From: Collinsella phocaeensis
Lineage (GTDB): Bacteria > Actinomycetota > Coriobacteriia > Coriobacteriales > Coriobacteriaceae
Direction: 5' to 3'
NCBI RefSeq assembly: GCF_900119895.1
Contig: NZ_FQLR01000003.1
Coordinates: 186,001-250,000 of the forward strand
Length of the DNA stretch: 64,000 nucleotides
This document shows positions 1 to 64,000 of this stretch, piece by piece. The notes under the pieces are model-generated. The model was not told the origin of the DNA. It was given only the letters and a program-made list of their open reading frames with translations, and did not search any database. A program made the translations under genes and the position numbers. Position 1 is the first letter of the stretch. Each line of letters begins with the position of its first letter.

Positions 1-562
1 TGAAGGCGCGAAGCTCCGCGCCCTCGGTCTGCTGCAGGATCTGGTACAGCGTGGTGAGGCCGTAGTACGCCGCATCGGTGCTGGCGCCCAGGACGATCAC
101 GCGGTCGGGCGTGTCGCCGGTTGCGGGCAGCGACGCGAGCACGTAGGCATCGGTCTTGTCGAACAGACCCTCGGTGATGGCGAGGGTACCGGACTTCACG
201 AGCTCCTCGACCATCGTGTCGACGACGCCGCCGGAGCCCTTCACGCCCACCAGGATGTTGGTGGAGCGCGCTCCGCCGAGCTTGTCGGACTGCTTCGCCT
301 TCATCCCCTTGAGGGCGAGGACCTCGTCGAGGCGGGCCGCGGTATCCGCATCGACGCCGTCCTCGAGCACGACGTTCGCTTCGCCGCGAAGCGTCTGCGC
401 GCCCGCGGCGTACGAGGCCTCATGCGGGGTCGGGTAGATCTGGTATCCATCCTCTGCTGCCCAAGCGGGCGTGACGGCACCGAAGGCCGCCACGCCGCAC
501 AGGGTTAGAACGCAGAGGATGAACGACCAGACCGCGCGAATCTTCGTAACGGTTCGGTTCAT
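1..562 (-). CDS. N-terminal part of a secreted GH84 hyaluronidase/N-acetylglucosaminidase-like enzyme
   Basis: Only the first 187 residues are in the window; the gene runs off the left edge. It begins at the ATG at 562, five bases after an AGAAGGAGG ribosome site. Residues 1 to about 36 form a signal peptide (basic start, hydrophobic core, AWA cleavage motif). The rest, starting YQIYPTPHE and including VVLEDGVDADTAARLDEVL, reads like the N-terminal beta-hexosaminidase-type domain that precedes the catalytic domain in clostridial NagH/NagJ enzymes. The family releases terminal GlcNAc from hyaluronan, mucin or O-GlcNAc proteins. It lies 56 bases downstream of the GH20 gene on the same strand, so the two are probably cotranscribed. 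The catalytic domain is not visible, so the GH84 assignment rests on the leader domain only. Confidence 0.7.
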   Translation of the reverse strand, partial: MNRTVTKIRAVWSFILCVLTLCGVAAFGAVTPAWAAEDGYQIYPTPHEASYAAGAQTLRGEANVVLEDGVDADTAARLDEVLALKGMKAKQSDKLGGARSTNILVGVKGSGGVVDTMVEELVKSGTLAITEGLFDKTDAYVLASLPATGDTPDRVIVLGASTDAAYYGLTTLYQILQQTEGAELRAF

Positions 563-618
563 TCATCCTCCTTCTGGACTATACGGTTTACAGCCGCGCG
601 ACCTGTGAGCCTAAACGG

Positions 619-3600
619 CTACTTGGCGCTGCGGCGGCGAAGGGCCACGCCCGCGCAGAGGGCGACCACGGCCGCCGCGGCGACGCCGCCGACGATGGCG
701 AGGCTGTCATCGCCGGTCTGGACGAGCGAGCCGTCCGTGCCGGGCTTGCCGGGCTTGGCGCTCGGATCCTCGGGCTTCTGGGTGGGCTCATCGGTGCCGC
801 CGCCCGGGACCTCGGCGCGGCTCCACTTGGCCGTGAGCACGAGGTCGGAGGTCACGGGGTCATCGAAGCTCCACTTCGCGGTCCAGCCGCCCTCGTGGCC
901 GTCGGTGAACCAGCCCTCGAACTTCCAACCGGAAAGCTCCGGGTCGGCCTGGGCGGGAACCTTCTCGCCCTCTTTGACCTTCAGGACGATGTCCTCATGG
1001 CCGGGAACGCGGTCGTCGATGGTGACGGTGAAGGTCTTTCCCTCGGGCTCGGGATCGGGATCGACCGGAGCGCCCTCGAGGCGCAGCGCCATCATGGATG
1101 CGGCCAGCTCGCCGCGCAGGGCGTACGCGGAGTTGACGTCGCCGTCCTGCTTAGCCAGGCAGTCCTCGGCCTTCTTGACCTGAGACTGGAAGGCGGACCA
1201 GGTCTCGTCGCTGAAGCGGTCGTGATCGCAGGAGCCGTCCTGCTTCACGCCCTCGGCGACGTCGACGAGCTGCTGCAGGGCCTCGTAGTTGGGGGCGGCG
1301 GCCGCGTCGAGCAGGCGGAGCTCCGCCGCCGCGGCGTTGCCGTTGGCGCCCTTGACCCACACGAGCTTGACGGCCTTGACGTCGTCCTGGCGGTCGAAGG
1401 CGATGGTGATCGGCTCGGTGCCGCTCACCTTGAGGTCGCCCTCGGCGATCTTCTCGAAGGTCTTGCCGTCACGGGAGACCTCGATGCGGTACGTCTGGAT
1501 GTTGCCGTTGGTGCCGGTCTGGCGCGGGGTGTACACGATGCCCTCGACGCTCATGGATTCCTTCGCCTCGAGGTTGAGCCAGTGCTCGCCCGAGGTGATG
1601 TCCCACTTGCTGTGCCACATCGTGTTGGGGTTGCCGTCGAGCACGTTCTTGGGATCCGAGCCGTCGGCCTGGAAATCGGATGCGGTCGCCGCAAGCAGGG
1701 CGGGATCGACGAAGCTGAGGTCGCCGCCCTTCTTCAGCTCGAGGGCGTCCAGCGCCCTCACGATGGCGGCCTCGTAGCCGTCGACCGTGGACTGCATGCT
1801 CGCGGGCAGGTCCTCGCGCACCTGGGCCCAGGCGGCCTGCACGCGAGCGACCGACTCCTCGGTGAAGAGCTCTGCGAGCGCTGCGGTGGCCTCGTCGCCC
1901 TGCAGCTGGGCGTACGCGTCGATGCGGCAGTAATCCGCCACCTCGTAGCCGGGCTTGCCGTCCTCGCCCGCCAGCTTGCCGCGAATCTGAGCGGCCAGCT
2001 CGGATACGGCCTCGGCGCTCGGGTCGGCATCGCGGAACAGGTCGTACGCCGCATCGAGCAGATCGCGCAGGCCGGGGACGTCCTGCACGGCGAGCATGCT
2101 CTCGGCGGTAAGGACCGCGTAGTCGAGCTCCATGGTGGAGGCGAACTCGGCATCGGTCGAGACGCGGACGTCGTCCACGTAGCCGCGAAACGCCTGCGTC
2201 TTGGAGCCGATGCGTGCCAGCGGCAGCATCGTCGTGGCCTTGAGGGCCTTGCCCTCCGCGGCCTTGTCGCCGTCGCCCAGGGTGTCGACGAGCTCGCCGT
2301 TCACGTAGAGCTGCGTCTCGGTCATCGTGTTCTTGAACTCGAGCTCGACCCATTCGTCGACGGGCAGCTCGTAGGCGAAGGAGAACCGGTGGTTCTCACG
2401 GGTGAACCCGACCTTGCCGGTTCCCTCCTGGACGGCCATGATCTGGCCGTACGCGGACTCGAAGAGCACCTGGGGATCGGTGGAGGCGCTCGTGCGCTTC
2501 ACCTTGACGCGCAGGTCGTTGCCCAGACCTGCGGTGGAGAGGGCGTCGTCGGCGACGGAAGCGTAGGACTCATCGCCGTCGAACTTGAGGGCGCTGCGGC
2601 CGTCCACCTGCTCGAGCCTGGCGTTCTTGCCCTCGGCGAGGTCGCGGCCCATGCCGGATGCGTCGGACATGTCGTCCATGTTCCACTGGGCGATCTGGCC
2701 GGAATCGGAGACGGAGACCTCGTAGCCGAAGTTGGTGCTGGGCTCGTCGCCGAGCTCCTGCGAGAGCGCCTTGGCGTCGGCGGTGTTCAGCGCACCGCGG
2801 CCCCAGGAGTTGGCGCCGAAGAGGCCCGCCGCCGCGGTGATGCGGTCGTACACGTCGTACTCGGTGATGCCGTTCTCCAGGTAGTCGGTCATATCGTTCC
2901 ACACCGCGAAGGCGCCGCCGATGACCTGCGGGTCGCCCGCCGGGATGGTAACCTTGTCGATGCTGTTCAGCGGGTCGGTGTAGACGACGTTGTCGTTCAG
3001 GTAGTCGTAGTAGTAGCCGGCGTTGGGCACGATGTAGAAGTGGCCGTCGTTGCAGTCGATGAGGTCGAAGCCCATCTCGTACATCTTGTCCATGTTGGCG
3101 TAGCCCCAGTTCCAGAGGTTGATCTGGGCGCGGGTGCCGTCCTCGCCGTCCACATGGATGGCGTCGCCCTGGGTGTACTGGGACAGGGAGCCCCAGACGC
3201 GCGGCGTCTTGCCGTTCTCGCGCGCGTAGTCGAACATCTCGTTGACGAACTTGCGGTACAGCGGGCCCGACTCCTCCTTGGAGCCGACGTTGTACTCGTC
3301 CGCGCCGATGTGGATCACGTCGGTGCCGGCGAAGACCGCGTCCTCGCCGCCGGTCAGGTACTCATCGAAGATGCTCTGGACGAACTCGAGGCTCTGGCCG
3401 AACTTCTCGCCGCGCAGATCGAGATGGTCGTTCTGGCGGCCGTCGGTGCCGTAGCGCAGGTCGGGACGGACCTTGGTGAACGCCAGGGAGTGGGCCGGGG
3501 TGTCGATCTCGGGGATGATGTTCACGCCGAGCGCGGCGGAGCGCTCGATGTACTCCTTGAAGTCCGCCTTGCTGTACCACACGTCGGTGGAGGTGAGGTC

Positions 3601-5529
3601 GGCCTGGTTGGCGCCGCCCTTCTTGATGTCGGACTCGAGGCGGAAGCCGGAGTAGGCCTGCATCGCGTCCTCGCCGTTGTTGGTGTAGTGCTCGAGCGGG
3701 ATGAGGTTGTCGTTCAGGTGGATCTGGAAGTCGTTCAGCTTGAACCAGGCCATCTGCTCGGTCATCTGCTTGAGCCAGTCGAGCGTGAAGGTCTTGCGGC
3801 CCACGTCGAGGATGAGTCCGCGCACCCTGTAGAGCGGGTAGTCGCGCGCGGTGCCCACGGGGAAGGAACCCTCGCCCGTCTTCATGCCCTGCAGGATGGT
3901 CTTGGCGCCCCAGTTGGCACCGGCGACCTCCTCGGCGATGACGACGACCTTGTCGCCCAGTGCCTCAACGAGGTAGCCCTCGTCCTTGAGGCCGCGGGAG
4001 GCGTCGTCGGAGAGGCCGAAGAAGATGTCGCCGGACGTCGCGGCAGTGCCCTTGACGACATCGAGCTTGACGCCGGTCACGGTCGCGAAGTCCGCAGCGA
4101 AGTCCTCCGCCATGACCTTGAGGGAGTCGTCCGCGTAGACGGCGCGCTTGGCGGCCGTGGCGGCGAACGAGCCGGTCCCGCCGACCCACTCGCGCAGCTC
4201 GGGCAGGATGCGCGGGGCCGCGTTGGCGCCCTCGGCGGCCGTAAGGCTGCCGGGCACCGCCACGTCGAACTCCTTGAACGCGTAGTCGGTGTTGTCGGAA
4301 TCGTTGACGATCTTGAACGACGCCTTCACCGTCACGTCGGAGATCGGACGGTAGATGGTGCCGTCCAGGTCGATGACCTGCTCGTAGTCGGTGCCGTTAT
4401 AGGCGATGCTGTACCCCTCGGGTGCCTTGGGCAGCGTGTAGGACAGGGCCTTGGTCTCCGCGGTGACGGGGTCCACGACGATATCGTCCAGGTAGTCGGC
4501 CGGCTGCTTCGCAGGGGCCTCCGGAACCTTGTTCCACACCTCGAACTCCATGCAGGAGACGGCCTGCCAGCCCTCAACCTTCGTGACCTCGAGCTTGACG
4601 TAACGGCCGGTGACCGGAGACGCGAGCTCGATCTTGCTCACGGCGTCCTTGTTGCCCGTGACGGCGTGCACGGGCTTGCCCCAATCATCGGTGCTCTCGG
4701 ACACGTAGATGTTGAAGTCGGCGGCGCGGTTCTCCGCGTTCTCCCACATCGCCTCGAGGTACGCGATGCTCTGCGAGGACCCCAGGTCGACGTACAGCCA
4801 CTGGGTGGGCGCCTCCTCGGTCCTCCAGCGATCGGCCTTGCCGTCCTTCTTCTTGCCGTCGACGGCTCGGGCGCCGTCGGCGTTGTCGTAGTCCGCGCTC
4901 GCCTTGGTCGGGCGGCCGAGCGCCAGGTTCTGGGCCTTCTCGCCGGTCTCGGGCGCAGCCTCCTCCTGCTTGTCCGCATAGACCTCGAACTCGAACAGCG
5001 AGACGGTGGGATAGGTGTCAACCTTGCCGTCCGGGTCGTCGGACGTGAAGCCGGTCACGTACAGGCGCACGTAGCGCGCCTCGACCGCATCGAAATTGAT
5101 CGTGCTCTCCGTGGATGCCGGGCGCTCATCCGTCTCGTAGACGTCCTTCCAGCCCCAGGCGGACGCGTCGTCGCCCTTCGCATCCTTGTCTGCCAGGACC
5201 TGGACCTTGAAGCCCGTCGCCTTACGGCTCTCCCAGAACGCCTTGACGGAAGAGACCGTCTGATCGCTTCCGAGGTCTACGTACAGCCAGTGCGCGCCGT
5301 GGCTGCTGTCCACGCCGCTGCCCCAGCGGGAGCTCTTATCGGTGGTGTTGCCGTCGACCGCGAACTTCGCGGCGACGGAGGGCGCTTCCTCGCTGTCGGC
5401 GATGGCGGTCTTGCCGAGCGCCAGGTTTCCCTCGGCGGCGTACGCCGCGGGCGCGGCGCCGACGAAACCCCCAAACGCGAGTGCGCACGCGAGCGTTGGG
5501 GCGAGCAGCCCCCGTACTCGTTGCTTCAT
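619..5529 (-). CDS. Cell-wall-anchored GH20 beta-hexosaminidase / lacto-N-biosidase-like multidomain enzyme
   Basis: A 1636-residue surface enzyme. The ATG at 5529 is chosen because AGGAAGGAGG precedes it and a clean signal peptide (to about residue 33, AAYA) follows; upstream codons give no leader. Order: two F5/8C (CBM32-like) domains (about 35-190 and 200-345), an Ig-like linker, a GH20b domain (about 480-570), the GH20 barrel (about 570-920) with the catalytic pair D744-E745 in HIGADEY, a LamG/concanavalin-like domain (about 943-1126), a helical stretch, a third F5/8C domain (about 1276-1413), a FIVAR-like helical segment, an InlB-type repeat (about 1500-1568) and a C-terminal sorting signal LVQTG, hydrophobic helix and RRR tail. 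Family knowledge predicts cleavage of terminal GlcNAc/GalNAc, or of lacto-N-biose, from host glycans; which substrate cannot be read from sequence. Confidence 0.9.
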   Translation of the reverse strand: MKQRVRGLLAPTLACALAFGGFVGAAPAAYAAEGNLALGKTAIADSEEAPSVAAKFAVDGNTTDKSSRWGSGVDSSHGAHWLYVDLGSDQTVSSVKAFWESRKATGFKVQVLADKDAKGDDASAWGWKDVYETDERPASTESTINFDAVEARYVRLYVTGFTSDDPDGKVDTYPTVSLFEFEVYADKQEEAAPETGEKAQNLALGRPTKASADYDNADGARAVDGKKKDGKADRWRTEEAPTQWLYVDLGSSQSIAYLEAMWENAENRAADFNIYVSESTDDWGKPVHAVTGNKDAVSKIELASPVTGRYVKLEVTKVEGWQAVSCMEFEVWNKVPEAPAKQPADYLDDIVVDPVTAETKALSYTLPKAPEGYSIAYNGTDYEQVIDLDGTIYRPISDVTVKASFKIVNDSDNTDYAFKEFDVAVPGSLTAAEGANAAPRILPELREWVGGTGSFAATAAKRAVYADDSLKVMAEDFAADFATVTGVKLDVVKGTAATSGDIFFGLSDDASRGLKDEGYLVEALGDKVVVIAEEVAGANWGAKTILQGMKTGEGSFPVGTARDYPLYRVRGLILDVGRKTFTLDWLKQMTEQMAWFKLNDFQIHLNDNLIPLEHYTNNGEDAMQAYSGFRLESDIKKGGANQADLTSTDVWYSKADFKEYIERSAALGVNIIPEIDTPAHSLAFTKVRPDLRYGTDGRQNDHLDLRGEKFGQSLEFVQSIFDEYLTGGEDAVFAGTDVIHIGADEYNVGSKEESGPLYRKFVNEMFDYARENGKTPRVWGSLSQYTQGDAIHVDGEDGTRAQINLWNWGYANMDKMYEMGFDLIDCNDGHFYIVPNAGYYYDYLNDNVVYTDPLNSIDKVTIPAGDPQVIGGAFAVWNDMTDYLENGITEYDVYDRITAAAGLFGANSWGRGALNTADAKALSQELGDEPSTNFGYEVSVSDSGQIAQWNMDDMSDASGMGRDLAEGKNARLEQVDGRSALKFDGDESYASVADDALSTAGLGNDLRVKVKRTSASTDPQVLFESAYGQIMAVQEGTGKVGFTRENHRFSFAYELPVDEWVELEFKNTMTETQLYVNGELVDTLGDGDKAAEGKALKATTMLPLARIGSKTQAFRGYVDDVRVSTDAEFASTMELDYAVLTAESMLAVQDVPGLRDLLDAAYDLFRDADPSAEAVSELAAQIRGKLAGEDGKPGYEVADYCRIDAYAQLQGDEATAALAELFTEESVARVQAAWAQVREDLPASMQSTVDGYEAAIVRALDALELKKGGDLSFVDPALLAATASDFQADGSDPKNVLDGNPNTMWHSKWDITSGEHWLNLEAKESMSVEGIVYTPRQTGTNGNIQTYRIEVSRDGKTFEKIAEGDLKVSGTEPITIAFDRQDDVKAVKLVWVKGANGNAAAAELRLLDAAAAPNYEALQQLVDVAEGVKQDGSCDHDRFSDETWSAFQSQVKKAEDCLAKQDGDVNSAYALRGELAASMMALRLEGAPVDPDPEPEGKTFTVTIDDRVPGHEDIVLKVKEGEKVPAQADPELSGWKFEGWFTDGHEGGWTAKWSFDDPVTSDLVLTAKWSRAEVPGGGTDEPTQKPEDPSAKPGKPGTDGSLVQTGDDSLAIVGGVAAAAVVALCAGVALRRRSAK

Positions 5530-5741
5530 GCAGCCTCCTTCCTTTCGACCCGACACAGCCCGGGCTATCGTGCATGCATCCCGGATACGGTATCGGAGCT
5601 TCGATGCCGTGGTACGGATGCGACGGGGGTCGGTAGGAAGGAACAAGGGCCGACATTGATGCAGAATTCCTTCTACATCGATGGGAAAACGTTCGACCAA
5701 TCTCCCATCTTTCTTATGAGTATATGCATGATTTCTTAGTA

Positions 5742-5770
5742 ATTATTCATTCTTACTGACGGCATGTCAA
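5742..5770 (-). promoter_or_regulatory. Sigma-70-type promoter of the GH20/GH84 operon
   Basis: On the minus strand TTGACA (5765-5770) is followed after exactly 17 bases by AATAAT (5742-5747). Transcription would start near 5735, giving a leader of about 205 bases before the GH20 start. The stretch is markedly AT-rich compared with its surroundings. Confidence 0.65.
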
Positions 5771-5845
5771 TCGCTCAACGGCATGCATTTTACGCCAGAC
5801 GGTTAATCTGCTCATGTTTTAGCACGTAGACGTATTATCAATTGC

Positions 5846-5908
5846 ATACCAGTCAGATGGTATTCATCTAATCCTATAATGCCAATTGGTATCTGATTAT
5901 ACATACCA
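5846..5908. promoter_or_regulatory. Paired TGGTAT/ATACCA dyads upstream of the GH20 promoter
   Basis: Two inverted repeats of the same half-site. The first is ATACCA-N6-TGGTAT at 5846-5863. The second is the reverse arrangement TGGTAT-N10-ATACCA at 5887-5908. They lie about 75-140 bases upstream of the GH20 -35 box. TGGT/ACCA half-sites resemble those of GntR/HutC-type amino-sugar regulators (NagR, DasR), which would fit a GlcNAc-releasing operon, but the match is loose and no such regulator is in the window. The rest of 5909-6060 shows no gene. Confidence 0.4.
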
Positions 5909-6060
5909 GAGACATCAATCCGAAAGAAGGACGGACATCGATATCCTATGGTCGCGAAAGCGTCCGCCCACCTGGCACGGCAGGTGCCGTCATGCGGAGA
6001 CGCGATTCTGGCGCGATGACATAGCGCATGCCCCGTATCACAGGGTCCTGCTGGACAACA

Positions 6061-6092
6061 ACGGGCCCGCAGGCGAGAACCTGCGGGCCCGT
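6061..6092 (-). terminator. xfp: Terminator-like hairpin downstream of xfp
   Basis: Perfect 13-bp arms (6061-6073 and 6080-6092, ACGGGCCCGCAGG) with a 6-base loop, 40 bases beyond the xfp stop. On the minus strand it is followed by TTGTTGTCC, a weak T-rich tail. Confidence 0.65.
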
Positions 6093-6131
6093 CGACGGGC
6101 CTCTATGCGCTAAGCGAACCGAGACGCCCGG

Positions 6132-8651
6132 CTACTCGTTGTCGCCGGCGGTCATCTGGGTCGCGGAGAGCTCGCCGTCCATCGAGGCGGCGGCGTCGGG
6201 CCAGACCCACTCGGTGAACGCCGGGTGATCGTAGCCCTCGTCGACCGCGAAGCGGAACGCCTCCTCGCGGAACGCCTCCCACTCGTCCACCTTGGCGGCA
6301 TGCGCGGCATCGCCGGCAGCGGCGTCCACCAGGCGCAGGGCGTCGGCGGCAAGAGCCCAGCGGTCCATGTTGTTGAGGCGCAGCATGTCGAACGGCGTGG
6401 TCGTGGAGCCCTTCTCCTCGTAGCCGTGGACGTGCCAGACGTCGTGGCCCGGGCGGTTCCACACGAGTCGGCGGATGGTGCCCGCGTACGCGTGGAAGCA
6501 GAACAGGACGGGCTTCTCGCCGGCACCGAAGAACTCGGTGAAGCGCTCATCGCTGATGGCGAGGTCGTTCTCGCAGACGTTCTGGATCTTCAGCAGGTCG
6601 ACGACGTTGACGAACCAGACCTTGACACCCTGCTCGCGGAGCAGGTCGACGGCGGCGAGCGCCTCGAGGGTCGGAACGTCGCCGCAGGTGGCGACCACGA
6701 TGTCGGCCTCCTCGAGGCTGGCAGCGGTGCTCGCCCACTCCCAGGCGGCAAGGCCCTCGGCCAGCTCGGCGCGGGCGTCGTCCACCGTGATGAACGTCGG
6801 GGCGGGCTGCTTGCCGCAGAAGATCGCGTTGACGCAGTCGGTGGAGGTGTAGGCGCGCTCGGCCACGGCGAGCGCCATGTTGGCGTCGCACGGATAGTAG
6901 GCGTTCACCACATGGGTGTCGTTGGCCTTGTTGAGCAGCAGGTCGATGAAGCCGGGATCCTGGTGGGAGAAGCCGTTGTGGTCCTGGCGCCACACGTGGC
7001 TCGTCAGCAAGATGTTGAGGCCGGCGATCGGGGCGCGCCAGGGGATCTCGCGGCGGCAGGCCTCGAGCCACTTGCAGTGCTGGTTGACCATGGAGTCGAC
7101 CACATGGACGAAGCTCTCGTAGGTGCTCCACACGCCGTGGCGGCCGGTCAGGGTATAAGCCTCGAGGAAGCCCTCGCACTGATGCTCGGAGAGCTGCTCG
7201 ACAACCTTGCCGGCGGGCGCCAGCAGGTCATCGTTGTCCGCGTCGGCGTAGTAGCCCGCAGTCCACTGCTTCTTGGTGTACTTGTAGGCGTCCTGCAGAC
7301 GGTTGGACGCGGTCTCGTCCGGACCGAAAATGCGGAAGTCGTCGTTGGCGGCCACCACGTCGGCGGTGTAGGCACCGAAGACGCGCGCGGCCTCGGTGGC
7401 GCCCCAGCCATGGCCCTTCTCGGCCACGGGGACCTCGTGCGCATGGATGTCCGGCAGCGTGAGCTCACGGCGAACCTTGCCGCCGTTAGCGTTGGGGTTG
7501 GCGCCGATGCGCAGGTCGCCGGTGGGCATGAACGCGGTGACCTCGGGACGGATCTGGCCCTCCGGGGTGAAGAGCTCCTCGGGATGATAGGAGCGCAGCC
7601 AGCCGCGCAGCACGCGGAAGTGCTCGTGGGTGTCCTTGGCGCTCGCCAGCGGCACCTGGTGCGCACGCCAGGAGCCCTCGGTCTTCTTGCCGTCGATGTG
7701 CTTGGGGCACGTCCAGCCCTTGGGCGTGCGGAAGACGATCATCGGGTAGACAGGACGGGTCTCGTCGCCCGCCTCGGCGTTGGCCTTGATGTCGCAGATC
7801 TCGTTGAAGACCTCCTCGAAGAGGTTCGCGAAGCGGCGATGGATCGAGGAGTGGGGCTCGTTGTCGAAGCCGGCGACGAAGAAGTACGGCTTGTAGCCCA
7901 TGCCCTCGAAGAACTTGGTGAGCTCCTCGTCGGAGATGCGGGAGAGCAGGGTCGGGTTGGCGATCTTGTAGCCGTTGAGGTGCAGGATGGGCAGCACGAT
8001 GCCGTCGGACTTGGGGTTGACGAGCTTGTTGGACTGCCAGGAGGTGGCCAGCGCGGCCGTCTCGGCCTCGCCGTCGCCCACCACGGCGACCGCGAGCAGG
8101 CTCGGGTTGTCCATCACGGCGCCGAAGGCGTGGGACAGGGTGTAGCCCAGCTCGCCGCCCTCGTGGATGGAACCCGGGGTCTCCGGGGCGAAGTGGCTGG
8201 GGATGCCGCCGGGATAGGAGAACTGGCGGAAGAACTTCTGGAGACCGGCCTCGTCATCAGTGATGTCGGGGCGGATGTCGCGGTAGGTGCCGTCCAGCAG
8301 GGACTGAGCGGTGCCGGCCGGGCCGCCGTGGCCGGGGCCCATCAGGAAGATGGCGTTCTGCTGATGGTCGGCGATGAAGCGGTTGACGTGGCCGAGCAGG
8401 AAGTTGATGCCCGGGGTGGTGCCCCAGTGGCCGACGAGGCGGTGCTTGACGTCGGGGCGGCCGAAGTCGCGGGTCTCGCCGGTCTTCTCATCCGTCCAGT
8501 CCTTGCGCATGAGCGGGTTGGAGCGCAGGTAGATCTGGCCGACGGACAGGTAGTTGGCGCAGCGCCAGTAGCGCTCGACGCCCTCGAGCTCCTCGACGGG
8601 TACGGGGCCGTCGAGCTTCTTCCACGGTGTTCCGAGGACGGGCTGGGTCAT
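6132..8651 (-). CDS. xfp: Xylulose-5-phosphate/fructose-6-phosphate phosphoketolase
   Basis: An 839-residue, thiamine-diphosphate-dependent cytosolic enzyme, full length for the family. It cleaves xylulose 5-phosphate (and often fructose 6-phosphate) with phosphate to acetyl phosphate plus glyceraldehyde 3-phosphate (or erythrose 4-phosphate). The ATG at 8651 follows GAGAAGGAGG; earlier in-frame codons have no ribosome site. Visible motifs include MGPGHGGPA near residue 104, the cofactor motif GDGEAET near 187, and [18 protein letters not shown] in the pyrimidine-binding domain. The gene stands alone behind a promoter carrying two LacI-type operators, with the LacI gene just upstream on the same strand. 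Arabinose degradation encoded at 15.8-20 kb would feed xylulose 5-phosphate into this enzyme. Confidence 0.97.
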
Positions 8652-8779
8652 GGTTCCTCCTTCTCGACGCCGGTTTCCGGCGATATGGACGCAACGCGCG
8701 GGGCGGCCTCTCTCGCCTCCACACCGCGCGCGAATGCCGATGCGCGGCGCGCGGGACATGGTTCCGTGCGCTTATCTGC

Positions 8780-8824
8780 AGTATAAGCGCTAAAACGTTT
8801 TACCTCTACGAAAAAACGTTTTAT
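8780..8824 (-). promoter_or_regulatory. xfp promoter with two LacI-family operators
   Basis: The -10 box TATACT lies at 8780-8785. Directly upstream is operator 1, GCTAAAACGTTTTACC (8789-8804, core TAAAACGTTTTA a perfect palindrome), and operator 2, AAAACGTTTT (8813-8822), their centres 21 bp apart or two helical turns. Operator 1 occupies the -10/-35 spacer, a classic repression position. No convincing -35 hexamer is visible. The leader to the xfp start is about 120 bases. Confidence 0.6.
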
Positions 8825-8978
8825 CTTTCGCGTCTTTCCGCCCGCTTGCGTCATGGTTTCTCCAAACGGTCCGTCGGGGTGCGTCGCGGCGCCCCGACGA
8901 CGCGCGGCCGCGGCCGGGCCCCTGCCTCCCGAGCCTCTGCCCACGCGCATCGCGTCGCGGCGCCCCTCCGCAAGAAGG

Positions 8979-9017
8979 CCCCGCGGTCCGGGCGCCCCTA
9001 TCGCCCGAGACGCGGGG
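8979..9017 (-). terminator. Terminator-like hairpin after the LacI gene
   Basis: CCCCGCG-GTC-CGGGCG pairs with CGCCCG-AGA-CGCGGGG around a 7-base loop, 46 bases downstream of the LacI stop. There is no T tract. The remaining 8825-8978 is GC-rich without a supported gene. Confidence 0.45.
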
Positions 9018-9062
9018 CCGGCTGTCTTCCTCACGCGAGCAGGCGCCCGCCTGCGCCCGAGG

Positions 9063-10082
9063 CTATTCCCGGTGCAGCGCGACGCTCCCCTGCACCTCGA
9101 GGTGCGGGGTGAGCAGGATCTCGATCGGGTCGGCTGCGGGGTCGGCCAGCTGGCGCATCATGAGGCCGATGGCGTGCTCGGCGAGCTCGGCGACGTTCTG
9201 GTCGACCGACGTCAGCGCGCTCTCGAACAGCGCGTCCGCGGCGCTGTTGTCGTAGCTCACCACGGAGTAGTCCACGGGGATGCGCAGCCCCGCCTCGTGC
9301 AGGCGCTTGAGCAGGCCGAGGGCGATGTTGTCAGAGCTCGCGAAGACGGCGGTGGCGTCACTTGCCAGCACGCCCTCGGCCGCTGCATAGGCACTCGCGA
9401 TGTAGTACTCGCTCTCGAGCACGAGCACCGGATCGAGCGCGATCCCCGCCTCATCGAGTGCACGGCGATATCCGGCAAGGCGCTTGCGGCCCGTAACCGA
9501 TTTCGCGGCGTTCACGATGCACGCGATGCGCCGGTGGCCCTGATCGAGCAGGTAGCGCGTCGCCATGTAGCCGCCCTGCTCGTGGTCGAACAACACCTTG
9601 TTGCAGTCGAGCTCATCGACGACGCGGTCCACCATGACGTACGGGGTCGGGAGGCGCAGAAGCTCGTCGGCGAGGGCGCCGTTGTCCGAATCGTCGTCCT
9701 CGACGACCAGGAACAGGCCGTCGACGCCGCGGGTCACCAGCAGGTTGACCAGGTCCAGGTCGTTTTCGGGGGACCCGTCCGAGTTGGTGATGAACAGGGC
9801 GTAGCCCTGGGCGCGACAGCGCTGCTCGAGGTTCTTGGCGAGCGACGAGAAGAAGCGGCTCTCGATGTTGGGCACGATGAGCCCGAACGTCTTGGACTGA
9901 CGCGTCACCAGGCTGCGGGCGATCTGGTTGGGAATGTAGTGCTCGCGCTTCGCGACCTCCTTGATGCGCCTGCGGTTCTCCTCCGAGATGCGGCAGGGAC
10001 GGTTGTTGAGGACGAGCGAGACGGATGCCGGCGAGAGACCGACCTCCTGCGCAATCTGCTTGAGCGTCACCTTGTTAGCCAC
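9063..10082 (-). CDS. LacI-family transcriptional regulator, probable repressor of xfp
   Basis: A 339-residue regulator: N-terminal LacI helix-turn-helix (VTLKQIAQEVGLSPASVSLVLNNRP, residues about 4-28, with hinge to about 60) and a periplasmic-binding-protein-like sugar domain (GLIVPNIESRFFSSL onward). I chose the GTG at 10082 because GAGGTG sits seven bases before it; the ATG at 10097 would add five residues but lacks a ribosome site. It lies 411 bases upstream of xfp in the same direction, with a hairpin between, so it is a separate unit. An operator-like site GGTAAA-TTCT-TTTACC lies before its own start and close relatives sit in the xfp promoter, so control of both is likely. The effector is unknown. 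Confidence 0.9.
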   Translation of the reverse strand: MANKVTLKQIAQEVGLSPASVSLVLNNRPCRISEENRRRIKEVAKREHYIPNQIARSLVTRQSKTFGLIVPNIESRFFSSLAKNLEQRCRAQGYALFITNSDGSPENDLDLVNLLVTRGVDGLFLVVEDDDSDNGALADELLRLPTPYVMVDRVVDELDCNKVLFDHEQGGYMATRYLLDQGHRRIACIVNAAKSVTGRKRLAGYRRALDEAGIALDPVLVLESEYYIASAYAAAEGVLASDATAVFASSDNIALGLLKRLHEAGLRIPVDYSVVSYDNSAADALFESALTSVDQNVAELAEHAIGLMMRQLADPAADPIEILLTPHLEVQGSVALHRE

Positions 10083-10157
10083 GCGAATACACCTCATAGA
10101 GCCACGAAGCGCCCGTGCGCGCTCCCCTGCCGATATGATACCGCCGCTCAGCGTGGG

Positions 10158-10173
10158 GGTAAATTCTTTTACC
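10158..10173. promoter_or_regulatory. Operator-like dyad upstream of the LacI gene
   Basis: GGTAAATTCTTTTACC has 6-bp arms GGTAAA/TTTACC and resembles the xfp operator GCTAAAACGTTTTACC, suggesting autoregulation. It is 76 bases upstream of the chosen GTG. Confidence 0.45.
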
Positions 10174-10337
10174 ATTCGTCGGCGCGCTCGCGCACGAACG
10201 GCCGTCCCGAGCCTCTCGCGGGCACGCCCCCCCGCGCCGCGCGACCCGACGCGTGCGGCCCGGTCCATCCGCAACGAAACGAGGCGGCAGGGATCCCGTC
10301 CCCGCCGCCCCGCCGGCTGCATCTCCGCCTTCGCGCG

Positions 10338-12245
10338 CTAGGCGAACTGGCTTCGGTACAGGCTCGCGTACGCGCCGTCGGCCGCGAGCAGCTCCTCGTG
10401 CGTGCCCTGCTCGATGATCGTGCCCGCCTCCATCACCAGGATGAGGTCGGCATCCACGATGGTGGACAGGCGATGCGCGATCACGAAGCTCGTGCGCCCG
10501 TGCATGAGTGCCTCCATCGCATGCACGATGGCGTGCTCGGTGCGCGTGTCCACGCTCGAGGTCGCCTCGTCCAGGATGAGGATCTTGGGATCGCAGAGCA
10601 TCGCGCGCGCGATGGTGAGCAGCTGCCGCTGGCCCTGGGAGATGTTCTCCGAGTCGTTGGCGACGTGCGTCTCGTAGCCCTGCGGCATCGTGCGGACGAA
10701 GAAATCCACATGGGCGGCACGGGCGGCGCACTCGATCTCCTCGCGCGACGCGTCGGGCTTGCCGTAGGCGATGTTCTCGGCGATGGTACCGTCGAACAGC
10801 CACGCATCCTGCAGGACCATGCCGAAGTTGCTGCGCAGCTCGCCGCGGTCCATCTTGCGGGTGTCCACGCCGTCGAGCGTGATGTGGCCGCCGTCGACCT
10901 CGTAAAATCGCATGAGCAGATTGATGAGCGTCGTCTTGCCCGCGCCGGTGGCACCCACGATGGCGATCTTCTGCCCGGGCTCGGCCGTGAACGACACGTC
11001 GCGCATGAGCGGCTTGTCCGGGGCGTAGCCGAAGCGAACGTGCTGAAACGCGACGCGGCCCTTCACGGGACGGCTCACGTGGGCGGCGACGCCGGGCTCG
11101 GGCTCGGGATCGATCTCGGGCTCGTCCAGGATGTCGAAGACGCGCTCCACCGAGGCCAGCGCGCTCTGCAGCGTGTTGATGGTCATCGACATCTGCGTGA
11201 GCGGTTCGGACGCTTGGTTGATGTACTGGAAGAACGCCTGGAAGATGCCGACGGTCAGCTCCCCGGCGATAAGCATGCCGCAGCCGATCACCGCGATGAC
11301 GACCTGCGCGAGGCGCCCGATGAAGCGGATCGCCGGGCCGGTCGCGTTGGTGAGGAAGTCCGCGCGACGGCTCGCGTCGGCAAGCTTCTGCGCGAGGTCG
11401 TGGATCTCGGCCGAGCTCTCCCGCTCGCGGTTGAAGGATCGGATGATGATGCGCCCGCTATAAGCCTCCTCGACGGCACCCGTCAGGTGGCCCACCCACT
11501 TCTGGCGCTCCGCGGCGAACTCGAGGTTGCGCCTTGCGGTGAGCTTGGTCACCAGCACCGAGAGCACGGAGAAACCGATGAACACGGTGGCGAGCAGCGG
11601 GCTGTACACGTACATCATCACGACGGCGCCGGTCACGCCGCCGACCGCCGTGAGCAGGCGCAACAGGCCGGTCTGCAGGACCTCCGACATCTTGTCGAGG
11701 TCGTTGGTGGCGCGGCTCACGACCTCGCCCGGGCGGTGCGCATCGAAGAAGGCGAGCGGCAGACGGTTCATCTTCTCCGCGAGCTTGTTGCGCAAAGACA
11801 GGTTGAGGCGCTCGGCGAAACCGGCCATCGTGAAGCACTGCAGCGTGTAGAACGCCGCCGCGAGCATCCATACGCACAGGTAGACGGCGATGGCGCGACC
11901 GCCGGTCTCCCATCCGACGACGAAGGGCTCGCCCTGGGAGAACGCACGCTGGATGCTCGCCCAGAGCACGTCGATGACGTGCGCCGAGAACGCCGGCGCC
12001 GCGACGGAGAACGCGGTGTAGAACGCGATGGAGACGATGACGAGCACGAACCTCCAGTGCTGGTCGCGCGCCTCGCTCCACAGGCGCGCGACGGTGCGCC
12101 GGATGTCGCGCGGCACCTCGGCCTCCTCGGCGCCCGGCGCACCCGCTCCGGCAGCGCCCCCCGTCTGCACCGCCTGCTGCACGATGCGCCCCTCCTCGGC
12201 CTGGGCCTCGGACATGCCTGCGGTCCTCTCGACCTGCTCCGCCAT
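10338..12245 (-). CDS. ABC exporter, second half-transporter (consensus ATPase site)
   Basis: 635 residues: a polar N-terminal extension of about 60, a six-helix exporter transmembrane domain (about 70-365), then an ATPase domain with Walker A GATGAGKTT near 430, signature ISQGQRQ near 535 and Walker B ILILDEATSSVD with the catalytic Glu intact. It belongs to the multidrug/lipid exporter family and sits in the cytoplasmic membrane. Its start lies one base past the stop of the partner half-transporter, and the ribosome site AAGGGAGG is inside that gene, so the two are translationally coupled and probably form a heterodimer. The MarR gene heads the operon. The substrate cannot be deduced; drug or antimicrobial peptide export is the usual guess. 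Confidence 0.93.
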   Translation of the reverse strand: MAEQVERTAGMSEAQAEEGRIVQQAVQTGGAAGAGAPGAEEAEVPRDIRRTVARLWSEARDQHWRFVLVIVSIAFYTAFSVAAPAFSAHVIDVLWASIQRAFSQGEPFVVGWETGGRAIAVYLCVWMLAAAFYTLQCFTMAGFAERLNLSLRNKLAEKMNRLPLAFFDAHRPGEVVSRATNDLDKMSEVLQTGLLRLLTAVGGVTGAVVMMYVYSPLLATVFIGFSVLSVLVTKLTARRNLEFAAERQKWVGHLTGAVEEAYSGRIIIRSFNRERESSAEIHDLAQKLADASRRADFLTNATGPAIRFIGRLAQVVIAVIGCGMLIAGELTVGIFQAFFQYINQASEPLTQMSMTINTLQSALASVERVFDILDEPEIDPEPEPGVAAHVSRPVKGRVAFQHVRFGYAPDKPLMRDVSFTAEPGQKIAIVGATGAGKTTLINLLMRFYEVDGGHITLDGVDTRKMDRGELRSNFGMVLQDAWLFDGTIAENIAYGKPDASREEIECAARAAHVDFFVRTMPQGYETHVANDSENISQGQRQLLTIARAMLCDPKILILDEATSSVDTRTEHAIVHAMEALMHGRTSFVIAHRLSTIVDADLILVMEAGTIIEQGTHEELLAADGAYASLYRSQFA

Positions 12246-12246
12246 G

Positions 12247-13977
12247 CTACTCGCCTCCCTTCATCTGCGACTCCGCGATGGCGCGGTAGACCTCGCAGCT
12301 CTCCATGAGCTCCTCGTGGGTGCCCTTCCCTTCGATCCGGCCGTCCTTCAGCACCACGATCTGGTCGGCGTTCAAGATCGTGCTGATGCGCTGGGCGATG
12401 ATGAGCACCGCGGCATCGCGCGTCTCGGGAACGAGAGCGCGGCGCAAGGCGGCATCCGTCTTGAAATCGAGCGCCGAGAAGCTGTCGTCGAACACGAAGA
12501 GCTCCGCGGGCTTCATGAGGGCGCGCGCGATCGACAGGCGCTGGCGCTGGCCGCCGGAGAAGTTGGTGCCGCCCTGGGCGACCGGGGCGTCGAGCCCGTC
12601 CTTGAGCCCGAACACGAACTCGCTCTGCGCGACCTCGAGCGCATGGCGCATCCGCGCCTCGTCGGCGCCCTCGTCCCCGTAGCGCAGGTTGCTCGCCACC
12701 GTGCCGGAGAAGAGCCATGCCTTCTGCGGCACGTACGCGATGCGGGAGCGCAGGTCGCACTGGGACATCGAGCGGACGTCCCGGCCTTCGAAGCGCACCG
12801 CACCGTCCGTCACGTCATGCAGGCGCAGGAGCATCTTCGCGATCGTCGACTTGCCCGAGCCGGTCGGTCCGATGATCGCGGTCGTCTGGCCGCGCCTGCA
12901 CGTGAAGGTCAGGTCGTGCAGGGTGTCCTCGTCGGCGTCGGCGAAGCGGAACGACGCGTGGTCGAACACCGCCACGTCGTCCTCTCCGTCGGCGTCCGCG
13001 GCCGCCGCAAAAGACGCGTCGCCGTCGACGATCTCGGGCACGCGATCGATGACCTCGGCCGCGCGGTCCAGGCACGCCTTGGCGCGCGGCAGCGTGAGGG
13101 CGACGATCTGCGCCATCATCACGAAGAAGAGGATGAGCATCGCGTACTCGAGCACGGCCGAGATGCTCGCGATCTGCATGGCGTGCGCGCCGACGCGGTT
13201 GCCGCCCACCCAGAGCACCGCCACCTCGGCGATGTTCATGAAGAAGAACGCTGAGCAGTCCAGGCCGGCGAACAGGAGGTTCACCTTGATGGCCCGGTCG
13301 GCGTAATCGGTGAAGACCTCGTCGAGGCGACGCTCGGAGTGGCGCTCCTTGTTGAAGGCGCGGATCACGCGAGCGCCCACGATGCTTTCGCGCAGAACGA
13401 CGTTCATCCGGTCGATGAGCTTCTGCAAGCTCATGAAGATCGGAGCGGCCTTCGTCACCGTGACCACCGCGATGGCGAGCACGATCGCCACGACGAACGC
13501 GAGCAGGATGCCCATCTGGTAGTCGATCATGCAGGCCATGATGATGCCCGCCACCGCCAAGAACGGCACGGGCAGCACGAGCTGAATGGTCGCGATGATC
13601 GACTGCTGGATCACGTTCGTGTCGTTCAGCGTGCGCGTGATCATCGAGCCCGTGCCGAACTCCTCGAAGTCGCTGCTGGAAAACGCCAGCGATGCGTCGT
13701 AGACCGCGTTGCGGATATCGCGCGCGACGTTCGCGGCGAGCTTCGCGGCCAGGTAGGCGCCCGTCATGGCGCCGCCGCTCGCGAGCAGCGACGCCCCGAG
13801 CATGGCGAATCCCCCGCTCACGATGTAGTCGAAATCTCCCGTACCGATACCCGTGTTGATCATGTCCGCGAGCATCGTCGGAACCAGCAGCGTACCGACG
13901 TTGTCCACCAGCAGGACCAGAAGCGTCACCGCCGTGAGCGCCCGATACGGTTTCATGAACCTCAGCAGCAGCCTCAT
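12247..13977 (-). CDS. ABC exporter, first half-transporter (degenerate ATPase site)
   Basis: 576 residues with the transmembrane domain first (MRLLLRFMKPYRALTAVTLL, six helices to about 310) and an ATPase domain with Walker A GPTGSGKST near 368 and signature FSGGQRQRLS near 472. Walker B reads LFVFDDSFSALD: the catalytic Glu is replaced by Asp, as usual in one partner of heterodimeric exporters such as TM287/288 or BmrCD. Its ATG overlaps the MarR stop by 4 bases (ATGA), so expression follows MarR. It pairs with the downstream half-transporter. Confidence 0.93.
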   Translation of the reverse strand: MRLLLRFMKPYRALTAVTLLVLLVDNVGTLLVPTMLADMINTGIGTGDFDYIVSGGFAMLGASLLASGGAMTGAYLAAKLAANVARDIRNAVYDASLAFSSSDFEEFGTGSMITRTLNDTNVIQQSIIATIQLVLPVPFLAVAGIIMACMIDYQMGILLAFVVAIVLAIAVVTVTKAAPIFMSLQKLIDRMNVVLRESIVGARVIRAFNKERHSERRLDEVFTDYADRAIKVNLLFAGLDCSAFFFMNIAEVAVLWVGGNRVGAHAMQIASISAVLEYAMLILFFVMMAQIVALTLPRAKACLDRAAEVIDRVPEIVDGDASFAAAADADGEDDVAVFDHASFRFADADEDTLHDLTFTCRRGQTTAIIGPTGSGKSTIAKMLLRLHDVTDGAVRFEGRDVRSMSQCDLRSRIAYVPQKAWLFSGTVASNLRYGDEGADEARMRHALEVAQSEFVFGLKDGLDAPVAQGGTNFSGGQRQRLSIARALMKPAELFVFDDSFSALDFKTDAALRRALVPETRDAAVLIIAQRISTILNADQIVVLKDGRIEGKGTHEELMESCEVYRAIAESQMKGGE

Positions 13978-14450
13978 GCCGCACCCCCGTTTCCCGTTTC
14001 GCCTTCCCCGTCTTGGGCCGACATCGCGTCGAGCTCAGCCTCGAGCGCCGCCGTGTACCGGCCGATCAGGCCCAGAAGCTGCTCTCGCTCGCATTCCGCA
14101 AGCGTACCGAACGCGCGCCCTTCAGTCTCCATCGCCGGGACGATATCCGCCGCCGCAAACGCACGGCCCGCCGGCGTCAGCACGGCCCGCTTGTTCTTGC
14201 GGCTCCCCTCCTCGAACTCGAGGGTGATCAACTCACGTGCCTCCAGGGTCTTGAGCGCCGAATTGATCGTTTGCTTGCTGAACGCCCACGACGCAGCCAG
14301 CGTTCGGAGCGATTCCGCGCCTCCGGCGCGCACCAGCGCGTACATCATCCAGTAGGCGCAGCTGGAAAGCCCGCTTCGTCGCGCGAGTCGGCTGTAGAGC
14401 CTGTCCACGACGTTGTAGAGGTAGTCGAATTCCATCGCGTTGACCGACAT
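13974..14450 (-). CDS. MarR-family repressor of the ABC exporter operon
   Basis: 158 residues with a winged-helix core (LRTLAASWAFSKQTINSALKTLEARELITLEFEEGSRKNKRAVLTPAGRAF, about 44-97) flanked by dimerisation helices. The ATG at 14450 follows GAGAGGGGTGGG. It is first in a three-gene operon with the exporter halves. The promoter carries two copies of a palindromic site, so autorepression with ligand release is the expected control; the ligand is probably an exporter substrate (inference). Confidence 0.9.
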   Translation of the reverse strand: MSVNAMEFDYLYNVVDRLYSRLARRSGLSSCAYWMMYALVRAGGAESLRTLAASWAFSKQTINSALKTLEARELITLEFEEGSRKNKRAVLTPAGRAFAAADIVPAMETEGRAFGTLAECEREQLLGLIGRYTAALEAELDAMSAQDGEGETGNGGAA

Positions 14451-14468
14451 TGTCCCACCCCTCTCATT

Positions 14469-14518
14469 AATCCGAACTCGGACTATAAAAATGTAGTCCG
14501 AGTTCGGATTACCGTCAA
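14469..14518 (-). promoter_or_regulatory. Promoter and double MarR operator
   Basis: On the minus strand TTGACG (14513-14518) and TACATT (14490-14495) are 17 bases apart. A perfect 17-bp inverted repeat flanks the -10 region: arms 14469-14485 and 14494-14510, 8 bases between. Each arm contains the palindrome TCCGA-AC-TCGGA or its complement, i.e. two operator copies 25 bp apart, one in the spacer and one at the start site (about 14483). Confidence 0.75.
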
Positions 14519-14538
14519 CAGCCACACGGCTGAAACAC

Positions 14539-14580
14539 AGCGCACCCGCCGGTTGCTCTGCAAATGCCGGCGGGTGCGCT
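14539..14580 (-). terminator. Terminator hairpin after the 103-residue protein gene
   Basis: Perfect 14-bp arms (AGCGCACCCGCCGG at 14539-14552 and its complement at 14567-14580), 14-base loop, 31 bases past the stop at 14612. The T tract is weak. Confidence 0.6.
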
Positions 14581-14611
14581 GCGGGAAAGGGATGTGGCGG
14601 GGTGTCAGCCG

Positions 14612-14923
14612 TTATTCGGGCTTCTCCCAGCCGTCCTGGACGGACTCGAAGAACGTCGCCTCCGTGCAGAGGTCGTGGACGCTCTTACCGTCGCGCCACG
14701 GGAGCTCGAACAGCTCGGAGAGGGTCGGGACGAGTTCAGAGCAATCCGAGAAGCGGCCCTTCTCGTTCATCTGTGAGCAATCCTGCACGCGCCAATAGCC
14801 ATCGGTATGGGTGATGTAATACTGGTCCTCATCGATGTCCATGAACACGCGCGTCTTGGAACGCAGGTAACCGAGCAGCTCCTCGGGAGTGAGCTGTATC
14901 GTTTCGTCAGCCTTCAATCCCAT
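14612..14923 (-). CDS. Small acidic protein of unknown function
   Basis: 103 residues from the ATG at 14923, which follows GAGGAGG; a longer frame reaches 15091 but has no ribosome site. No family recognised. It is acidic and soluble with no signal peptide, begins MGLKADETIQLTPEELLGYL, and contains FMDIDEDQYYITHTDGYWRVQDCSQMNE. Codon use is like that of its neighbours and it ends near a strong hairpin, so it is probably a real single-gene unit. Confidence 0.65.
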   Translation of the reverse strand: MGLKADETIQLTPEELLGYLRSKTRVFMDIDEDQYYITHTDGYWRVQDCSQMNEKGRFSDCSELVPTLSELFELPWRDGKSVHDLCTEATFFESVQDGWEKPE

Positions 14924-15274
14924 GATGGCCTCCTCGAACGTCGAGCGCCTCGCGGCGCGGTGGGTAAAAACCGTTACCTTCAGTAAACCCGCTTCAAATG
15001 CCACCGATACACTCAAATTGGTGGACGGCGCGCCATATGCGACAAGCGGAAAACCTGTTTCTCCCGAGCAAAGAGAAATACGTTTTATCATTCGCTCGTG
15101 CCAAGATCCGACTCTTCGTCTTCCGCTATCCGAACCCAGCAGCCTGGACCGTTAACATGATCCGAGCACGATGGCGCTTATAGTGAGGCCGCACGGCGGG
15201 ACCGAGCAGACGATACCATGCCCCAAGATCCCATAGCGGTAAGGTTGAGGGGTTGTATTTTGTTATTTTTTACG

Positions 15275-15501
15275 TGACCCCCTGATTTTCTGGACAAATA
15301 TGCCAGAAAATGGCGATGACAGAGGGTTGTTATTTGATGAGGAGTCGATGGAATACTCTGGATTGGGGTCCCGGCGCCGCCGATGAGCCTAGTTGGCGTA
15401 CAGATGATGCTTTATCCCGCTTTACAGAAGTCGAATATGAGGAGCTCTGTTCAATCTTCCGTCACAATCTGGCATATTTGTCCAAAAACGTAGGGGGTTA
15501 T
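15275..15501. repeat. Inverted-repeat-bounded element, copy 1
   Basis: A 227-bp AT-rich unit. Its ends carry the same motif facing inward, roughly TAACCCCCTG-N6-TGGACAAATATGCCAGA. The inner 17 bases (15291-15307 and 15468-15484) are perfectly inverted, 194 bp end to end. A second unit at 29397-29621 has the same ends and nearly the same length but a different interior. A 70-codon frame inside (15310-15522) lacks a convincing ribosome site. Nothing else is seen in 14924-15274 except the leader of the preceding gene. Confidence 0.7.
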
Positions 15502-15783
15502 GATTTATTTCCTATTGTATAACCCACTTCTGAGAAACGGAATCGGGCCGAACCCGCTTTGAGGCGGCGGTGCCCAACGGAAACCGTCTTCATGCGGCGG
15601 CCTTCCGCACAACTGGGTGCGGCGAAGGGAGACCTACGCAAGAAACTCGGGCGGCGCGGCGCCTGAGCTCTCAATTCAGTGCCTGTCCCTAAATTGAGGG
15701 AGCCACGACACCGACAGCCACGACCCCAGAGTGATCTGACCTGCCGGACCGCCCGGTGCACACGGCCCGCACGCACGACGGGG
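15502..15783. other. Intergenic region with a small palindrome
   Basis: No gene is supported here. At 15668-15702 CTCTCAATT faces AATTGAGGGAG around CAGTGCCTGTCCCTA, which may be a regulatory or repeat remnant. The segment otherwise looks like ordinary GC-rich spacer. Confidence 0.3.
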
Positions 15784-15804
15784 GCGCCGGCTATGCCGGC
15801 GCCA
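15784..15804 (-). terminator. Terminator-like hairpin after araD
   Basis: GGCGCCGGC-TAT-GCCGGCGCC, perfect 9-bp arms, 50 bases past the araD stop at the end of the arabinose operon. No T tract. Confidence 0.5.
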
Positions 15805-15853
15805 CCGTCGCATCCATGCCGGGACCGTGCATCCCGGGCACCATGGACACAAA

Positions 15854-16573
15854 CTAGTGGTTGCCCTGGCCGTAGTAGGCGTTGGGCCCGTGCTTGCGCA
15901 GGTAGTGCTTGTCGAGCAAATACTGGGGAGCCGGCTCGACCGCGGGCTTAAGCATCTCGGTGTGCGCCGCCATCTTGGCGACCTCCTCGAGCACGACCGC
16001 ATGGTACACGGCGGCCGCGGCGTCCTTGCCCCAGGAGAAGGGGCCGTGGTTGCGCACGAGGCATCCGGGCACCGCGACGGGATCGATGCTTGCCTGACCG
16101 GTGCCGCCGGTGAACCCCTCGACGATCACCTTGCCGGTGTTGAGCTCGTAGGCCTCTTCGATCTCGGCCTCGGTGAGGCCCCGCATGCAGGGGACCGGCC
16201 CGTAGAAGTAATCGGCGTGCGTCGTGCCGTAGCTGGGGATCTCGCGACCGGCCTGCGCCCACGACACGGCCCAGGAGGAATGCGTGTGCACCACGCCGCC
16301 GATTTCCTCGCCCCACTTGCGATACAGGTACGCATGGGTCGCGGTATCGGAAGAGGGGTTGAGGTCGCCCTCGACCACGTTGCCGTCGAGGTCGCACACG
16401 ACCATCGACTCAGGCGAGAGGTCCTCGTAGTCCACGCCGGACGGCTTGATCACGAACAGACCGCTCTCGCGATCGAGCTCGGAGGCATTGCCCCAGGTGA
16501 ACACGACCAGCCCGTGCTTGGGAAGGTCCATGTTGGCCTCGTAGACCTTCTCGCGCAGCTCCTTCAGCATCAT
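15854..16573 (-). CDS. araD: L-ribulose-5-phosphate 4-epimerase
   Basis: 239 residues, normal for AraD. The class-II aldolase fold converts L-ribulose 5-phosphate to D-xylulose 5-phosphate in the cytosol using a divalent metal. Visible features are the phosphate/substrate loop TWGNASELD, metal ligands in VVHTHSSWAVSWAQAG, and THADYFYGPVPCMRGL. The first of two adjacent ATGs (16573) is best spaced from AAAGGA. It is the last gene of the araA-araB-araD set, 97 bases after the kinase gene, and its product is the substrate of the phosphoketolase encoded at 6.1-8.7 kb. Confidence 0.95.
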   Translation of the reverse strand: MMLKELREKVYEANMDLPKHGLVVFTWGNASELDRESGLFVIKPSGVDYEDLSPESMVVCDLDGNVVEGDLNPSSDTATHAYLYRKWGEEIGGVVHTHSSWAVSWAQAGREIPSYGTTHADYFYGPVPCMRGLTEAEIEEAYELNTGKVIVEGFTGGTGQASIDPVAVPGCLVRNHGPFSWGKDAAAAVYHAVVLEEVAKMAAHTEMLKPAVEPAPQYLLDKHYLRKHGPNAYYGQGNH

Positions 16574-16670
16574 GGGAGCATCCTTTCTCTTCGGCGCCCG
16601 CGACCGCACCGCAAGCGCGGAGGCGAGCCGAAGCCGGCAGCGGCACGAACCGCTGCCGGCGAATCAACAG

Positions 16671-18278
16671 TTACGCGAACGCGCGCTCGCACGCGAGCTC
16701 GGCCTCGTTGGCGCGCTTGAACGCAGCGAGGAACGCGCGGTAGCCCTCGACGTCCGCGGCGTCGGGCTCGAGCGTCGTGCCCTCCATGTTGGCGAACACC
16801 TTGTCGTTCAGGTAGGCGTCGAGCGCCTCGTCCTCGGCCTTGTGCACCATGTACGAGGCGGCGACGGCCTGACCCCAGGCACCGCCCTCGCCCGCAGTCG
16901 CCATCACGGTCACGGGCGCCTCGAGCGCGGCGGCGAGCAGGCTCTGCGCGACCTTCGGGGTCTTGAAGATGCCGCCGTGGCCGTACAGCTTGTCGATCTT
17001 GACGTCCTGTGCGCGCAGGGCCTCGTTGCCCGCCGCGAGCGCACCGAAGGCGGCCATGATGTTCATGCGCATGAAGTTCGCGATGGTGAACGCGGAGTTC
17101 TGGCCGCGCATCACGAGCGGGTACCCGGTCTGGACGCCCATGACGGTCTCGCCGGAGATGAACGGGATGGAGACGAGGCCGCCGGCGTCCTTGTCGCCGG
17201 AGAGCGCGGACTCGAAGAGCTTGCTGAAGACCTCACCGCGGTCGAGGTCGGTCCCCATGAGCTCGGCGAAATCGCACAGCAGCCCTACCCAGCCGTTGAT
17301 ATCGGAGGTGCAGTTGTTGCAGTGGACCATCGCCACGGGGTCGCCCATCGGCGTCGTGACGAGATCGATCTCGGGGCTCGTGGCGTCCTTGAGCGCATGC
17401 TCGAGCACGACCATGGAGAACACGGAGGTGCCGGCCGACACGTTGCCCGTGCGCGGCGCGACCGCGTTCGTGGCGATCATGCCGGTCCCCGCGTCGCCCT
17501 CGGGCGGACAGACCGGGCAGCCGGGCTCGAGGTCGCCGGCGGGATCGAGAAGCGCCGCGCCCTCGGGGGTGAGGTGACCGGCGACGTCGCCCGCGACGAG
17601 CACGCGGGGAAGCAGGTCCTCGACCTTCCAGGCGACGCCCTTGCTCGCGACGAGCTCGTCGAACTTGGCGACCATGTCGGCATCGTAGTCGTGCGTGGTC
17701 GAATCGATGGGGAACATGCCGGAGGCGTCGCCGATCGAGAGGACCTTCTCGCCGGTGAGCTTCCAGTGGGCGAAGCCGGAGAGCGTGGTGAAGAAGTCGA
17801 TCTGGGGGACGTGCTCCTCCCCGTTCAGAACGGCCTGGTAGATATGAGAAACGCTCCAGCGCTCCGGGGTATGGAAGCAGAAGAGCTCGGACAGCTCGCG
17901 GGCCGCCTCGGTCGTCGTGGTGTTGCGCCAGGTGCGGAACGGCACGAGCAGATTGCCCTCGGCGTCGAACGGCAGGTAACCGTGCATCATGGCGGAGATG
18001 CCGAGCGCGGCGAGCTTGCTCAGCATCACGCCGTACTTCTCGGCGACGTCGGCTTTGAGCGAGGCGTATGCGGCGCGCAGGCCGGCGAAGATCTCCTCCT
18101 CGCTGTAGGTCCAGTAGCCGTCGACCAGCGAGTTCTCCCAATCGAACGCACCGACGGCGATCGGCTCGTTGTCGGCATCGACCAGCACGGCCTTGATGCG
18201 CGTCGAGCCGTACTCGATTCCGAGCGACGCCTCGCCCGCGGCGATGGAGGCCGCGACCTGCTCGCGAGTCTTACCCAT
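16671..18278 (-). CDS. FGGY-family carbohydrate kinase, probable L-ribulokinase
   Basis: 535 residues with the FGGY two-domain actin-like fold: ATP-side start LGIEYGSTRIKAVLVD near residue 18, then GISAMMHGYL, and C-terminal GHGGIFKTPKVAQSLLAA and GEGGAWGQAVAASY. The ATG at 18278 is preceded by GGGGATTCACC, a moderate ribosome site. Its position between araA and araD implies phosphorylation of L-ribulose, i.e. the AraB step. The sequence is not close to enterobacterial AraB, so the role rests on context; a xylulokinase-like specificity is the main alternative. Confidence 0.85.
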   Translation of the reverse strand: MGKTREQVAASIAAGEASLGIEYGSTRIKAVLVDADNEPIAVGAFDWENSLVDGYWTYSEEEIFAGLRAAYASLKADVAEKYGVMLSKLAALGISAMMHGYLPFDAEGNLLVPFRTWRNTTTTEAARELSELFCFHTPERWSVSHIYQAVLNGEEHVPQIDFFTTLSGFAHWKLTGEKVLSIGDASGMFPIDSTTHDYDADMVAKFDELVASKGVAWKVEDLLPRVLVAGDVAGHLTPEGAALLDPAGDLEPGCPVCPPEGDAGTGMIATNAVAPRTGNVSAGTSVFSMVVLEHALKDATSPEIDLVTTPMGDPVAMVHCNNCTSDINGWVGLLCDFAELMGTDLDRGEVFSKLFESALSGDKDAGGLVSIPFISGETVMGVQTGYPLVMRGQNSAFTIANFMRMNIMAAFGALAAGNEALRAQDVKIDKLYGHGGIFKTPKVAQSLLAAALEAPVTVMATAGEGGAWGQAVAASYMVHKAEDEALDAYLNDKVFANMEGTTLEPDAADVEGYRAFLAAFKRANEAELACERAFA

Positions 18279-18371
18279 GGTGAATCCCCTATCTCGTAGA
18301 TCGGTCCTCGTCCCGCCCGCTCCCGGACGCGCGCCCGGCACGGGCACCGAAGGCCACATCGAACAACAAAG

Positions 18372-18437
18372 GGCCGCACCCCCGATCAGGGGCGCGGCCG
18401 TACATACGGGGCGGCGGTGTGTGCGCGCCGCCGCCCC
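18372..18437 (-). terminator. Two hairpins between araA and the kinase gene
   Basis: GGCCGC-ACCCC-N6-GGGGC-GCGGCC (18372-18399) and GGGGCGGCGG-N10-CCGCCGCCCC (18408-18437), both in the 222-bp gap. They could partly terminate or stabilise the transcript so that araA is made in excess of the kinase. Confidence 0.45.
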
Positions 18438-18500
18438 AGCGCTTGCGCTTTCGCGCGCCGGGAAGGTGAGTGTCCGTAACCGCCCGGCGTGCGTCGCGCC

Positions 18501-19997
18501 TTAGCGGTAGTAGACCTCGCCCAGCTTCAGATCGCGCTTGAAATCGCGGATGTTGGTGTTGGCGTCGATCACCACGGACTCGACGCCCATGGCGTCGGCC
18601 CAGTCGACCATCTGGTCGGCGGTCAGGTCGAAGGAGACGGCAGTGTGGTGCGCGCCGCCGGCGTAGATCCAGGCCTCGGCGCCCACCTTGAGGTTGGGGC
18701 GCGGGGTCCAGAACATGGTGCCGGTCGGGAGCATCGGCATCGGCTTCTCGACGGTCTTGCAGTCGACGTCCTGGATGATCAGGCGGAAGCGGTTGCCCAG
18801 GTCGATCAGGGAGGTCGCGATCGCCGGACCGGTCTTGGAGGTGAAGATCAGGCGCGCCGGGTCCTCACGGTCGCCCATGGAGAGCGGGGTGGCGCGGATG
18901 GCGATCTTGCCGTCGGCCATGGAGGGGTCGACCTCGGACATGTGGGACTCGAGGATGCCCTCCTTGCCCGGGACGAGGTTGTAGGTGTAGTCCTCCATGA
19001 GGGCGGAGCCCTTGGCGTTCGGGTCGCCGGCGGTCATGACCTTCATGAGGCGCACCATCGCAGGGGTCTTCCAGTCGCCCTCGGGACCGAAGCCGTAGCC
19101 CTTCTGCATGAGGCGCTGGATGGCCAGGGACGGAAGCTGCTTCAGGCCGCCCAGGTCGCCGAAGTGGTCGGAGAACGCGTTGTAGCCGTGCTCGACCAGG
19201 AAGCGCTCGATGCCGATCTCCTGCTGGGCCTGGACCTCGACGTGGCGGCGGAACTCGTCGGCGTCACGGCCGTCGAGCACCAGGTCGTAGGTGTCGTAAT
19301 ACTCGTCGGTCAGCGCGGCGATCTCGGCGGGGGTGACGGCGTCCACATAGGGGACGAGCTCGTTCACGGGCCAAGCGTCGACGGTCCAGCCGAACTTCTG
19401 CTCGGCCTCGATCTTGTCGCCGTCGGTCACCGCGACGTTGCGCATGGTGTCGGCGAAGCGGCAGACGCGGATGTTGCGGCTCTCGTTGATGCCCACCGCG
19501 ACGCGCTGCCAGGCGCCGAGCTCGGAGAGGACGGCCTCGTCCTTCCAGTAGCCGAAGATGACCTTGTGCTCCCAGCGCATGCGGGCGAAGATGTGGCCCA
19601 GCTCGCGCTCACCGTGGGCGGCCTGGTTCTCGTTCATGAAGTCCATGTCGATGGAGTCGTACGGGATCTCCTCGTTGTACTGCGTGGCGAACTGGCACAG
19701 CGGCTTGCGCAGGTCCTGCAGACCGTGGATGTAGGACTTGGAGGGCGAGAAGGTGTGGGCCCAGGTGATGATGCCGGCGCACTCGGGGTCCATGTTGGCC
19801 TCGTTGAAGGTGGCCTGGATGACGTCGCTCGTGATCAGGTTGGGCTTGAGCACGACCTCGAACGGAACCTTATCGGACGCGTTGAGCGCGGCGACGACCT
19901 CGGCGGAGTGCTGCTGGACGTGCTCGAGCACCGCGTCACCGTACAGATCCTGGGTGCAGGGGCAGAAATAGAACTTGTATTTCTTGATCTCTAGCAT
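18501..19997 (-). CDS. araA: L-arabinose isomerase
   Basis: 498 residues, full length for AraA. A Mn2+-dependent aldose-ketose isomerase converting L-arabinose to L-ribulose in the cytosol. Conserved segments: FYFCPCTQDLYG at the N-terminus, WAHTFSPSKSYIHGL, GFGPEGDWKTPAM and MEDYTYNL (the metal-binding Glu pair) and GGAHHTAVS near the C-terminus. The ATG at 19997 follows CAAAAGGAGCCACGT. It is the first catabolic gene after the ABC transporter genes, separated from the last permease by 129 bases holding a GC-rich hairpin. Confidence 0.97.
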   Translation of the reverse strand: MLEIKKYKFYFCPCTQDLYGDAVLEHVQQHSAEVVAALNASDKVPFEVVLKPNLITSDVIQATFNEANMDPECAGIITWAHTFSPSKSYIHGLQDLRKPLCQFATQYNEEIPYDSIDMDFMNENQAAHGERELGHIFARMRWEHKVIFGYWKDEAVLSELGAWQRVAVGINESRNIRVCRFADTMRNVAVTDGDKIEAEQKFGWTVDAWPVNELVPYVDAVTPAEIAALTDEYYDTYDLVLDGRDADEFRRHVEVQAQQEIGIERFLVEHGYNAFSDHFGDLGGLKQLPSLAIQRLMQKGYGFGPEGDWKTPAMVRLMKVMTAGDPNAKGSALMEDYTYNLVPGKEGILESHMSEVDPSMADGKIAIRATPLSMGDREDPARLIFTSKTGPAIATSLIDLGNRFRLIIQDVDCKTVEKPMPMLPTGTMFWTPRPNLKVGAEAWIYAGGAHHTAVSFDLTADQMVDWADAMGVESVVIDANTNIRDFKRDLKLGEVYYR

Positions 19998-20044
19998 ACG
20001 TGGCTCCTTTTGCCTCGCTAGCGGATGTACCGAATATGGAGAGT

Positions 20045-20083
20045 GGGGCGCGGCGAGAACAGGGGGATGTCCCGCCGCGCCCC
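20045..20083 (-). terminator. Hairpin between permease and araA
   Basis: Perfect 11-bp arms GGGGCGCGGCG/CGCCGCGCCCC with a 17-base loop. Probably an attenuating or processing structure inside the operon, since no promoter is obvious before araA. Confidence 0.45.
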
Positions 20084-20126
20084 GGACCGCCCGGAGAGGA
20101 GCGGCCCGAAGGGGGATGGCGATTGG

Positions 20127-21092
20127 CTACTTGATGACCTGGTTGGCCGAGCGCTCGGAGAACAGCGCGACCATGGCGACGAAGACGACGCCCATGACCA
20201 GCTGCTGGATCTCGGTGGTGAGGCCCATCATGACGAGGCCCTTCTGCAGCACGAGGTAGGACAGCACGCCGATCACGATGTTGGAGAAGCGGGCGCGGGC
20301 GCCGCCGTTGATGGGCATGCCGCCGAGGACCATGGCGATGAGCAGCTGGGTCTCGAACATGTTGCCCGCGGTGGAGGTGACCGAACCGACCTTGATGGCG
20401 TTCACGAAGGCGGCGAAGCCCGTGATGGCGCCGGCGATGACGTACACGAGGACCTTGGTCTTCTGCACCTTGATGCCGGCGAAGCGGGCGGCGCGCTCGT
20501 TGGCGCCGATGGCCTTGAGGTTGTGGCCGACCTTGGTGAAGCGGGTCACGAGGTAGGTGACGATGAGCACCGCGATGGTGATGCCCATGAGCAGCGACAT
20601 GCTGTTGAGCTGGAGCACGGAGGTGTCGGCCATGACCGGCGCCTCGGTGGTGATGAAGGCGCAGACGCCGCGGAGCAGGAACATCATGCAGATCGTGACC
20701 ACGAAGGACTGGATCTGACGGTTGACGTGGAAGTAGGCGTTGACGGCGCCGATGAGCGCGCCCACCACGATGCCGCCCACGATGGCGAGCGGGATGCTGA
20801 TGTGGGACAGCGCGCACACCGCGGCGCAGGAGACGCCGAGCATGGAGCCCTGGGAGAAGTCCAGGCAGCCCATCGTCATGATGAGCCACACGCCGCAGGC
20901 GGCGATCATGAGCATGTAGCCGCCGGACAGGATGAGCGTAATGTTCTTGGGCGTCAGAATGAGCCCGTGCGTGGTGATGGCGAAGAACGCCACGATAACC
21001 ACGAAACCGATAAGCGGCAGGAAGTTGCGAATGGCGGAGAAGTCGAAGCCCTTCTTCTCGGCGGTCGCGGCCGCCTCCTTGGTAGTCGTCAT
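20127..21092 (-). CDS. Sugar ABC transporter permease (CUT2/RbsC type), second subunit
   Basis: 321 residues, about ten hydrophobic helices (IRNFLPLIGFVVIVAFFAIT, NITLILSGGYMLMIAACGVWLIM and on). The BPD_transp_2 coupling loop appears as AIGANERAARFAGIKV, and MGCLDFSQGSMLG is typical of the family. Start at 21092 after TAAGGAGG. It lies 15 bases after the ATPase gene. With the first permease it forms a split membrane channel, the arrangement known from E. coli YtfT/YjfF rather than a single RbsC. It probably imports an aldopentose. Confidence 0.93.
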   Translation of the reverse strand: MTTTKEAAATAEKKGFDFSAIRNFLPLIGFVVIVAFFAITTHGLILTPKNITLILSGGYMLMIAACGVWLIMTMGCLDFSQGSMLGVSCAAVCALSHISIPLAIVGGIVVGALIGAVNAYFHVNRQIQSFVVTICMMFLLRGVCAFITTEAPVMADTSVLQLNSMSLLMGITIAVLIVTYLVTRFTKVGHNLKAIGANERAARFAGIKVQKTKVLVYVIAGAITGFAAFVNAIKVGSVTSTAGNMFETQLLIAMVLGGMPINGGARARFSNIVIGVLSYLVLQKGLVMMGLTTEIQQLVMGVVFVAMVALFSERSANQVIK

Positions 21093-21107
21093 ATCAGTTT
21101 CGCCTCC

Positions 21108-22610
21108 TTAAACCATCTTGGCGATGAGGTCCTGCTCGCACAGCTCGGGGCTGCGGAGGAGCTCACCGTTGACCTTGCCGTCCTTCATGACCAGGATGCG
21201 ATCGCACATGCCGATCAGCTCCATGATCTCCTCGGAGATGATGAGGATGGCCTTACCCTGCTTGCGCATGTCCTCCATGAGGGCGTAGATGGCAGCCTTG
21301 ACCTTGATGTCGATGCCGCGGGTGGGAGAGTCGAGCACCAGGATGTCGGACTGCTTGCCGAGCCAGCGCGCAAGCACGACCTTCTGCTTGTTGCCGCCGG
21401 ACAGCGCAGAGACGTACTGGTTCACGCCGACCATCTTGGTGGACATGATCTCGGCGTACTTCTGCGCGAAGTCGTGCAGCTTCTTGTCGGAGAGCACGGT
21501 GCCCATGTCGCGCATGGAGGGCAGCGTGATGTTGTCCTCGATGGTGTCGTTGATGAGCAGGCTCTCGTGGTCGCGGTCCTTGGAGGCGTACGCGATGGAG
21601 TGGTCGATGGCGGTGTTGATGTCGTTGATCTCGGTGCCGTCGCCCAGCTTCACCGTGCCGGTGCGGTCGTAGGACGCGCCGAAGATCGCCTTTCCGACCT
21701 CGTGCATGCCGCACTCGGACAGGCCGCCGATACCCAGGATCTCGCCGCGGTGCAGCGTGAGGGAGACCTCGTCGAGCTCACCGGGGACGGAAACGTTCTC
21801 CATGCACACGGCGACGTCGCCCGCGGGCTCGTTGGCGTAGTCGGGGTAGTCGGTGCGGTAGTAGTGGTCGCCCATCTCGCGGCCGACCATCAGGGTCTTG
21901 AGCTTGTCCTCATCGACCTCGCTCACGTCGACGGTCGTGATGAAGTCGCCGTCGCGCAGGATGGAGATGCGGTCGGACATGTCCATGACCTCGGCCATGT
22001 CATGGCTGATGAAGATGACGCAGTGGCCCTTGGCGCGCACGTCGCGCATGACCTCGAACAGCTTGTCGCGACCGGACTGGGACAGCGCCGTGGTGGTCTC
22101 GTCGACGACGAGGATCTTCGGATCGAAGTAGGTGGAGCGCACGATCTCGACGAGCTTGCGGTCCTCGAAGTTGTACATGTCGACAGCGCTCGTGGCCTTG
22201 ATGTAGGACAGGCCGTAGGCGTCGAGCAGCTCCTGGGCCTTCTTGTTCATGGCGCGGGTGTCCTTGAGGCCGTTCTTGATGAACTGGTCCTCATCACCCA
22301 GGAACATGTTCTCGGCGACGGTGAGGCCGGACAGGGTGCCCGTCTCCTGGACGACGATGGCGATGCCGTGGTGGTTGGCGTCGACCTGGTTCTTGGGCGC
22401 GACCTGCTCGCCGGACAGCGTGAAGGTGCCCGAGCCGATGGGCAGGATGCCCGTGAGCATGTTGGTGAACGTGGACTTGCCGGAACCGTTCTCGCCGATC
22501 AGCGCGTGGATCTCGCCCTCGTAGAAATCGAGGGACACCTCCTTGACGGCGTGCGTGGGGCCGAAGCGCTTGTCGATCTTCTCGGCGTGCAGCAGAAGCT
22601 TGTTACCCAT
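21108..22610 (-). CDS. Sugar ABC transporter ATP-binding protein (CUT2, two ATPase domains)
   Basis: 500 residues with tandem nucleotide-binding domains. The ATG at 22610 follows AAGGGAGGG; a frame open much further upstream is out of register with the permease gene it overlaps. Domain 1 has Walker A GENGSGKST and Walker B ILVVDETT but its signature is degraded (FEDRKLVEI). Domain 2 has no normal Walker A (GIGGLSECGMHEV, usual in this family), a good signature LSGGNKQKV, and LVLDSPTRGID where Ser replaces the usual catalytic Glu. One complete composite site is therefore predicted. It energises import with the two permeases and the Tat lipoprotein. Confidence 0.95.
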   Translation of the reverse strand: MGNKLLLHAEKIDKRFGPTHAVKEVSLDFYEGEIHALIGENGSGKSTFTNMLTGILPIGSGTFTLSGEQVAPKNQVDANHHGIAIVVQETGTLSGLTVAENMFLGDEDQFIKNGLKDTRAMNKKAQELLDAYGLSYIKATSAVDMYNFEDRKLVEIVRSTYFDPKILVVDETTTALSQSGRDKLFEVMRDVRAKGHCVIFISHDMAEVMDMSDRISILRDGDFITTVDVSEVDEDKLKTLMVGREMGDHYYRTDYPDYANEPAGDVAVCMENVSVPGELDEVSLTLHRGEILGIGGLSECGMHEVGKAIFGASYDRTGTVKLGDGTEINDINTAIDHSIAYASKDRDHESLLINDTIEDNITLPSMRDMGTVLSDKKLHDFAQKYAEIMSTKMVGVNQYVSALSGGNKQKVVLARWLGKQSDILVLDSPTRGIDIKVKAAIYALMEDMRKQGKAILIISEEIMELIGMCDRILVMKDGKVNGELLRSPELCEQDLIAKMV

Positions 22611-22624
22611 GGTGTATCCCTCCC

Positions 22625-23572
22625 TTACTTGACGACGGCGCCCTTGATGCGCTTGGTGGTGATGCAGACGATGATGAGCAGCGTGGCGCCCGTGATGATG
22701 TTGTTCACCGTGACGGGCATGCCCAGCGCGACGAAGCCGGCGAACATCATGGCGATGATGAACTCGCCGATGACGACGGAGACGACGGGGTGGCCGTACT
22801 TGCGGAACGCCAGGGCGAAGAAGGTGCCCATGAGCGGCTTGAAGTTGAGCGACTGGGACAGCATGCCGGTCATCGGGGTCTGGGCGGTGCCGTAGCCGAT
22901 GTACAGAATGGCCATGATGCCGACGAACATGGAGCACAGGACGAACGCGAAGAACTTGTACTTGTCGACGTTCACGCCCATGTTCTTGGCGGTGAGCTCG
23001 TTGGCGCCGATCGCGTTGACGTAGGTGCCGAGCTTCGTGTACTTGAGGATGAAGGCGCAGAGGCCGAACGCGGCGAGGGCCACGATGAGATTCCAAGGAT
23101 AGGAGCCGAACATCTTGTAGGCATCCGGAAGACGGGTGCCAGCCCAGTCGGAGGCGAACACCGAGAAGCTCTCGTAGATCAGCGAGAGGCCGACGGTGAC
23201 GATCAGCGACGGGATGCGCAGCTTGATGTAGGCGGCGCCGTTGGCGACGCCCATGAGGGCGCCCGCGACGATCGGCGCGATGATGAGGCCCGGGTAGCCG
23301 AACATCTGCGCGAAGCCGATGGACAGCAGGCAGGCCAGAACGAGCACGGAGCCGATGGAGAAGTCCCACAGGCCCATGACGACGATGAAGTACAGACCGC
23401 ATCCGCCGACGGCGTAGATGATGCCGGTCTGAAGGTAGGTGAGCAGCTGGTCGGGGGCACCGAAGGTATCGGGGCACAGAACCTTAAAGACAGCCCAGCA
23501 CAGGACGGTGATGACGAGCAGGAGGCCGACACCGTACCACTGGCTTTTCTTGGCTTTCTCGAGGAATCCCAT
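22625..23572 (-). CDS. Sugar ABC transporter permease (CUT2/RbsC type), first subunit
   Basis: 315 residues, mostly hydrophobic helices; family segments YFIVVMGLWDFSIGSVLVLA and AIGANELTAKNMGVNV (coupling loop). The ATG at 23572 follows GAGAGGAG; an in-frame codon eight residues upstream lies before that site. It is the first of two permease genes in the import operon, 14 bases before the ATPase gene. Confidence 0.93.
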   Translation of the reverse strand: MGFLEKAKKSQWYGVGLLLVITVLCWAVFKVLCPDTFGAPDQLLTYLQTGIIYAVGGCGLYFIVVMGLWDFSIGSVLVLACLLSIGFAQMFGYPGLIIAPIVAGALMGVANGAAYIKLRIPSLIVTVGLSLIYESFSVFASDWAGTRLPDAYKMFGSYPWNLIVALAAFGLCAFILKYTKLGTYVNAIGANELTAKNMGVNVDKYKFFAFVLCSMFVGIMAILYIGYGTAQTPMTGMLSQSLNFKPLMGTFFALAFRKYGHPVVSVVIGEFIIAMMFAGFVALGMPVTVNNIITGATLLIIVCITTKRIKGAVVK

Positions 23573-23641
23573 TGCACACTCCTCTCTCTCGTGCACAGAT
23601 CTTCCCTTGAAGCGAAGACTCGAAAGCGATTGCTACAGAAG

Positions 23642-23677
23642 GTCGGGGACGAGTTCCAGCGCGAACTCGCCCCCGAC
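23642..23677 (-). terminator. Hairpin between binding-protein and permease genes
   Basis: A 15-bp stem with one mismatch (GTCGGGGACGAGTTC at 23642-23656 against 23663-23677) and a 6-base loop. Such structures commonly protect or attenuate transcripts so that the binding protein is made in excess. Confidence 0.55.
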
Positions 23678-23698
23678 GAAGGTGACTTGGGCCAGCTA

Positions 23699-24913
23699 TT
23701 AGGCGTGGCGCTCCTTGACGTCCTCGATGGACAGGGAGGTCGCGGCCTCGTTCAGGGCATCGAAGTCGAGCTCGGCCAGGTCGGCGATCTCGTCATCGGT
23801 GTAGGGGGCGTCCTCGACGAAGTACTTCTCGTAATCCTCGTACTCGGCGACGGAGGACACGAAGACGTACGGGAACTTGATCTCGCAGCCGAAGTTGCCC
23901 GCGGTCGGGACGAAGCCCTCCTTGCCCTTGATGGCGTTGTAGACCATCAGGAAGGCGTACAGCGGGTCGCAGAAGTGGCCGCCGGACTCGCAGTACATGC
24001 CGCCGGTCTCGAGCTGCTCCTTGAGGTCATCCAGGAAGTCGGTGGAAGCGACGCGGATCTTGCCGGTAAGGCCCATGTTCTTGAGCTGGCCCACGGAGCC
24101 GACCAGCGGGTCGCCGCCGCCGCCGGCGACGATCAGGGCGTCCATGCTCTTGTCGTTGTTGTAGAACTGCTGGGTGACGTTGGCGCCCTCGGAGGAGGAG
24201 GTGTTAGCGTAGACCGGCTCGGACAGGGTCACGGGGTCGTCCGCGTGCTCCTTGTTCCACTTCTCGACACCGGACTTGTAGCCCTTCCAGCGCTCCTGGA
24301 AGGTGGCGTCGCCGACGGTCCAGGCCTCGAGCTTGATGTTGCGGGCACCCTTCTGGATGCCCTCGTAGGCCTGGTCATTGTCGGAGCAAAGAAGCTCGAC
24401 GAGCTTCTCGCCGTTGCCGACCTCGTCCTCGTGGACGGCGCCGACGTAGTACTCGGAGGCCTCGGCGACGGCGTAGACGTCGGCGGAGTTCTCCTTGTTG
24501 ATCATGCGGTAGAACTGGGCGAGGTAGACGCCGTTCTCGTTGCAGGTGTTGATGGCGGAGGTCATCTCGGAGTCAGCGGAGTTGCAGACGACGATGCCCT
24601 GGCAGCCGGCGGCGCAGAGGGTCTCGATGGAAGCGGTGACCTGCTCGGAGACGTGGCCCTGGTCGACCGTGGAGATCTCGACGCCGAGGATGTCGGCGGC
24701 CTTCTCGATGATCTCGACGGACAGCTTGCCGAGCGCGTCGGTGGAGCTCCAGATGGAGACGCCGATCTTGATCTTCTCGCCGTCGCCGCCGCCGTTGGAG
24801 GCGGAGCCGCTGCCGCTCTCGTTGCCGCCGCAGCCGGTGAGGCCGGCAGCCAGGCCGAGGCCCGCGGTGGCAGCGCTCATCTTGATGAAGTTGCGCCTGC
24901 TGACATCTTTCAT
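23699..24913 (-). CDS. Sugar-binding lipoprotein of the CUT2 ABC importer, Tat-type signal
   Basis: 404 residues. The signal has a twin-arginine motif (DVSRRNFIK, residues 3-11), a mild hydrophobic stretch and a lipobox LTGC, followed by a Gly/Ser-rich linker. The rest is a type-I periplasmic-binding fold (KIKIGVSIWSSTDALGKLS onward). It would be exported folded by Tat, lipidated on the Cys and hold sugar at the membrane surface. The start at 24913 is chosen for the signal; a 28-residue upstream extension breaks it. First gene of the operon that continues through permeases and ATPase to araA, araB and araD, so L-arabinose or an arabinose-containing sugar is the likely ligand. Confidence 0.93.
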   Translation of the reverse strand: MKDVSRRNFIKMSAATAGLGLAAGLTGCGGNESGSGSASNGGGDGEKIKIGVSIWSSTDALGKLSVEIIEKAADILGVEISTVDQGHVSEQVTASIETLCAAGCQGIVVCNSADSEMTSAINTCNENGVYLAQFYRMINKENSADVYAVAEASEYYVGAVHEDEVGNGEKLVELLCSDNDQAYEGIQKGARNIKLEAWTVGDATFQERWKGYKSGVEKWNKEHADDPVTLSEPVYANTSSSEGANVTQQFYNNDKSMDALIVAGGGGDPLVGSVGQLKNMGLTGKIRVASTDFLDDLKEQLETGGMYCESGGHFCDPLYAFLMVYNAIKGKEGFVPTAGNFGCEIKFPYVFVSSVAEYEDYEKYFVEDAPYTDDEIADLAELDFDALNEAATSLSIEDVKERHA

Positions 24914-25061
24914 GGAAAACCCCTTCCATATGATCGCCCGAGGATCTCTCCCATCCCCGGGCTCCGGGCGATATGCCCGATGTCCCTTTTCCGGCATGCG
25001 CCGGTTGCTTGTGTCGGGCTTCCGATCGCCATATGTTCAGCCTCTGTATTACTAAACATTT

Positions 25062-25076
25062 GGTAAACGTTTTGCC
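25062..25076. promoter_or_regulatory. LacI-type operator upstream of the arabinose import operon
   Basis: GGTAAACGTTTTGCC has the AAACGTTT core (25065-25072), about 150 bases upstream of the binding-protein start, within a 461-bp AT-rich divergent region shared with the LacI gene. Neighbouring AAACATTT stretches (25054-25061 and 25088-25095) may be further half-sites. I could not fix a promoter with confidence. Confidence 0.5.
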
Positions 25077-25374
25077 TAACGTCGACAAAACATTTATATG
25101 TCAATCTACTGATAGTCCAGCGCTTAACTGACGCAAACGGTCGTTGTTTCTCCGTGAACGGCGTTTCATACAAGCGATAGCCAAACAATGGCAAATTAAT
25201 CGCTTGACCTTTAGGTATTCCATTATCAGACGGGGTTTGTTCTATAACGGAACTTGCAATCTCTCCGTTCAATCAAACATAGTTGCCGTTCACCGGATGC
25301 CCTGACTCGCGATGCGATAATGTACATAGACTTAAATTAGTGTTTTGCAATTGTTTAGTCTGTAGGTGTTCAAG

Positions 25375-26388
25375 ATGTCATCCACAAAAGTCAGCGTACG
25401 CGACATCAGCCGCAAGACCGGATACTCCCCTGCCACCGTCTCCAACGCCCTCAACGGGAAGCGCGGCGTCAGCGAGGAGACCGCCCGCGCGATCCGTAAG
25501 GTCGCAGCCGATCTGGGGTACCGCCGCAGCAGCAAGCTGCACCAGGTGCAGTTCGTGATCGGCCGCAACTCCGGACGCATGATCGACGAGGGATCCTTCC
25601 GCCTCGCCGTGGTGAACGGCGTCGAGGACGAAGCTCGCCTCAACGGCCTCACCACCTCCTACGCCACCGTCGAGCTCTCGGAGCCCGAGACCGCGCGCCG
25701 CGAGGTCGCCGCGCTGATGAACGACACCAGCGCGGGCATCATCCTGCTGGGCACCGAGATGATCCAGCGCGACTACGATCTGTTCGCCAACCCCAAGGTC
25801 CCCCTGGCCATCGTCGACGGCGTGAGCGACAACCACTTCTTCGACTCCATCGTGTTCACCAACGAGGGCTCCGCGCATCGCGCCGTGAGCTACCTCATCA
25901 ACCGCGGGCACACCAAGATCGGCTATATCGCCGGCAGCCTGCGCATCCGCAACTTCCCCCTGCGCGAGCGCGGCTATGCGCGCGCCCTCACCGAGGCGGG
26001 CCTTCCGGTCAACCTACGCTGGCGCGTCTCACTTTCCACCGACTCGATGCAGAATGCCTATCGCGACATGCTCGCATGGCTCGACACCATGCCCGAGATG
26101 CCCACGGCGTTTTTCGCCGAGAACGACGCGCTCGCCATCGGCGCCATGAAGGCGCTCGCGGAGCGCGGATTCGACGTCCCGGGCGACGTGTCCATGGTGG
26201 GCTTCGACGACGTCGAGTTCGCCTCGATCGCGCACCCCTCGCTCACCACGGTGCACGTCCCCCGCGCCGACATCGGCCGCATGGCCGTGCGCAAGCTCAT
26301 CGAGCAGGTCGAGCATCCCACGCCCTACACGAGCGTGACCCATCTTTCGACCATGTTCATCGAGCGCGAGAGCGTGCGCTCGCTGTAG
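25375..26388 (+). CDS. LacI-family regulator divergent from the arabinose operon
   Basis: 337 residues: helix-turn-helix VSVRDISRKTGYSPATVSNALNG (about 5-27), hinge to about 60, then a sugar-binding effector domain. The ATG at 25375 is chosen because TAGGTG sits eight bases before it; the GTG at 25366 would be inside that site. Divergent orientation over a shared region with a LacI operator makes it the likely repressor of the ABC-araABD operon, released by arabinose or a related sugar (inference). It converges on degV with a bidirectional terminator between them. Confidence 0.92.
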   Translation: MSSTKVSVRDISRKTGYSPATVSNALNGKRGVSEETARAIRKVAADLGYRRSSKLHQVQFVIGRNSGRMIDEGSFRLAVVNGVEDEARLNGLTTSYATVELSEPETARREVAALMNDTSAGIILLGTEMIQRDYDLFANPKVPLAIVDGVSDNHFFDSIVFTNEGSAHRAVSYLINRGHTKIGYIAGSLRIRNFPLRERGYARALTEAGLPVNLRWRVSLSTDSMQNAYRDMLAWLDTMPEMPTAFFAENDALAIGAMKALAERGFDVPGDVSMVGFDDVEFASIAHPSLTTVHVPRADIGRMAVRKLIEQVEHPTPYTSVTHLSTMFIERESVRSL

Positions 26389-26447
26389 CTTCGGCCTCTG
26401 CCTGCGCACCGCGCATGGGCAGGGCGCGCCGCCGCCCTCCCGAGAAG

Positions 26448-26493
26448 CGAGCCGCCCGTCGCCTCCCGAACACCGGGGACGACGGGCGGCTCG
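26448..26493. terminator. Bidirectional terminator between LacI and DegV genes
   Basis: Perfect 14-bp arms CGAGCCGCCCGTCG (26448-26461) and complement (26480-26493), 18-base loop, between convergent genes. The remaining 26494-26613 is GC-rich spacer without a gene. Confidence 0.65.
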
Positions 26494-26613
26494 TTCGCTG
26501 AGCGCAGACGGCTCGGATCCAAGCGAGGCGACGCGCGGGGACCGCAGCGCCCCGAATCCCACGCGAGCCCCGGCACGCGCCGGCGGCGGCGCGCAAGGGC
26601 TCGAGCGAGATCC

Positions 26614-27585
26614 CTACCTGCCGCGGACCTTGCCGGCGATGCGGTCGGAGATCGAGGTCTGCTGGCGCCGGTCCTCGCCCCAGAAGGAAAGGCTGATCAT
26701 GCCCGGGCCCACATGGCAGCCGATGGTCGGGCCGACATGCGTGCGCAGGAAGAGCGACGTGCGCGTGCTCTTGGCGATGAGCTCGCACAGGCGGTCGGCG
26801 TCTTCGTCCGCGTCGGCGGCGCCCACCGCGGCGACCGCGGAGTACATGTCGTCGTTGTGGCCCTTCTCGTAGAACTCCGCCATACGGCGCAGCCCCTTCT
26901 TGCGGCCGCGCACGACGCCCACCATGGAGAGGCGACCCTCGATGTCGAAGGTGAGCAGGGGCTTGACGTCGAGCTTGGTGCCCGCCAGGGCGATACTCGC
27001 CGGAATGCGCCCGCCGCGCTTCAAGGCGGTGAGATCATCGACCATGAAGAGGGTGTGCACGTAGTAGCGCGCCTCTTCCGCCCAGGCGGCGAGCTCGGAA
27101 GCGGCGAGGCCGTTGTTGCGCTGGCGGATGGCCTCGGCGACGAGCAGGCCCTCAGGGGCGGAGCCGAGCTTGAGGTCCACGATGTAGAGGCCGAGGTCCT
27201 GCGGGGAGGCGGCGCCGCGCTCCTCGGCGATGCGGTCGGCGGCCATGCAGGCGCCCTCGTAGCAGCCGGACAACCCGCTGGAGAACGCGAGATAGACCGT
27301 GTCCCTCCCCGTGTCCAGGGCGGCGCGGAACGCGTCCTCGAACACGAGCTGCGAGGGCTGCGAGGTCATGGGCATGGCGCCCTGGCGCATGTTCTCGTAG
27401 AAATCATGCGCGGAGATGCTCTGGAACATATCGTCGACGCCCGTAAGGCCCTGCGGGGTGTCGGCGAGTTCGGGATTGCCCTCGGTGTAGGTGAAGCTCA
27501 GGACCGTCAATCCCTCGGCCTCGCACAGCTCCCGCGGCAGCTCGCTGCAGGAATCGATGATCAGGTTGCACACGGAATCCTTCAT
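26614..27585 (-). CDS. DegV-family fatty-acid-binding protein
   Basis: 323 residues, somewhat longer than the usual 280. The ATG at 27585 follows CTGAGGAGG. N-terminal domain begins NLIIDSCSELP with the MTSQPS motif near residue 75 and FSSGLSGCYEGA near 104; the second domain includes LKRGGRIP and ends with the family's THVGPTIGCHVGPGM. DegV (FakB-type) proteins bind a fatty acid so a FakA kinase can phosphorylate it for phospholipid synthesis. No FakA gene is nearby. It appears monocistronic. Confidence 0.92.
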   Translation of the reverse strand: MKDSVCNLIIDSCSELPRELCEAEGLTVLSFTYTEGNPELADTPQGLTGVDDMFQSISAHDFYENMRQGAMPMTSQPSQLVFEDAFRAALDTGRDTVYLAFSSGLSGCYEGACMAADRIAEERGAASPQDLGLYIVDLKLGSAPEGLLVAEAIRQRNNGLAASELAAWAEEARYYVHTLFMVDDLTALKRGGRIPASIALAGTKLDVKPLLTFDIEGRLSMVGVVRGRKKGLRRMAEFYEKGHNDDMYSAVAAVGAADADEDADRLCELIAKSTRTSLFLRTHVGPTIGCHVGPGMISLSFWGEDRRQQTSISDRIAGKVRGR

Positions 27586-27779
27586 GGTCCGCCTCCTCAG
27601 GCTCAGCAAAACATACGCGCAATCGTAGCATGAGGCACAGAGGGCCGTGGCGCAGACAGCGCAAGGCGGGAATTAATCGCGCATCCGCATGCACGCAAGC
27701 GGCAGGAGGGGCGCAGAGGCGTCAAACCCCGCCCCGCCAAAGCTGCATGGCAGCCGACGAAAGCGACTTGTCCGCACAG

Positions 27780-27811
27780 CAGGGCCCCGCGCCGTGAAGC
27801 GCGGGGCCCTG
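27780..27811 (-). terminator. Terminator-like hairpin after the YeiH-type gene
   Basis: Perfect 13-bp arms CAGGGCCCCGCGC/GCGCGGGGCCCTG, loop CGTGAA, 82 bases past the stop at 27893. No T tract. 27586-27779 holds no supported gene. Confidence 0.55.
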
Positions 27812-27892
27812 AGAGAGAAGGTGCGGGGCGCGAAGACAGGCGCATGCGCCCCGCCATGGATTTCGCCCGAAGGTGGGAGAGAAAGCGGACTC

Positions 27893-28951
27893 CTACCAGA
27901 TGCCGAGCATGTGCTGCATGCCGATGCTCACGCAGGTGATACCGATCCAGCAGCACAGTCCCATGAAGATCGGCTTGCCGCCGGTCTTCACCAGCTTCAC
28001 GATATCAGTGTTGAAGCCGATCGCCGCCATCGCCATGATGATGAAGAACTTGGAGAGCTCCTTGATCGGCGCGGTCACGGCCGCAGGCAACGCGAAAACC
28101 GTCGTGATGATGCTCGCCAGCACGAAGAAGAGAATGAAGAACGGGAAAATCTTCTTGATATCGAAGGTGCCGGATGCCTGACCCGACCCCTCGCCCGCCT
28201 CGGCAGCGCGCTTGGCACGGCGCACCTGCCAAAACGCGAGGCCAAGCGTAATGGGGATGATCGCGAGCGTGCGGGTGAGCTTGACGATGGTCGCGTGGTC
28301 GAGCGCGTTGGAGCCGGGGTGCATACCATCCCAGGCAGCCGCGGCCGCGGTAACCGAAGAGGTGTCGTTCACGGCCGTGCCGGCGAACAGGCCGAAGCCC
28401 TCGTTGCTCATGCCGAGCATGCCCCCGAGCGTGGGGAAGGTGAGCGCGGCGATGATGTTGAAGAGGAAGATGACGCTGATCGCCTGCGCGATCTCCTCGT
28501 CATCGGCATCGATGACCGGTGCCGTGGCGGCGATCGCCGAGCCGCCGCAGATCGAGGAACCCACACCCACGAGCGTCGAGATCTTGGACGGAATGTGCAT
28601 CACGCGGCACAGCACGAAGGCGATCACGAGCGACGTGGTGATGGTGGAGACGATGATCGGCAGCGAGCTTGCCCCCACCTTGGCGATCTGGCCGAGGTTG
28701 AGACCGAAACCCAGCAGGATCACCGCGTACTGCAGGATCTTCTTCGATGTGTACTTGATGCCGGCAGAGGTTGCTTCCGCGACGTCGGACCGGCCGCGCA
28801 GGCACACGGCCAGCACCATGCCGATGATGATAGCGAATACCGGCCCACCGATAACCTCGAACTGCTTGCCGAGAAACCACGCCGGAACCGCGATCGCCAA
28901 CGCGAGCGCGACGCCACGCCAGAGATCCTTGAAATCCTTGATGAGCTCCAC
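27893..28951 (-). CDS. YeiH-family (UPF0324) putative anion/sulfate exporter
   Basis: 352 residues, about ten hydrophobic helices. Family landmarks: [20 protein letters not shown] near residue 130, [14 protein letters not shown] near 194, and [12 protein letters not shown] near the C-terminus. The GTG at 28951 follows AAAGGTGGAG. The family is annotated as a sulfate or other small-anion exporter, and in E. coli yeiH is adjacent to the LysR gene yeiE. Here a LysR gene lies 1.2 kb away, divergent, across an element-bearing spacer, so a similar partnership is possible. Confidence 0.88.
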
Positions 28952-29163
28952 CTTGCTCCACCTTTCCAGGTCGATACTTGCTCTCGTTCTGCCGAACTAA
29001 TTCTATGACCTCTGCTTATAACTGGAACTATGGTTTTTGTTATCGATATATCGTGATTTCTTATGCTTCGGCATGAAGCCGTGCACTAGAACCGGCCCGT
29101 GACACAGGCCGGCAAGAACCGAGACACCGTCAGGAGCAAGCGAGCTCGCAGAACCGAAAGCAT

Positions 29164-29217
29164 GCGGACACGCACATGCCGCCGTTCAGGGTTGAACGGC
29201 GGCATGTGCGTGTCCGC
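29164..29217. repeat. Perfect 25-bp hairpin
   Basis: Arms 29164-29188 and 29193-29217 are perfect complements around the loop GGGT. It lies between the yeiH-type gene start and the inverted-repeat element and does not follow any recognised gene end. No T tract on either side. Confidence 0.65.
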
Positions 29218-29396
29218 CCACCATCGATGGTCGCGGAGCTTTGATCGCCGTAAGAACGTCGAACCGCCCAAGGCGTCAGGCACGCCTATACGGTGCTGGC
29301 GGCACGCTCTGCTCGTGACCAGCAAGGCATCGGGAAGGAAGAACGCCGAAACGGAATGGCTGCCCCCCTCGCAATCGGCTCCATCGATTTTTTGCT

Positions 29397-29621
29397 TAAC
29401 CCCTGCATTTTTGGACAAATCTGGCAGTTATATAAGTCGTTTGCGCGGGCACGCGGCACATCGATCCCCGTGATTCATCAGAAGGTGCGCCCAGCCATGA
29501 GGACGAGTGATTTTAACCCACTCGCGCGCACCTCGAGCGCGTTTCAGCCGCTCTCATTGGACGATCTCTGTCGGTCAGACCTATATATTTGCCATATTTG
29601 TCCAATTCAGCAGGGGGTTAT
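29397..29621. repeat. Inverted-repeat-bounded element, copy 2
   Basis: 225 bp. Ends TAACCCCTG-N6-TGGACAAATCTGGCA (29397-29426) and the inverted equivalent (29590-29621) match copy 1; the TGGACAAAT blocks are 193 bp apart end to end against 194 in copy 1. The interior differs except for a short similar patch near the right end (GACGATCTCTGT against GAGGAGCTCTGT). A T-run lies outside the left end and ATTAATTT outside the right, as in copy 1. Confidence 0.7.
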
Positions 29622-30180
29622 GGATTAATTTGTCTAACCACCCCCCTACCTGTCGTCAAGCCAACATTGGGCCACATGCAGCCTCGCACTTTGCACTGGG
29701 GGACTGATCCGCAACGCCATAACGCCATGCGGCAGAGTGCGCCACGCGGCGCGGCGTCACATTCGGATATGGCTTGAAGTCCCCATGGAGGAGGTACGGA
29801 ATCGACAACCCGAAACGCTGCGAGATCCCGTGCATCCCGCATCCGGCTCTCAGCTTGGCACGCCATCCCCTCTGCACGCAGAGGCGCACTCCCTCGCGGG
29901 GCCAACGCGCGCATGCGCATGCGTTCCGATCCCAATTCTCAGATGAGGACTCAAAAACAGGGACGGGGCCCGACGCGGGACGGTGCATATGATGGCGAAG
30001 GGACATGTTGGCTCCGTTCCCAAATAAGATGTCGTATCCTCGAGACGATACCTGATATCGAGCCGAACCCGACCAACACCCCCTATACGGGGCGCAAATC
30101 GACATTCGTTCCGACCGGATGACGCCGAGGGGCCGCGCCGAATCACCACATGGCCACGGACCCGAAGCTGGAGGAGCCCC
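29622..30180. other. Gene-free spacer upstream of the LysR gene
   Basis: About 560 bases with only short frames in several registers, none with a ribosome site or a recognisable product. It presumably holds the LysR promoter. No repeat or RNA gene is seen. Confidence 0.4.
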
Positions 30181-31083
30181 GTGCTCGACTATCGAACGCA
30201 TACCTTTCTCACGGTCTACCGCAAGCGCAGCTTCACGGCCGCAGCGCGCGAACTCAACATCACACAGCCCGCGGTCTCACAGCATATCCGTCAACTCGAA
30301 GCCCATTACGGATGCGCGCTGTTCCGCAAGGTCGGCCGCGGCGTCGTCCCGACCGAGGCGGCGGACCTGATCTTCAGTCGACTCGATACCGCCGAGAACG
30401 ACGACCGGCGTCTCGCCGACGAGGTGCGCGCGCTCGCAGAGCGCGACCTGGGCTCCGTCCCCATGCGGTTCGGCTGCACCCGCACCGTGAGCGACTGCGT
30501 GGCGCCCGCCATCCTCACCGGGCACCTCGCCGCGCATCCGCGCGAACGCATCGTCATGCGCAACGGCAACACGCAGGAGCTCATCGAGGAGATCGAGCGG
30601 GGCGAGATAGATTTCGCTGTCGTCGAAGGATCCTTCGACCGCTCGTCCTATGACTCCGAAGTCATATCGCGCGAGGAGTTCGTCTGCGTGGCTCGCACGG
30701 GAGAGCCGGCGGCGAGCATCCGCGACCTGCTGTCGAGCACCCTCATCGTGCGCGAGGAGGGATCGGGCACGCGCGAGATCCTGGAGAGACACCTTCATGC
30801 GCACGACCTTGCGCTTGAAGACTTCCTCGGCTGCCTGGAGCTCGGAAGCATCCCGTCCATCAAAGCGTGCGTCGCCGCGGGAGCCGGCATCTCCTTCATG
30901 TACCGCTGCGCCGTCGACGAGGAGCTCGCCGCCGGGTCGCTCGTGGACATCACCCCCGAGGACTTCGCGATCGAGCACGATTTCCGCCTCATCTGGCAGC
31001 ACGGAAGCGCGTACGCGAAGCGCTATCGCGCGCTCGCCAAGACCTGGCGGGGCATCGTCGCGAAGGCGCGCGGGAACCGCTAG
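30181..31083 (+). CDS. LysR-family transcriptional regulator
   Basis: 300 residues. Helix-turn-helix at residues about 3-60 (LDYRTHTFLTVYRKRSFTAAARELNITQPAVSQHIRQLE), then a LysR substrate-binding domain with VREEGSGTREILERHL near 190, a signature of the CysL/YeiE subgroup that senses small anions. Translation starts at GTG 30181 after GGAGGAGCCCC. It is divergent from the YeiH-type transporter gene, though 1.2 kb away, and may control it. Confidence 0.92.
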   Translation: MLDYRTHTFLTVYRKRSFTAAARELNITQPAVSQHIRQLEAHYGCALFRKVGRGVVPTEAADLIFSRLDTAENDDRRLADEVRALAERDLGSVPMRFGCTRTVSDCVAPAILTGHLAAHPRERIVMRNGNTQELIEEIERGEIDFAVVEGSFDRSSYDSEVISREEFVCVARTGEPAASIRDLLSSTLIVREEGSGTREILERHLHAHDLALEDFLGCLELGSIPSIKACVAAGAGISFMYRCAVDEELAAGSLVDITPEDFAIEHDFRLIWQHGSAYAKRYRALAKTWRGIVAKARGNR

Positions 31084-31303
31084 GCACGACCGTCTCGAAC
31101 CCCAGATCGAGAACCTCAAATTGGAAGCAGGCACGAATGCGGACCGCGGGGCCGCGAACGAAAAGCCGGATCGATCCAGAAGCGCGCACCCGAGGGTACG
31201 GGTCTCGACCCCGCACCCTTGCGCGCTGCGCTGGCAAACGGCTTCGCCGTTTCCGCAGCTCCGCGCCCTTTCGGGTTCGAATCCGCGCGCGGGCCACGAG
31301 ACG
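31084..31303. other. Spacer between LysR gene and insertion element, with a stable hairpin
   Basis: No gene. At 31225-31259 GCTGC encloses AAACGGC-TTC-GCCGTTT and closes with GCAGC, a stem-loop with a cTTCGc tip that could be a terminator or part of a structured RNA. A tRNA-like GGTTCGAATCC at 31274-31284 is not part of a tRNA. Confidence 0.35.
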
Positions 31304-31416
31304 ATATGAGTTGAACATTGGGAGCCCCTCCCCTTGTAGCTCTATCGTGGGTCGGGCGACAATGGTCGTAACGCCAACCGTGGCCGCGCGCCACATGCGA
31401 CGGAGAGGGGCCCGCC

Positions 31417-32520
31417 ATGTTCGATTATGTCACAGCCATCGGTCTCGACGTCCACGCGAGGAGCATCTCCGCATGCGCCTTCGACCCCATGACCGGCGAG
31501 GTGGTCCGGGCCAGGTTCGGCTACGACCCGGCGTCGGTCGCCGAGTGGGTCCTGGGGTTCGAGTCGCCCAAGGCGGTGTACGAGAGCGGCCCGACCGGCT
31601 TCCACCTGTGCCGCGCCCTGCGCGCCCTCGGCCCCGACTGCGCCGTGGGCGCCGTCTCCAAGATGCACCGGCCCGCGGCCGACCGGGGCCGCAAGAACGA
31701 CCGGCGCGACGCCGAGTGGCTGGCCAGGCTCCTCGCCTGCCGCAACGTCGTCGAGGTGTGGGTGCCCGATGACCGCACCGAGGCCGCCCGGGACCTCTCC
31801 CGCGCGCTCGAGGACGCCCGCGACGACCTGCAGCGCGCCAGGCAGCGCATGTCCAAGTTCCTGCTCAGGCACGGCCTGGTGTTCGACGAGACGACGCCGG
31901 CCGGGCGCCGCAGGTCGAACTGGACCGAGGCGTACTGGAGGTGGGCGAGGTCGATCGAGTTCGGCGAGGCCGACGACGCGGCCGCCTACGGGCACTACAT
32001 GGACGCCGTGGAGCGCTGCGCCGAGGCCAAGAGGGAGCTCGAGCGCAAGGTGGAGGAGGCCGCCGCGCGCCCCGGGTGGGCGCCTGTCGTCGACGCGCTC
32101 TGCCTGGTGAAGGGCATCGACGTCGCGAGTGCCTTCCTGCTCGCCGCCGAGGCCGGCGACTTCTCGAGGTTCCCGACCGCGCCGTCGTTCGCCTCGTGGT
32201 GCGGCCTGGCCCCCCCGGAGCGCTCGAGCGGCGAGACGGAGTCGCGCGGCGGGATCACCCGCGCGGGGAACTCCCACGTGCGGCGCGCGCTGGTCGAGGC
32301 GTCCTGGCACGTCCCGATGTCGACGAGGCGCCCCAAGAGGCCGAGGCCGGGCCACGGGGTCGAGCCCGCCGTGTCGAGGCACGCCGCGAAGTGCAACCGC
32401 CGCCTGCGGGACAGGCGCGCCGCCATGTCGGAGGCGGGCAAGAGGCCGTGCGTGGCGAACTGCGCGACGGCCCGCGAGATGGCCTGCTGGGTGTGGGCGA
32501 TAGCGCTCATGGCCCGGTAG
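31417..32520 (+). CDS. IS110-family transposase (DEDD recombinase)
   Basis: 367 residues. The N-terminal RuvC-like domain shows D11 (IGLDVH), E56 (YESGP), D95 and D98 (KNDRRDAEWLA), the DEDD set. The middle is a charged coiled coil (about 125-150 and 190-225). The C-terminal Tnp20 domain has FASWCGLAPPERSSGE and RAGNSHVRRALVEASW, where the essential Ser would sit in the ERSSGE stretch. The start follows GGAGAGGGGCCCGCC. The gene looks intact, so the element may be active. Confidence 0.93.
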   Translation: MFDYVTAIGLDVHARSISACAFDPMTGEVVRARFGYDPASVAEWVLGFESPKAVYESGPTGFHLCRALRALGPDCAVGAVSKMHRPAADRGRKNDRRDAEWLARLLACRNVVEVWVPDDRTEAARDLSRALEDARDDLQRARQRMSKFLLRHGLVFDETTPAGRRRSNWTEAYWRWARSIEFGEADDAAAYGHYMDAVERCAEAKRELERKVEEAAARPGWAPVVDALCLVKGIDVASAFLLAAEAGDFSRFPTAPSFASWCGLAPPERSSGETESRGGITRAGNSHVRRALVEASWHVPMSTRRPKRPRPGHGVEPAVSRHAAKCNRRLRDRRAAMSEAGKRPCVANCATAREMACWVWAIALMAR

Positions 32521-32763
32521 CTCCCGCGGTGAGATAGGAGTCCGACCCCGGGGCGCGCCGCGCTCGAGGCCGTTGGGAGGCCGTTCCAGTCCTTTTTCTG
32601 GGCGGCGGGAGACCGCCACGCCCGCCTCAAGACTGCGATCGAGCCGGAGGCCCCCAGCCGTAGCAACGAGATGCGGTTCCGACCCGCGGATATTAGAGTG
32701 CCGAACGTGCGTCGAGCAGACACGCCCCCCAAGCGGCGCGTCCCCCGGGTGAAGATAGATGGA
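32521..32763 (+). ncRNA. Candidate bridge-RNA region of the insertion sequence
   Basis: The segment between the transposase stop and the terminator is non-coding, GC-rich and foldable, e.g. GGCGG-GAGA-CCGCC at 32604-32617. In IS110-family elements a structured bridge RNA guides target and donor choice; in the IS1111 subgroup it is reported from the 3' side. Assigned by position only. Confidence 0.35.
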
Positions 32764-32805
32764 CCCTGCCCTCCGCGGTGGCTCCGCGGAGGGCAGGGCC
32801 TTTTT
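32764..32805 (+). terminator. Intrinsic terminator at the right end of the insertion sequence
   Basis: Perfect 15-bp arms CCCTGCCCTCCGCGG/CCGCGGAGGGCAGGG with loop TGGCT followed by CCTTTTT. Very strong. It would end the transposase transcript or the candidate guide RNA. Confidence 0.85.
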
Positions 32806-32832
32806 GCCACTTGACAATGTTCAACTCATATT

Positions 32833-32858
32833 AAAAAAGCGAGCCCCTGGGGACTCGC
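32833..32858 (-). terminator. Terminator of tRNA-Ser
   Basis: On the minus strand GCGAGTCC..GGGGCTCGC forms a stem with one mismatch and is followed by TTTTTT. It is 15 bases past the tRNA 3' end; the insertion sequence begins directly beyond the T run. Confidence 0.7.
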
Positions 32859-32872
32859 TTCTTCATTCACAC

Positions 32873-32963
32873 TGGCGGAGAGCTGGGGATTCGAACCCCA
32901 GATTCCCTTTTGGGGAATACTCGCTTAGCAGGCGAGCACCTTCGGCCTCTCGGTCAGCTCTCC
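32873..32963 (-). tRNA. tRNA-Ser (anticodon GCU)
   Basis: 91 bases including an encoded CCA. Acceptor GGAGAGC pairs with GCTCTCC, discriminator G; D-arm with GACCGAGAGGCC; anticodon loop CTGCTAA; a long type-II variable arm (ATTCCCCAAAAGGGAAT); T-arm GGGGTTCGAATCCCC. Confidence 0.97.
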
Positions 32964-33072
32964 GTAACAGCCGTGCTATCATACCCCAACTTCCGGCATC
33001 CGCACAAGAAGCACGCGCAAACTCTCTAGAACTCGACTGCATGGAGCGCGCATGCGACTGGCGGATGAAACC

Positions 33073-33098
33073 GCGGCGAGACCCCGGGGCCTCGCCGC
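33073..33098 (-). terminator. Hairpin after the rubrerythrin gene
   Basis: GCGGCGAG/CTCGCCGC arms around a self-complementary CCCCGGGG loop, 42 bases past the stop; followed on the minus strand by GGTTTC. Confidence 0.5.
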
Positions 33099-33139
33099 AA
33101 TCCATCAAGCCGGACCGGGCGCAACGACCCCGCCGCTTG

Positions 33140-33679
33140 CTAGTAGTTGACGACCTGCTGCTCGAAATAGGCCTTGGGATGTGCGCACACGGGGCAGAGC
33201 TCGGGAGCCTCGGGGCCGACGTGCAGGTGGCCGCAGTTGAGGCACTTCCACACCTTCACGCCCTCGTGCGTGAAGACCTCGCCCTTCTCGACGCGCTCGG
33301 CGAGCTTGAGGTAGCGCTCCTCGTGCGCCTTCTCGACAGCGCCCACGCCGCGGAACTTCGCGGCGATCTCGGTGAAGCCCTCCTCGTCGGCGGTCTTGGC
33401 GAACTCGTCGTACATGGTGGTCCACTCGTAGTTCTCGCCCGCGGCGGCATCGCGCAGGTTGTCCAGGGTCTCCGGCACCGCACCGCCATGCAGGTACTTG
33501 AACCACAGCTTGGCGTGCTCGGACTCGTTGAGGGCGGTCTCCATGAAGATGTTGGAGATCTGCACGTAGCCGTCCTTCTTGGCCTTGGACGAGTAGTAGC
33601 GGTACTTGGTGTGGGCCTGCGACTCACCGGCGAATGCCGTCTCGAGGTTCTTCTTGGTCTGGGAGTTCTCGAAGTCCAT
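33140..33679 (-). CDS. rbr: Rubrerythrin
   Basis: 179 residues, normal length. N-terminal ferritin-like di-iron domain with Glu/His ligands ([32 protein letters not shown]), C-terminal rubredoxin-type Fe(SCys)4 site formed by CLNCGH and CPVCAHP. It reduces hydrogen peroxide in the cytosol of anaerobes using reduced rubredoxin or ferredoxin. The ATG at 33679 follows AAGGAGG. It lies downstream of the MutY-like and Rrf2 genes on the same strand, a grouping that suggests oxidative-stress control, though a hairpin separates it from mutY. Confidence 0.97.
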
Positions 33680-33801
33680 GGGGCTCCTCCTTGCATGCGG
33701 TGTAACCCATGCCGTGGTGAACCGCGCACCACACGGTTCGGCACCTATCCCGATGCACGACATGGCGCATCTCAGGCAGTTATACCCCGTTGCCCGAGAA
33801 G

Positions 33802-33823
33802 GATTCCCGAACAGACGGGAATC
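33802..33823 (-). terminator. Hairpin after the MutY-like gene
   Basis: GATTCCCG-AACAGA-CGGGAATC, perfect 8-bp arms, 22 bases past the mutY stop; followed on the minus strand by CTTCTC. The rubrerythrin promoter must lie between here and 33680. Confidence 0.5.
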
Positions 33824-33845
33824 ATACCGATAAAAAGACACCGTG

Positions 33846-34763
33846 TTAGGCGATGTGCCACAACGCTCCGTCAGAAACGGCGAACCCCTCTGCCACCAAG
33901 TCCCCCAAAATCGAATCCAGCGTCTTCATATCGACGGGCGGCCGGCCCGCCTCCGCCTCGAACGCGTCCAGCGAGCGACCTATCTCGTCCCGCGACAGCC
34001 CTGGGGCGCCATCCGCCTGGGCATCGAGCAGCATGCGCACCACATGCGCGCGCTTCTGCCGCCTCGATCCCTCGAAGCGCGACTGCCTCGTATAGGAGCT
34101 TGAGCGCCGGGACGGGTTGGGAACGGTCTTCTTGAGATGGGCGCCGTAATCCAGCAGCGCGTAATACCAGGAGCGCGGCGTGTCGCGCGGGTCCTGGGGG
34201 ACCGCGAACGGCCCGGGCCCCCGGACCTCCACGCCACCGTCGGACAGGCCGCCAGGACAAGCAGCCTCCACAAGCGGCTTGAGCTCGCGATCGGGCACGC
34301 CGGGCACATCGGGAAACAGGTGATGCAGAAACACCGTGCGCACGTTGGTCTCGAGGTAGATGCCGGGCAGGTCGAACGCGAACGATCGGATGCCCTGCGC
34401 CGTGGCCGGGCCGATACCCGGCAGGTCGACGAGCTCACGCGTCTCGCGGGGGAATTCGCCGTCATAGGCGCGGACGATCGTTTCGGCGGCTGCCTTGAGC
34501 GCCAGGGCGCGACGGTTGTACCCCATGCCCTGCCACGCCGCGAGAACCTCCGAGGTGGGCGCCGCCGCGAGCGCCCGCACATCCGGAAAGCGCTCGAGCC
34601 ACTCCGGCCAGCGCCCCTCCACCCGCACGACCTGGGTCTGCTGGAGCATCACCTCGGAGAGCCAGATGCGGTACGGGTCGCGCGTGCGCCTCCACGGCAG
34701 GTCGCGGTAGAGCCGCTCTCCTTCCACGCGGACGAGGGCGCGAAACGCATCGAGGTTGTTCAC
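33846..34763 (-). CDS. MutY-like A/G-specific adenine glycosylase without the iron-sulfur cluster
   Basis: 305 residues, about 45 shorter than E. coli MutY. Translation starts at GTG 34763 after GAAGGGGAG. The HhH-GPD fold is clear: [12 protein letters not shown] carries E37, the catalytic Glu, and [15 protein letters not shown] is the helix-hairpin-helix. The GPD-loop Asp (D138 in E. coli) is Glu here (LETNVRTV, E138), and where MutY has four cluster Cys this protein has [20 protein letters not shown] followed by [15 protein letters not shown] with none. A C-terminal winged-helix-like segment replaces the usual 8-oxoG-recognition domain. It probably excises a mispaired base; which base is uncertain. 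Confidence 0.85.
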
Positions 34764-34791
34764 GGGGACTCCCCTTCCGGGCGCACAGAGA

Positions 34792-34833
34792 GAGCGCGGC
34801 GACGGACCCGCGCCCGGGCACATCGCCGCGCTC
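34792..34833 (-). terminator. Hairpin after the Rrf2 gene
   Basis: Perfect 11-bp arms GAGCGCGGCGA/TCGCCGCGCTC with a 20-base loop, 25 bases past the Rrf2 stop and just ahead of the mutY ribosome site; it may attenuate read-through. Confidence 0.45.
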
Positions 34834-34857
34834 CCGCGCTCTGCAGTCGAAGCGGCT

Positions 34858-35352
34858 CTACAGGGTTTTATGGCAGCGGCACTCCTGAGCGTTCAGCACG
34901 TACTCGGGAAACGCCGCACGGTCGGCGAACTTGGGGTCCACGGCGGGGAACAGAGCGCCGCTCACCACGTCGGCAAGCGAGACGGAGCCCAGATAGCTGT
35001 TCATCATCTCCTGTGCACCGATCCAGATGGGGTGGTAGCAGCACTCGCCCATGCGCGGGCAATCCCCCTCCTCGGCGGTGCAGCCGTTCATGATGAGCGG
35101 GCCCTGGACGGCCTCGACGATGTCGCGGATGGTGATGTCTTCCGGTGAGACCTTGAGGCGCATGCCGCCGCGCACCCCGCGCAGGCTCTCGACGATGCCC
35201 GCCTGGACCAGACCGTGCTGGATGGACCGCGCGAACGAATACGGGACGCCCACCTCTTCGGCGGCGGTTCGCACGGAGAGCAGCTCGTTGTCGTTGGATG
35301 CGAGAATGGAAAGCATGCGCAGCGCGTAGTCGGTTTTCCTTGAGATGTCCAT
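34858..35352 (-). CDS. Rrf2-family, probably Fe-S-sensing, transcriptional regulator
   Basis: 164 residues with the Rrf2 winged helix (MDISRKTDYALRMLSILA, SVRTAAEEVGVPYSFARSIQ, GVRGGMRL). C91, C98, C104 and C105 (CTAEEGDCPRMGECC) match the spacing of cluster ligands in IscR/NsrR-type members, so a redox- or NO-sensitive cluster is likely. The tail carries two more Cys (ECRCHKTL). The ATG at 35352 follows GGGAGGACAC. It precedes the MutY-like and rubrerythrin genes on the same strand and probably regulates this region. Confidence 0.92.
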   Translation of the reverse strand: MDISRKTDYALRMLSILASNDNELLSVRTAAEEVGVPYSFARSIQHGLVQAGIVESLRGVRGGMRLKVSPEDITIRDIVEAVQGPLIMNGCTAEEGDCPRMGECCYHPIWIGAQEMMNSYLGSVSLADVVSGALFPAVDPKFADRAAFPEYVLNAQECRCHKTL

Positions 35353-35811
35353 GTGTCCTCCCAGGTGCGGAACTGCCGGCCATACCCAAAACGCTAAAAC
35401 CGTGCACGCGCAACATGGCCGGCGGCCGAATGCGACCTTCGATGGCCGCATCTTCCCTTGAGCATACTTGAAACTGGGTGCGCCGCACAAGCAAATCGCG
35501 GCTAGGTTTAGCCCGGCAAATTAAACATGCAGGTCACAGATTGGAGAACGGAATAAAAAGAACCACTGGTATGGCCGGTGCACACCAGCGGCAACGCACG
35601 CCCCTCTGCATCCATGGACCTTGAGACGACCCGTGCGTCCGACACGAGAGCCTGCTGCGGCCCGAGGCGAGCCGCAAGCCCCCTTGCAGAGCACCGCGAT
35701 CGAAGGTGTTCGAGAGCGCACCTCTTGGATGCAAGAAACGACCCCGGCCTCACCAGGAGACCGGGGTCGAGACGCGCTCTTGGCCGAACCGATCACAGGC
35801 GACCGGCCTCG
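35353..35811. other. Spacer between the Rrf2 and alcohol dehydrogenase genes
   Basis: About 460 bases with no supported gene. It contains a hairpin GACCCCGG-N13-CCGGGGTC (35740-35768) and presumably the Rrf2 promoter in the AT-richer part near 35500-35570. Confidence 0.4.
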
Positions 35812-35851
35812 CGCCGCTCGCACTCGCGTGGACGCACGAGCGCGAGCGGCG
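35812..35851 (-). terminator. Hairpin after the alcohol dehydrogenase gene
   Basis: CGCCGCTCGC (35812-35821) pairs with GCGAGCGGCG (35842-35851), 12 bases past the stop. No T tract. Confidence 0.5.
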
Positions 35852-35863
35852 TCGAGGGGGGCG

Positions 35864-36922
35864 CTACCACTCGATATGGACGATCGGCTTGATCAGGTCG
35901 CGCGGCTTCTCGTCCATCACCCTGAAGGCCTCCTCGATCGCATCGAACCCCTCAAAGGTGTAGTTGAGCATCTTGCCGGGATGGATGCGGCCCGCACGGA
36001 TGACGTTCAGAAGGCGCTCGATGCGGTACGCGCCGCCCGGGCAGAACCCTCCGCGAATCGCGATATCGGACATGCCGAGCCCCCACTGGTACGCGGGCAC
36101 CTGGAAGGTCTCCGTCACATCGTAGAAGTTGACGGTGGACACCGTGCCGCCCGGACGGGTGAGCGCGAGCGCCTGGTTCATGCTGCCGGCGTTGCCCCCG
36201 GCGATGATACAGGCATCGACCTGGCCCTCCATCGCAAGGATCTGCTCGACGATGTCGCCCTCCTTGTAGCTGACGATATCCGTCGCGCCGTACTCGCGCG
36301 CCAGCTCGATGCAGTTCGGGCGCGTGCCGATGGCGATGATCCTGCCGGCACCCATGAGCGCGGCGCCCGCGACCGCCATAAGACCCACGGGGCCGATGCC
36401 GAACACGACGACGGAATCGCCGAACTTGATATCGGCCATCTCGGCGCCGTAGAAACCGGTGGACATCATGTCCACCGTCATGAGGGCGTCCTCGATGGAA
36501 ACGTCCTCGGGCATCATGACCAGGTTCGCGTCGGCGTTGTTCACCGTGAAGAACTCGGCGAATACGCCGTCTTTGCTGCCGAGGAACTTGAAGCTGCGCA
36601 TCAGGCCCGTGTCGTGCGCGTTGGGCGCGCCGCGGCGCTGCAGGCTCGGGACCTCCCAGTCGGGCGTGTTGCAGGGCACCACGACGCGGTCGCCCGGCTT
36701 GAAGCCGCGAACGAGCTCGCCGACCTCGACGACCTCGCCGATCGCCTCGTGGCCGAGGATGAGGTTCTCCTTAGGGCCGGAACCGCCGTGCATCGCATGC
36801 GTGTCGCTCGAGCACGGGGCAACCGCCACGGGCCGCAGCAAGGCGTCGAGCGGGCCGACCTGGGGCTTCTCCGCCTCGATCCACCCGGGCTTGTTGACTT
36901 CGATCATTCCGTAACCGCGCAT
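35864..36922 (-). CDS. NADP-dependent secondary alcohol dehydrogenase
   Basis: 352 residues, the same length and general sequence as the Clostridium beijerinckii and Thermoanaerobacter brockii enzymes, which interconvert ketones and secondary alcohols. Catalytic zinc ligands C37, H58 and D151 are present; the four Cys of a structural zinc are absent, as in those enzymes. The Rossmann motif GIGPVGLMAVAG is followed by IAIGTRP (T200, R201) and Y219, the pattern that reads the NADP phosphate. The ATG at 36922 follows AAGGAGG. It is a single-gene unit with a cytosolic role in redox disposal; natural substrate unknown. Confidence 0.93.
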   Translation of the reverse strand: MRGYGMIEVNKPGWIEAEKPQVGPLDALLRPVAVAPCSSDTHAMHGGSGPKENLILGHEAIGEVVEVGELVRGFKPGDRVVVPCNTPDWEVPSLQRRGAPNAHDTGLMRSFKFLGSKDGVFAEFFTVNNADANLVMMPEDVSIEDALMTVDMMSTGFYGAEMADIKFGDSVVVFGIGPVGLMAVAGAALMGAGRIIAIGTRPNCIELAREYGATDIVSYKEGDIVEQILAMEGQVDACIIAGGNAGSMNQALALTRPGGTVSTVNFYDVTETFQVPAYQWGLGMSDIAIRGGFCPGGAYRIERLLNVIRAGRIHPGKMLNYTFEGFDAIEEAFRVMDEKPRDLIKPIVHIEW

Positions 36923-37083
36923 AGCGCCTCCTTGCCGTAAGCCTGCATCTCTCTCATATCATGCAGGCAGGTAGCACTATGCTAGGACGGACCGAGATTC
37001 GGCGGCTTTTTCATTCGGCAGGCGGAAAAGGCGTCTCGCCCAGAGGACGACGGGCGCGCAGCGGCGCACAGGCCCTGCAAATA

Positions 37084-37110
37084 GCAAAAGACCCCGCCGG
37101 AGCAGGGTCC
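37084..37110 (-). terminator. Terminator of tRNA-Asp
   Basis: On the minus strand GGACCCTGC..GGCGGGGTC forms a stem followed by TTTTGC, 10 bases past the tRNA end. Confidence 0.65.
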
Positions 37111-37120
37111 ACAATCGCGA

Positions 37121-37197
<77 letters not shown>

Positions 37198-37402
37198 ATC
37201 AGCACTTTGTGCGAGGAGTATTATACGCAGACAATTCCAAAGTACGCAACAACTTTTTAGAAAAAAGTTTGGCCAAGGCTAAAAAAGTGACTCGGCACCT
37301 ATCGTCTAGGCTCTCAAGCTGCGGATTTGATAGACAGAAGATATAGATGCAAAGCCTGCGGCCTGACATCAGCCCGCTCCGACGCCGTTCCGATATACAA
37401 AA

Positions 37403-37426
37403 CGACGCGCCGTCTCCGGCGCGTCG
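37403..37426 (-). terminator. Terminator of the small HTH gene
   Basis: CGACGCGCCG-TCTC-CGGCGCGTCG, perfect 10-bp arms; on the minus strand followed by TTTTGTAT. 24 bases past the stop. Confidence 0.75.
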
Positions 37427-37450
37427 CGCGTGCGTCCCCAAGCGTGTGCC

Positions 37451-37699
37451 CTACTCCTGCTCGGGCAGCGACCCGAACGTCTCGATATATTCCTCGTCGT
37501 CCATCCAGTCGATAATATCCCCGGGCTTGCAATGCAGCACCTCGCACATGGCCGTGAGCGTCGAGAAGCGGATACCCTTCAAGCGGCCCGTCTTGATGCG
37601 CGACACGTTGACCGGGGAGATGCCGATCTGCTCGGCGAGCTCAAGCGATGTCATCTTTCGATCGGCCATGACCCGATCAAGTCTCATGACGATGGGCAC
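37451..37699 (-). CDS. Small Cro/C1-type (YozG-like) transcriptional regulator
   Basis: 82 residues, almost entirely one helix-turn-helix domain: MRLDRVMADRKMTSLELAEQIGISPVNVSRIKTG, then STLTAMCEVLHCKPGDIIDW, typical of the HTH_26 group. The GTG at 37699 follows AGGTGAG; a frame open to 37777 overlaps the promoter. Monocistronic with its own promoter and terminator. Targets unknown. Confidence 0.9.
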   Translation of the reverse strand: MPIVMRLDRVMADRKMTSLELAEQIGISPVNVSRIKTGRLKGIRFSTLTAMCEVLHCKPGDIIDWMDDEEYIETFGSLPEQE

Positions 37700-37743
37700 G
37701 GAACTCACCTGTCTTTCTGTGTGAGCGCTGACTTCAAGGGCGG

Positions 37744-37772
37744 AACATACCGTACAGAGGATTCGCTGTAAA
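37744..37772 (-). promoter_or_regulatory. Promoter of the small HTH gene
   Basis: TTTACA (37767-37772) and TATGTT (37744-37749), 17-base spacer; start predicted near 37737, leader about 38 bases. The 37773-38020 stretch upstream has no supported gene. Confidence 0.5.
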
Positions 37773-38020
37773 CGCAAAGCCCCTCATGGTGAAAGACGGA
37801 GACCGCAGGACAAGCGTCATCAGCATGATTCGAGAGTCGGATGGTGTCCCTTTTTGATTCCCATATAGAATACCCTATTTTCTTGGAAGCAGATGGCGCC
37901 CGCCGAACAGCATTATTGCGACGGCCGCCGCAAGGCGGCGGGCCGCGCCACATAGGGGAGGACCGCGAGCATTCCGCAGGGGCGCACACCGCGCGCCCCA
38001 GGTTGGCGCTGCAAACGAAT

Positions 38021-38054
38021 CCGCCCCAGGGAGTCAAGATGATCCCTGGGGCGG
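38021..38054 (-). terminator. Hairpin after the phosphodiesterase gene
   Basis: Perfect 12-bp arms CCGCCCCAGGGA/TCCCTGGGGCGG with a 10-base loop, 46 bases past the stop. Confidence 0.6.
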
Positions 38055-38099
38055 AACTTCGTCAACCTGCGTCGGCGGCGACGCCACGATGCGCGCCGG

Positions 38100-38567
38100 C
38101 TACCCCAGGCGCACGATATCAACGGACAGGATCTGGCCGTCGCGCACCAGCATGCGGGCCATGCTGGGAACGCTCATGTCCCGCGGATAGGTGGCCGACC
38201 CGGGATTCACCACGCAGCAACGCCCGAGGGTCACCACCTTCGCGCGATGCGTGTGCCCGCATACGGCCACGTCGGAGGTGCCCACCGGCAGATCTTCGCG
38301 ATAATGGGCGACCGAGAACCGCAGCGCCTCGTACTCGAACACGCAAAGCCGATCGACGCCGGGGCCGTAATTGCGGTAGTAGTCGTTGTTTCCCAGCACC
38401 GCTCGCACCGGGGCGATGGCGCAGAGCTGCTCGTAATCCATCTCGGACGTCATGTCACCCGCATGCACGATGAGGTCGGCCCCCTCAAGGGCGCAGAGCA
38501 GCTCCTCGGACAGATAGCCATGGGTGTCGGACACGATATCGATACGCTTGGCGCCCTCGAGGCTCAC
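38100..38567 (-). CDS. YfcE-type metallophosphoesterase
   Basis: 155 residues. Calcineurin-like motifs in order: DIVSDTHGY, HAGDMTSEMDY, VLGNND, VAHYR and CGHTHRAKV, giving the usual two-metal site. Starts at GTG 38567 after GAAGGGAGGG. The family comprises small soluble phosphodiesterases (MJ0936/YfcE) that act on model phosphodiesters; the natural substrate is unknown. It follows the LytTR regulator gene, with a terminator between. Confidence 0.92.
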   Translation of the reverse strand: MSLEGAKRIDIVSDTHGYLSEELLCALEGADLIVHAGDMTSEMDYEQLCAIAPVRAVLGNNDYYRNYGPGVDRLCVFEYEALRFSVAHYREDLPVGTSDVAVCGHTHRAKVVTLGRCCVVNPGSATYPRDMSVPSMARMLVRDGQILSVDIVRLG

Positions 38568-38626
38568 AGGCCCTCCCTTCGGTCGCGCGCCCCGCCAAGC
38601 CGTCAGGCGCGAGGCGCGTAGCAAAA

Positions 38627-38652
38627 ACGGGGCGCGCCGCGGCACGCCCCGT
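38627..38652 (-). terminator. Intrinsic terminator after the LytTR gene
   Basis: ACGGGGCG/CGCCCCGT arms with a 10-base loop, followed on the minus strand by TTTTTGC; begins 5 bases past the stop. Confidence 0.8.
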
Positions 38653-38656
38653 CACG

Positions 38657-39379
38657 TTACAGGTTGAGTGCCTTCTTGAGCGGCACCACGCGGCGGCGGC
38701 TGACGGGGATCCGATCCTCGACGCCGGCGACGCCCAGTTGGATGGCACCCGAGGCGGCCGTCTCGACGTCCTCGACGTTGGCGAGGTTGACGATATAGCG
38801 ACGGTGGACGCGGAAGAACCCGAAATCGCCGAGCTTCGACTCGAACTGGGCCAGCGACGTCGTCGACAGGAAGCGGTCATCCTCCGTGAAGATGCAGGAG
38901 TAGTCGTCCTTGGCCATGATGTAGCGGATCTGGTCGACGGGGATCAAGACCTTGCGACCGCCCTTCTCGACCGGGATGCGCTCGATGGACACCTTGCTGT
39001 CGGACACCGGCTTGACACGCGCCATGACCTTGTTGATGGCCTGGTCCAGGCGCGCCTCCTCGACGGGCTTCATCAGGTAATCCACGGCGTCGACGTCGAA
39101 CGCCTCGACCGCATGATCGCTGTACGCGGTGACGAAGACCACTGCAGGGGGATTCTTGAGCTTATGCAGGGCCTCAGCGAGCTGGAGACCGGACGCGCCG
39201 GGCATAGAGATGTCGAGAAAGACGACGTCGACCCGATTCTCCATCAGCATCTCGATGGCGGAGCGAACGCTCGACGCTTCCGAGATTGAGCCGATCTTGC
39301 CCGTCTGCTCCAACAGGAATCGCAGTTCGGAGCGTGCAGGAGCCTCGTCGTCGACGATCATGGCACGTAGCATATCCAC
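38657..39379 (-). CDS. LytTR-type response regulator
   Basis: 240 residues: a receiver domain (acidic pair D10/D11, phosphoacceptor D56 in VVFLDISMPG, K104 in MKPV) and a C-terminal LytTR DNA-binding domain (RYIMAKDDYSCIFTED, FFRVHRRYIVNLANV). The GTG at 39379, five bases after AAGGGA, is preferred to the ATG at 39373. It is cotranscribed with the sensor kinase upstream. Family members regulate envelope, autolysis or metabolite uptake genes by binding paired direct repeats. Confidence 0.93.
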   Translation of the reverse strand: MDMLRAMIVDDEAPARSELRFLLEQTGKIGSISEASSVRSAIEMLMENRVDVVFLDISMPGASGLQLAEALHKLKNPPAVVFVTAYSDHAVEAFDVDAVDYLMKPVEEARLDQAINKVMARVKPVSDSKVSIERIPVEKGGRKVLIPVDQIRYIMAKDDYSCIFTEDDRFLSTTSLAQFESKLGDFGFFRVHRRYIVNLANVEDVETAASGAIQLGVAGVEDRIPVSRRRVVPLKKALNL

Positions 39380-39443
39380 GTTATCCCTTCAGGTACAAAT
39401 CCGTGCTTGCATGCGGCGCCCACACGGCACGCGCGTACAAACC

Positions 39444-40811
39444 CTATTCTACCCTTCTCTCCGCAAGAATGCTGTTCTGGGGGTCCAGCCGCAGCGAAAT
39501 GGTCGTGCCCTCGCCGGGCTTCGACGAGACGATCGCCTGGGATCGAGGGCCAAAGAACCGCTCGATGCGCTCGGAGATGTTGCGCATCGCCACGCCGGCG
39601 CCGCCACCCTGGGGCGCACTGGCATCCGGAGTTCGCAGCGTCGCATCGAACAGCCGCGCCGCGGTCTCTTCGTCCATGCCGACGCCGTCGTCGACCACTT
39701 CGAGCACCACCATTCCGTCGTCATCGGAACGGACCGTGATGTCGATATGCAGCGGGCCCTCGTCGGGCATCGCATGGCGCACCGCGTTTTCGACAAGCGG
39801 CTGGATGGTGAACGCAGGGACCAGAACCTCTTCGGCATCCTCGGCGATATCCACATGCACGAGGATGCGGTCCTCCCCGAACCGCGCCTTCTCGAACTTG
39901 AGGTAGCGCATGGTCTGGACGACCTCGCGCGTCACGGGGATGAGCGAGCCCGAGTTGTCGAGCGTCGCACGGTAGAACTGCGCGAACTCGCGCAGCAGCT
40001 CGCGCGCGCGGAGCGGCTCGGTCCTCGTGAGCGCCGCGATCGTGTTGAGCGTGTTGAAAAGGAAATGCGGGTTGATCTGAGCCTGCAGGGCCCTGACCTC
40101 GGCGCGCGCGGTGAGCTCCTCCTGCAGCTCGAGCTCGTGAATCGCGAGCTGCGTCGAGAGCAGCTCGGCAAAGCCCGCCGCCAGGGCGTACTGGGTGCGG
40201 TTCACCTGGCGCGAATGCCTGTAGTAGAACTTGAGCGTTCCGATGACCTTGTCGCGCACCTTGAGCGGGGCGATGATGCCCGCGGGGATGGCGCGGTGCG
40301 GCGTGCGCTCCGAGGGCACATCCACCGCATGGGTGAACGACTGCGAGATGCCGTGGTCGAGCACGTAGTGCGTCGCGGGCGTGTGGATGGGCGAACCGGG
40401 CGGGAAGTCCGCGGCGAGCTCGCCCACGCACGCCAGGACGCACTCGTCGTCGGTGATCGCGATGGCCATGGCGCGCGTCTCCTTCAGCAGGCAGCGGCAC
40501 ACCGCCTCCGCGCTCTCCGGCGTGAGGCCCACCTTGATGATGTCGAGCATCTCGGAAGCGGTCGAGAGCGCCTCCTCCGTGTACTGGGAGCGCAGCGTGT
40601 CCGGGCTGATGCACTGATGCGCGAGGACCCCGAGGCACAGGCACGCGAACACGTAGACCACCACGGCAGCCGCGAGGCTCATGCCGTGCGTGACCCCGTA
40701 GGCAAACAGGCAGGTCGTGAGCAGCCATCCCGTCGCGGCGGTCACCTTGAAGGGCATCGTCGCGCGCTGGCGCTCGTCCCAGTTGCCGTCCGTCTCTACT
40801 TCAGCTGCCAT
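39444..40811 (-). CDS. LytS-like sensor histidine kinase with GAF-type domain
   Basis: 455 residues. Two transmembrane helices (about residues 20-65), a GAF-like domain (about 90-225, ESAEAVCRCLLKETRAMAIAI onward), then a His_kinase (PF06580) domain with phosphoacceptor His in QINPHFLFNTLN near 249 and an ATPase domain with LVENAVRHA and DDGVGM. The ATG at 40811 follows GAGAGGGAG and overlaps the end of the glycosyltransferase gene by 11 bases, so the three genes are one unit. It presumably phosphorylates the LytTR regulator. The short membrane part and cytosolic GAF suggest an internal or membrane-borne signal. Confidence 0.93.
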   Translation of the reverse strand: MAAEVETDGNWDERQRATMPFKVTAATGWLLTTCLFAYGVTHGMSLAAAVVVYVFACLCLGVLAHQCISPDTLRSQYTEEALSTASEMLDIIKVGLTPESAEAVCRCLLKETRAMAIAITDDECVLACVGELAADFPPGSPIHTPATHYVLDHGISQSFTHAVDVPSERTPHRAIPAGIIAPLKVRDKVIGTLKFYYRHSRQVNRTQYALAAGFAELLSTQLAIHELELQEELTARAEVRALQAQINPHFLFNTLNTIAALTRTEPLRARELLREFAQFYRATLDNSGSLIPVTREVVQTMRYLKFEKARFGEDRILVHVDIAEDAEEVLVPAFTIQPLVENAVRHAMPDEGPLHIDITVRSDDDGMVVLEVVDDGVGMDEETAARLFDATLRTPDASAPQGGGAGVAMRNISERIERFFGPRSQAIVSSKPGEGTTISLRLDPQNSILAERRVE

Positions 40812-41997
40812 CCTGCTCCCTCTCAAGCATCCGAGCGAGTTCCGCGTCATTCCACAACCCGTTCATGATACTCGGCCAGAAGCTCTGGAACTTCACGTAT
40901 CTGCCCGCATTGGCGCGGGCATACTCCTCCGCGCGGCCGCGGCCATGCCGCCAGATGTCCCGGTAGCCCGCGTGCTCGCGCGTGAACAGCGCCCGGGCCA
41001 GCGCCGTCTTGCGCACGCGCTCGTCGAGCTCGGCGGAGAACCACGGCCCCGGGTACGGCATCAGGGTGGCGGGGGTCACCGGGTTGAGGTCCGGCTGGCG
41101 CGCCGCGCGCGCAAGCTTCTCCCGCTCGTAGTACCAGCGATAGACGTCCTGCATGAAGCGGGAGCTGAGGCTTTTCGACGCCGGCGGCAGGTGGTTGACC
41201 ACCCACTCGTTGTCGAACCAGACGTCGTAGCCGTGCAAGCGCATGTTGAAGAGGTAGTCGAGGTCCTCGCCTCGCGTGATCCAAGGGTCGAAGGCGACGC
41301 GGGTGTAGGCGCGCGCATGCAGGGCGAACAGGCCGCCGCACACGTAGTTCGACCGTGAGATGCGCGTGGCGGAAAGCGCCTTGCGCATCCAGCGGTTGAA
41401 CTCGATGCGCTTGGTCCACCAGCGGTGCGTGATGCCCGCCGACGAGGTGTCCGCCAGCGGCGACCCCTGCTCGTTGTAGAAATAGCCGGTCTTGACGAGG
41501 ATCGGGAGCCCCTGCCGCGTCTCCGCACCCAACCCGTAGAGCGCGCGCTTCATGAAGTCGGGGGACAGCACCACCTCGTCGTCGTCGAGGAAGATCACGG
41601 CATCGTGGCCGAGCACGGCCGAGACCGCGAGGCCCATGTTGCGAATCGCGCCGTAGCCGCGCAGTGAGACGGGCTCCCCGCCGGCTTTGGGCGCAATCTG
41701 GGCGACCCGCTCGGCGATACGCGATGCGTGCTCGTTGGTCACGATGCGGATATCCATGGAGGGATGCGCGCCCGCGATGGCGCGCACGCGCTCACCCGCC
41801 GCGTGCGTCTGCGTCTGGGGGCTTACGACGAGCACCACGATGCGGCAGAGATCCTGCACCTGCTCGAGCGAGGACAGGCACCGCTCCAGATCCGGGGCGC
41901 CGGCGTCAATCGGAGTGCTGTGGTCGTACGTGCCCGGAGCCTGCATATCGGCACCGCTTCCCGACCAGTACGTCGGAATCACGATCGCAGGATTCAT
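40801..41997 (-). CDS. Family-2-like glycosyltransferase
   Basis: 398 residues with a GT-A fold: PAIVIPTYW start, substrate loop RGYGAIRNMGLAV, metal-binding acidic run FLDDDEVVLSP near residue 140, and a GEDLDYLFNMRLHGYDVWFDNE catalytic region. No signal peptide or clear membrane helix. The ATG at 41997 follows GGGGAGGGG. Donor and acceptor sugars cannot be read from sequence. It overlaps the LytS-like kinase gene, an unusual partnership suggesting the sensor responds to or adjusts a glycan. Confidence 0.88.
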   Translation of the reverse strand: MNPAIVIPTYWSGSGADMQAPGTYDHSTPIDAGAPDLERCLSSLEQVQDLCRIVVLVVSPQTQTHAAGERVRAIAGAHPSMDIRIVTNEHASRIAERVAQIAPKAGGEPVSLRGYGAIRNMGLAVSAVLGHDAVIFLDDDEVVLSPDFMKRALYGLGAETRQGLPILVKTGYFYNEQGSPLADTSSAGITHRWWTKRIEFNRWMRKALSATRISRSNYVCGGLFALHARAYTRVAFDPWITRGEDLDYLFNMRLHGYDVWFDNEWVVNHLPPASKSLSSRFMQDVYRWYYEREKLARAARQPDLNPVTPATLMPYPGPWFSAELDERVRKTALARALFTREHAGYRDIWRHGRGRAEEYARANAGRYVKFQSFWPSIMNGLWNDAELARMLEREQDGS

Positions 41998-42056
41998 ACG
42001 CCCCTCCCCCACGGCAGCACATGTACACGAAGGGCGCCGTTCAACGCCCTTGCATC

Positions 42057-42686
42057 CTACTTGCTTGTACCCACCTGGCCGAGCTCGCGCTGCACGAACG
42101 GCGTTTTACGAAGCGAGCGGTACAGGGGATATCCCAGCACGTACATGATAACCGCTTCGCCGATTCCGGTGCTCACCAAGCCGAACAGGTACATCGGCAT
42201 CCATGCCCCGTCGAGCGAAATGTTCGTAAAGGGAATGGTGTAGAAACCGATGCCCTGCAGCAAGAGGGGAAGATACGCCGGCACGATCAGCGCATTCGCC
42301 AGCACGGGGCCCATCAGCGCGACGACCGGACGCTTGCGCATCTTCCATGTGAACAGCGCGCCGGCAAACGTCGCCAGCGACCCGAACACGACGTCGAGCA
42401 TGCCGAGCATCCCCGTTCCCGAAAGCGCGATGTTGGCGACGTTGGCGATGATGCAGCCGAGCGTCAGGCCGGGCACAGCCGCCGGCGTGACCAGCGCGAG
42501 CGCGCACAGCGCCTCAGATACGCGAAACTGGACCGGGCCCCACGCCAAGCTGCCCAAAAACAGCATCGCCACGAGCGTGCAGGCGGCGTAGGCCGCGGCG
42601 ATCACGCCCACGCGGGCGATCGCCCGGGCATCGCGCGATCGCGATGCGGCGGCAGTCGAGCAGGCAACGGATTCGTTCTTCTTCAT
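42057..42686 (-). CDS. queT: QueT-type ECF transporter substrate-binding (S) component
   Basis: 209 residues with about six hydrophobic helices (IARVGVIAAAYAACTLVAMLFL, AWGPVQFRVSEALCALALV with the family's QFR.SEAL motif, LGCIIANVANI). QueT members bring queuosine precursors (preQ0/preQ1 or similar) into the cell with a shared ECF energising module, not encoded here. The ATG at 42686 follows AAGGTGGAG; the frame five codons upstream starts inside that site. The leader can pair with the ribosome site. Confidence 0.88.
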   Translation of the reverse strand: MKKNESVACSTAAASRSRDARAIARVGVIAAAYAACTLVAMLFLGSLAWGPVQFRVSEALCALALVTPAAVPGLTLGCIIANVANIALSGTGMLGMLDVVFGSLATFAGALFTWKMRKRPVVALMGPVLANALIVPAYLPLLLQGIGFYTIPFTNISLDGAWMPMYLFGLVSTGIGEAVIMYVLGYPLYRSLRKTPFVQRELGQVGTSK

Positions 42687-42689
42687 GTT

Positions 42690-42749
42690 CTCCACCTTCA
42701 AAATAATCGGAGGGCTTTACTGCCGCCGGTAAAACCCTCCGTAAGGTGG
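42690..42749 (-). promoter_or_regulatory. Structured queT leader pairing with the ribosome-binding site
   Basis: In transcript order CCACCTT (42749-42743), CGGAGGG (42741-42735), a hairpin interior, CCCTCCG (42714-42708), ATTATTTTG, then AAGGTGG (42698-42692), which is the ribosome site. The outer arms are perfect complements, so the nested fold hides the site. The inner hairpin plus T-rich tail could also act as a terminator of the upstream MFS gene. Confidence 0.5.
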
Positions 42750-42807
42750 TATGTGTTCGCCCGAGCGGCTGCGCGTGAGATGCATGCCGCGGGATGCGGG
42801 CCGGCGC

Positions 42808-44061
42808 CTATGCGCGCGCCGCCTGCATTCGGGAGAGCTTTACTAGCATAACCAGGCCCACGACCAGCAGGATCCCGATGGAAAGCACTCCTAAAGAAGG
42901 ATTCTGCGTGAGCGAGGTCACGACAGATACTAGCAGAGTTCCCATGACGGAGGCGTAGCGGCCGAAAATGTCGAAGAAACCGTAATACTCGTTGGCGCGC
43001 TCCTTGGGGATGAGCTTGCCGAAGTAGCTGCGGGACAGCGCCTGAACCCCGCCCTGGAACATGCCTACGAGGATAGCGAGGATCCAGAACTCCACCGCGG
43101 ACTTGAGGAAGAACGCGGCGAACAGCACGATGCCCACGTAGGCCGCGACCGCGATGAGGATCATGCGCAGGGTTCCGAACCGGCCGGAAAGCCGACCGTA
43201 CGCGATAGCGGACGGAAACGCCACGAACTGCGTGACGAGCAGCGCCAGGACGAGCTGGGTCGAGTCGATGCCGAGGCTCGAGCCGTAGCTCGTCGCCATG
43301 GAGATGACGGTATGCACGCCGTCGATGTAGAAGAAGAACGCGATCATGAAGACGAGCAGGACGCGATCGCGAGAGATGCTGCGCATGGTGGAGAGCAGCC
43401 CGGTGAACGTCTTGGCGATGTTCGCCAAGACCCCGCCGTCCGCATCGCGCTCCTTGCCGTAACGCTGCTTGTAGGTGCGCAGCAGGGGCACGGTGAACGC
43501 CAGCCACCACAGGCCGGTGATGATAAAGGTGAGCCGCGTGCAGGTGAGCGTGTCGAGGCCCAGGATGCTCGGCCCGCCGAAGATGAGCGCGATGCAGAGG
43601 ATGAACGGGACGGTCGAGCCCACGTAACCCCATGCGTAACCCGAGCTGGAGACTGCGTCCATCCGATCGTCGGTGGTGACGTCGGTGAGCATGGCGTCGT
43701 AGAACGTCATCGACGAGTTGAGGCCTATCGCGCACAGGACGTAGACCATGAGGAAGATGGTCGCGCTCATGGGGATGGCCTGAGCGAGGCACAGGACGAG
43801 GCCGGTGAGGAAGAAGCCGGTGAAGAACTTGATCTTGTTGCCGGCGTAATCGGCGAGGGAGCCCAAGATGGGCATAAGCAGGGCGACGACGAGCGAGGCG
43901 ATGGTCTGGGCGTTGGCCCAGGCGGTCACGAGCTCGGCCGGATGCGCCCCGGTGTTGATGGCGTTGAAGTAGATGGGGACCACCGAGGTGTTCAACAGCA
44001 CGAGCGCGGAATTTCCCACATCGTACATGACCCAGTTGCGTTCCATCTTCGTATATTTCAT
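42808..44061 (-). CDS. MFS transporter of the UMF1/Atg22-like family
   Basis: 417 residues, twelve predicted helices. The start NWVMYDVGNSALVLL and the later GGVQALSRSYFGKLIPKER are hallmarks of the UMF1 group, which includes vacuolar amino-acid effluxer Atg22 and its bacterial relatives. It sits in the cytoplasmic membrane; substrate unknown, amino acids or peptides being the family precedent. The ATG at 44061 follows GGAACACGCG, a modest site. It lies upstream of queT, about 120 bases away. Confidence 0.9.
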   Translation of the reverse strand: MKYTKMERNWVMYDVGNSALVLLNTSVVPIYFNAINTGAHPAELVTAWANAQTIASLVVALLMPILGSLADYAGNKIKFFTGFFLTGLVLCLAQAIPMSATIFLMVYVLCAIGLNSSMTFYDAMLTDVTTDDRMDAVSSSGYAWGYVGSTVPFILCIALIFGGPSILGLDTLTCTRLTFIITGLWWLAFTVPLLRTYKQRYGKERDADGGVLANIAKTFTGLLSTMRSISRDRVLLVFMIAFFFYIDGVHTVISMATSYGSSLGIDSTQLVLALLVTQFVAFPSAIAYGRLSGRFGTLRMILIAVAAYVGIVLFAAFFLKSAVEFWILAILVGMFQGGVQALSRSYFGKLIPKERANEYYGFFDIFGRYASVMGTLLVSVVTSLTQNPSLGVLSIGILLVVGLVMLVKLSRMQAARA

Positions 44062-44157
44062 CGCGTGTTCCTTGCTCGGGACCGATACGTAGACGCATCA
44101 CATGGTACGTCAGCCCGCACGGTCCGGCGCGTCAGGATTCGGTAAAGGTGGAACGAA

Positions 44158-44196
44158 AAGGCGGCGGGACGGCACCGTCCGCCGTCCCGCCGCCTT
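44158..44196 (-). terminator. Intrinsic terminator after the phospholipase-C-like gene
   Basis: Perfect 15-bp arms AAGGCGGCGGGACGG/CCGTCCCGCCGCCTT with a 9-base loop, followed on the minus strand by TTCGTTCC, 6 bases past the stop. Confidence 0.8.
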
Positions 44197-44201
44197 GGGC
44201 A

Positions 44202-45149
44202 TCAATCCTCCTCGCGGTCGAACTCCTCATCTTCCCCAAGCAGCCGACCGGAATAATTCACATGTCCCGTGACCTGGGCCATGTCGTTCGTCTCGATGAA
44301 GCGTGCGGCAGTCGTCGCGTAATCGTCGAGCGCACGGTCGAAGATCTCCGGGAAGCTCTCGTGCGAGACCTCCTGGGTAAACGGGTGCTCCCAGGGCTTG
44401 TTGCCCATGTTGCCCGCAGCGGCGGGCCGCTCGCGCGTGACCCGGTGCGCCAGGGACGTGAGCAGGGAGTAATCGGCGACCGCCCCCTCGATCGCGCCGA
44501 GCAGGCGCGAGCTCGGCGAGCCGGCGGGCTCGATCGCGCGGTAGCACAGCTGCATATCGGCAACGGCCCCGCCGTACTCCGCCACGGCGACGTCCAGGCC
44601 GTACACGCTGCTCGCAACGAAGCTCGTCAACGCGCCGGCGACCTTGTTCACGCGGTCGGTCGTGACCAGCTCCGATACGGGAGGGAACTCATCGACCGTC
44701 GCGCCGTCGCGCTTGAGCTGCAACATGAGCACATCGAGGTCGCTTTCGATCACGGCGTGCACGCGGCCGCCCGCGCCCTCCAGGCTGGGGTCCGCGTCCA
44801 TGATGCCCCGCTGCTGCCAGTAGACGAACGGGTGCGCGTTGCGATCGAGCACGTAATGGGAGAGCAAGCCCAGCACGAAGGCGCGGCCCAGGCCGGCGTC
44901 CGCCTTGGGAAGATGGGACACGCCGTCGCGCAGCGCGCCGAACTGCTTGGACATCCTGCTGCGGTGCATGCGGCGCGCGAGCTCCATAGCCTGCGACATA
45001 TGCAGGGAGCGCACGCGGAAGAAGAACGGGTCGGGACCCTGGTTTGCAAGAAGGAATGCGATGCGCTCCTCCTCCGACGAGATCACGCCGGCGGGCAGGC
45101 GATCGATGCTTTCCTCGCCAAACAGGCGGTGGGTGACGAGCGCGGGCAT
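44202..45149 (-). CDS. Zinc-dependent phospholipase-C-like protein
   Basis: 315 residues. It matches the Zn_dep_PLPC pattern: N-terminal MPALVTHRLFGEES, GLLSHYVLDRNAHPFVYW near residue 95 with clustered metal-binding His/Asp, and HAVIESDLDVLML near 130. There is no signal peptide, so an intracellular role is likely despite the name. The ATG at 45149 follows AGAAAGG; a 30-residue upstream extension lacks a site. Function unproven; the fold relates to PlcC/S1-P1-type zinc hydrolases. Confidence 0.8.
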   Translation of the reverse strand: MPALVTHRLFGEESIDRLPAGVISSEEERIAFLLANQGPDPFFFRVRSLHMSQAMELARRMHRSRMSKQFGALRDGVSHLPKADAGLGRAFVLGLLSHYVLDRNAHPFVYWQQRGIMDADPSLEGAGGRVHAVIESDLDVLMLQLKRDGATVDEFPPVSELVTTDRVNKVAGALTSFVASSVYGLDVAVAEYGGAVADMQLCYRAIEPAGSPSSRLLGAIEGAVADYSLLTSLAHRVTRERPAAAGNMGNKPWEHPFTQEVSHESFPEIFDRALDDYATTAARFIETNDMAQVTGHVNYSGRLLGEDEEFDREED

Positions 45150-45337
45150 AGCGGTGCCTTTCTGGTAACGGCGCGAAGCGCATGCTGCGCCGATGGATGA
45201 CGGCTGTCGCCTATTATGCCCCGCGGCGCCGCGCTCCATGCACGACCGGCGGCGCTCGGCCGATACGGCGGTCCTCCCACCATCGTTTCACGATACACTG
45301 AAAGCTCGATTGGCCGCACACGAGGAGGGAGGCCCGC

Positions 45338-46519
45338 ATGGAGACGCACGACGATCGCCTTGCGCGCAACGGGCGCACCGGCGAACCCCACGGCCCGCGC
45401 GGGACCGCGCGCGACGGGAACGCCGCGGGCCGCAGCGCGCTGCGCCTCGCCTCCTCGCGCTCCGCGCACGCGAGCGCCGAGGCAGCGCCCTCCATGCGCC
45501 CGGCGCCCTCGCGCGGCCCAAAGCGCGGCCGGGGCGGCGATACGAACCCGAGTCGTCCGCCCCGGCCTCAGCGCCGCCCCGTCGACGCGCCCCCGTCCGC
45601 CCGCGGCGGTCGCCGCGGTCAGGCCGAGGGCGCGCAGCCGCACCTGAACAACACCTTCCGCTCCGGATCCGCCGCAGCCGGCGGCAACACGCTGCGGTCG
45701 GCCCACTCCGCCGACGGCCTTCGCCGGCCGCAGGCGCGTCGTCGCCCCGGTTCCGTGATCGGGCTTCCCTTGCGCCATTCGCGAGACGGACGTGGATATG
45801 GGCGGCTGCACCATCACGGGCGCACCCGGTCCCGTTTCGCAGCCCGGCCCGAGCGGCGGATCCCCCTGTCCCTACGGATCCTCTTCTCGGTTCTTCTGAT
45901 CGGCGCCGTCTCAAGCCTATTGGGCCACACGAACGCCGGCGTCGACCCCGCGACGGAGGCCGCATGCCTGGAAGTTGCACCGCTCAACCAGGCAGAGCTC
46001 ACGCTCTCGACGCCCATCGCCGCATGGAAGCAGGGAACGTTCCCACACCTCTACCAAACCGACCCCGCGTGGGCCTCCAAGCCCTACGGCGGGGGCACTG
46101 TCGCGCTCAACGCGTGCGGCCCCACCGTGATGTCGATGCTTTACGTCTACTGCACCGGTAATACCGAAATGGATCCCGGCACCATGGCGGCATGGGCAGA
46201 TGAACGGACCTTCGCCCCCACCGGAGCCACGGAATGGGCGTTTTTCACCGATGGCGCCGAGCGCCTTGGCTTGACCTCGAAGATGGTCAACCCGGACCGG
46301 TCTGCCATCGCCGACGCGCTGCGAGCGGGCCATCCCGTCGTCTGCGTCGTGGGACCGGGCGATTTCACCAGCCTGGGTCACTACATCCTGCTCACGGGCA
46401 TCGACGAGGCCGGCACGGTATCGATCTGCGACCCCAACAGCCCCCGAACGAGCGCTCGCCGCTGGGACCTCACCCGCGTCCTTCATCAAACCGAAGTCGC
46501 CTGGGTCTTCGGGGCATAA
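45338..46519 (+). CDS. Membrane-anchored C39-like cysteine peptidase with a long basic tail
   Basis: 393 residues. Residues 1 to about 175 are a low-complexity Arg/Pro/Gly/Ser-rich, strongly basic segment with no fold. One membrane helix follows (IPLSLRILFSVLLIGAVSSLL, about 178-198). The outer domain (about 220-393) is a Peptidase_C39_2-like fold with C260 in NACGPTVMS, H348 in LGHYILL and the third position D365/N367 in CDPNSP. The ATG at 45338 follows GAGGAGGGAGG. With a basic inside and a signal-anchor helix, the protease domain should face outward. Its target, perhaps peptide or peptidoglycan stems, is unknown. Confidence 0.85.
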   Translation: METHDDRLARNGRTGEPHGPRGTARDGNAAGRSALRLASSRSAHASAEAAPSMRPAPSRGPKRGRGGDTNPSRPPRPQRRPVDAPPSARGGRRGQAEGAQPHLNNTFRSGSAAAGGNTLRSAHSADGLRRPQARRRPGSVIGLPLRHSRDGRGYGRLHHHGRTRSRFAARPERRIPLSLRILFSVLLIGAVSSLLGHTNAGVDPATEAACLEVAPLNQAELTLSTPIAAWKQGTFPHLYQTDPAWASKPYGGGTVALNACGPTVMSMLYVYCTGNTEMDPGTMAAWADERTFAPTGATEWAFFTDGAERLGLTSKMVNPDRSAIADALRAGHPVVCVVGPGDFTSLGHYILLTGIDEAGTVSICDPNSPRTSARRWDLTRVLHQTEVAWVFGA

Positions 46520-46539
46520 TTCGCCTCCCCAATAAACGT

Positions 46540-46688
46540 CTCACCCCCGAAGTGAGTGAAATATTACAAACCGGAGCCTGACCCCGCTTAAAACGTCGTT
46601 GTACGCAGCCGTTTTGCCAGATGATTGCTCCGATAAAGTGGCGTGTAGTCCCAGATGCAAATAAATCCACTCACTTCGAGGGGTAGAG
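46540..46688. repeat. 149-bp nested inverted-repeat region
   Basis: Outer arms CTCACCCCCGAAGTGAGTG (46540-46558) and CACTCACTTCGAGGGGTAGAG-like sequence (from 46668) share an exact CGAAGTGAGTG core. Inside, CGGAGC pairs with GCTCCG and AAAACG with CGTTTT in nested order. It could be a structured RNA or a small mobile repeat. 46689-46893 downstream holds no supported gene. Confidence 0.6.
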
Positions 46689-46893
46689 CAAGCCTGCTCG
46701 CGCGCAGGCGTGTACGGCTGCAATCTCAAGCCGTGCAGAACGCCCCGCATTGGACGGCCTTCACTGACACGACCGGGCATGCGCATGAAAGATTCGGCCA
46801 AGAACGTCGCGTACCCCCCAGACTTCCCCCGCCGACGCACGATCGCGTAGCCCGCAACGCGCTTTCACGGCGTGATCTGCTCCCATACAAACA

Positions 46894-46928
46894 AATTCCG
46901 GCAACCACGAAGCGCGGTTGCCGGAATT
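46894..46928 (-). terminator. Terminator of the carbamate kinase gene
   Basis: Perfect 13-bp arms AATTCCGGCAACC/GGTTGCCGGAATT with a 9-base loop, then TGTTTGT on the minus strand. 73 bases past the stop. Confidence 0.75.
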
Positions 46929-47001
46929 CGGAGAGAGGATGAGGAGTCGGGGCGCCGCACAAGCGGCGCCCCGTGGAGTAATCGCAGGAACGCGGCTTGA
47001 A

Positions 47002-47964
47002 CTAGCCGACGATGCGGGTGCCGGAGAGACCGGCCATGGTCTCGGCGGCCTTGTCGAGGGCGCCGATGATGCAGGTGCGGCCCTTGCGGCTGCGGGCGAA
47101 CTTGATGGCAGCGCGGACCTTCGGCTCCATGGAGCCCTTGCCGAACTGGCCCTCGTCGGCGAGACGCTCGGCCTCGTCGGCGGTGAGCTCCTCGAGCTCC
47201 TCCTGGTTCGGCTTGCCGAAGTTGATCGCGACGTGCTCGACGGCGGTCAGCAGGAACAGGACGTCGGCACCGCAGTCCTCAGCGAGGAGCTCGCCGCCCA
47301 TGTCCTTGTCGATAACGGCGGCCACGCCCTTGTAGCAGCCCTTGTTGTTGTAGTCGCGAACGACGGGGATGCCGCCGCCACCGCAGGCGATGACGATGAA
47401 CTCGTTGTCGAGCAGGTTGAGGATGGAATCGGCCTCGACGATCTTCTTGGGCTCGGGGGAGGCGACGACGCGACGCCAGCCGCGGCCGGAGTCCTCGACG
47501 AAGGTCATCTCGGGATCCTCAGCCATGATGGCCTTGGCCTGCTCCTCGGTGTAGAACGGGCCGATGGGCTTGGTGGGGTTGGCGAACGCGGGGTCGTCCG
47601 GATCGCACTCGATCTGGGTGACGACGGTGGCGGCGTGCCAACGCTTATAGCGCTTGTGCATCTCGCGGCCGATGCCCTGCTGCAGGTGATAGCCGATGTA
47701 GCCCTGGGACATGGCACCGCACTCGGGCAGGTCCATGGAAGGGGTGCCGATGGCGTCGTGCGCGGCGGCGAAGGCGTTCTGGATCATACCGACCTGAGGG
47801 CCGTTGCCGTGGGTGATGATGATCTCGTTGCCCTGCTCGATGAGGCCCAGGAGGGCGTGAGCGGCGTGGTTGACCTTCTCGATCTGCTCGGCGGGAGTAT
47901 CGCCGAGGGCGTTGCCGCCGAGGGCGACGACGATGCGATCGGGCTTGCCGAAGGGCTTAGACAT
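47002..47964 (-). CDS. arcC: Carbamate kinase
   Basis: 320 residues. Amino-acid-kinase fold with VVALGGNALGD at the start, THGNGPQVG near 52, ACGGGGIPV near 195 and VIDKDMGGELLA near 217, where the Lys is catalytic. It transfers phosphate from carbamoyl phosphate to ADP, making ATP plus carbamate in arginine, agmatine or purine breakdown. The ATG at 47964 follows GGAAAGAGG. No arcA, arcB or allantoin genes are in the window, so it works alone here with its own promoter and terminator. Confidence 0.97.
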   Translation of the reverse strand: MSKPFGKPDRIVVALGGNALGDTPAEQIEKVNHAAHALLGLIEQGNEIIITHGNGPQVGMIQNAFAAAHDAIGTPSMDLPECGAMSQGYIGYHLQQGIGREMHKRYKRWHAATVVTQIECDPDDPAFANPTKPIGPFYTEEQAKAIMAEDPEMTFVEDSGRGWRRVVASPEPKKIVEADSILNLLDNEFIVIACGGGGIPVVRDYNNKGCYKGVAAVIDKDMGGELLAEDCGADVLFLLTAVEHVAINFGKPNQEELEELTADEAERLADEGQFGKGSMEPKVRAAIKFARSRKGRTCIIGALDKAAETMAGLSGTRIVG

Positions 47965-47993
47965 GTGCGTACCTCTTTCCTTGAACCGAACTG

Positions 47994-48023
47994 ATTATTC
48001 ATCAGTTAGCGTACTTTATGCAA
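47994..48023 (-). promoter_or_regulatory. Probable arcC promoter
   Basis: TTGCAT (48018-48023), 18 bases, AATAAT (47994-47999); the start would fall near 47987, 23 bases before the coding start. A small dyad CTGAT-TATTC-ATCAG (47991-48005) overlaps the -10 box. Confidence 0.45.
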
Positions 48024-48334
48024 TATACCCCACTCACCACTATGAGGTGTGACCGAAACAAAGCAGTAGGCAAACGGCTTCTTTTTGACGTTAAACGTAA
48101 GCTGACATGGAGATATACCCGCAATAAACTTGACATAGCTTTCGTTAGACCGCGAATCATCCGTGTATACCGCACGCTCATCTGCCGGAGTTATATCCAG
48201 TTCTATACATTTTGCTATCCAAATATGCGCCTGCGCTAGCACGGTGCAGTGCGGTATCGGCCGCACGGTAAGCGGGATGTGCGCGTCGGCGCTTCCATGG
48301 ACCGACCACATCACCAAAGCGATGCCAAACAAAT
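48024..48334. other. AT-rich gene-free stretch
   Basis: About 310 bases, AT-richer than the surroundings. Only short open frames without ribosome sites are present; no repeat or RNA gene is recognised. Confidence 0.4.
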
Positions 48335-48363
48335 CGCCGCGCGAGCGATAAGCCGGCGCGGCG
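48335..48363 (-). terminator. Terminator of the murT operon
   Basis: CGCCGCGC (48335-48342) pairs with GCGCGGCG (48356-48363); on the minus strand followed by ATTTGTTTG. 27 bases past the stop. Confidence 0.6.
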
Positions 48364-48389
48364 ACACCCGTAAATCTCTTTGATCGCGC

Positions 48390-49823
48390 TTAGGCCTGCT
48401 CGATACGCTGGGCCACCCGGTCGCGAAAACGATCGGCCTGCTCGCCGTTGAAGATGTCGTATGCGCAGAACACGCCATCGATCCCCTCGAGATCGATCAG
48501 GTCGGCTGCATCCGTCTCGGTCTCAGCGAGCTTGATCCTCGCGGGATCCACCCCCGCAAGCAGCAGGCGAAGCAGCAGGTCGTCGGAATTCGCGCCCTGA
48601 ACGACCACCTGCTTCACGTCCTCTCCCGCCAGATGCTCGAAATCCGCTTGGTAGTACCAGCCGATGTACTCGGTCTTCTTGGGGTTCGTGGCCAGATAGT
48701 AATCTGCGAGCATGAGCACCACGGCCTTACGGCCAGGCTCCCCGCAGATCGTCGCGAGAGCCGTCGAGGTGGCGGTGCTGTTCTCCCCCTTCGAGGCGGA
48801 ATTGACCAGCCTCATCTCGCGAGCGGACGTCTCGCTGAAACGAGCGGCGGTGACGTTGACCTTGCCCGAAGCGAGAATGCGCTGCAGTTCCTCGGCTGCG
48901 ATACCCAGCTCGCGCGCCGTCACCAAAGCTGCAACGAGGTTGTACAGGTTCGTGATGGAGTACGCGCCGATGCGGTACGTGTACTCGGGAGCCTTTCCGT
49001 CCCGCGCATGGCAGACCTCGCGTACAGTGAACTCGAGCGCCCGTTTATCCACATGCGTCACGAGGTAATCCGGCTCGGGATTGGTGAACCCGCAGCTCGT
49101 GCAGTGCGCATGGCCGAGATGGCGCAGATGGCACCAGTCGTACTCAAGGTGGCCGCCGCACTCGGGGCAGGCGGTGAGGTCGCAGACGATGCCCTCGGGA
49201 CCCTCGAGGTCGTCGGGTAGCCGATCGATGGAGAAATAGGTTCGCCGATGAGCTTGCGGAGCCAGGCGGCACGAGATGAGGTCATCGGCGTTGAGCACAA
49301 GATGCGTGGATGCGGGGACACTTGCATCGATGACGCTGAAGATGTAATCCGGATTAGCGTTGCGCGTGAAGTTATCGCGGTAAAGGTTGACCGCGAGTAG
49401 GATGTCCGGAGTCATGTGCGGCAGAACGCGGCGGCAGGACAGCTCGTCCAGCTCCATGCAGGCAACGGAATTCTTGGGTGCGCCGGAGACGGTCGAGCCT
49501 TTGATGAGGGAGCTCTCGATACCGGTGATAATGTTTCCGCCTGCTCGGTTGGTAACCAAATCGAGCCCGCTTTCGATCAAGATGTCGTCAAGCAGGTTGG
49601 AGGTGGTGGTCTTTCCATTCGTCCCCGTCACGAAGACGACGCGCTCGGGCTTGGGTATGCGCGCGAGAAAATCCGGGCAGATCGCTTCGGCAACCGTACC
49701 GGGAACCTGGCCGCCGCGACGGCGCGCCAGCTTCAAGACGGCAGCCGCAGCCTTTCCCGCTGCAAGCGCGAGATAGAAGCGCGGTGTACGGGGCGCGCCG
49801 GTTGCTTGTTGCTGAGTGGTCAC
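48390..49823 (-). CDS. murT: MurT-type Mur ligase domain protein (lipid II isoglutaminyl synthase subunit)
   Basis: 477 residues. ATP-binding P-loop VTGTNGKTTTSNLL near residue 65, Mur-ligase centre, an inserted Cys4 zinc ribbon (CPECGG near 218 to CTSCG near 244) diagnostic of MurT, and the C-terminal DUF1727 domain. MurT activates the alpha-carboxyl of D-Glu in lipid II; GatD supplies ammonia, giving D-isoglutamine. The GTG at 49823, with AAGGAG nine bases before, is preferred to longer frames. It follows the GatD-like gene by 56 bases. MurT looks intact while its partner does not. Confidence 0.93.
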   Translation of the reverse strand: MTTQQQATGAPRTPRFYLALAAGKAAAAVLKLARRRGGQVPGTVAEAICPDFLARIPKPERVVFVTGTNGKTTTSNLLDDILIESGLDLVTNRAGGNIITGIESSLIKGSTVSGAPKNSVACMELDELSCRRVLPHMTPDILLAVNLYRDNFTRNANPDYIFSVIDASVPASTHLVLNADDLISCRLAPQAHRRTYFSIDRLPDDLEGPEGIVCDLTACPECGGHLEYDWCHLRHLGHAHCTSCGFTNPEPDYLVTHVDKRALEFTVREVCHARDGKAPEYTYRIGAYSITNLYNLVAALVTARELGIAAEELQRILASGKVNVTAARFSETSAREMRLVNSASKGENSTATSTALATICGEPGRKAVVLMLADYYLATNPKKTEYIGWYYQADFEHLAGEDVKQVVVQGANSDDLLLRLLLAGVDPARIKLAETETDAADLIDLEGIDGVFCAYDIFNGEQADRFRDRVAQRIEQA

Positions 49824-49879
49824 GTTCGTTTGCTCCTTCAGTGCACCTTGGGTGCGGATAGGGAATCGGGGACGCAGGG

Positions 49880-50617
49880 CTAGATGTCCATGCCCGGTGT
49901 CGCAAAATCCTTGACGCGCTGACGGTACGCGCGCAACGCGACGTCCGCATACGCGAGCTCGGCGTCCGCCTCCCCCATCGTGTCGAGCAGCCAACGCGTG
50001 AAAGGAGGATTGACAGGAAGCAGCGGCCCCAAAAACCAGGTGGCGATGAGGTTGCCGCGGCGTAGGCCCTCGAACGAGCTGCGCTCATTCAGACCGAACC
50101 CTTGCCTGAGCTTACAGAAGCACACATCGGAATTGTCGCCCTCCATCTGCGTGAACTGCATCTTGAAACCGACGATATCGATCGGGTTGTCCCCAGGCGA
50201 AGGTGTGAACGTGCCAAGCCCCACCCCCGTGAAACGCTTGGGTGTGAGCTGGCGCGTGACGATGTCGAAGAGCCCGAGCGCCTCGACCTCGAGGCCATCG
50301 GGCCTTACGATCGCGCGACCCAGAAGCTCCGCAGCGTTGCCGGTGAACAGCATCGGGGTCCCGGCGTCCGCAAGGGACGCGATGCGCCCCGCCAGCGGCC
50401 GCAGCTCGTCGAGGACGCGCTCCTGCTGACGTTCGGTCATGCCGCACAGCAGCACAAGATCGATATCGTCGCGGGTCGAGAACGCGGGGGCGGAACCGAA
50501 CGGCGTCTCAATGAACTCCGCCTCGGGCAGGCACGCGCGCAGATACATCGCGTTTCCGTTGTCGCCCGCCTGGTTCCCGAATTCGGGATACAGAACCTCG
50601 ATCGTTGTCCGTGCCAT
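49880..50617 (-). CDS. GatD-like class-I glutamine-amidotransferase homologue lacking catalytic Cys and His
   Basis: 245 residues, the length of GatD, and placed before murT as GatD often is. It starts ATG 50617 after AAAGGGGAGGG. The scaffold is recognisable: YPEFGNQAGDNGNAMYLRA, then MLFTGNAAELLG and TWFLGPLLPVNPPFTRWLL. In working GatD the nucleophile is Cys94 (GICGGYQ type) and the base is the His in the TYxHGPxLPxNP motif. Here these positions read N94 and L196, so glutamine hydrolysis should be impossible. It may be a structural partner or use free ammonia (inference). Confidence 0.8.
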   Translation of the reverse strand: MARTTIEVLYPEFGNQAGDNGNAMYLRACLPEAEFIETPFGSAPAFSTRDDIDLVLLCGMTERQQERVLDELRPLAGRIASLADAGTPMLFTGNAAELLGRAIVRPDGLEVEALGLFDIVTRQLTPKRFTGVGLGTFTPSPGDNPIDIVGFKMQFTQMEGDNSDVCFCKLRQGFGLNERSSFEGLRRGNLIATWFLGPLLPVNPPFTRWLLDTMGEADAELAYADVALRAYRQRVKDFATPGMDI

Positions 50618-50716
50618 CCGGCCCTCCCCTTTGGTTCGCTCAATCGATGCAATTATCCAACATGGACGCGCGATCGCCCCTCAACCATATAAAGAGCAGA
50701 GCGAAAGCCCGCGCCC

Positions 50717-51006
50717 GCAGCGCACCATCGCTTTTCCGCGCGCTGGCGGGGGAAACGAAGGGAGGCCCCGAAGGGATTCCCAAGGCAAACATTCCGCAGC
50801 GCACCATCACCTTCCCGCGCGCAGGCGGGAGAGATACGAAGAGGCCCCGGGGCTTTCCCTGAGAACATTCCGCAGCGCACCATCATCTTGTAGCGCGCAG
50901 GCGGGGGAAACGAAGGGAGGCCCCGAAGGGATTCCCAAGGCAAACATTCCGCAGCGCGAAGCGCGAGGACGTTTGCCGGGGAACCCTTCGGGGCCTCCCG
51001 GTGGGA
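50717..51006. repeat. Tandem repeat array with terminator-like hairpin downstream of PFOR
   Basis: Three units of 79, 76 and 79 bp begin GCAGCGCACCATC at 50717, 50796 and 50872; a fourth is cut short at 50951. Units 1 and 3 share an identical stretch containing GGAGGCCCCGAAGGG. That block at 50916-50930 is inverted at 50984-50998, with CAAAC/GTTTG (50941-50945/50971-50975) inside, forming a large hairpin 29 bases past the PFOR stop. Confidence 0.75.
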
Positions 51007-51026
51007 CGGATTATCCCAGCCGAAGC

Positions 51027-54569
<3,543 letters not shown>

Positions 54570-54846
54570 ATACCCCTCTCCTCTCGTATGGGTGTACATG
54601 TGGTTCCGGATGCGGATGCTCCCGGAGGGGCCGCGGGCAAGACGCCCCGACTCCATCATGCCCGGCACGGCTGGGCGATCAGACGCGCCGATGATTAGAA
54701 AATCTGCATGCGGGTTCATTGTACTCCCAACGGAGCGGGGCCAAGCTGAAACAGGAAGAGCTTTCGCGTGCTTTCGATGCGCTTTCCGTGTTCCGCGCGG
54801 CCACCGGGCGCACGAGCAGCCCGAAGTCGAAGACAGGGGGCGAAGC

Positions 54847-55188
54847 CTACTCCCAACGAGACCAGGCATCGGGGTCGTAGCCCACGGTCGCCGCGCGCCC
54901 GTTGCGCACGATGGGCTCGCGCAGGACCTGCTGGTTCTCGAGCAGCTTGTCGAACTTCTGGCTCTCTGCGAGATACGTGATGAGCGCCACGGCGTCCTGG
55001 TCCTTGGCCGCGGGGTCGATGAGCCCCTCGATGCCGCCGACCGCGCGCATCACGCTGGTGAGCTCGCCTTTGCTCATGCCCTTTTCCTTGAGGTCGATAA
55101 ATTGGAAGCGGATGCGACGCTCCTTGAACCAGCGCTGCGCCTTCTTGGTGTCGAAGCTCTTCTTGGTTCCGAATATCTGGATGTTCAC
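54847..55188 (-). CDS. ArsC/Spx-family thioredoxin-fold protein without the active-site cysteine
   Basis: 113 residues. Thioredoxin-like ArsC family: NIQIFGTKKSFDTKKAQRWFKERRI at the start, LKEKGMSKGEL, and the late cis-Pro region LREPIVRNG. ArsC has Cys, and Spx a CxxC, where this protein has GTKKSFDTK, so it cannot be an arsenate reductase; YffB-like or Spx-like roles are open. The GTG at 55188 follows AAAGGA. It is separated from PFOR downstream by about 280 bases with no gene; the PFOR promoter must lie there. Confidence 0.85.
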   Translation of the reverse strand: MNIQIFGTKKSFDTKKAQRWFKERRIRFQFIDLKEKGMSKGELTSVMRAVGGIEGLIDPAAKDQDAVALITYLAESQKFDKLLENQQVLREPIVRNGRAATVGYDPDAWSRWE

Positions 55189-55270
55189 GACGAGTCCTTT
55201 CCGGTTGCGGACCTGAGGACCGTGCAGCCACGCGCCGACAGCGCCGGCCTCGCACGGCAGCTTGCACGCA

Positions 55271-55310
55271 CATGGCCCCGCCCGCGTCTCTGGGCGCGGG
55301 CGGGGCCATG
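55271..55310 (-). terminator. Strong hairpin after uppP
   Basis: Perfect 16-bp arms CATGGCCCCGCCCGCG/CGCGGGCGGGGCCATG with an 8-base loop, 20 bases past the uppP stop. No T tract. Confidence 0.65.
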
Positions 55311-55330
55311 CGATTCCTTGGGCTCCTATG

Positions 55331-56278
55331 CTAGCCGAGCATCGGCGCGAGCACGAAGAAGTACGCGAGGACGACGATGCCGAGCACGATGCGGTACACG
55401 CCGAACGCCTTGAAGTCGTGGCGGCGGACAAAGCCCATGAGCCACTTGATGGCCACGAGCGACACGACGAAGGCCACGGCGCAACCGACCCCGAGGATGG
55501 CGATGCCGCTCGCGTCGAACGCACCGCCTTTGAGGAAGAACTTCACGAGCTTGAGGAAGCTCGCGCCGAACATGACGGGGATGGCGAGGAAGAAGGTGAA
55601 CTTCGACGCCACGGAGCGGGTGCATCCGAGCAGCAGGCCGCCAATGATGGTGGAGCCGGACCGCGAGGTGCCCGGGATCAGGGAGAGCACCTGGAAGCAG
55701 CCGATGCCGAGGGCAGTCTTCCAATCGAGGTCCTCGAGCGTGGAGATGGAGCCGAAGTCGCCGTCCGGGGTGGGCTCGACCGCCGCGGCGGGGGCAGCGA
55801 AGTGCGCACCGGCGGGGCGCGCCTGGGAGAGGCCCTCGGCGGCAACGCGCGCGGCAAGCTTTTTGGCGCGCCAGTTCTCGATCACGATGAACGCGACGCC
55901 GTAGACGATCAGGGCGGCGGCGACCACCGTGGAGCTGTAGAGGTGTTCCTCCATGAAATCGTCGAGCGGGATGCCGATCACCGCGGCCGGGATGCAGCCG
56001 AGAACGATCTTGCCCCACAGCGACCAGGTGTTGCGGCGCTCGACGCGGGTCTTGCCAAAACCGAAGGGCAGCAGATCGCGCAAGAAGAGAACGCACACCG
56101 CCAGGATGGCGCCGAGCTGGATCACGACGAGGAACATATTCCAGAACTCTTCGGTCACGTTGAGATGCACGAATTCGTCCACGAGAATCATGTGGCCGGT
56201 CGAGGAGATGGGCAGCCACTCGGTGATGCCCTCGACGAGGCCCAGGAACGCGGACTTGAGAAGCTCGATGATATCCAA
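55331..56278 (-). CDS. uppP: Undecaprenyl-diphosphatase
   Basis: 315 residues, about 40 longer than typical. It dephosphorylates undecaprenyl diphosphate at the outer face of the membrane, recycling the carrier for peptidoglycan and other glycans. Motif 1 EGITEWLPISSTGH and motif 2 PGTSRSGST are intact. Between them lies a polar Ala/Pro-rich insertion (about residues 150-195) in a loop. Translation appears to start at TTG 56278, six bases after CGGAGG, because the preceding frame has no membrane-protein character. It is divergent from the universal stress gene. Confidence 0.93.
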   Translation of the reverse strand: MDIIELLKSAFLGLVEGITEWLPISSTGHMILVDEFVHLNVTEEFWNMFLVVIQLGAILAVCVLFLRDLLPFGFGKTRVERRNTWSLWGKIVLGCIPAAVIGIPLDDFMEEHLYSSTVVAAALIVYGVAFIVIENWRAKKLAARVAAEGLSQARPAGAHFAAPAAAVEPTPDGDFGSISTLEDLDWKTALGIGCFQVLSLIPGTSRSGSTIIGGLLLGCTRSVASKFTFFLAIPVMFGASFLKLVKFFLKGGAFDASGIAILGVGCAVAFVVSLVAIKWLMGFVRRHDFKAFGVYRIVLGIVVLAYFFVLAPMLG

Positions 56279-56484
56279 GGAAAGCCTCCGCACGGGTCGT
56301 GGTGGAAGGCGGCGCCGGACGCGCCGCGCGCACCCCATTATCGCCGCTTGAGGACGGGTGCAGAAAAAAGCTACGTCATTCACAGAATAATGCGCGACGT
56401 GCACACGAACCGCGGGTATAACTGCTCCAAGGCAAGGCAGCCCAGCGGCTCGCACGGGGGAGCCGCGCGCCAAAGGAGGCAATC

Positions 56485-56922
56485 ATGAACGAGGGTTATT
56501 CCACAGTTTTCGTTTCTCTTGACGGCACCGAGCAGCAGAATTTCGTGCTTGCGCGCGCCATCAAGGTGGCGGCGAACAACGACGCCAAGCTCATCATCGG
56601 CCATGTCATCGATTCCACGGCGCTCGAGAGCGCGGGCTCCTATCCCGTCGACCTCATCAACGGGCTCGAGGAGGCGTTCCGCAACTCGATCGCCGACCAG
56701 GTCGCCGAGGCCGAGAAGAACCCGGATATCCCCGAGGTCGAGGTCATCGTGCGCGCAGGGCGCATCCGCGAGACCCTGAAAGACGAGATGCTCGACGTCA
56801 TCCAGCCCGACCTGGTGCTCTGCGGAGCCCGCGGCCTCTCTTCGATCAAGTACGCGCTGCTCGGCTCCATCTCCACGTTCCTGCTGCGCAACACCGACTG
56901 CGACATCCTTGTCGTGAAGTAA
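56485..56922 (+). CDS. Universal stress protein (UspA family)
   Basis: 145 residues, a single Usp domain. Start TVFVSLDGTEQQNFVLARAI, middle LIIGHVID, and C-terminal LVLCGARGLSSIKYALLGSISTFLLRNTDCDILVVK. The ATP-binding Gly motif (G-2x-G-9x-G-S/T) is present as GARG..GSIS. Cytosolic; generally induced under stress or stationary phase. The ATG at 56485 follows AAAGGAGG. Monocistronic, divergent from uppP. Confidence 0.95.
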   Translation: MNEGYSTVFVSLDGTEQQNFVLARAIKVAANNDAKLIIGHVIDSTALESAGSYPVDLINGLEEAFRNSIADQVAEAEKNPDIPEVEVIVRAGRIRETLKDEMLDVIQPDLVLCGARGLSSIKYALLGSISTFLLRNTDCDILVVK

Positions 56923-56954
56923 CCGCCCGCCGTCCTCCCGCCAGAAGGAAGGGT

Positions 56955-56989
56955 CCGCCGCCCTCGTGCTCCGCGCGCGGGGGCGGCGG
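56955..56989 (+). terminator. Hairpin after the universal stress gene
   Basis: CCGCCGCCC (56955-56963) pairs with GGGCGGCGG (56981-56989), 33 bases past the stop. GC-rich, no T tract. 56990-57178 holds no supported gene. Confidence 0.5.
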
Positions 56990-57178
56990 CCGTAGTGGTC
57001 GCGGCGGGCACGGCAGGGCGATGGGCGCAGCGGACGCGGGCGAACGATCGCATGAAGCGGGAAAACTTCCGGGAATCGCGACGCCCTCCCGCTTTATGCG
57101 ACCCTTGGGCGCCCCTGCCCCACGTGCGCGGACGCGGGCGAACGGCAGCACGACCCCACTTCGCATGCCGGCTCGGCC

Positions 57179-58255
57179 TCATTCAAAGAAATGCATCTTG
57201 TTGCTGGGAAACGCGATCGTGACCGCAAAGCCCTCCCCCGTCGCAGAGGACGCAGAGACGCGAAGGCCCATCTTTTTGCAGAGCCGCGCCACAAGATAGA
57301 GGCCGATGCCCGTCGACCGCTTGCCCGACCTGCCGTTCTCCCCGGTAAACCCTTTGTCGAAGACGCGTGGGACATCCGCTGCCGAGACGCCGCAGCCGTC
57401 GTCGGAGACCGTCAACTCGACGCGCTCGTTGGCCAGCCCCTCATCCAGGCGACGCGCCGAGAACCGAATCGCACCGCCGTCGGCATTCGCGTACTTCACG
57501 CTGTTTTGGATCAGCTGCCCCAAGATGAACGCCATCCACTTGTCGTCCGTGAAGACATCGAAGTCGAGGTCTTTGCACGTCGGCGCAACATGCGCGGCGA
57601 TCATCGTGCGCGCATTCGTCTTGATGGCCGAGGTGACGAGCGACCGGAGACTATGGGATCGAATGAGGTAATCGCGGTCGAGGGTCTCGGAACGCGCGAA
57701 GAACAGGGCCTGCTCGATGAACCCCTCGACCCGATCGAGTTCGTCGTCGAGCGCCTCGAGCTTGCCCATGAGGGCAGCATCCCGCTGGATCTCCTCATCC
57801 CCGCGCGGAAGATGCACGGGCTCCTTGAGGTTTTCGAGCATGAGATGGGCCGCCGCAAGCGGGGACTTCGCCTCGTGCACCCAGGTTTCAACGTACTCGC
57901 GATAATCCCTCAGCTGACGCTGAGCCGCCGCGACCCCATCGTTTGCCGACTTGGAGACCGCCTGCAACGCGTCATAGACGACCTCCCCCTCCCAAAACGA
58001 GGGACGATCGACCATCTCGGCCGTCCACAGCGGACAGGCCGTCTCGTCCGTGTACTCCTCAAGCTCGGCGTAGAACTCGCGCCTGCGGGCATAGCGCACG
58101 ACGGTGACCAGGATTTCGACCATCAACCCGATCGCGAGCACGACGCAGATCACCGCCGTGCCCACGCCCGCCGCGGCAAGGACGAACGCGATGAGCGCCG
58201 CGCCGAAGCCCGCGACGGCCCATTCCCACACCATGGACCTGAGGTACGCTCGCAT
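57179..58255 (-). CDS. Intramembrane-sensing histidine kinase (BceS/GraS-like)
   Basis: 358 residues: two closely spaced transmembrane helices (about 12-30 and 33-52) with almost no outside loop, a short linker, phosphoacceptor H127 in ETWVHEAKSPLAA, and an ATPase domain with N-box LIQNSVKYA, DDGCGV and STGIGLYL. This layout is typical of kinases that sense cell-wall antibiotics through a partner ABC transporter. No BceAB-like transporter is adjacent. The gene follows the response regulator by 9 bases. Confidence 0.93.
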   Translation of the reverse strand: MRAYLRSMVWEWAVAGFGAALIAFVLAAAGVGTAVICVVLAIGLMVEILVTVVRYARRREFYAELEEYTDETACPLWTAEMVDRPSFWEGEVVYDALQAVSKSANDGVAAAQRQLRDYREYVETWVHEAKSPLAAAHLMLENLKEPVHLPRGDEEIQRDAALMGKLEALDDELDRVEGFIEQALFFARSETLDRDYLIRSHSLRSLVTSAIKTNARTMIAAHVAPTCKDLDFDVFTDDKWMAFILGQLIQNSVKYANADGGAIRFSARRLDEGLANERVELTVSDDGCGVSAADVPRVFDKGFTGENGRSGKRSTGIGLYLVARLCKKMGLRVSASSATGEGFAVTIAFPSNKMHFFE

Positions 58256-58264
58256 GGCGATCTC

Positions 58265-58930
58265 CTACACCGAGTAACCGCGCCCGCGGTGCGTGCGCAG
58301 GTAGTCCGTCACGCCGATCTTCTTGAGCGCGGCGCGCAGGCGGTTGATGTTCACGGTGAGTGTGTTGTCGTCCACGAATGCGTCCGAATCCCACAGGTCG
58401 CGCATGATGGCCTCGCGGCTGACGATACCGCCCGCATGGTTGATGAGCAGGGTCAGGATGCGCAGCTCGTTCTTGGTGAGCTCGACGGAAGCGCCCTGCG
58501 CGCTCGCGACGGAGCGGGCAAGGTCGACCTCGACGCCATTGTGGGACAGGACGCTGCGGTCGGGAGCCGCCTGGGCGCGGCGCAGCAGCGCCTGGATGCG
58601 CGCCATGAGGACGCGCGCGCTGTAGGGCTTGGGGATGAAATCGTCCGCGCCCATGGTCATGCTCATGACCTCATCAATCTCGGTGGTACGCGAGGTGAGC
58701 ACGATGATGGGAACCTCGGACTGCTGGCGGAGCTCGCGGCACACGAACTGCCCGTCCGTGCCCGGCAGCGTGAGGTCGAGCAGCACGAGATCGGGATTCG
58801 CCCGCAGGATGTCCTCGACAACGCGGTCGAACACGAGGCAGTAGGCAACCTCGAACCCCTGGCGCTCCAGCGCCTCGATGAGCTCGTTGCGAATCGCGGT
58901 GTCGTCCTCGACGACGTAGATGAGCGGCAT
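58265..58930 (-). CDS. OmpR-family response regulator
   Basis: 221 residues: receiver domain (ED9-D10 pair, phosphoacceptor D52 in LVLLDLTLPG, KPY) and a C-terminal winged helix (ELTKNELRILTLLINHAGGIVSREAIMRDLW, YLRTHRGRGYSV). The ATG at 58930 follows GGGGGGGAG. It is cognate to the kinase downstream and preceded, 33 bases upstream, by a gene for an unknown protein. Envelope-stress control is expected from the family. Confidence 0.95.
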   Translation of the reverse strand: MPLIYVVEDDTAIRNELIEALERQGFEVAYCLVFDRVVEDILRANPDLVLLDLTLPGTDGQFVCRELRQQSEVPIIVLTSRTTEIDEVMSMTMGADDFIPKPYSARVLMARIQALLRRAQAAPDRSVLSHNGVEVDLARSVASAQGASVELTKNELRILTLLINHAGGIVSREAIMRDLWDSDAFVDDNTLTVNINRLRAALKKIGVTDYLRTHRGRGYSV

Positions 58931-58963
58931 GCTCCCCCCCTTCGATACGTACGGCGTCGCCCC

Positions 58964-59668
58964 TCACGAGAAGAGCTTCGCCGTGCCCTCCTGGAGCGCG
59001 CGCACGATACGCGCATCCTCGGATGCGTCGGAGAGGACCCCCTCCGCGGGAACCACGCCGTGCTCGTCGGAGATGAGCAGCAGGGCCCCCGCCAGGGACG
59101 CCGGGTCGGCACCGCGCTCAACGGCGTGCCCGCACGTCGCAGCGAGCTGCTCCACGAGCGTCATCGCACCGCACACATGCTCGTCGGGCGCGGCCGCGAC
59201 CCTCAGCGCGCCGCCCTCGACCGCACAGAGCACTTCCGGCGCGACCCCCGTCTCGGCCTGCTCGGCGCGAGCCGCGCAGGCCCGCTCCCCGAGCGCGGAC
59301 GCGGAGACGTCCGCGAGGGGGGCATAGGAGCCCACCGTCATCGCAGCGTTGCCGTTCACGTCGATGACCAGCATGAGGACGCCGCTGGGATCGTCGTAGG
59401 AACCCTCGGCGAGCGACCATTCGACGTGCTGCTTCACCCAGGAGAGCATGTTGTGCGTGAGCGGGCTGCCCTGGACGACGCGCTCGGAGAGCGCTCGGAT
59501 ATGACGGTTGAGCAAGGGGACCTGCCGGTCGTGCATGCGCCAGCGGCACACGAGCGCCGGGCGGTCGAGCTGAAAGCGCTCGGCCGCCTCTTGCTGCGCG
59601 CAGAACTCCTCGTATGCGCGCTGCTCTTCGGCGTCATCGAACAGCGACGCCAGTCCGGCATCCACCAT
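58964..59668 (-). CDS. Protein of unknown function upstream of the two-component genes
   Basis: 234 residues from the ATG at 59668 (GGAAGGAATGCC before it; longer frames reach 60007 through repeats and are not credible). No family recognised. The first half is rich in Glu, Arg and Gln with EEQRAYEEFCAQQEAAERF; the second half alternates hydrophobic strands and small residues (GVLMLVIDVNGNAAMTVGSY, GALLLISDEHGVVPAEGVL), like an enzyme-type alpha/beta fold. No signal peptide or membrane helix. It probably shares a transcript with the response regulator and kinase. Confidence 0.75.
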   Translation of the reverse strand: MVDAGLASLFDDAEEQRAYEEFCAQQEAAERFQLDRPALVCRWRMHDRQVPLLNRHIRALSERVVQGSPLTHNMLSWVKQHVEWSLAEGSYDDPSGVLMLVIDVNGNAAMTVGSYAPLADVSASALGERACAARAEQAETGVAPEVLCAVEGGALRVAAAPDEHVCGAMTLVEQLAATCGHAVERGADPASLAGALLLISDEHGVVPAEGVLSDASEDARIVRALQEGTAKLFS

Positions 59669-59937
59669 GGCATTCCTTCCGACGTGAGGTGTCCGGACGG
59701 GCGCGACGGGCGCCCGTCCGGACTGCAGAGATGCATCCGTTATACCCATTCGCCCCGTGGGGCGGAAGCGCGATCTGCCTCCGCGGCCGACGCGAAGGGG
59801 GCATGCGCGCCCCGATGGCAGCGCATGCCCCCTCGTGGAACAAGACGGCCGAACGGGCGGCCGCCCCGCGAGCCCGCCGAGCGACCCGACTGGATGATGG
59901 CGGTCGGCGGACAGCGCGCGGATCCAATGGCGACCGC

Positions 59938-60243
59938 TGAGCGACCCCGTTGCCCCCGAGGCTTTCCCAGGTGCCCGAGGTTGCCGTGGAAGAGGGCGTG
60001 CGCGCACCTTGAGGGTGGCGATGGCAACCGCCCGAACAGCCCGTTACCCCAAAGGCTTTCCCGGGTGCCGCAGGTTGCCGTGAAAACGGCGGGGCGCACG
60101 CCTAGCGTGCGGCGCCCCATGGCCCGAACAGCCCGTTATCCCCAAAGGCTTCCCCAGGTGCCGCAGATCGCCTTGAAAGAGGGGGAGGACGCCTTAAGGG
60201 CGCCGATCGACGATTGAAAGGCGAGGTGCGGCACCTGGGGAAG
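59938..60243. repeat. Degenerate tandem repeats and hairpin downstream of purH
   Basis: Three copies of a unit containing CCGTT-N-CCC..GGCTTTCCC-RGGTGCC..GGTTGCC, with CCGTT at 59947, 60041 and 60133 (periods 94 and 92). The last part forms a large hairpin: CTTCCCCAGGTGCCGCA at 60149-60165 is perfectly inverted at 60227-60243, with GCCTT/AAGGC inside, starting 5 bases past the purH stop. 59669-59937 holds no supported gene. Confidence 0.7.
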
Positions 60244-60248
60244 CCGAA

Positions 60249-61886
60249 CTAGTGGCGGAAGTGGCGGGTGCCAGTGAACACCATCGCGATGCCGTGCTCG
60301 TTGCAGGCGTCGATGGACTCCTCGTCGCGCACCGAGCCGCCGGGCTGGATGATGGCGGTCACGCCATGGGCCGCCAGCGTGTCCACGTTATCGCGGAACG
60401 GGAAGAAGGCGTCGGAGGCGCAAGCGTAGCCGCCGGCCTCCTGACCCAGGCGCTCGCACACCTCGTCGGCGCGCTGGCAGGCCAGCAGGGCGGAATCGAC
60501 GCGGTTCGGCTGCCCGGGGCCCATGCCGATGCCCATCTCGTTCTTGGCGATGAGGATGGCGTTGGACTTGACGGTCTTGCAGACCTTCCAGGCGAACATG
60601 AGGTCGCGCATCTCGGTGTCCGTAGGCTTGCGCTCCGTGGGGAACGTGAAGGTCGCGGGATCCTCGTCCACCGTGTCGACGCGCTGGACAAGCATGCCGC
60701 CGTCCACGGTGCGCATCTCGAGCTTGGCGTGGCCGGAAGCCGCACCGGTCGCGAGAACGCGCAGGTTGGGGCGCTTGGCCAGGCGCTCGAGAGCCTCAGG
60801 CGCGAAGCTCGGGGCGATCAGCACCTCGACGAAGAGCTTGTCGCGGTCGGCGAAATGCTCGACGAGGGACAGCGGGACCTCGCGGTTGACGGCGACGATG
60901 CCGCCGAAGGCGCTCTTGGGGTCGCAGGCGAAGGCGCGGTCATAGGCCACGGTCACGTCGCCCGCCACGGCGGAGCCGCAGGGGTTCTGGTGCTTGAGGA
61001 TGATCACGCCGGGCTCGTCGAACTCGCGCACGGCGTTCCACGCCGCCTCGGCGTCGAGGAAGTTGTTGTAGGAAAGGGGCTTGCCCTGCAGCTGCTCGGC
61101 GCCCACGAGCGGAGCGGCGGAGGAGAACAGCGGGGCGTTGGCGGCATCGAAGCGATACACCGCGGCGGCCTGCTGCGGATTCTCTCCATAGCGCAGGTCC
61201 TGCACCTTCTCGAGCTTCATGCCCATGGTGGCGGGGGCGGCGAACTCGCCGTCGGCGGTGAGCGCCGCGTCCGCGGAGCCGGAGGCCTGCGCGGCGAGCC
61301 AGGTGGAGATGGCGCCGTCGTAGGCGGCGGTGGTGGTGTAGACCTTCACCTGCAGACGACGACGGGTCTCGAGCGTGGTGGCGCCGTCATGCTCGGCCAT
61401 CTCGGCAAGGATCACCTCGTAATCGGACGGGTCGGAGACCACGGTCACGGAGTCGGCGTTCTTGGCGGCGGAACGGAGCATGGAGGGACCGCCGATGTCG
61501 ATATGCTCGATGGCGTCCGCGAAGGTGACGTCGGGCTTGGCGACGGTCTTCTCGAACTCATACAGGTTCACGACGACCATGTCGATCATGCCGATGCCGT
61601 GCTCGGCGGCCTCGGCCATGTGCCTCTCGGAGTCGCGGCGGGCCAGCAGGCCGCCGTGAACCTTGGGGTGCAGGGTCTTGACGCGACCGTCCATCATCTC
61701 GGGGAACCCGGTGTACTCCTCGATGGGGACAACGGTGACGCCGCCCTCCTCGAGGGCACGGGCCGTTCCGCCGGTGGAGATGATCTCCACGCCATAGGTG
61801 TCCTGCAGCGAACGTGCGAACTCGACCACACCGGTCTTGTCCGTCACCGAGATCAGCGCTCGCGCGATCTTCGCCTCGTTTGCCAT
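60249..61886 (-). CDS. purH: Bifunctional AICAR formyltransferase / IMP cyclohydrolase
   Basis: 545 residues; last two steps of IMP synthesis. The N-terminal MGS-like cyclohydrolase domain (to about 200) shows [19 protein letters not shown] and [15 protein letters not shown]. The C-terminal formyltransferase domain shows [21 protein letters not shown], the catalytic LKHQNPCG and FFPFRDNVD, ending FTGTRHFRH. The ATG at 61886 follows AAAAGGGAGG. Monocistronic here; other pur genes are absent. Divergent from the GNAT gene. Confidence 0.97.
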
Positions 61887-62138
61887 GCCGCCTCCCTTTT
61901 CCATACGTGCGCGCCGGCACGACGCCCGCGCGCGTAGCATCGCTCTTGTAAATGTAGCGCATGCAGACGCGGCCGCACGCGGCCCGTCACCCTAATTTGT
62001 AGAAAATGCCGAGAGTCGGTGATGCTTTGGCGTAGATACCGCGCGGGATTCATGGTGACACGAAGGCGTCATATATCGAATGGCCTCGGGTGGTAGAAGT
62101 GAGGTAGAGCAGAGACAGGAGCGCGAAAGGAGGCGCAC

Positions 62139-62774
62139 GTGGTATCGAGGGTCCTGTACCGCCCGTTCGAAGACGGCGATTTCGACTCGGTCGCCCAGAT
62201 TCTCAAGCAGGCCTGGCACCAGGACACTGCCGACGATGCGTACAACGACCTCGAGGCCGCAAGCGACCTTGCCTATTCCCTCTCCATCTCAACGTTCTCG
62301 CAGGTCGCGCTCATCGACGGGGTGCCCAGCGGCATCATTCTCGCTCGATCCGACAACGACACGGCGCCCGACGCCGAGCGTTGGTCCCAGATGGAGCAGG
62401 ACATCATCGGCCGCATGCGCACGGTCAACGAGCGTGCCTGCGAGAACCGTCTCAGCTTCATCAAGTCCGAGGTGCGCGTGAACAACCGCCTGCTCGAGCA
62501 GAGCGGATTCACGAGCGGCAACGAGGTCACGCTGCTCGCGGTCGCCGCGAGCGCGCGGGGCCTCGGCATCGGCGGCGTCCTGTTCGATGCTGCGGCATCG
62601 TACCTCGCCTCCACGGGCGCCACCCACCTGCACCTCTACACCGACTCGGACTGCACGTGGAAGTTCTACGAGCGCCGCGGCCTCAAACGGGCGGCGACGC
62701 ACCGCGCATCCCACCGCGAGCGCAAGCTGCTCGCGCGCGAGATGTATCTGTACGGCCTCGATCTTTCCGCCTGA
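62139..62774 (+). CDS. GNAT-family acetyltransferase
   Basis: 211 residues. N-terminal LYRPFEDGDFDSVAQILKQAW, acetyl-CoA loop in VAASARGLGIGGVLFDAAASYL near residue 136 (RGLGIGG is the Q/RxxGxG/A motif), and LYTDSDCTWKFYERRGLKR near the C-terminus. The GTG at 62139 follows GAAAGGAGG. Substrate unknown. The residues between about 40 and 120 form an insertion (SDNDTAPDAERWSQMEQDIIG) longer than in minimal GNATs. Single-gene unit ended by a strong hairpin. Confidence 0.9.
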   Translation: MVSRVLYRPFEDGDFDSVAQILKQAWHQDTADDAYNDLEAASDLAYSLSISTFSQVALIDGVPSGIILARSDNDTAPDAERWSQMEQDIIGRMRTVNERACENRLSFIKSEVRVNNRLLEQSGFTSGNEVTLLAVAASARGLGIGGVLFDAAASYLASTGATHLHLYTDSDCTWKFYERRGLKRAATHRASHRERKLLAREMYLYGLDLSA

Positions 62775-62906
62775 CATGCGGGGCCCGGCGTCATGAGGGC
62801 AGCTTGACGCCGCAAGCCGCGTCTGTCGGGATTCGAACAGGTATATGTATGGGCGCTTCGGCACGCATACGAGATGTGCTCCGCCATCCACCCCACGGAG
62901 AACATC

Positions 62907-62948
62907 GACGAAGGGGACCCCGCCTGAACGCGGGGTCCCCTTCGTCGT
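62907..62948. terminator. Bidirectional terminator between convergent genes
   Basis: Perfect 18-bp arms (62907-62924 and 62931-62948, core GGGGACCCCGC) with loop CTGAAC, between the GNAT gene and the DUF2207-type gene. Confidence 0.8.
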
Positions 62949-63046
62949 ACCTCGCCCTGCCCCGGCGGACAAAGGAGGCGCAAAGGCCCGGCGCGCGCCA
63001 CGGCAGTGCAGCCGCAGGCATGCGTCGGGGCCGTGAGCGGGACCGG

Positions 63047-64000
63047 CTAGAACGTACCGCCGCCCGAGCTATCGGAGCTCGATGCAAGCTGGGCGACCGA
63101 CTCGCGGTACGCGCCCCCCGTCGCCCCCGTCGGCGATCCCAGGCGGCCATGCGGGTAGCACCACCAGTACACCGGATAGCGGTACCCCATGTCCTCGGTG
63201 CCGCGCAGGTCCCGCGGAACGGCGTCGGCCAGACGGCGCAGCACCTCGTCGGACACGCCGAAGGCCACGGCGAGCACGAGCAGCTTGTTCCACAGGATGA
63301 GATCGGACGGCGCCGCCTCATCGAGGTTCGTGAAGTCCTCGAGCCAGCGCTTGAGACCATCGCAGCGGCTCTTTAACTCGATCGCCTCGAGGGGGTAGCA
63401 CTTCGTGGTGCCCACGACCAGCGCGACGGCGACGCACATCGCCAGTGACGCGATCAGAACCAGAACGCTTGCGAAATCGAGGAAGAAGGCCAGGAAGACC
63501 GAGATGACGCCGGAGACGACCGCAGCGGCGAACATGCCGGCCGTGTACGCCGTGGGCACCGTGCTCGAAAGGCTGCGCTCCTCGAGCGCCGCCATGACGG
63601 ACGCCCTGAACTCCTCGAGCGGGCCCTCATCGTCCTCGTCGCCGACGGCGTCCGGCAACGAATCGATAGGCACCGCGTCGCCGTCGTGCGCCCGCTCGCC
63701 GAAGTACAGCGCGAGCGCATCCCGGTCGATCGGATCGGTCGCGCGGGCCCGATCCAGCAGCGTGAGCATGTAGACCTCGACATCTTTCGTGCCGAACAGC
63801 CGGCGCTTCTCCTGCGTCTCGGGCCTTAGGGACACCACCCCGTCGTCGGTGAGCTTCATGAGCGTCGCGATGAAGGCGCGGTCCTCCACCGAACCGCCCG
63901 ACATGAATGCCGAGAGCACGGCAGGATGGTCGGCCGAGGGAACGTCGCGGAAATAGGTCTCGCGGAACACGGGGTCGGGGTTGCGATACTTCGCGAACTT
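63047..64000 (-). CDS. DUF2207-type membrane protein, C-terminal part
   Basis: 317 residues are visible; the frame stays open to the window edge (NPDPVFRETYFRDVPSADHPAVL), so the N-terminus is outside. Features: a winged-helix-like segment (VEDRAFIATLMKLTDDGVVSL), two adjacent membrane helices (about visible residues 154-197, YTAGMFAAAVVSGVISVFLA and LVLIASLAMCVAVALVV), a helical cytosolic part with RWLEDFTNLDEAAPSDLILWNKLLVLAVAFGVSDEVLRRL, and a Ser/Gly tail SSSDSSGGGTF. These match the C-terminal half of DUF2207 proteins, whose outer N-terminal domain would precede it. Function unknown. Confidence 0.88.
   Translation of the reverse strand, partial: KFAKYRNPDPVFRETYFRDVPSADHPAVLSAFMSGGSVEDRAFIATLMKLTDDGVVSLRPETQEKRRLFGTKDVEVYMLTLLDRARATDPIDRDALALYFGERAHDGDAVPIDSLPDAVGDEDDEGPLEEFRASVMAALEERSLSSTVPTAYTAGMFAAAVVSGVISVFLAFFLDFASVLVLIASLAMCVAVALVVGTTKCYPLEAIELKSRCDGLKRWLEDFTNLDEAAPSDLILWNKLLVLAVAFGVSDEVLRRLADAVPRDLRGTEDMGYRYPVYWWCYPHGRLGSPTGATGGAYRESVAQLASSSDSSGGGTF

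Follow-up and report, generated by a model that had tools for sequence, protein, structure and literature searches.

The window analysed here, a stretch of 64,000 nucleotides from Collinsella phocaeensis (contig NZ_FQLR01000003.1), encodes a GatD-like protein and a MurT-like ligase, the latter starting with a GTG codon behind an AAGGAG motif, 56 nt after the gatD-like gene. The pair sits between the genes for pyruvate:ferredoxin oxidoreductase (PFOR) and carbamate kinase (arcC).

Table 1. Features of the gatD-like/murT-like locus, in positions of the window
Feature	Position	Strand	Basis
Carbamate kinase arcC, context	47002..47964	minus	AA_kinase
MurT-like ATP-dependent ligase, 477 aa	48390..49823	minus	MurT_C match, PDB match
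MurT-like E386-Y387, counted from base 49826 (348-349 in S. aureus), Tyr for the triad Asp D349	48666..48671	minus	
Gate loop facing GatD, N-A-N versus canonical Y/F-G-E	49353..49361	minus	alignment
Intact P-loop of the MurT-like ligase, GTNGKTT	49605..49625	minus	sequence
GatD-like subunit (245 aa) lacking the glutaminase residues	49880..50617	minus	ORF, Pfam GATase_3, AF2, VIA-align
Codon L196, catalytic His position (S. aureus H189)	50030..50032	minus	alignments
Codon R128, glutamine-capturing Arg, retained	50234..50236	minus	alignment
Codon G93, nucleophile Cys position (S. aureus C94)	50339..50341	minus	alignments, model
PFOR ORF, other side of the junction	51027..54869	minus	

The GatD-like protein matched the Pfam GATase_3 profile with 35.1 bits (cut-off 27), and its top PDB matches were the GatD chains of S. 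aureus, S. pyogenes and S. pneumoniae. Its scores with the NCBIfam GatD equivalog models were far under the cut-offs (47.7 against 450 and 38.4 against 400 bits). An AlphaFold2 model built on a 30-sequence alignment reached a pLDDT of 94.3 and a pTM of 0.92. Comparison with GatD from S. aureus (6h5e_A) gave a Foldseek TM score of 0.81, which places the protein in the class I GATase/GatD fold, and a VIA-align Z of 26.8 with an rmsd of 2.7 over 232 aligned residues. The original prediction had described an intact GatD-like scaffold with FTGNAAELLG and GPLLPxNP motifs; the scaffold is borne out by the profile and PDB matches, and both motifs (the second here as GPLLPVNP) were found where it had put them.

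Analysis of the glutaminase site revealed that the nucleophile Cys aligns with Gly93, both with MAFFT and in a profile-profile alignment. In the predicted structure, residues 89-92 form a strand and residues 93-99 a helix, which makes residue 93 the nucleophile-elbow residue. This residue-level match is based on the sequence and profile alignments together with the elbow in the model, Foldseek and VIA-align giving ranges only. Asn94, initially taken for the replacement of the Cys, is thus the next residue and corresponds to S. aureus G95. Together with G60, this residue is described as an oxyanion-hole position of S. aureus GatD (PMC5871853), and in the alignment this Gly pair is lost in the window protein, which has Met60 and Asn94. 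For the catalytic His, the two alignments agree on Leu196, as had been proposed. The whole protein contains four Cys (29, 58, 166 and 168) and no His, which rules out a Cys and a His placed elsewhere in catalytic geometry. Arg128, in contrast to these losses, is retained; its S. aureus counterpart is described as the residue capturing glutamine (PMC5871853). Judged from these residues, the window protein cannot work as an ordinary glutaminase, though its Pfam label reads glutamine amidotransferase domain.

A pattern scan of one genome per species (84,980 species) located 86 places encoding a relative, of which the best 80 were kept; the patterns were built from the window's close relatives, so the motifs shared by the resulting 81 sequences (window plus the best 80 of 86) partly reflect selection. 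The 80 relatives come from Collinsella (C. tanakaei YIT 12063 included), Lancefieldella rimae (ATCC 49626), Atopobium, other Coriobacteriia, many Clostridia and two Propionibacteriaceae MAGs. Across the 81, the nucleophile position is occupied by Gly (72), His (8) or Ala (1) and never by Cys, and the catalytic His position by Leu (39), Ile (36), Val (4), Cys (1) or Ser (1); the Cys and the His are thus each missing from their catalytic position in every sequence, eight of which have His at the Cys position. Arg128 is kept in 81/81, and at least one His is present somewhere in 78/81, the window protein having none. In the same best 80 of 86 loci, the nearest gene to the Cys-less gatD-like gene is always murT-like (80/80), and the two are joined in a single ORF in 15/80; L041 is a natural fusion of this kind. 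The Cys/His pair is therefore missing from all direct members of the 81, and the copies with an intact pair in other Collinsella belong to a separate subfamily at another locus. On these alignments, the loss is not that of one decayed gene; it is common to a multi-class family. The core of the original prediction stands and reaches further than first thought, except that the variant is not lineage-specific if one lineage of Coriobacteriia was meant, since many Clostridia also carry it. Among the titles and abstract openings listed for the open-licence PMC literature, none concerned a Cys-less GatD.

The MurT-like protein of the window matched S. aureus MurT in the PDB (E 3.5e-46) and Pfam MurT_C (49.1 bits, cut-off 25), and stayed under the cut-off of two NCBIfam MurT equivalog models (186.4 and 139.8 bits, against 800 for each). 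At an E value of 0.001, Pfam returned only MurT_C and Mur_ligase_M (23.5 bits, cut-off 24), with no N-terminal UDP-binding domain of MurC-F. Of the 81 sequences (window plus the best 80 of 86), 80-81 retain the P-loop and, in S. aureus numbering, N85, E108, D110, R138, N267, R298, K315 and W352. All 41 group A MurT representatives have D110 and E111, and all 41 show the four Cys columns of the Cys4 zinc ribbon, which the window protein also has.

D349, which is described as completing the glutaminase triad in S. aureus (PMC6113224), is lost in 80/81 (window plus the best 80 of 86), with Asn in 41, Tyr in 27, Phe in 10, Ser in 1 and Ile in 1, a single sequence keeping Asp; the residue just before it, E348, is Glu in 81/81. 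The partner had been called an intact MurT, which applies to its ATP site, found whole, but not to the triad Asp, here a Tyr. The gate loop R-[YF]-G-E has become R-[NS]-A-[HNDT] in window-type MurTs, with Asn in 74 and Ser in 7 at the first variable position, Ala in all 81, and His in 49, Asn in 25, Asp in 4 and Thr in 3 at the last (n = 81, window plus the best 80 of 86). In the model of a fused relative, the gate loop (136-142) and residues 359-368 have pLDDT values below 50, and the gate geometry is not predicted.

Further Cys-less groups were found by profile, in additional stretches from Clostridia and Coriobacteriia. Their D349 site is Glu in 9/12 and Asp in 3/12 of the group B MurT rows, and Asp also in L139, L140, L145, L146 and L181; the Cys-less rows that keep this Asp are L139, L140, L145, L146, L154, L157, L164 and L181. 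The R128 site carries Lys in L139 and L140, and Val in L173, L181, L189 and L190. E348 marks the window's own group; the other Cys-less groups have not kept it. Another Cys-less group, with GT at the elbow, Val for R128 and Asn for MurT D349, comprises L173, L189 and L190, one of them from the window's genus and the other two from genomes in the class of Neglectibacter. In L144 and L152, also from the class of Neglectibacter, the elbow reads INN instead of TGN and the HGP motif is gone.

In an 87-row tree of MurT and GatD, one branch with an SH-aLRT support of 100 parted 61 Cys-less rows from 26 Cys-bearing rows; this was a quick build with the motif columns removed and no bootstrap, in which NL181 forms a long branch and the letter composition of 42 rows is unusual. 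The 81 family members were represented by 28 rows and the 8 canonical Collinsella sequences by 3, and N_L172 (unreliable MurT) and L185 (no MurT in its stretch) were dropped. With the window, nine coriobacterial rows are nested among mostly Clostridia rows, as a transfer would give, while the coriobacterial NL169 takes a different place in that clade. The tree is unrooted, and under midpoint rooting the Cys-bearing rows fall within the Cys-less ones. Related GATases carry the Cys, and HisH and others among the structure matches are glutaminases by name, so that loss of the Cys seems likelier than its gain.

To what extent the Cys-less and canonical pairs exclude each other was read from genome screens. 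Among 64 genomes of the window's taxonomic family, a canonical match of at least 144 bits is present in 34 (9/34 sequence-checked), a window-type Cys-less pair in 16, and both in a single one, G046 (Fisher p 1.6e-5, a value that ignores shared ancestry). Another search found the window-type family in 17/65 genomes, and G032 has only a different Cys-less pair. By score, 396 Coriobacteriia include 33 with the window-type family, 239 with another GatD-type match, sequence-checked in part only, and at least two with both (G219 and G046), co-occurrence being a lower bound here as the screen missed the canonical copy of G046. No second GatD-type match was found in 49 of 50 family-carrying genomes, a count that perhaps under-counts genomes with both. 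The second copy in the remaining genome, G400, is also Cys-less; this copy (L181) has kept MurT D349 (KDISWLYD), carries Val for R128 and sits on a long branch. Two adjacent Cys-less GatD copies occur in G046 (C3:152072-155322) and in G059 (C115:128-5292). In the class of Neglectibacter, GatD-type matches, whichever the kind, were present in 208 of the 391 genomes sampled.

In the window's own genome there is no second gatD: PF07685 finds the window gene and a HisH-like ORF only, the latter named by sequence reading and located in a histidine-biosynthesis stretch, and a canonical GatD query matches the window gene alone. The canonical MurT/GatD pair is absent from its usual locus, a 14-kb stretch (L220) that keeps three of the canonical-pair flank genes together, the gene of the other flank being present elsewhere, twice. 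These results support the proposal that a GatD-like partner without glutaminase function has been retained beside a MurT still competent for ATP. The near-exclusion of the two kinds of pair also suggests that they share an acceptor.

Compared with S. aureus MurT/GatD (6gs2, 6h5e, 7q8e), the pair has the same two subunits side by side, the GatD fold, the Cys4 zinc ribbon, the P-loop and R128, and differs by C94 to Gly, H189 to Leu, G60 to Met, G95 to Asn, MurT D349 to Tyr and the changed gate loop. The MurT half of the fused relative aligns with S. aureus 7q8e_A over 382 residues with a Z of 22.2 and an rmsd of 8.8, and its domain arrangement differs. With the S. pneumoniae and S. pyogenes complexes (6fqb, 9sq9), the pair shares the folds and, matched via S. 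aureus numbering, the counterparts of N85, D112/E113, R304 and D136/R140, whereas those of C107, H206, D355 and the plug Y30 (A17 here) are absent. Among four residues of the S. pneumoniae gate loop that were tested, D136 and R140 are reported to matter for activity, and D139 and E143 hardly (PMC6085368); in window-type MurTs, the counterparts of the first two are kept and those of the last two mostly lost, again matched via S. aureus numbering. According to the same source, the D139A change altered the contact with GatD.

The closest functional parallel is a laboratory mutant. S. aureus MurT together with GatD C94G is reported to have lost the use of glutamine and kept NH3-dependent amidation of lipid II (Muench et al. 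2012, PMC3266927), an activity seen at pH 8.5 and not at pH 7.5, and MurT alone was inactive. The mutant carries the same Cys to Gly change as the natural family, and it is a single change, whereas in the natural family the His is missing too, as is MurT D349 in 80/81 (window plus the best 80 of 86), and conserved residues of a new kind have appeared. Archaea are also described with a MurT relative that has no glutaminase beside it (PMC11915815); those with only a MurT-like protein have, according to that source, no GatD homologue, whereas the GatD-like subunit is kept here.

We consider that the best explanation, with a probability of roughly 0.4, is a glutaminase-dead MurT/GatD complex that is fed by ammonia and forms D-isoglutamine without glutamine. 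The complex would no longer hydrolyse glutamine; its MurT subunit would bind ATP, activate a carboxylate as an acyl phosphate and join an amine to it, this carboxylate being most likely the α-carboxyl of D-Glu in lipid I/II. The GatD-like subunit would be kept as an obligatory scaffold and gate, and ammonia or ammonium, which is plentiful in the gut, would enter directly at the former glutaminase site. The main ground for such a ligase, for the scaffold role of GatD and for ammonia as the donor is the analogy between the NH3-dependent activity of C94G and the natural Gly that occupies the same position in 72/81 members (window plus the best 80 of 86). In addition, the fold and the pairing persist although Cys and His are both gone and, in 80/81 of that set, the MurT Asp as well; the ligase residues and the gate-loop residues relevant for activity are conserved while the other gate-loop residues are mostly lost. 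The acceptor and the donor are the parts of this scheme that we infer. A glutamine-independent ligase acting on D-Glu, whatever the amine, is likely, and the pairs would then make up a MurT/GatD subfamily that is widespread, independent of glutamine and probably directed at the α-carboxyl of D-Glu. Ammonia is the leading nitrogen source, at somewhat less than even odds, with another amine as a serious rival.

Several observations weigh against ammonia. By analogy with S. aureus C94G, which used ammonia at pH 8.5 only, it would have to work better here. The conserved changes of the gate and site (MurT E348 and N139; GatD Q97 to Glu and G95 to Asn) exceed the needs of a simple glutaminase loss, and the retention of R128 in 81/81 (window plus the best 80 of 86) would be unexplained if no amino acid is bound. 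Given the effect of D139A on the GatD contact in S. pneumoniae, the loss of this residue may not be neutral. Outside the window's own 81, the triad loss is not uniform, some Cys-less rows still having Asp at D349.

The changed gate and pocket and the kept R128 lend some weight to a complex that joins another amine, such as an amino acid, a diamine or an amino-acid amide, to the D-Glu α-carboxyl, with the glutamine pocket and gate rebuilt for this donor; we regard this reading as a serious, though less likely, rival. The altered residues (E348; GatD N94 and E97) could bind ammonium or a larger amine. A larger one would suit the new conserved acidic residues (MurT E348 in 81/81, window plus the best 80 of 86; GatD Q97 to Glu and D62 to Glu), the retained R128 and the habit of MurT's family, which normally joins amino acids. 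D-Glu substituents of this kind exist elsewhere, with Gly described in Intrasporangium (PMC3035309) and cadaverine or putrescine in Negativicutes (PMC10628300). FemAB genes are also commoner with the Cys-less pair (7/16 window-type genomes against 2/33 canonical-only genomes, which may reflect shared ancestry), and no FemAB match was found in the window's genome.

Against such an amine, no donor is indicated, and E348 is not kept by the other Cys-less groups. A diamine donor was rejected, as OKR decarboxylases of the PF01276 class occur in 1/64 genomes of the taxonomic family, and not in the window's. The family was likewise rejected as the ligase of the Gly-substituted or type B walls known in Actinomycetes: among 296 genomes, only the query genome appeared at this score level, the matches of about 100 bits being judged by score alone. 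The wall types given for Atopobium (A4α, PMC11382707) and Olsenella uli (A4β, PMC3035265) are, in these sources, silent on amidation or other substitution of D-Glu. For the gut Clostridia and Coriobacteriia of this large family, which would have given up glutamine-derived ammonia for another amine, an unrecorded D-Glu α-carboxyl substituent, with the dead glutaminase re-used as a donor-binding site, is about as likely as the amine reading itself.

That the complex acts on a carboxylate other than that of peptidoglycan D-Glu is improbable. The fused relative is only 23-30% identical to the solved MurT chains, and the NCBIfam MurT score of 186 against a cut-off of 800 points the same way, but the near-exclusion with canonical MurT/GatD would be unexpected for an unrelated substrate, and the acceptor Asn N85, D110/E111 and the NADD stretch, proposed as contacts of the stem peptide (PMC6085368, PMC6113224), are kept. 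Still less probable is a decayed or purely regulatory GatD remnant in a complex devoid of ligase activity, which would account for the missing glutaminase residues and not for the ligase residues conserved across divergent members, the 15 fusions among 80 loci (best 80 of 86) or the AF2 model with its GatD fold and pLDDT of 94. A hidden glutaminase with another nucleophile or base, for which C29 (73/81 members, window plus the best 80 of 86) might be put forward, can be practically dismissed, as the window protein has no His, although 78/81 members have at least one, its oxyanion Gly residues have become M60 and N94, and C29 forms the end of helix 20-29, away from the elbow.

In S. pneumoniae, S. 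aureus and M. tuberculosis, the amidation of D-Glu by MurT/GatD is described as essential (PMC6085368), and D-Glu amidation is reported to alter what NOD receptors see (PMC11132681). Bacteria with a glutaminase-dead pair probably modify this wall position in another way. If so, many gut anaerobes would have a glutamine-free amidation of D-Glu, or another modification at that carboxyl. To our knowledge, no ligase has been identified that attaches the other substituents of D-Glu (Gly, diamines, type B bridges), and the Cys-less family offers testable candidates.

Regarding the genomic place of the pair, PFOR and arcC adjoin without it in four canonical genomes (L205, L206, L207 and L210; gaps of 0.7-1.1 kb). 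In L204 and L214 the gap is 3.3-3.5 kb with no MurT match, L209, L211, L212, L213 and L215 have no PFOR, and L216 has a window-type pair. A carbamate kinase gene lies near the pair in 11/28 loci (L033-L060, some with incomplete flanks) against 0/12 canonical loci. As a functional neighbour supplying NH3 and ATP, arcC was given no weight, since the adjacency of PFOR and arcC without the pair makes insertion at this junction a better explanation of the neighbourhood. Two different Cys-less pairs occupy the PFOR-arcC junction in different Collinsella genomes (window 47964-51027; L208 7612-15933), the one in L208 (G032) being in the opposite orientation with a MurT 26% identical; the junction is perhaps a repeated landing site. 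A C39-like peptidase gene (45338-46519) also lies near arcC, and a relative of it was found within about 5 kb of arcC in 9/13 stretches. Among the 52 clostridial loci L061-L112, 17-18 have RlmN-like, PP2C-phosphatase-like and Ser/Thr-kinase-like genes, named by sequence reading, downstream of the pair.
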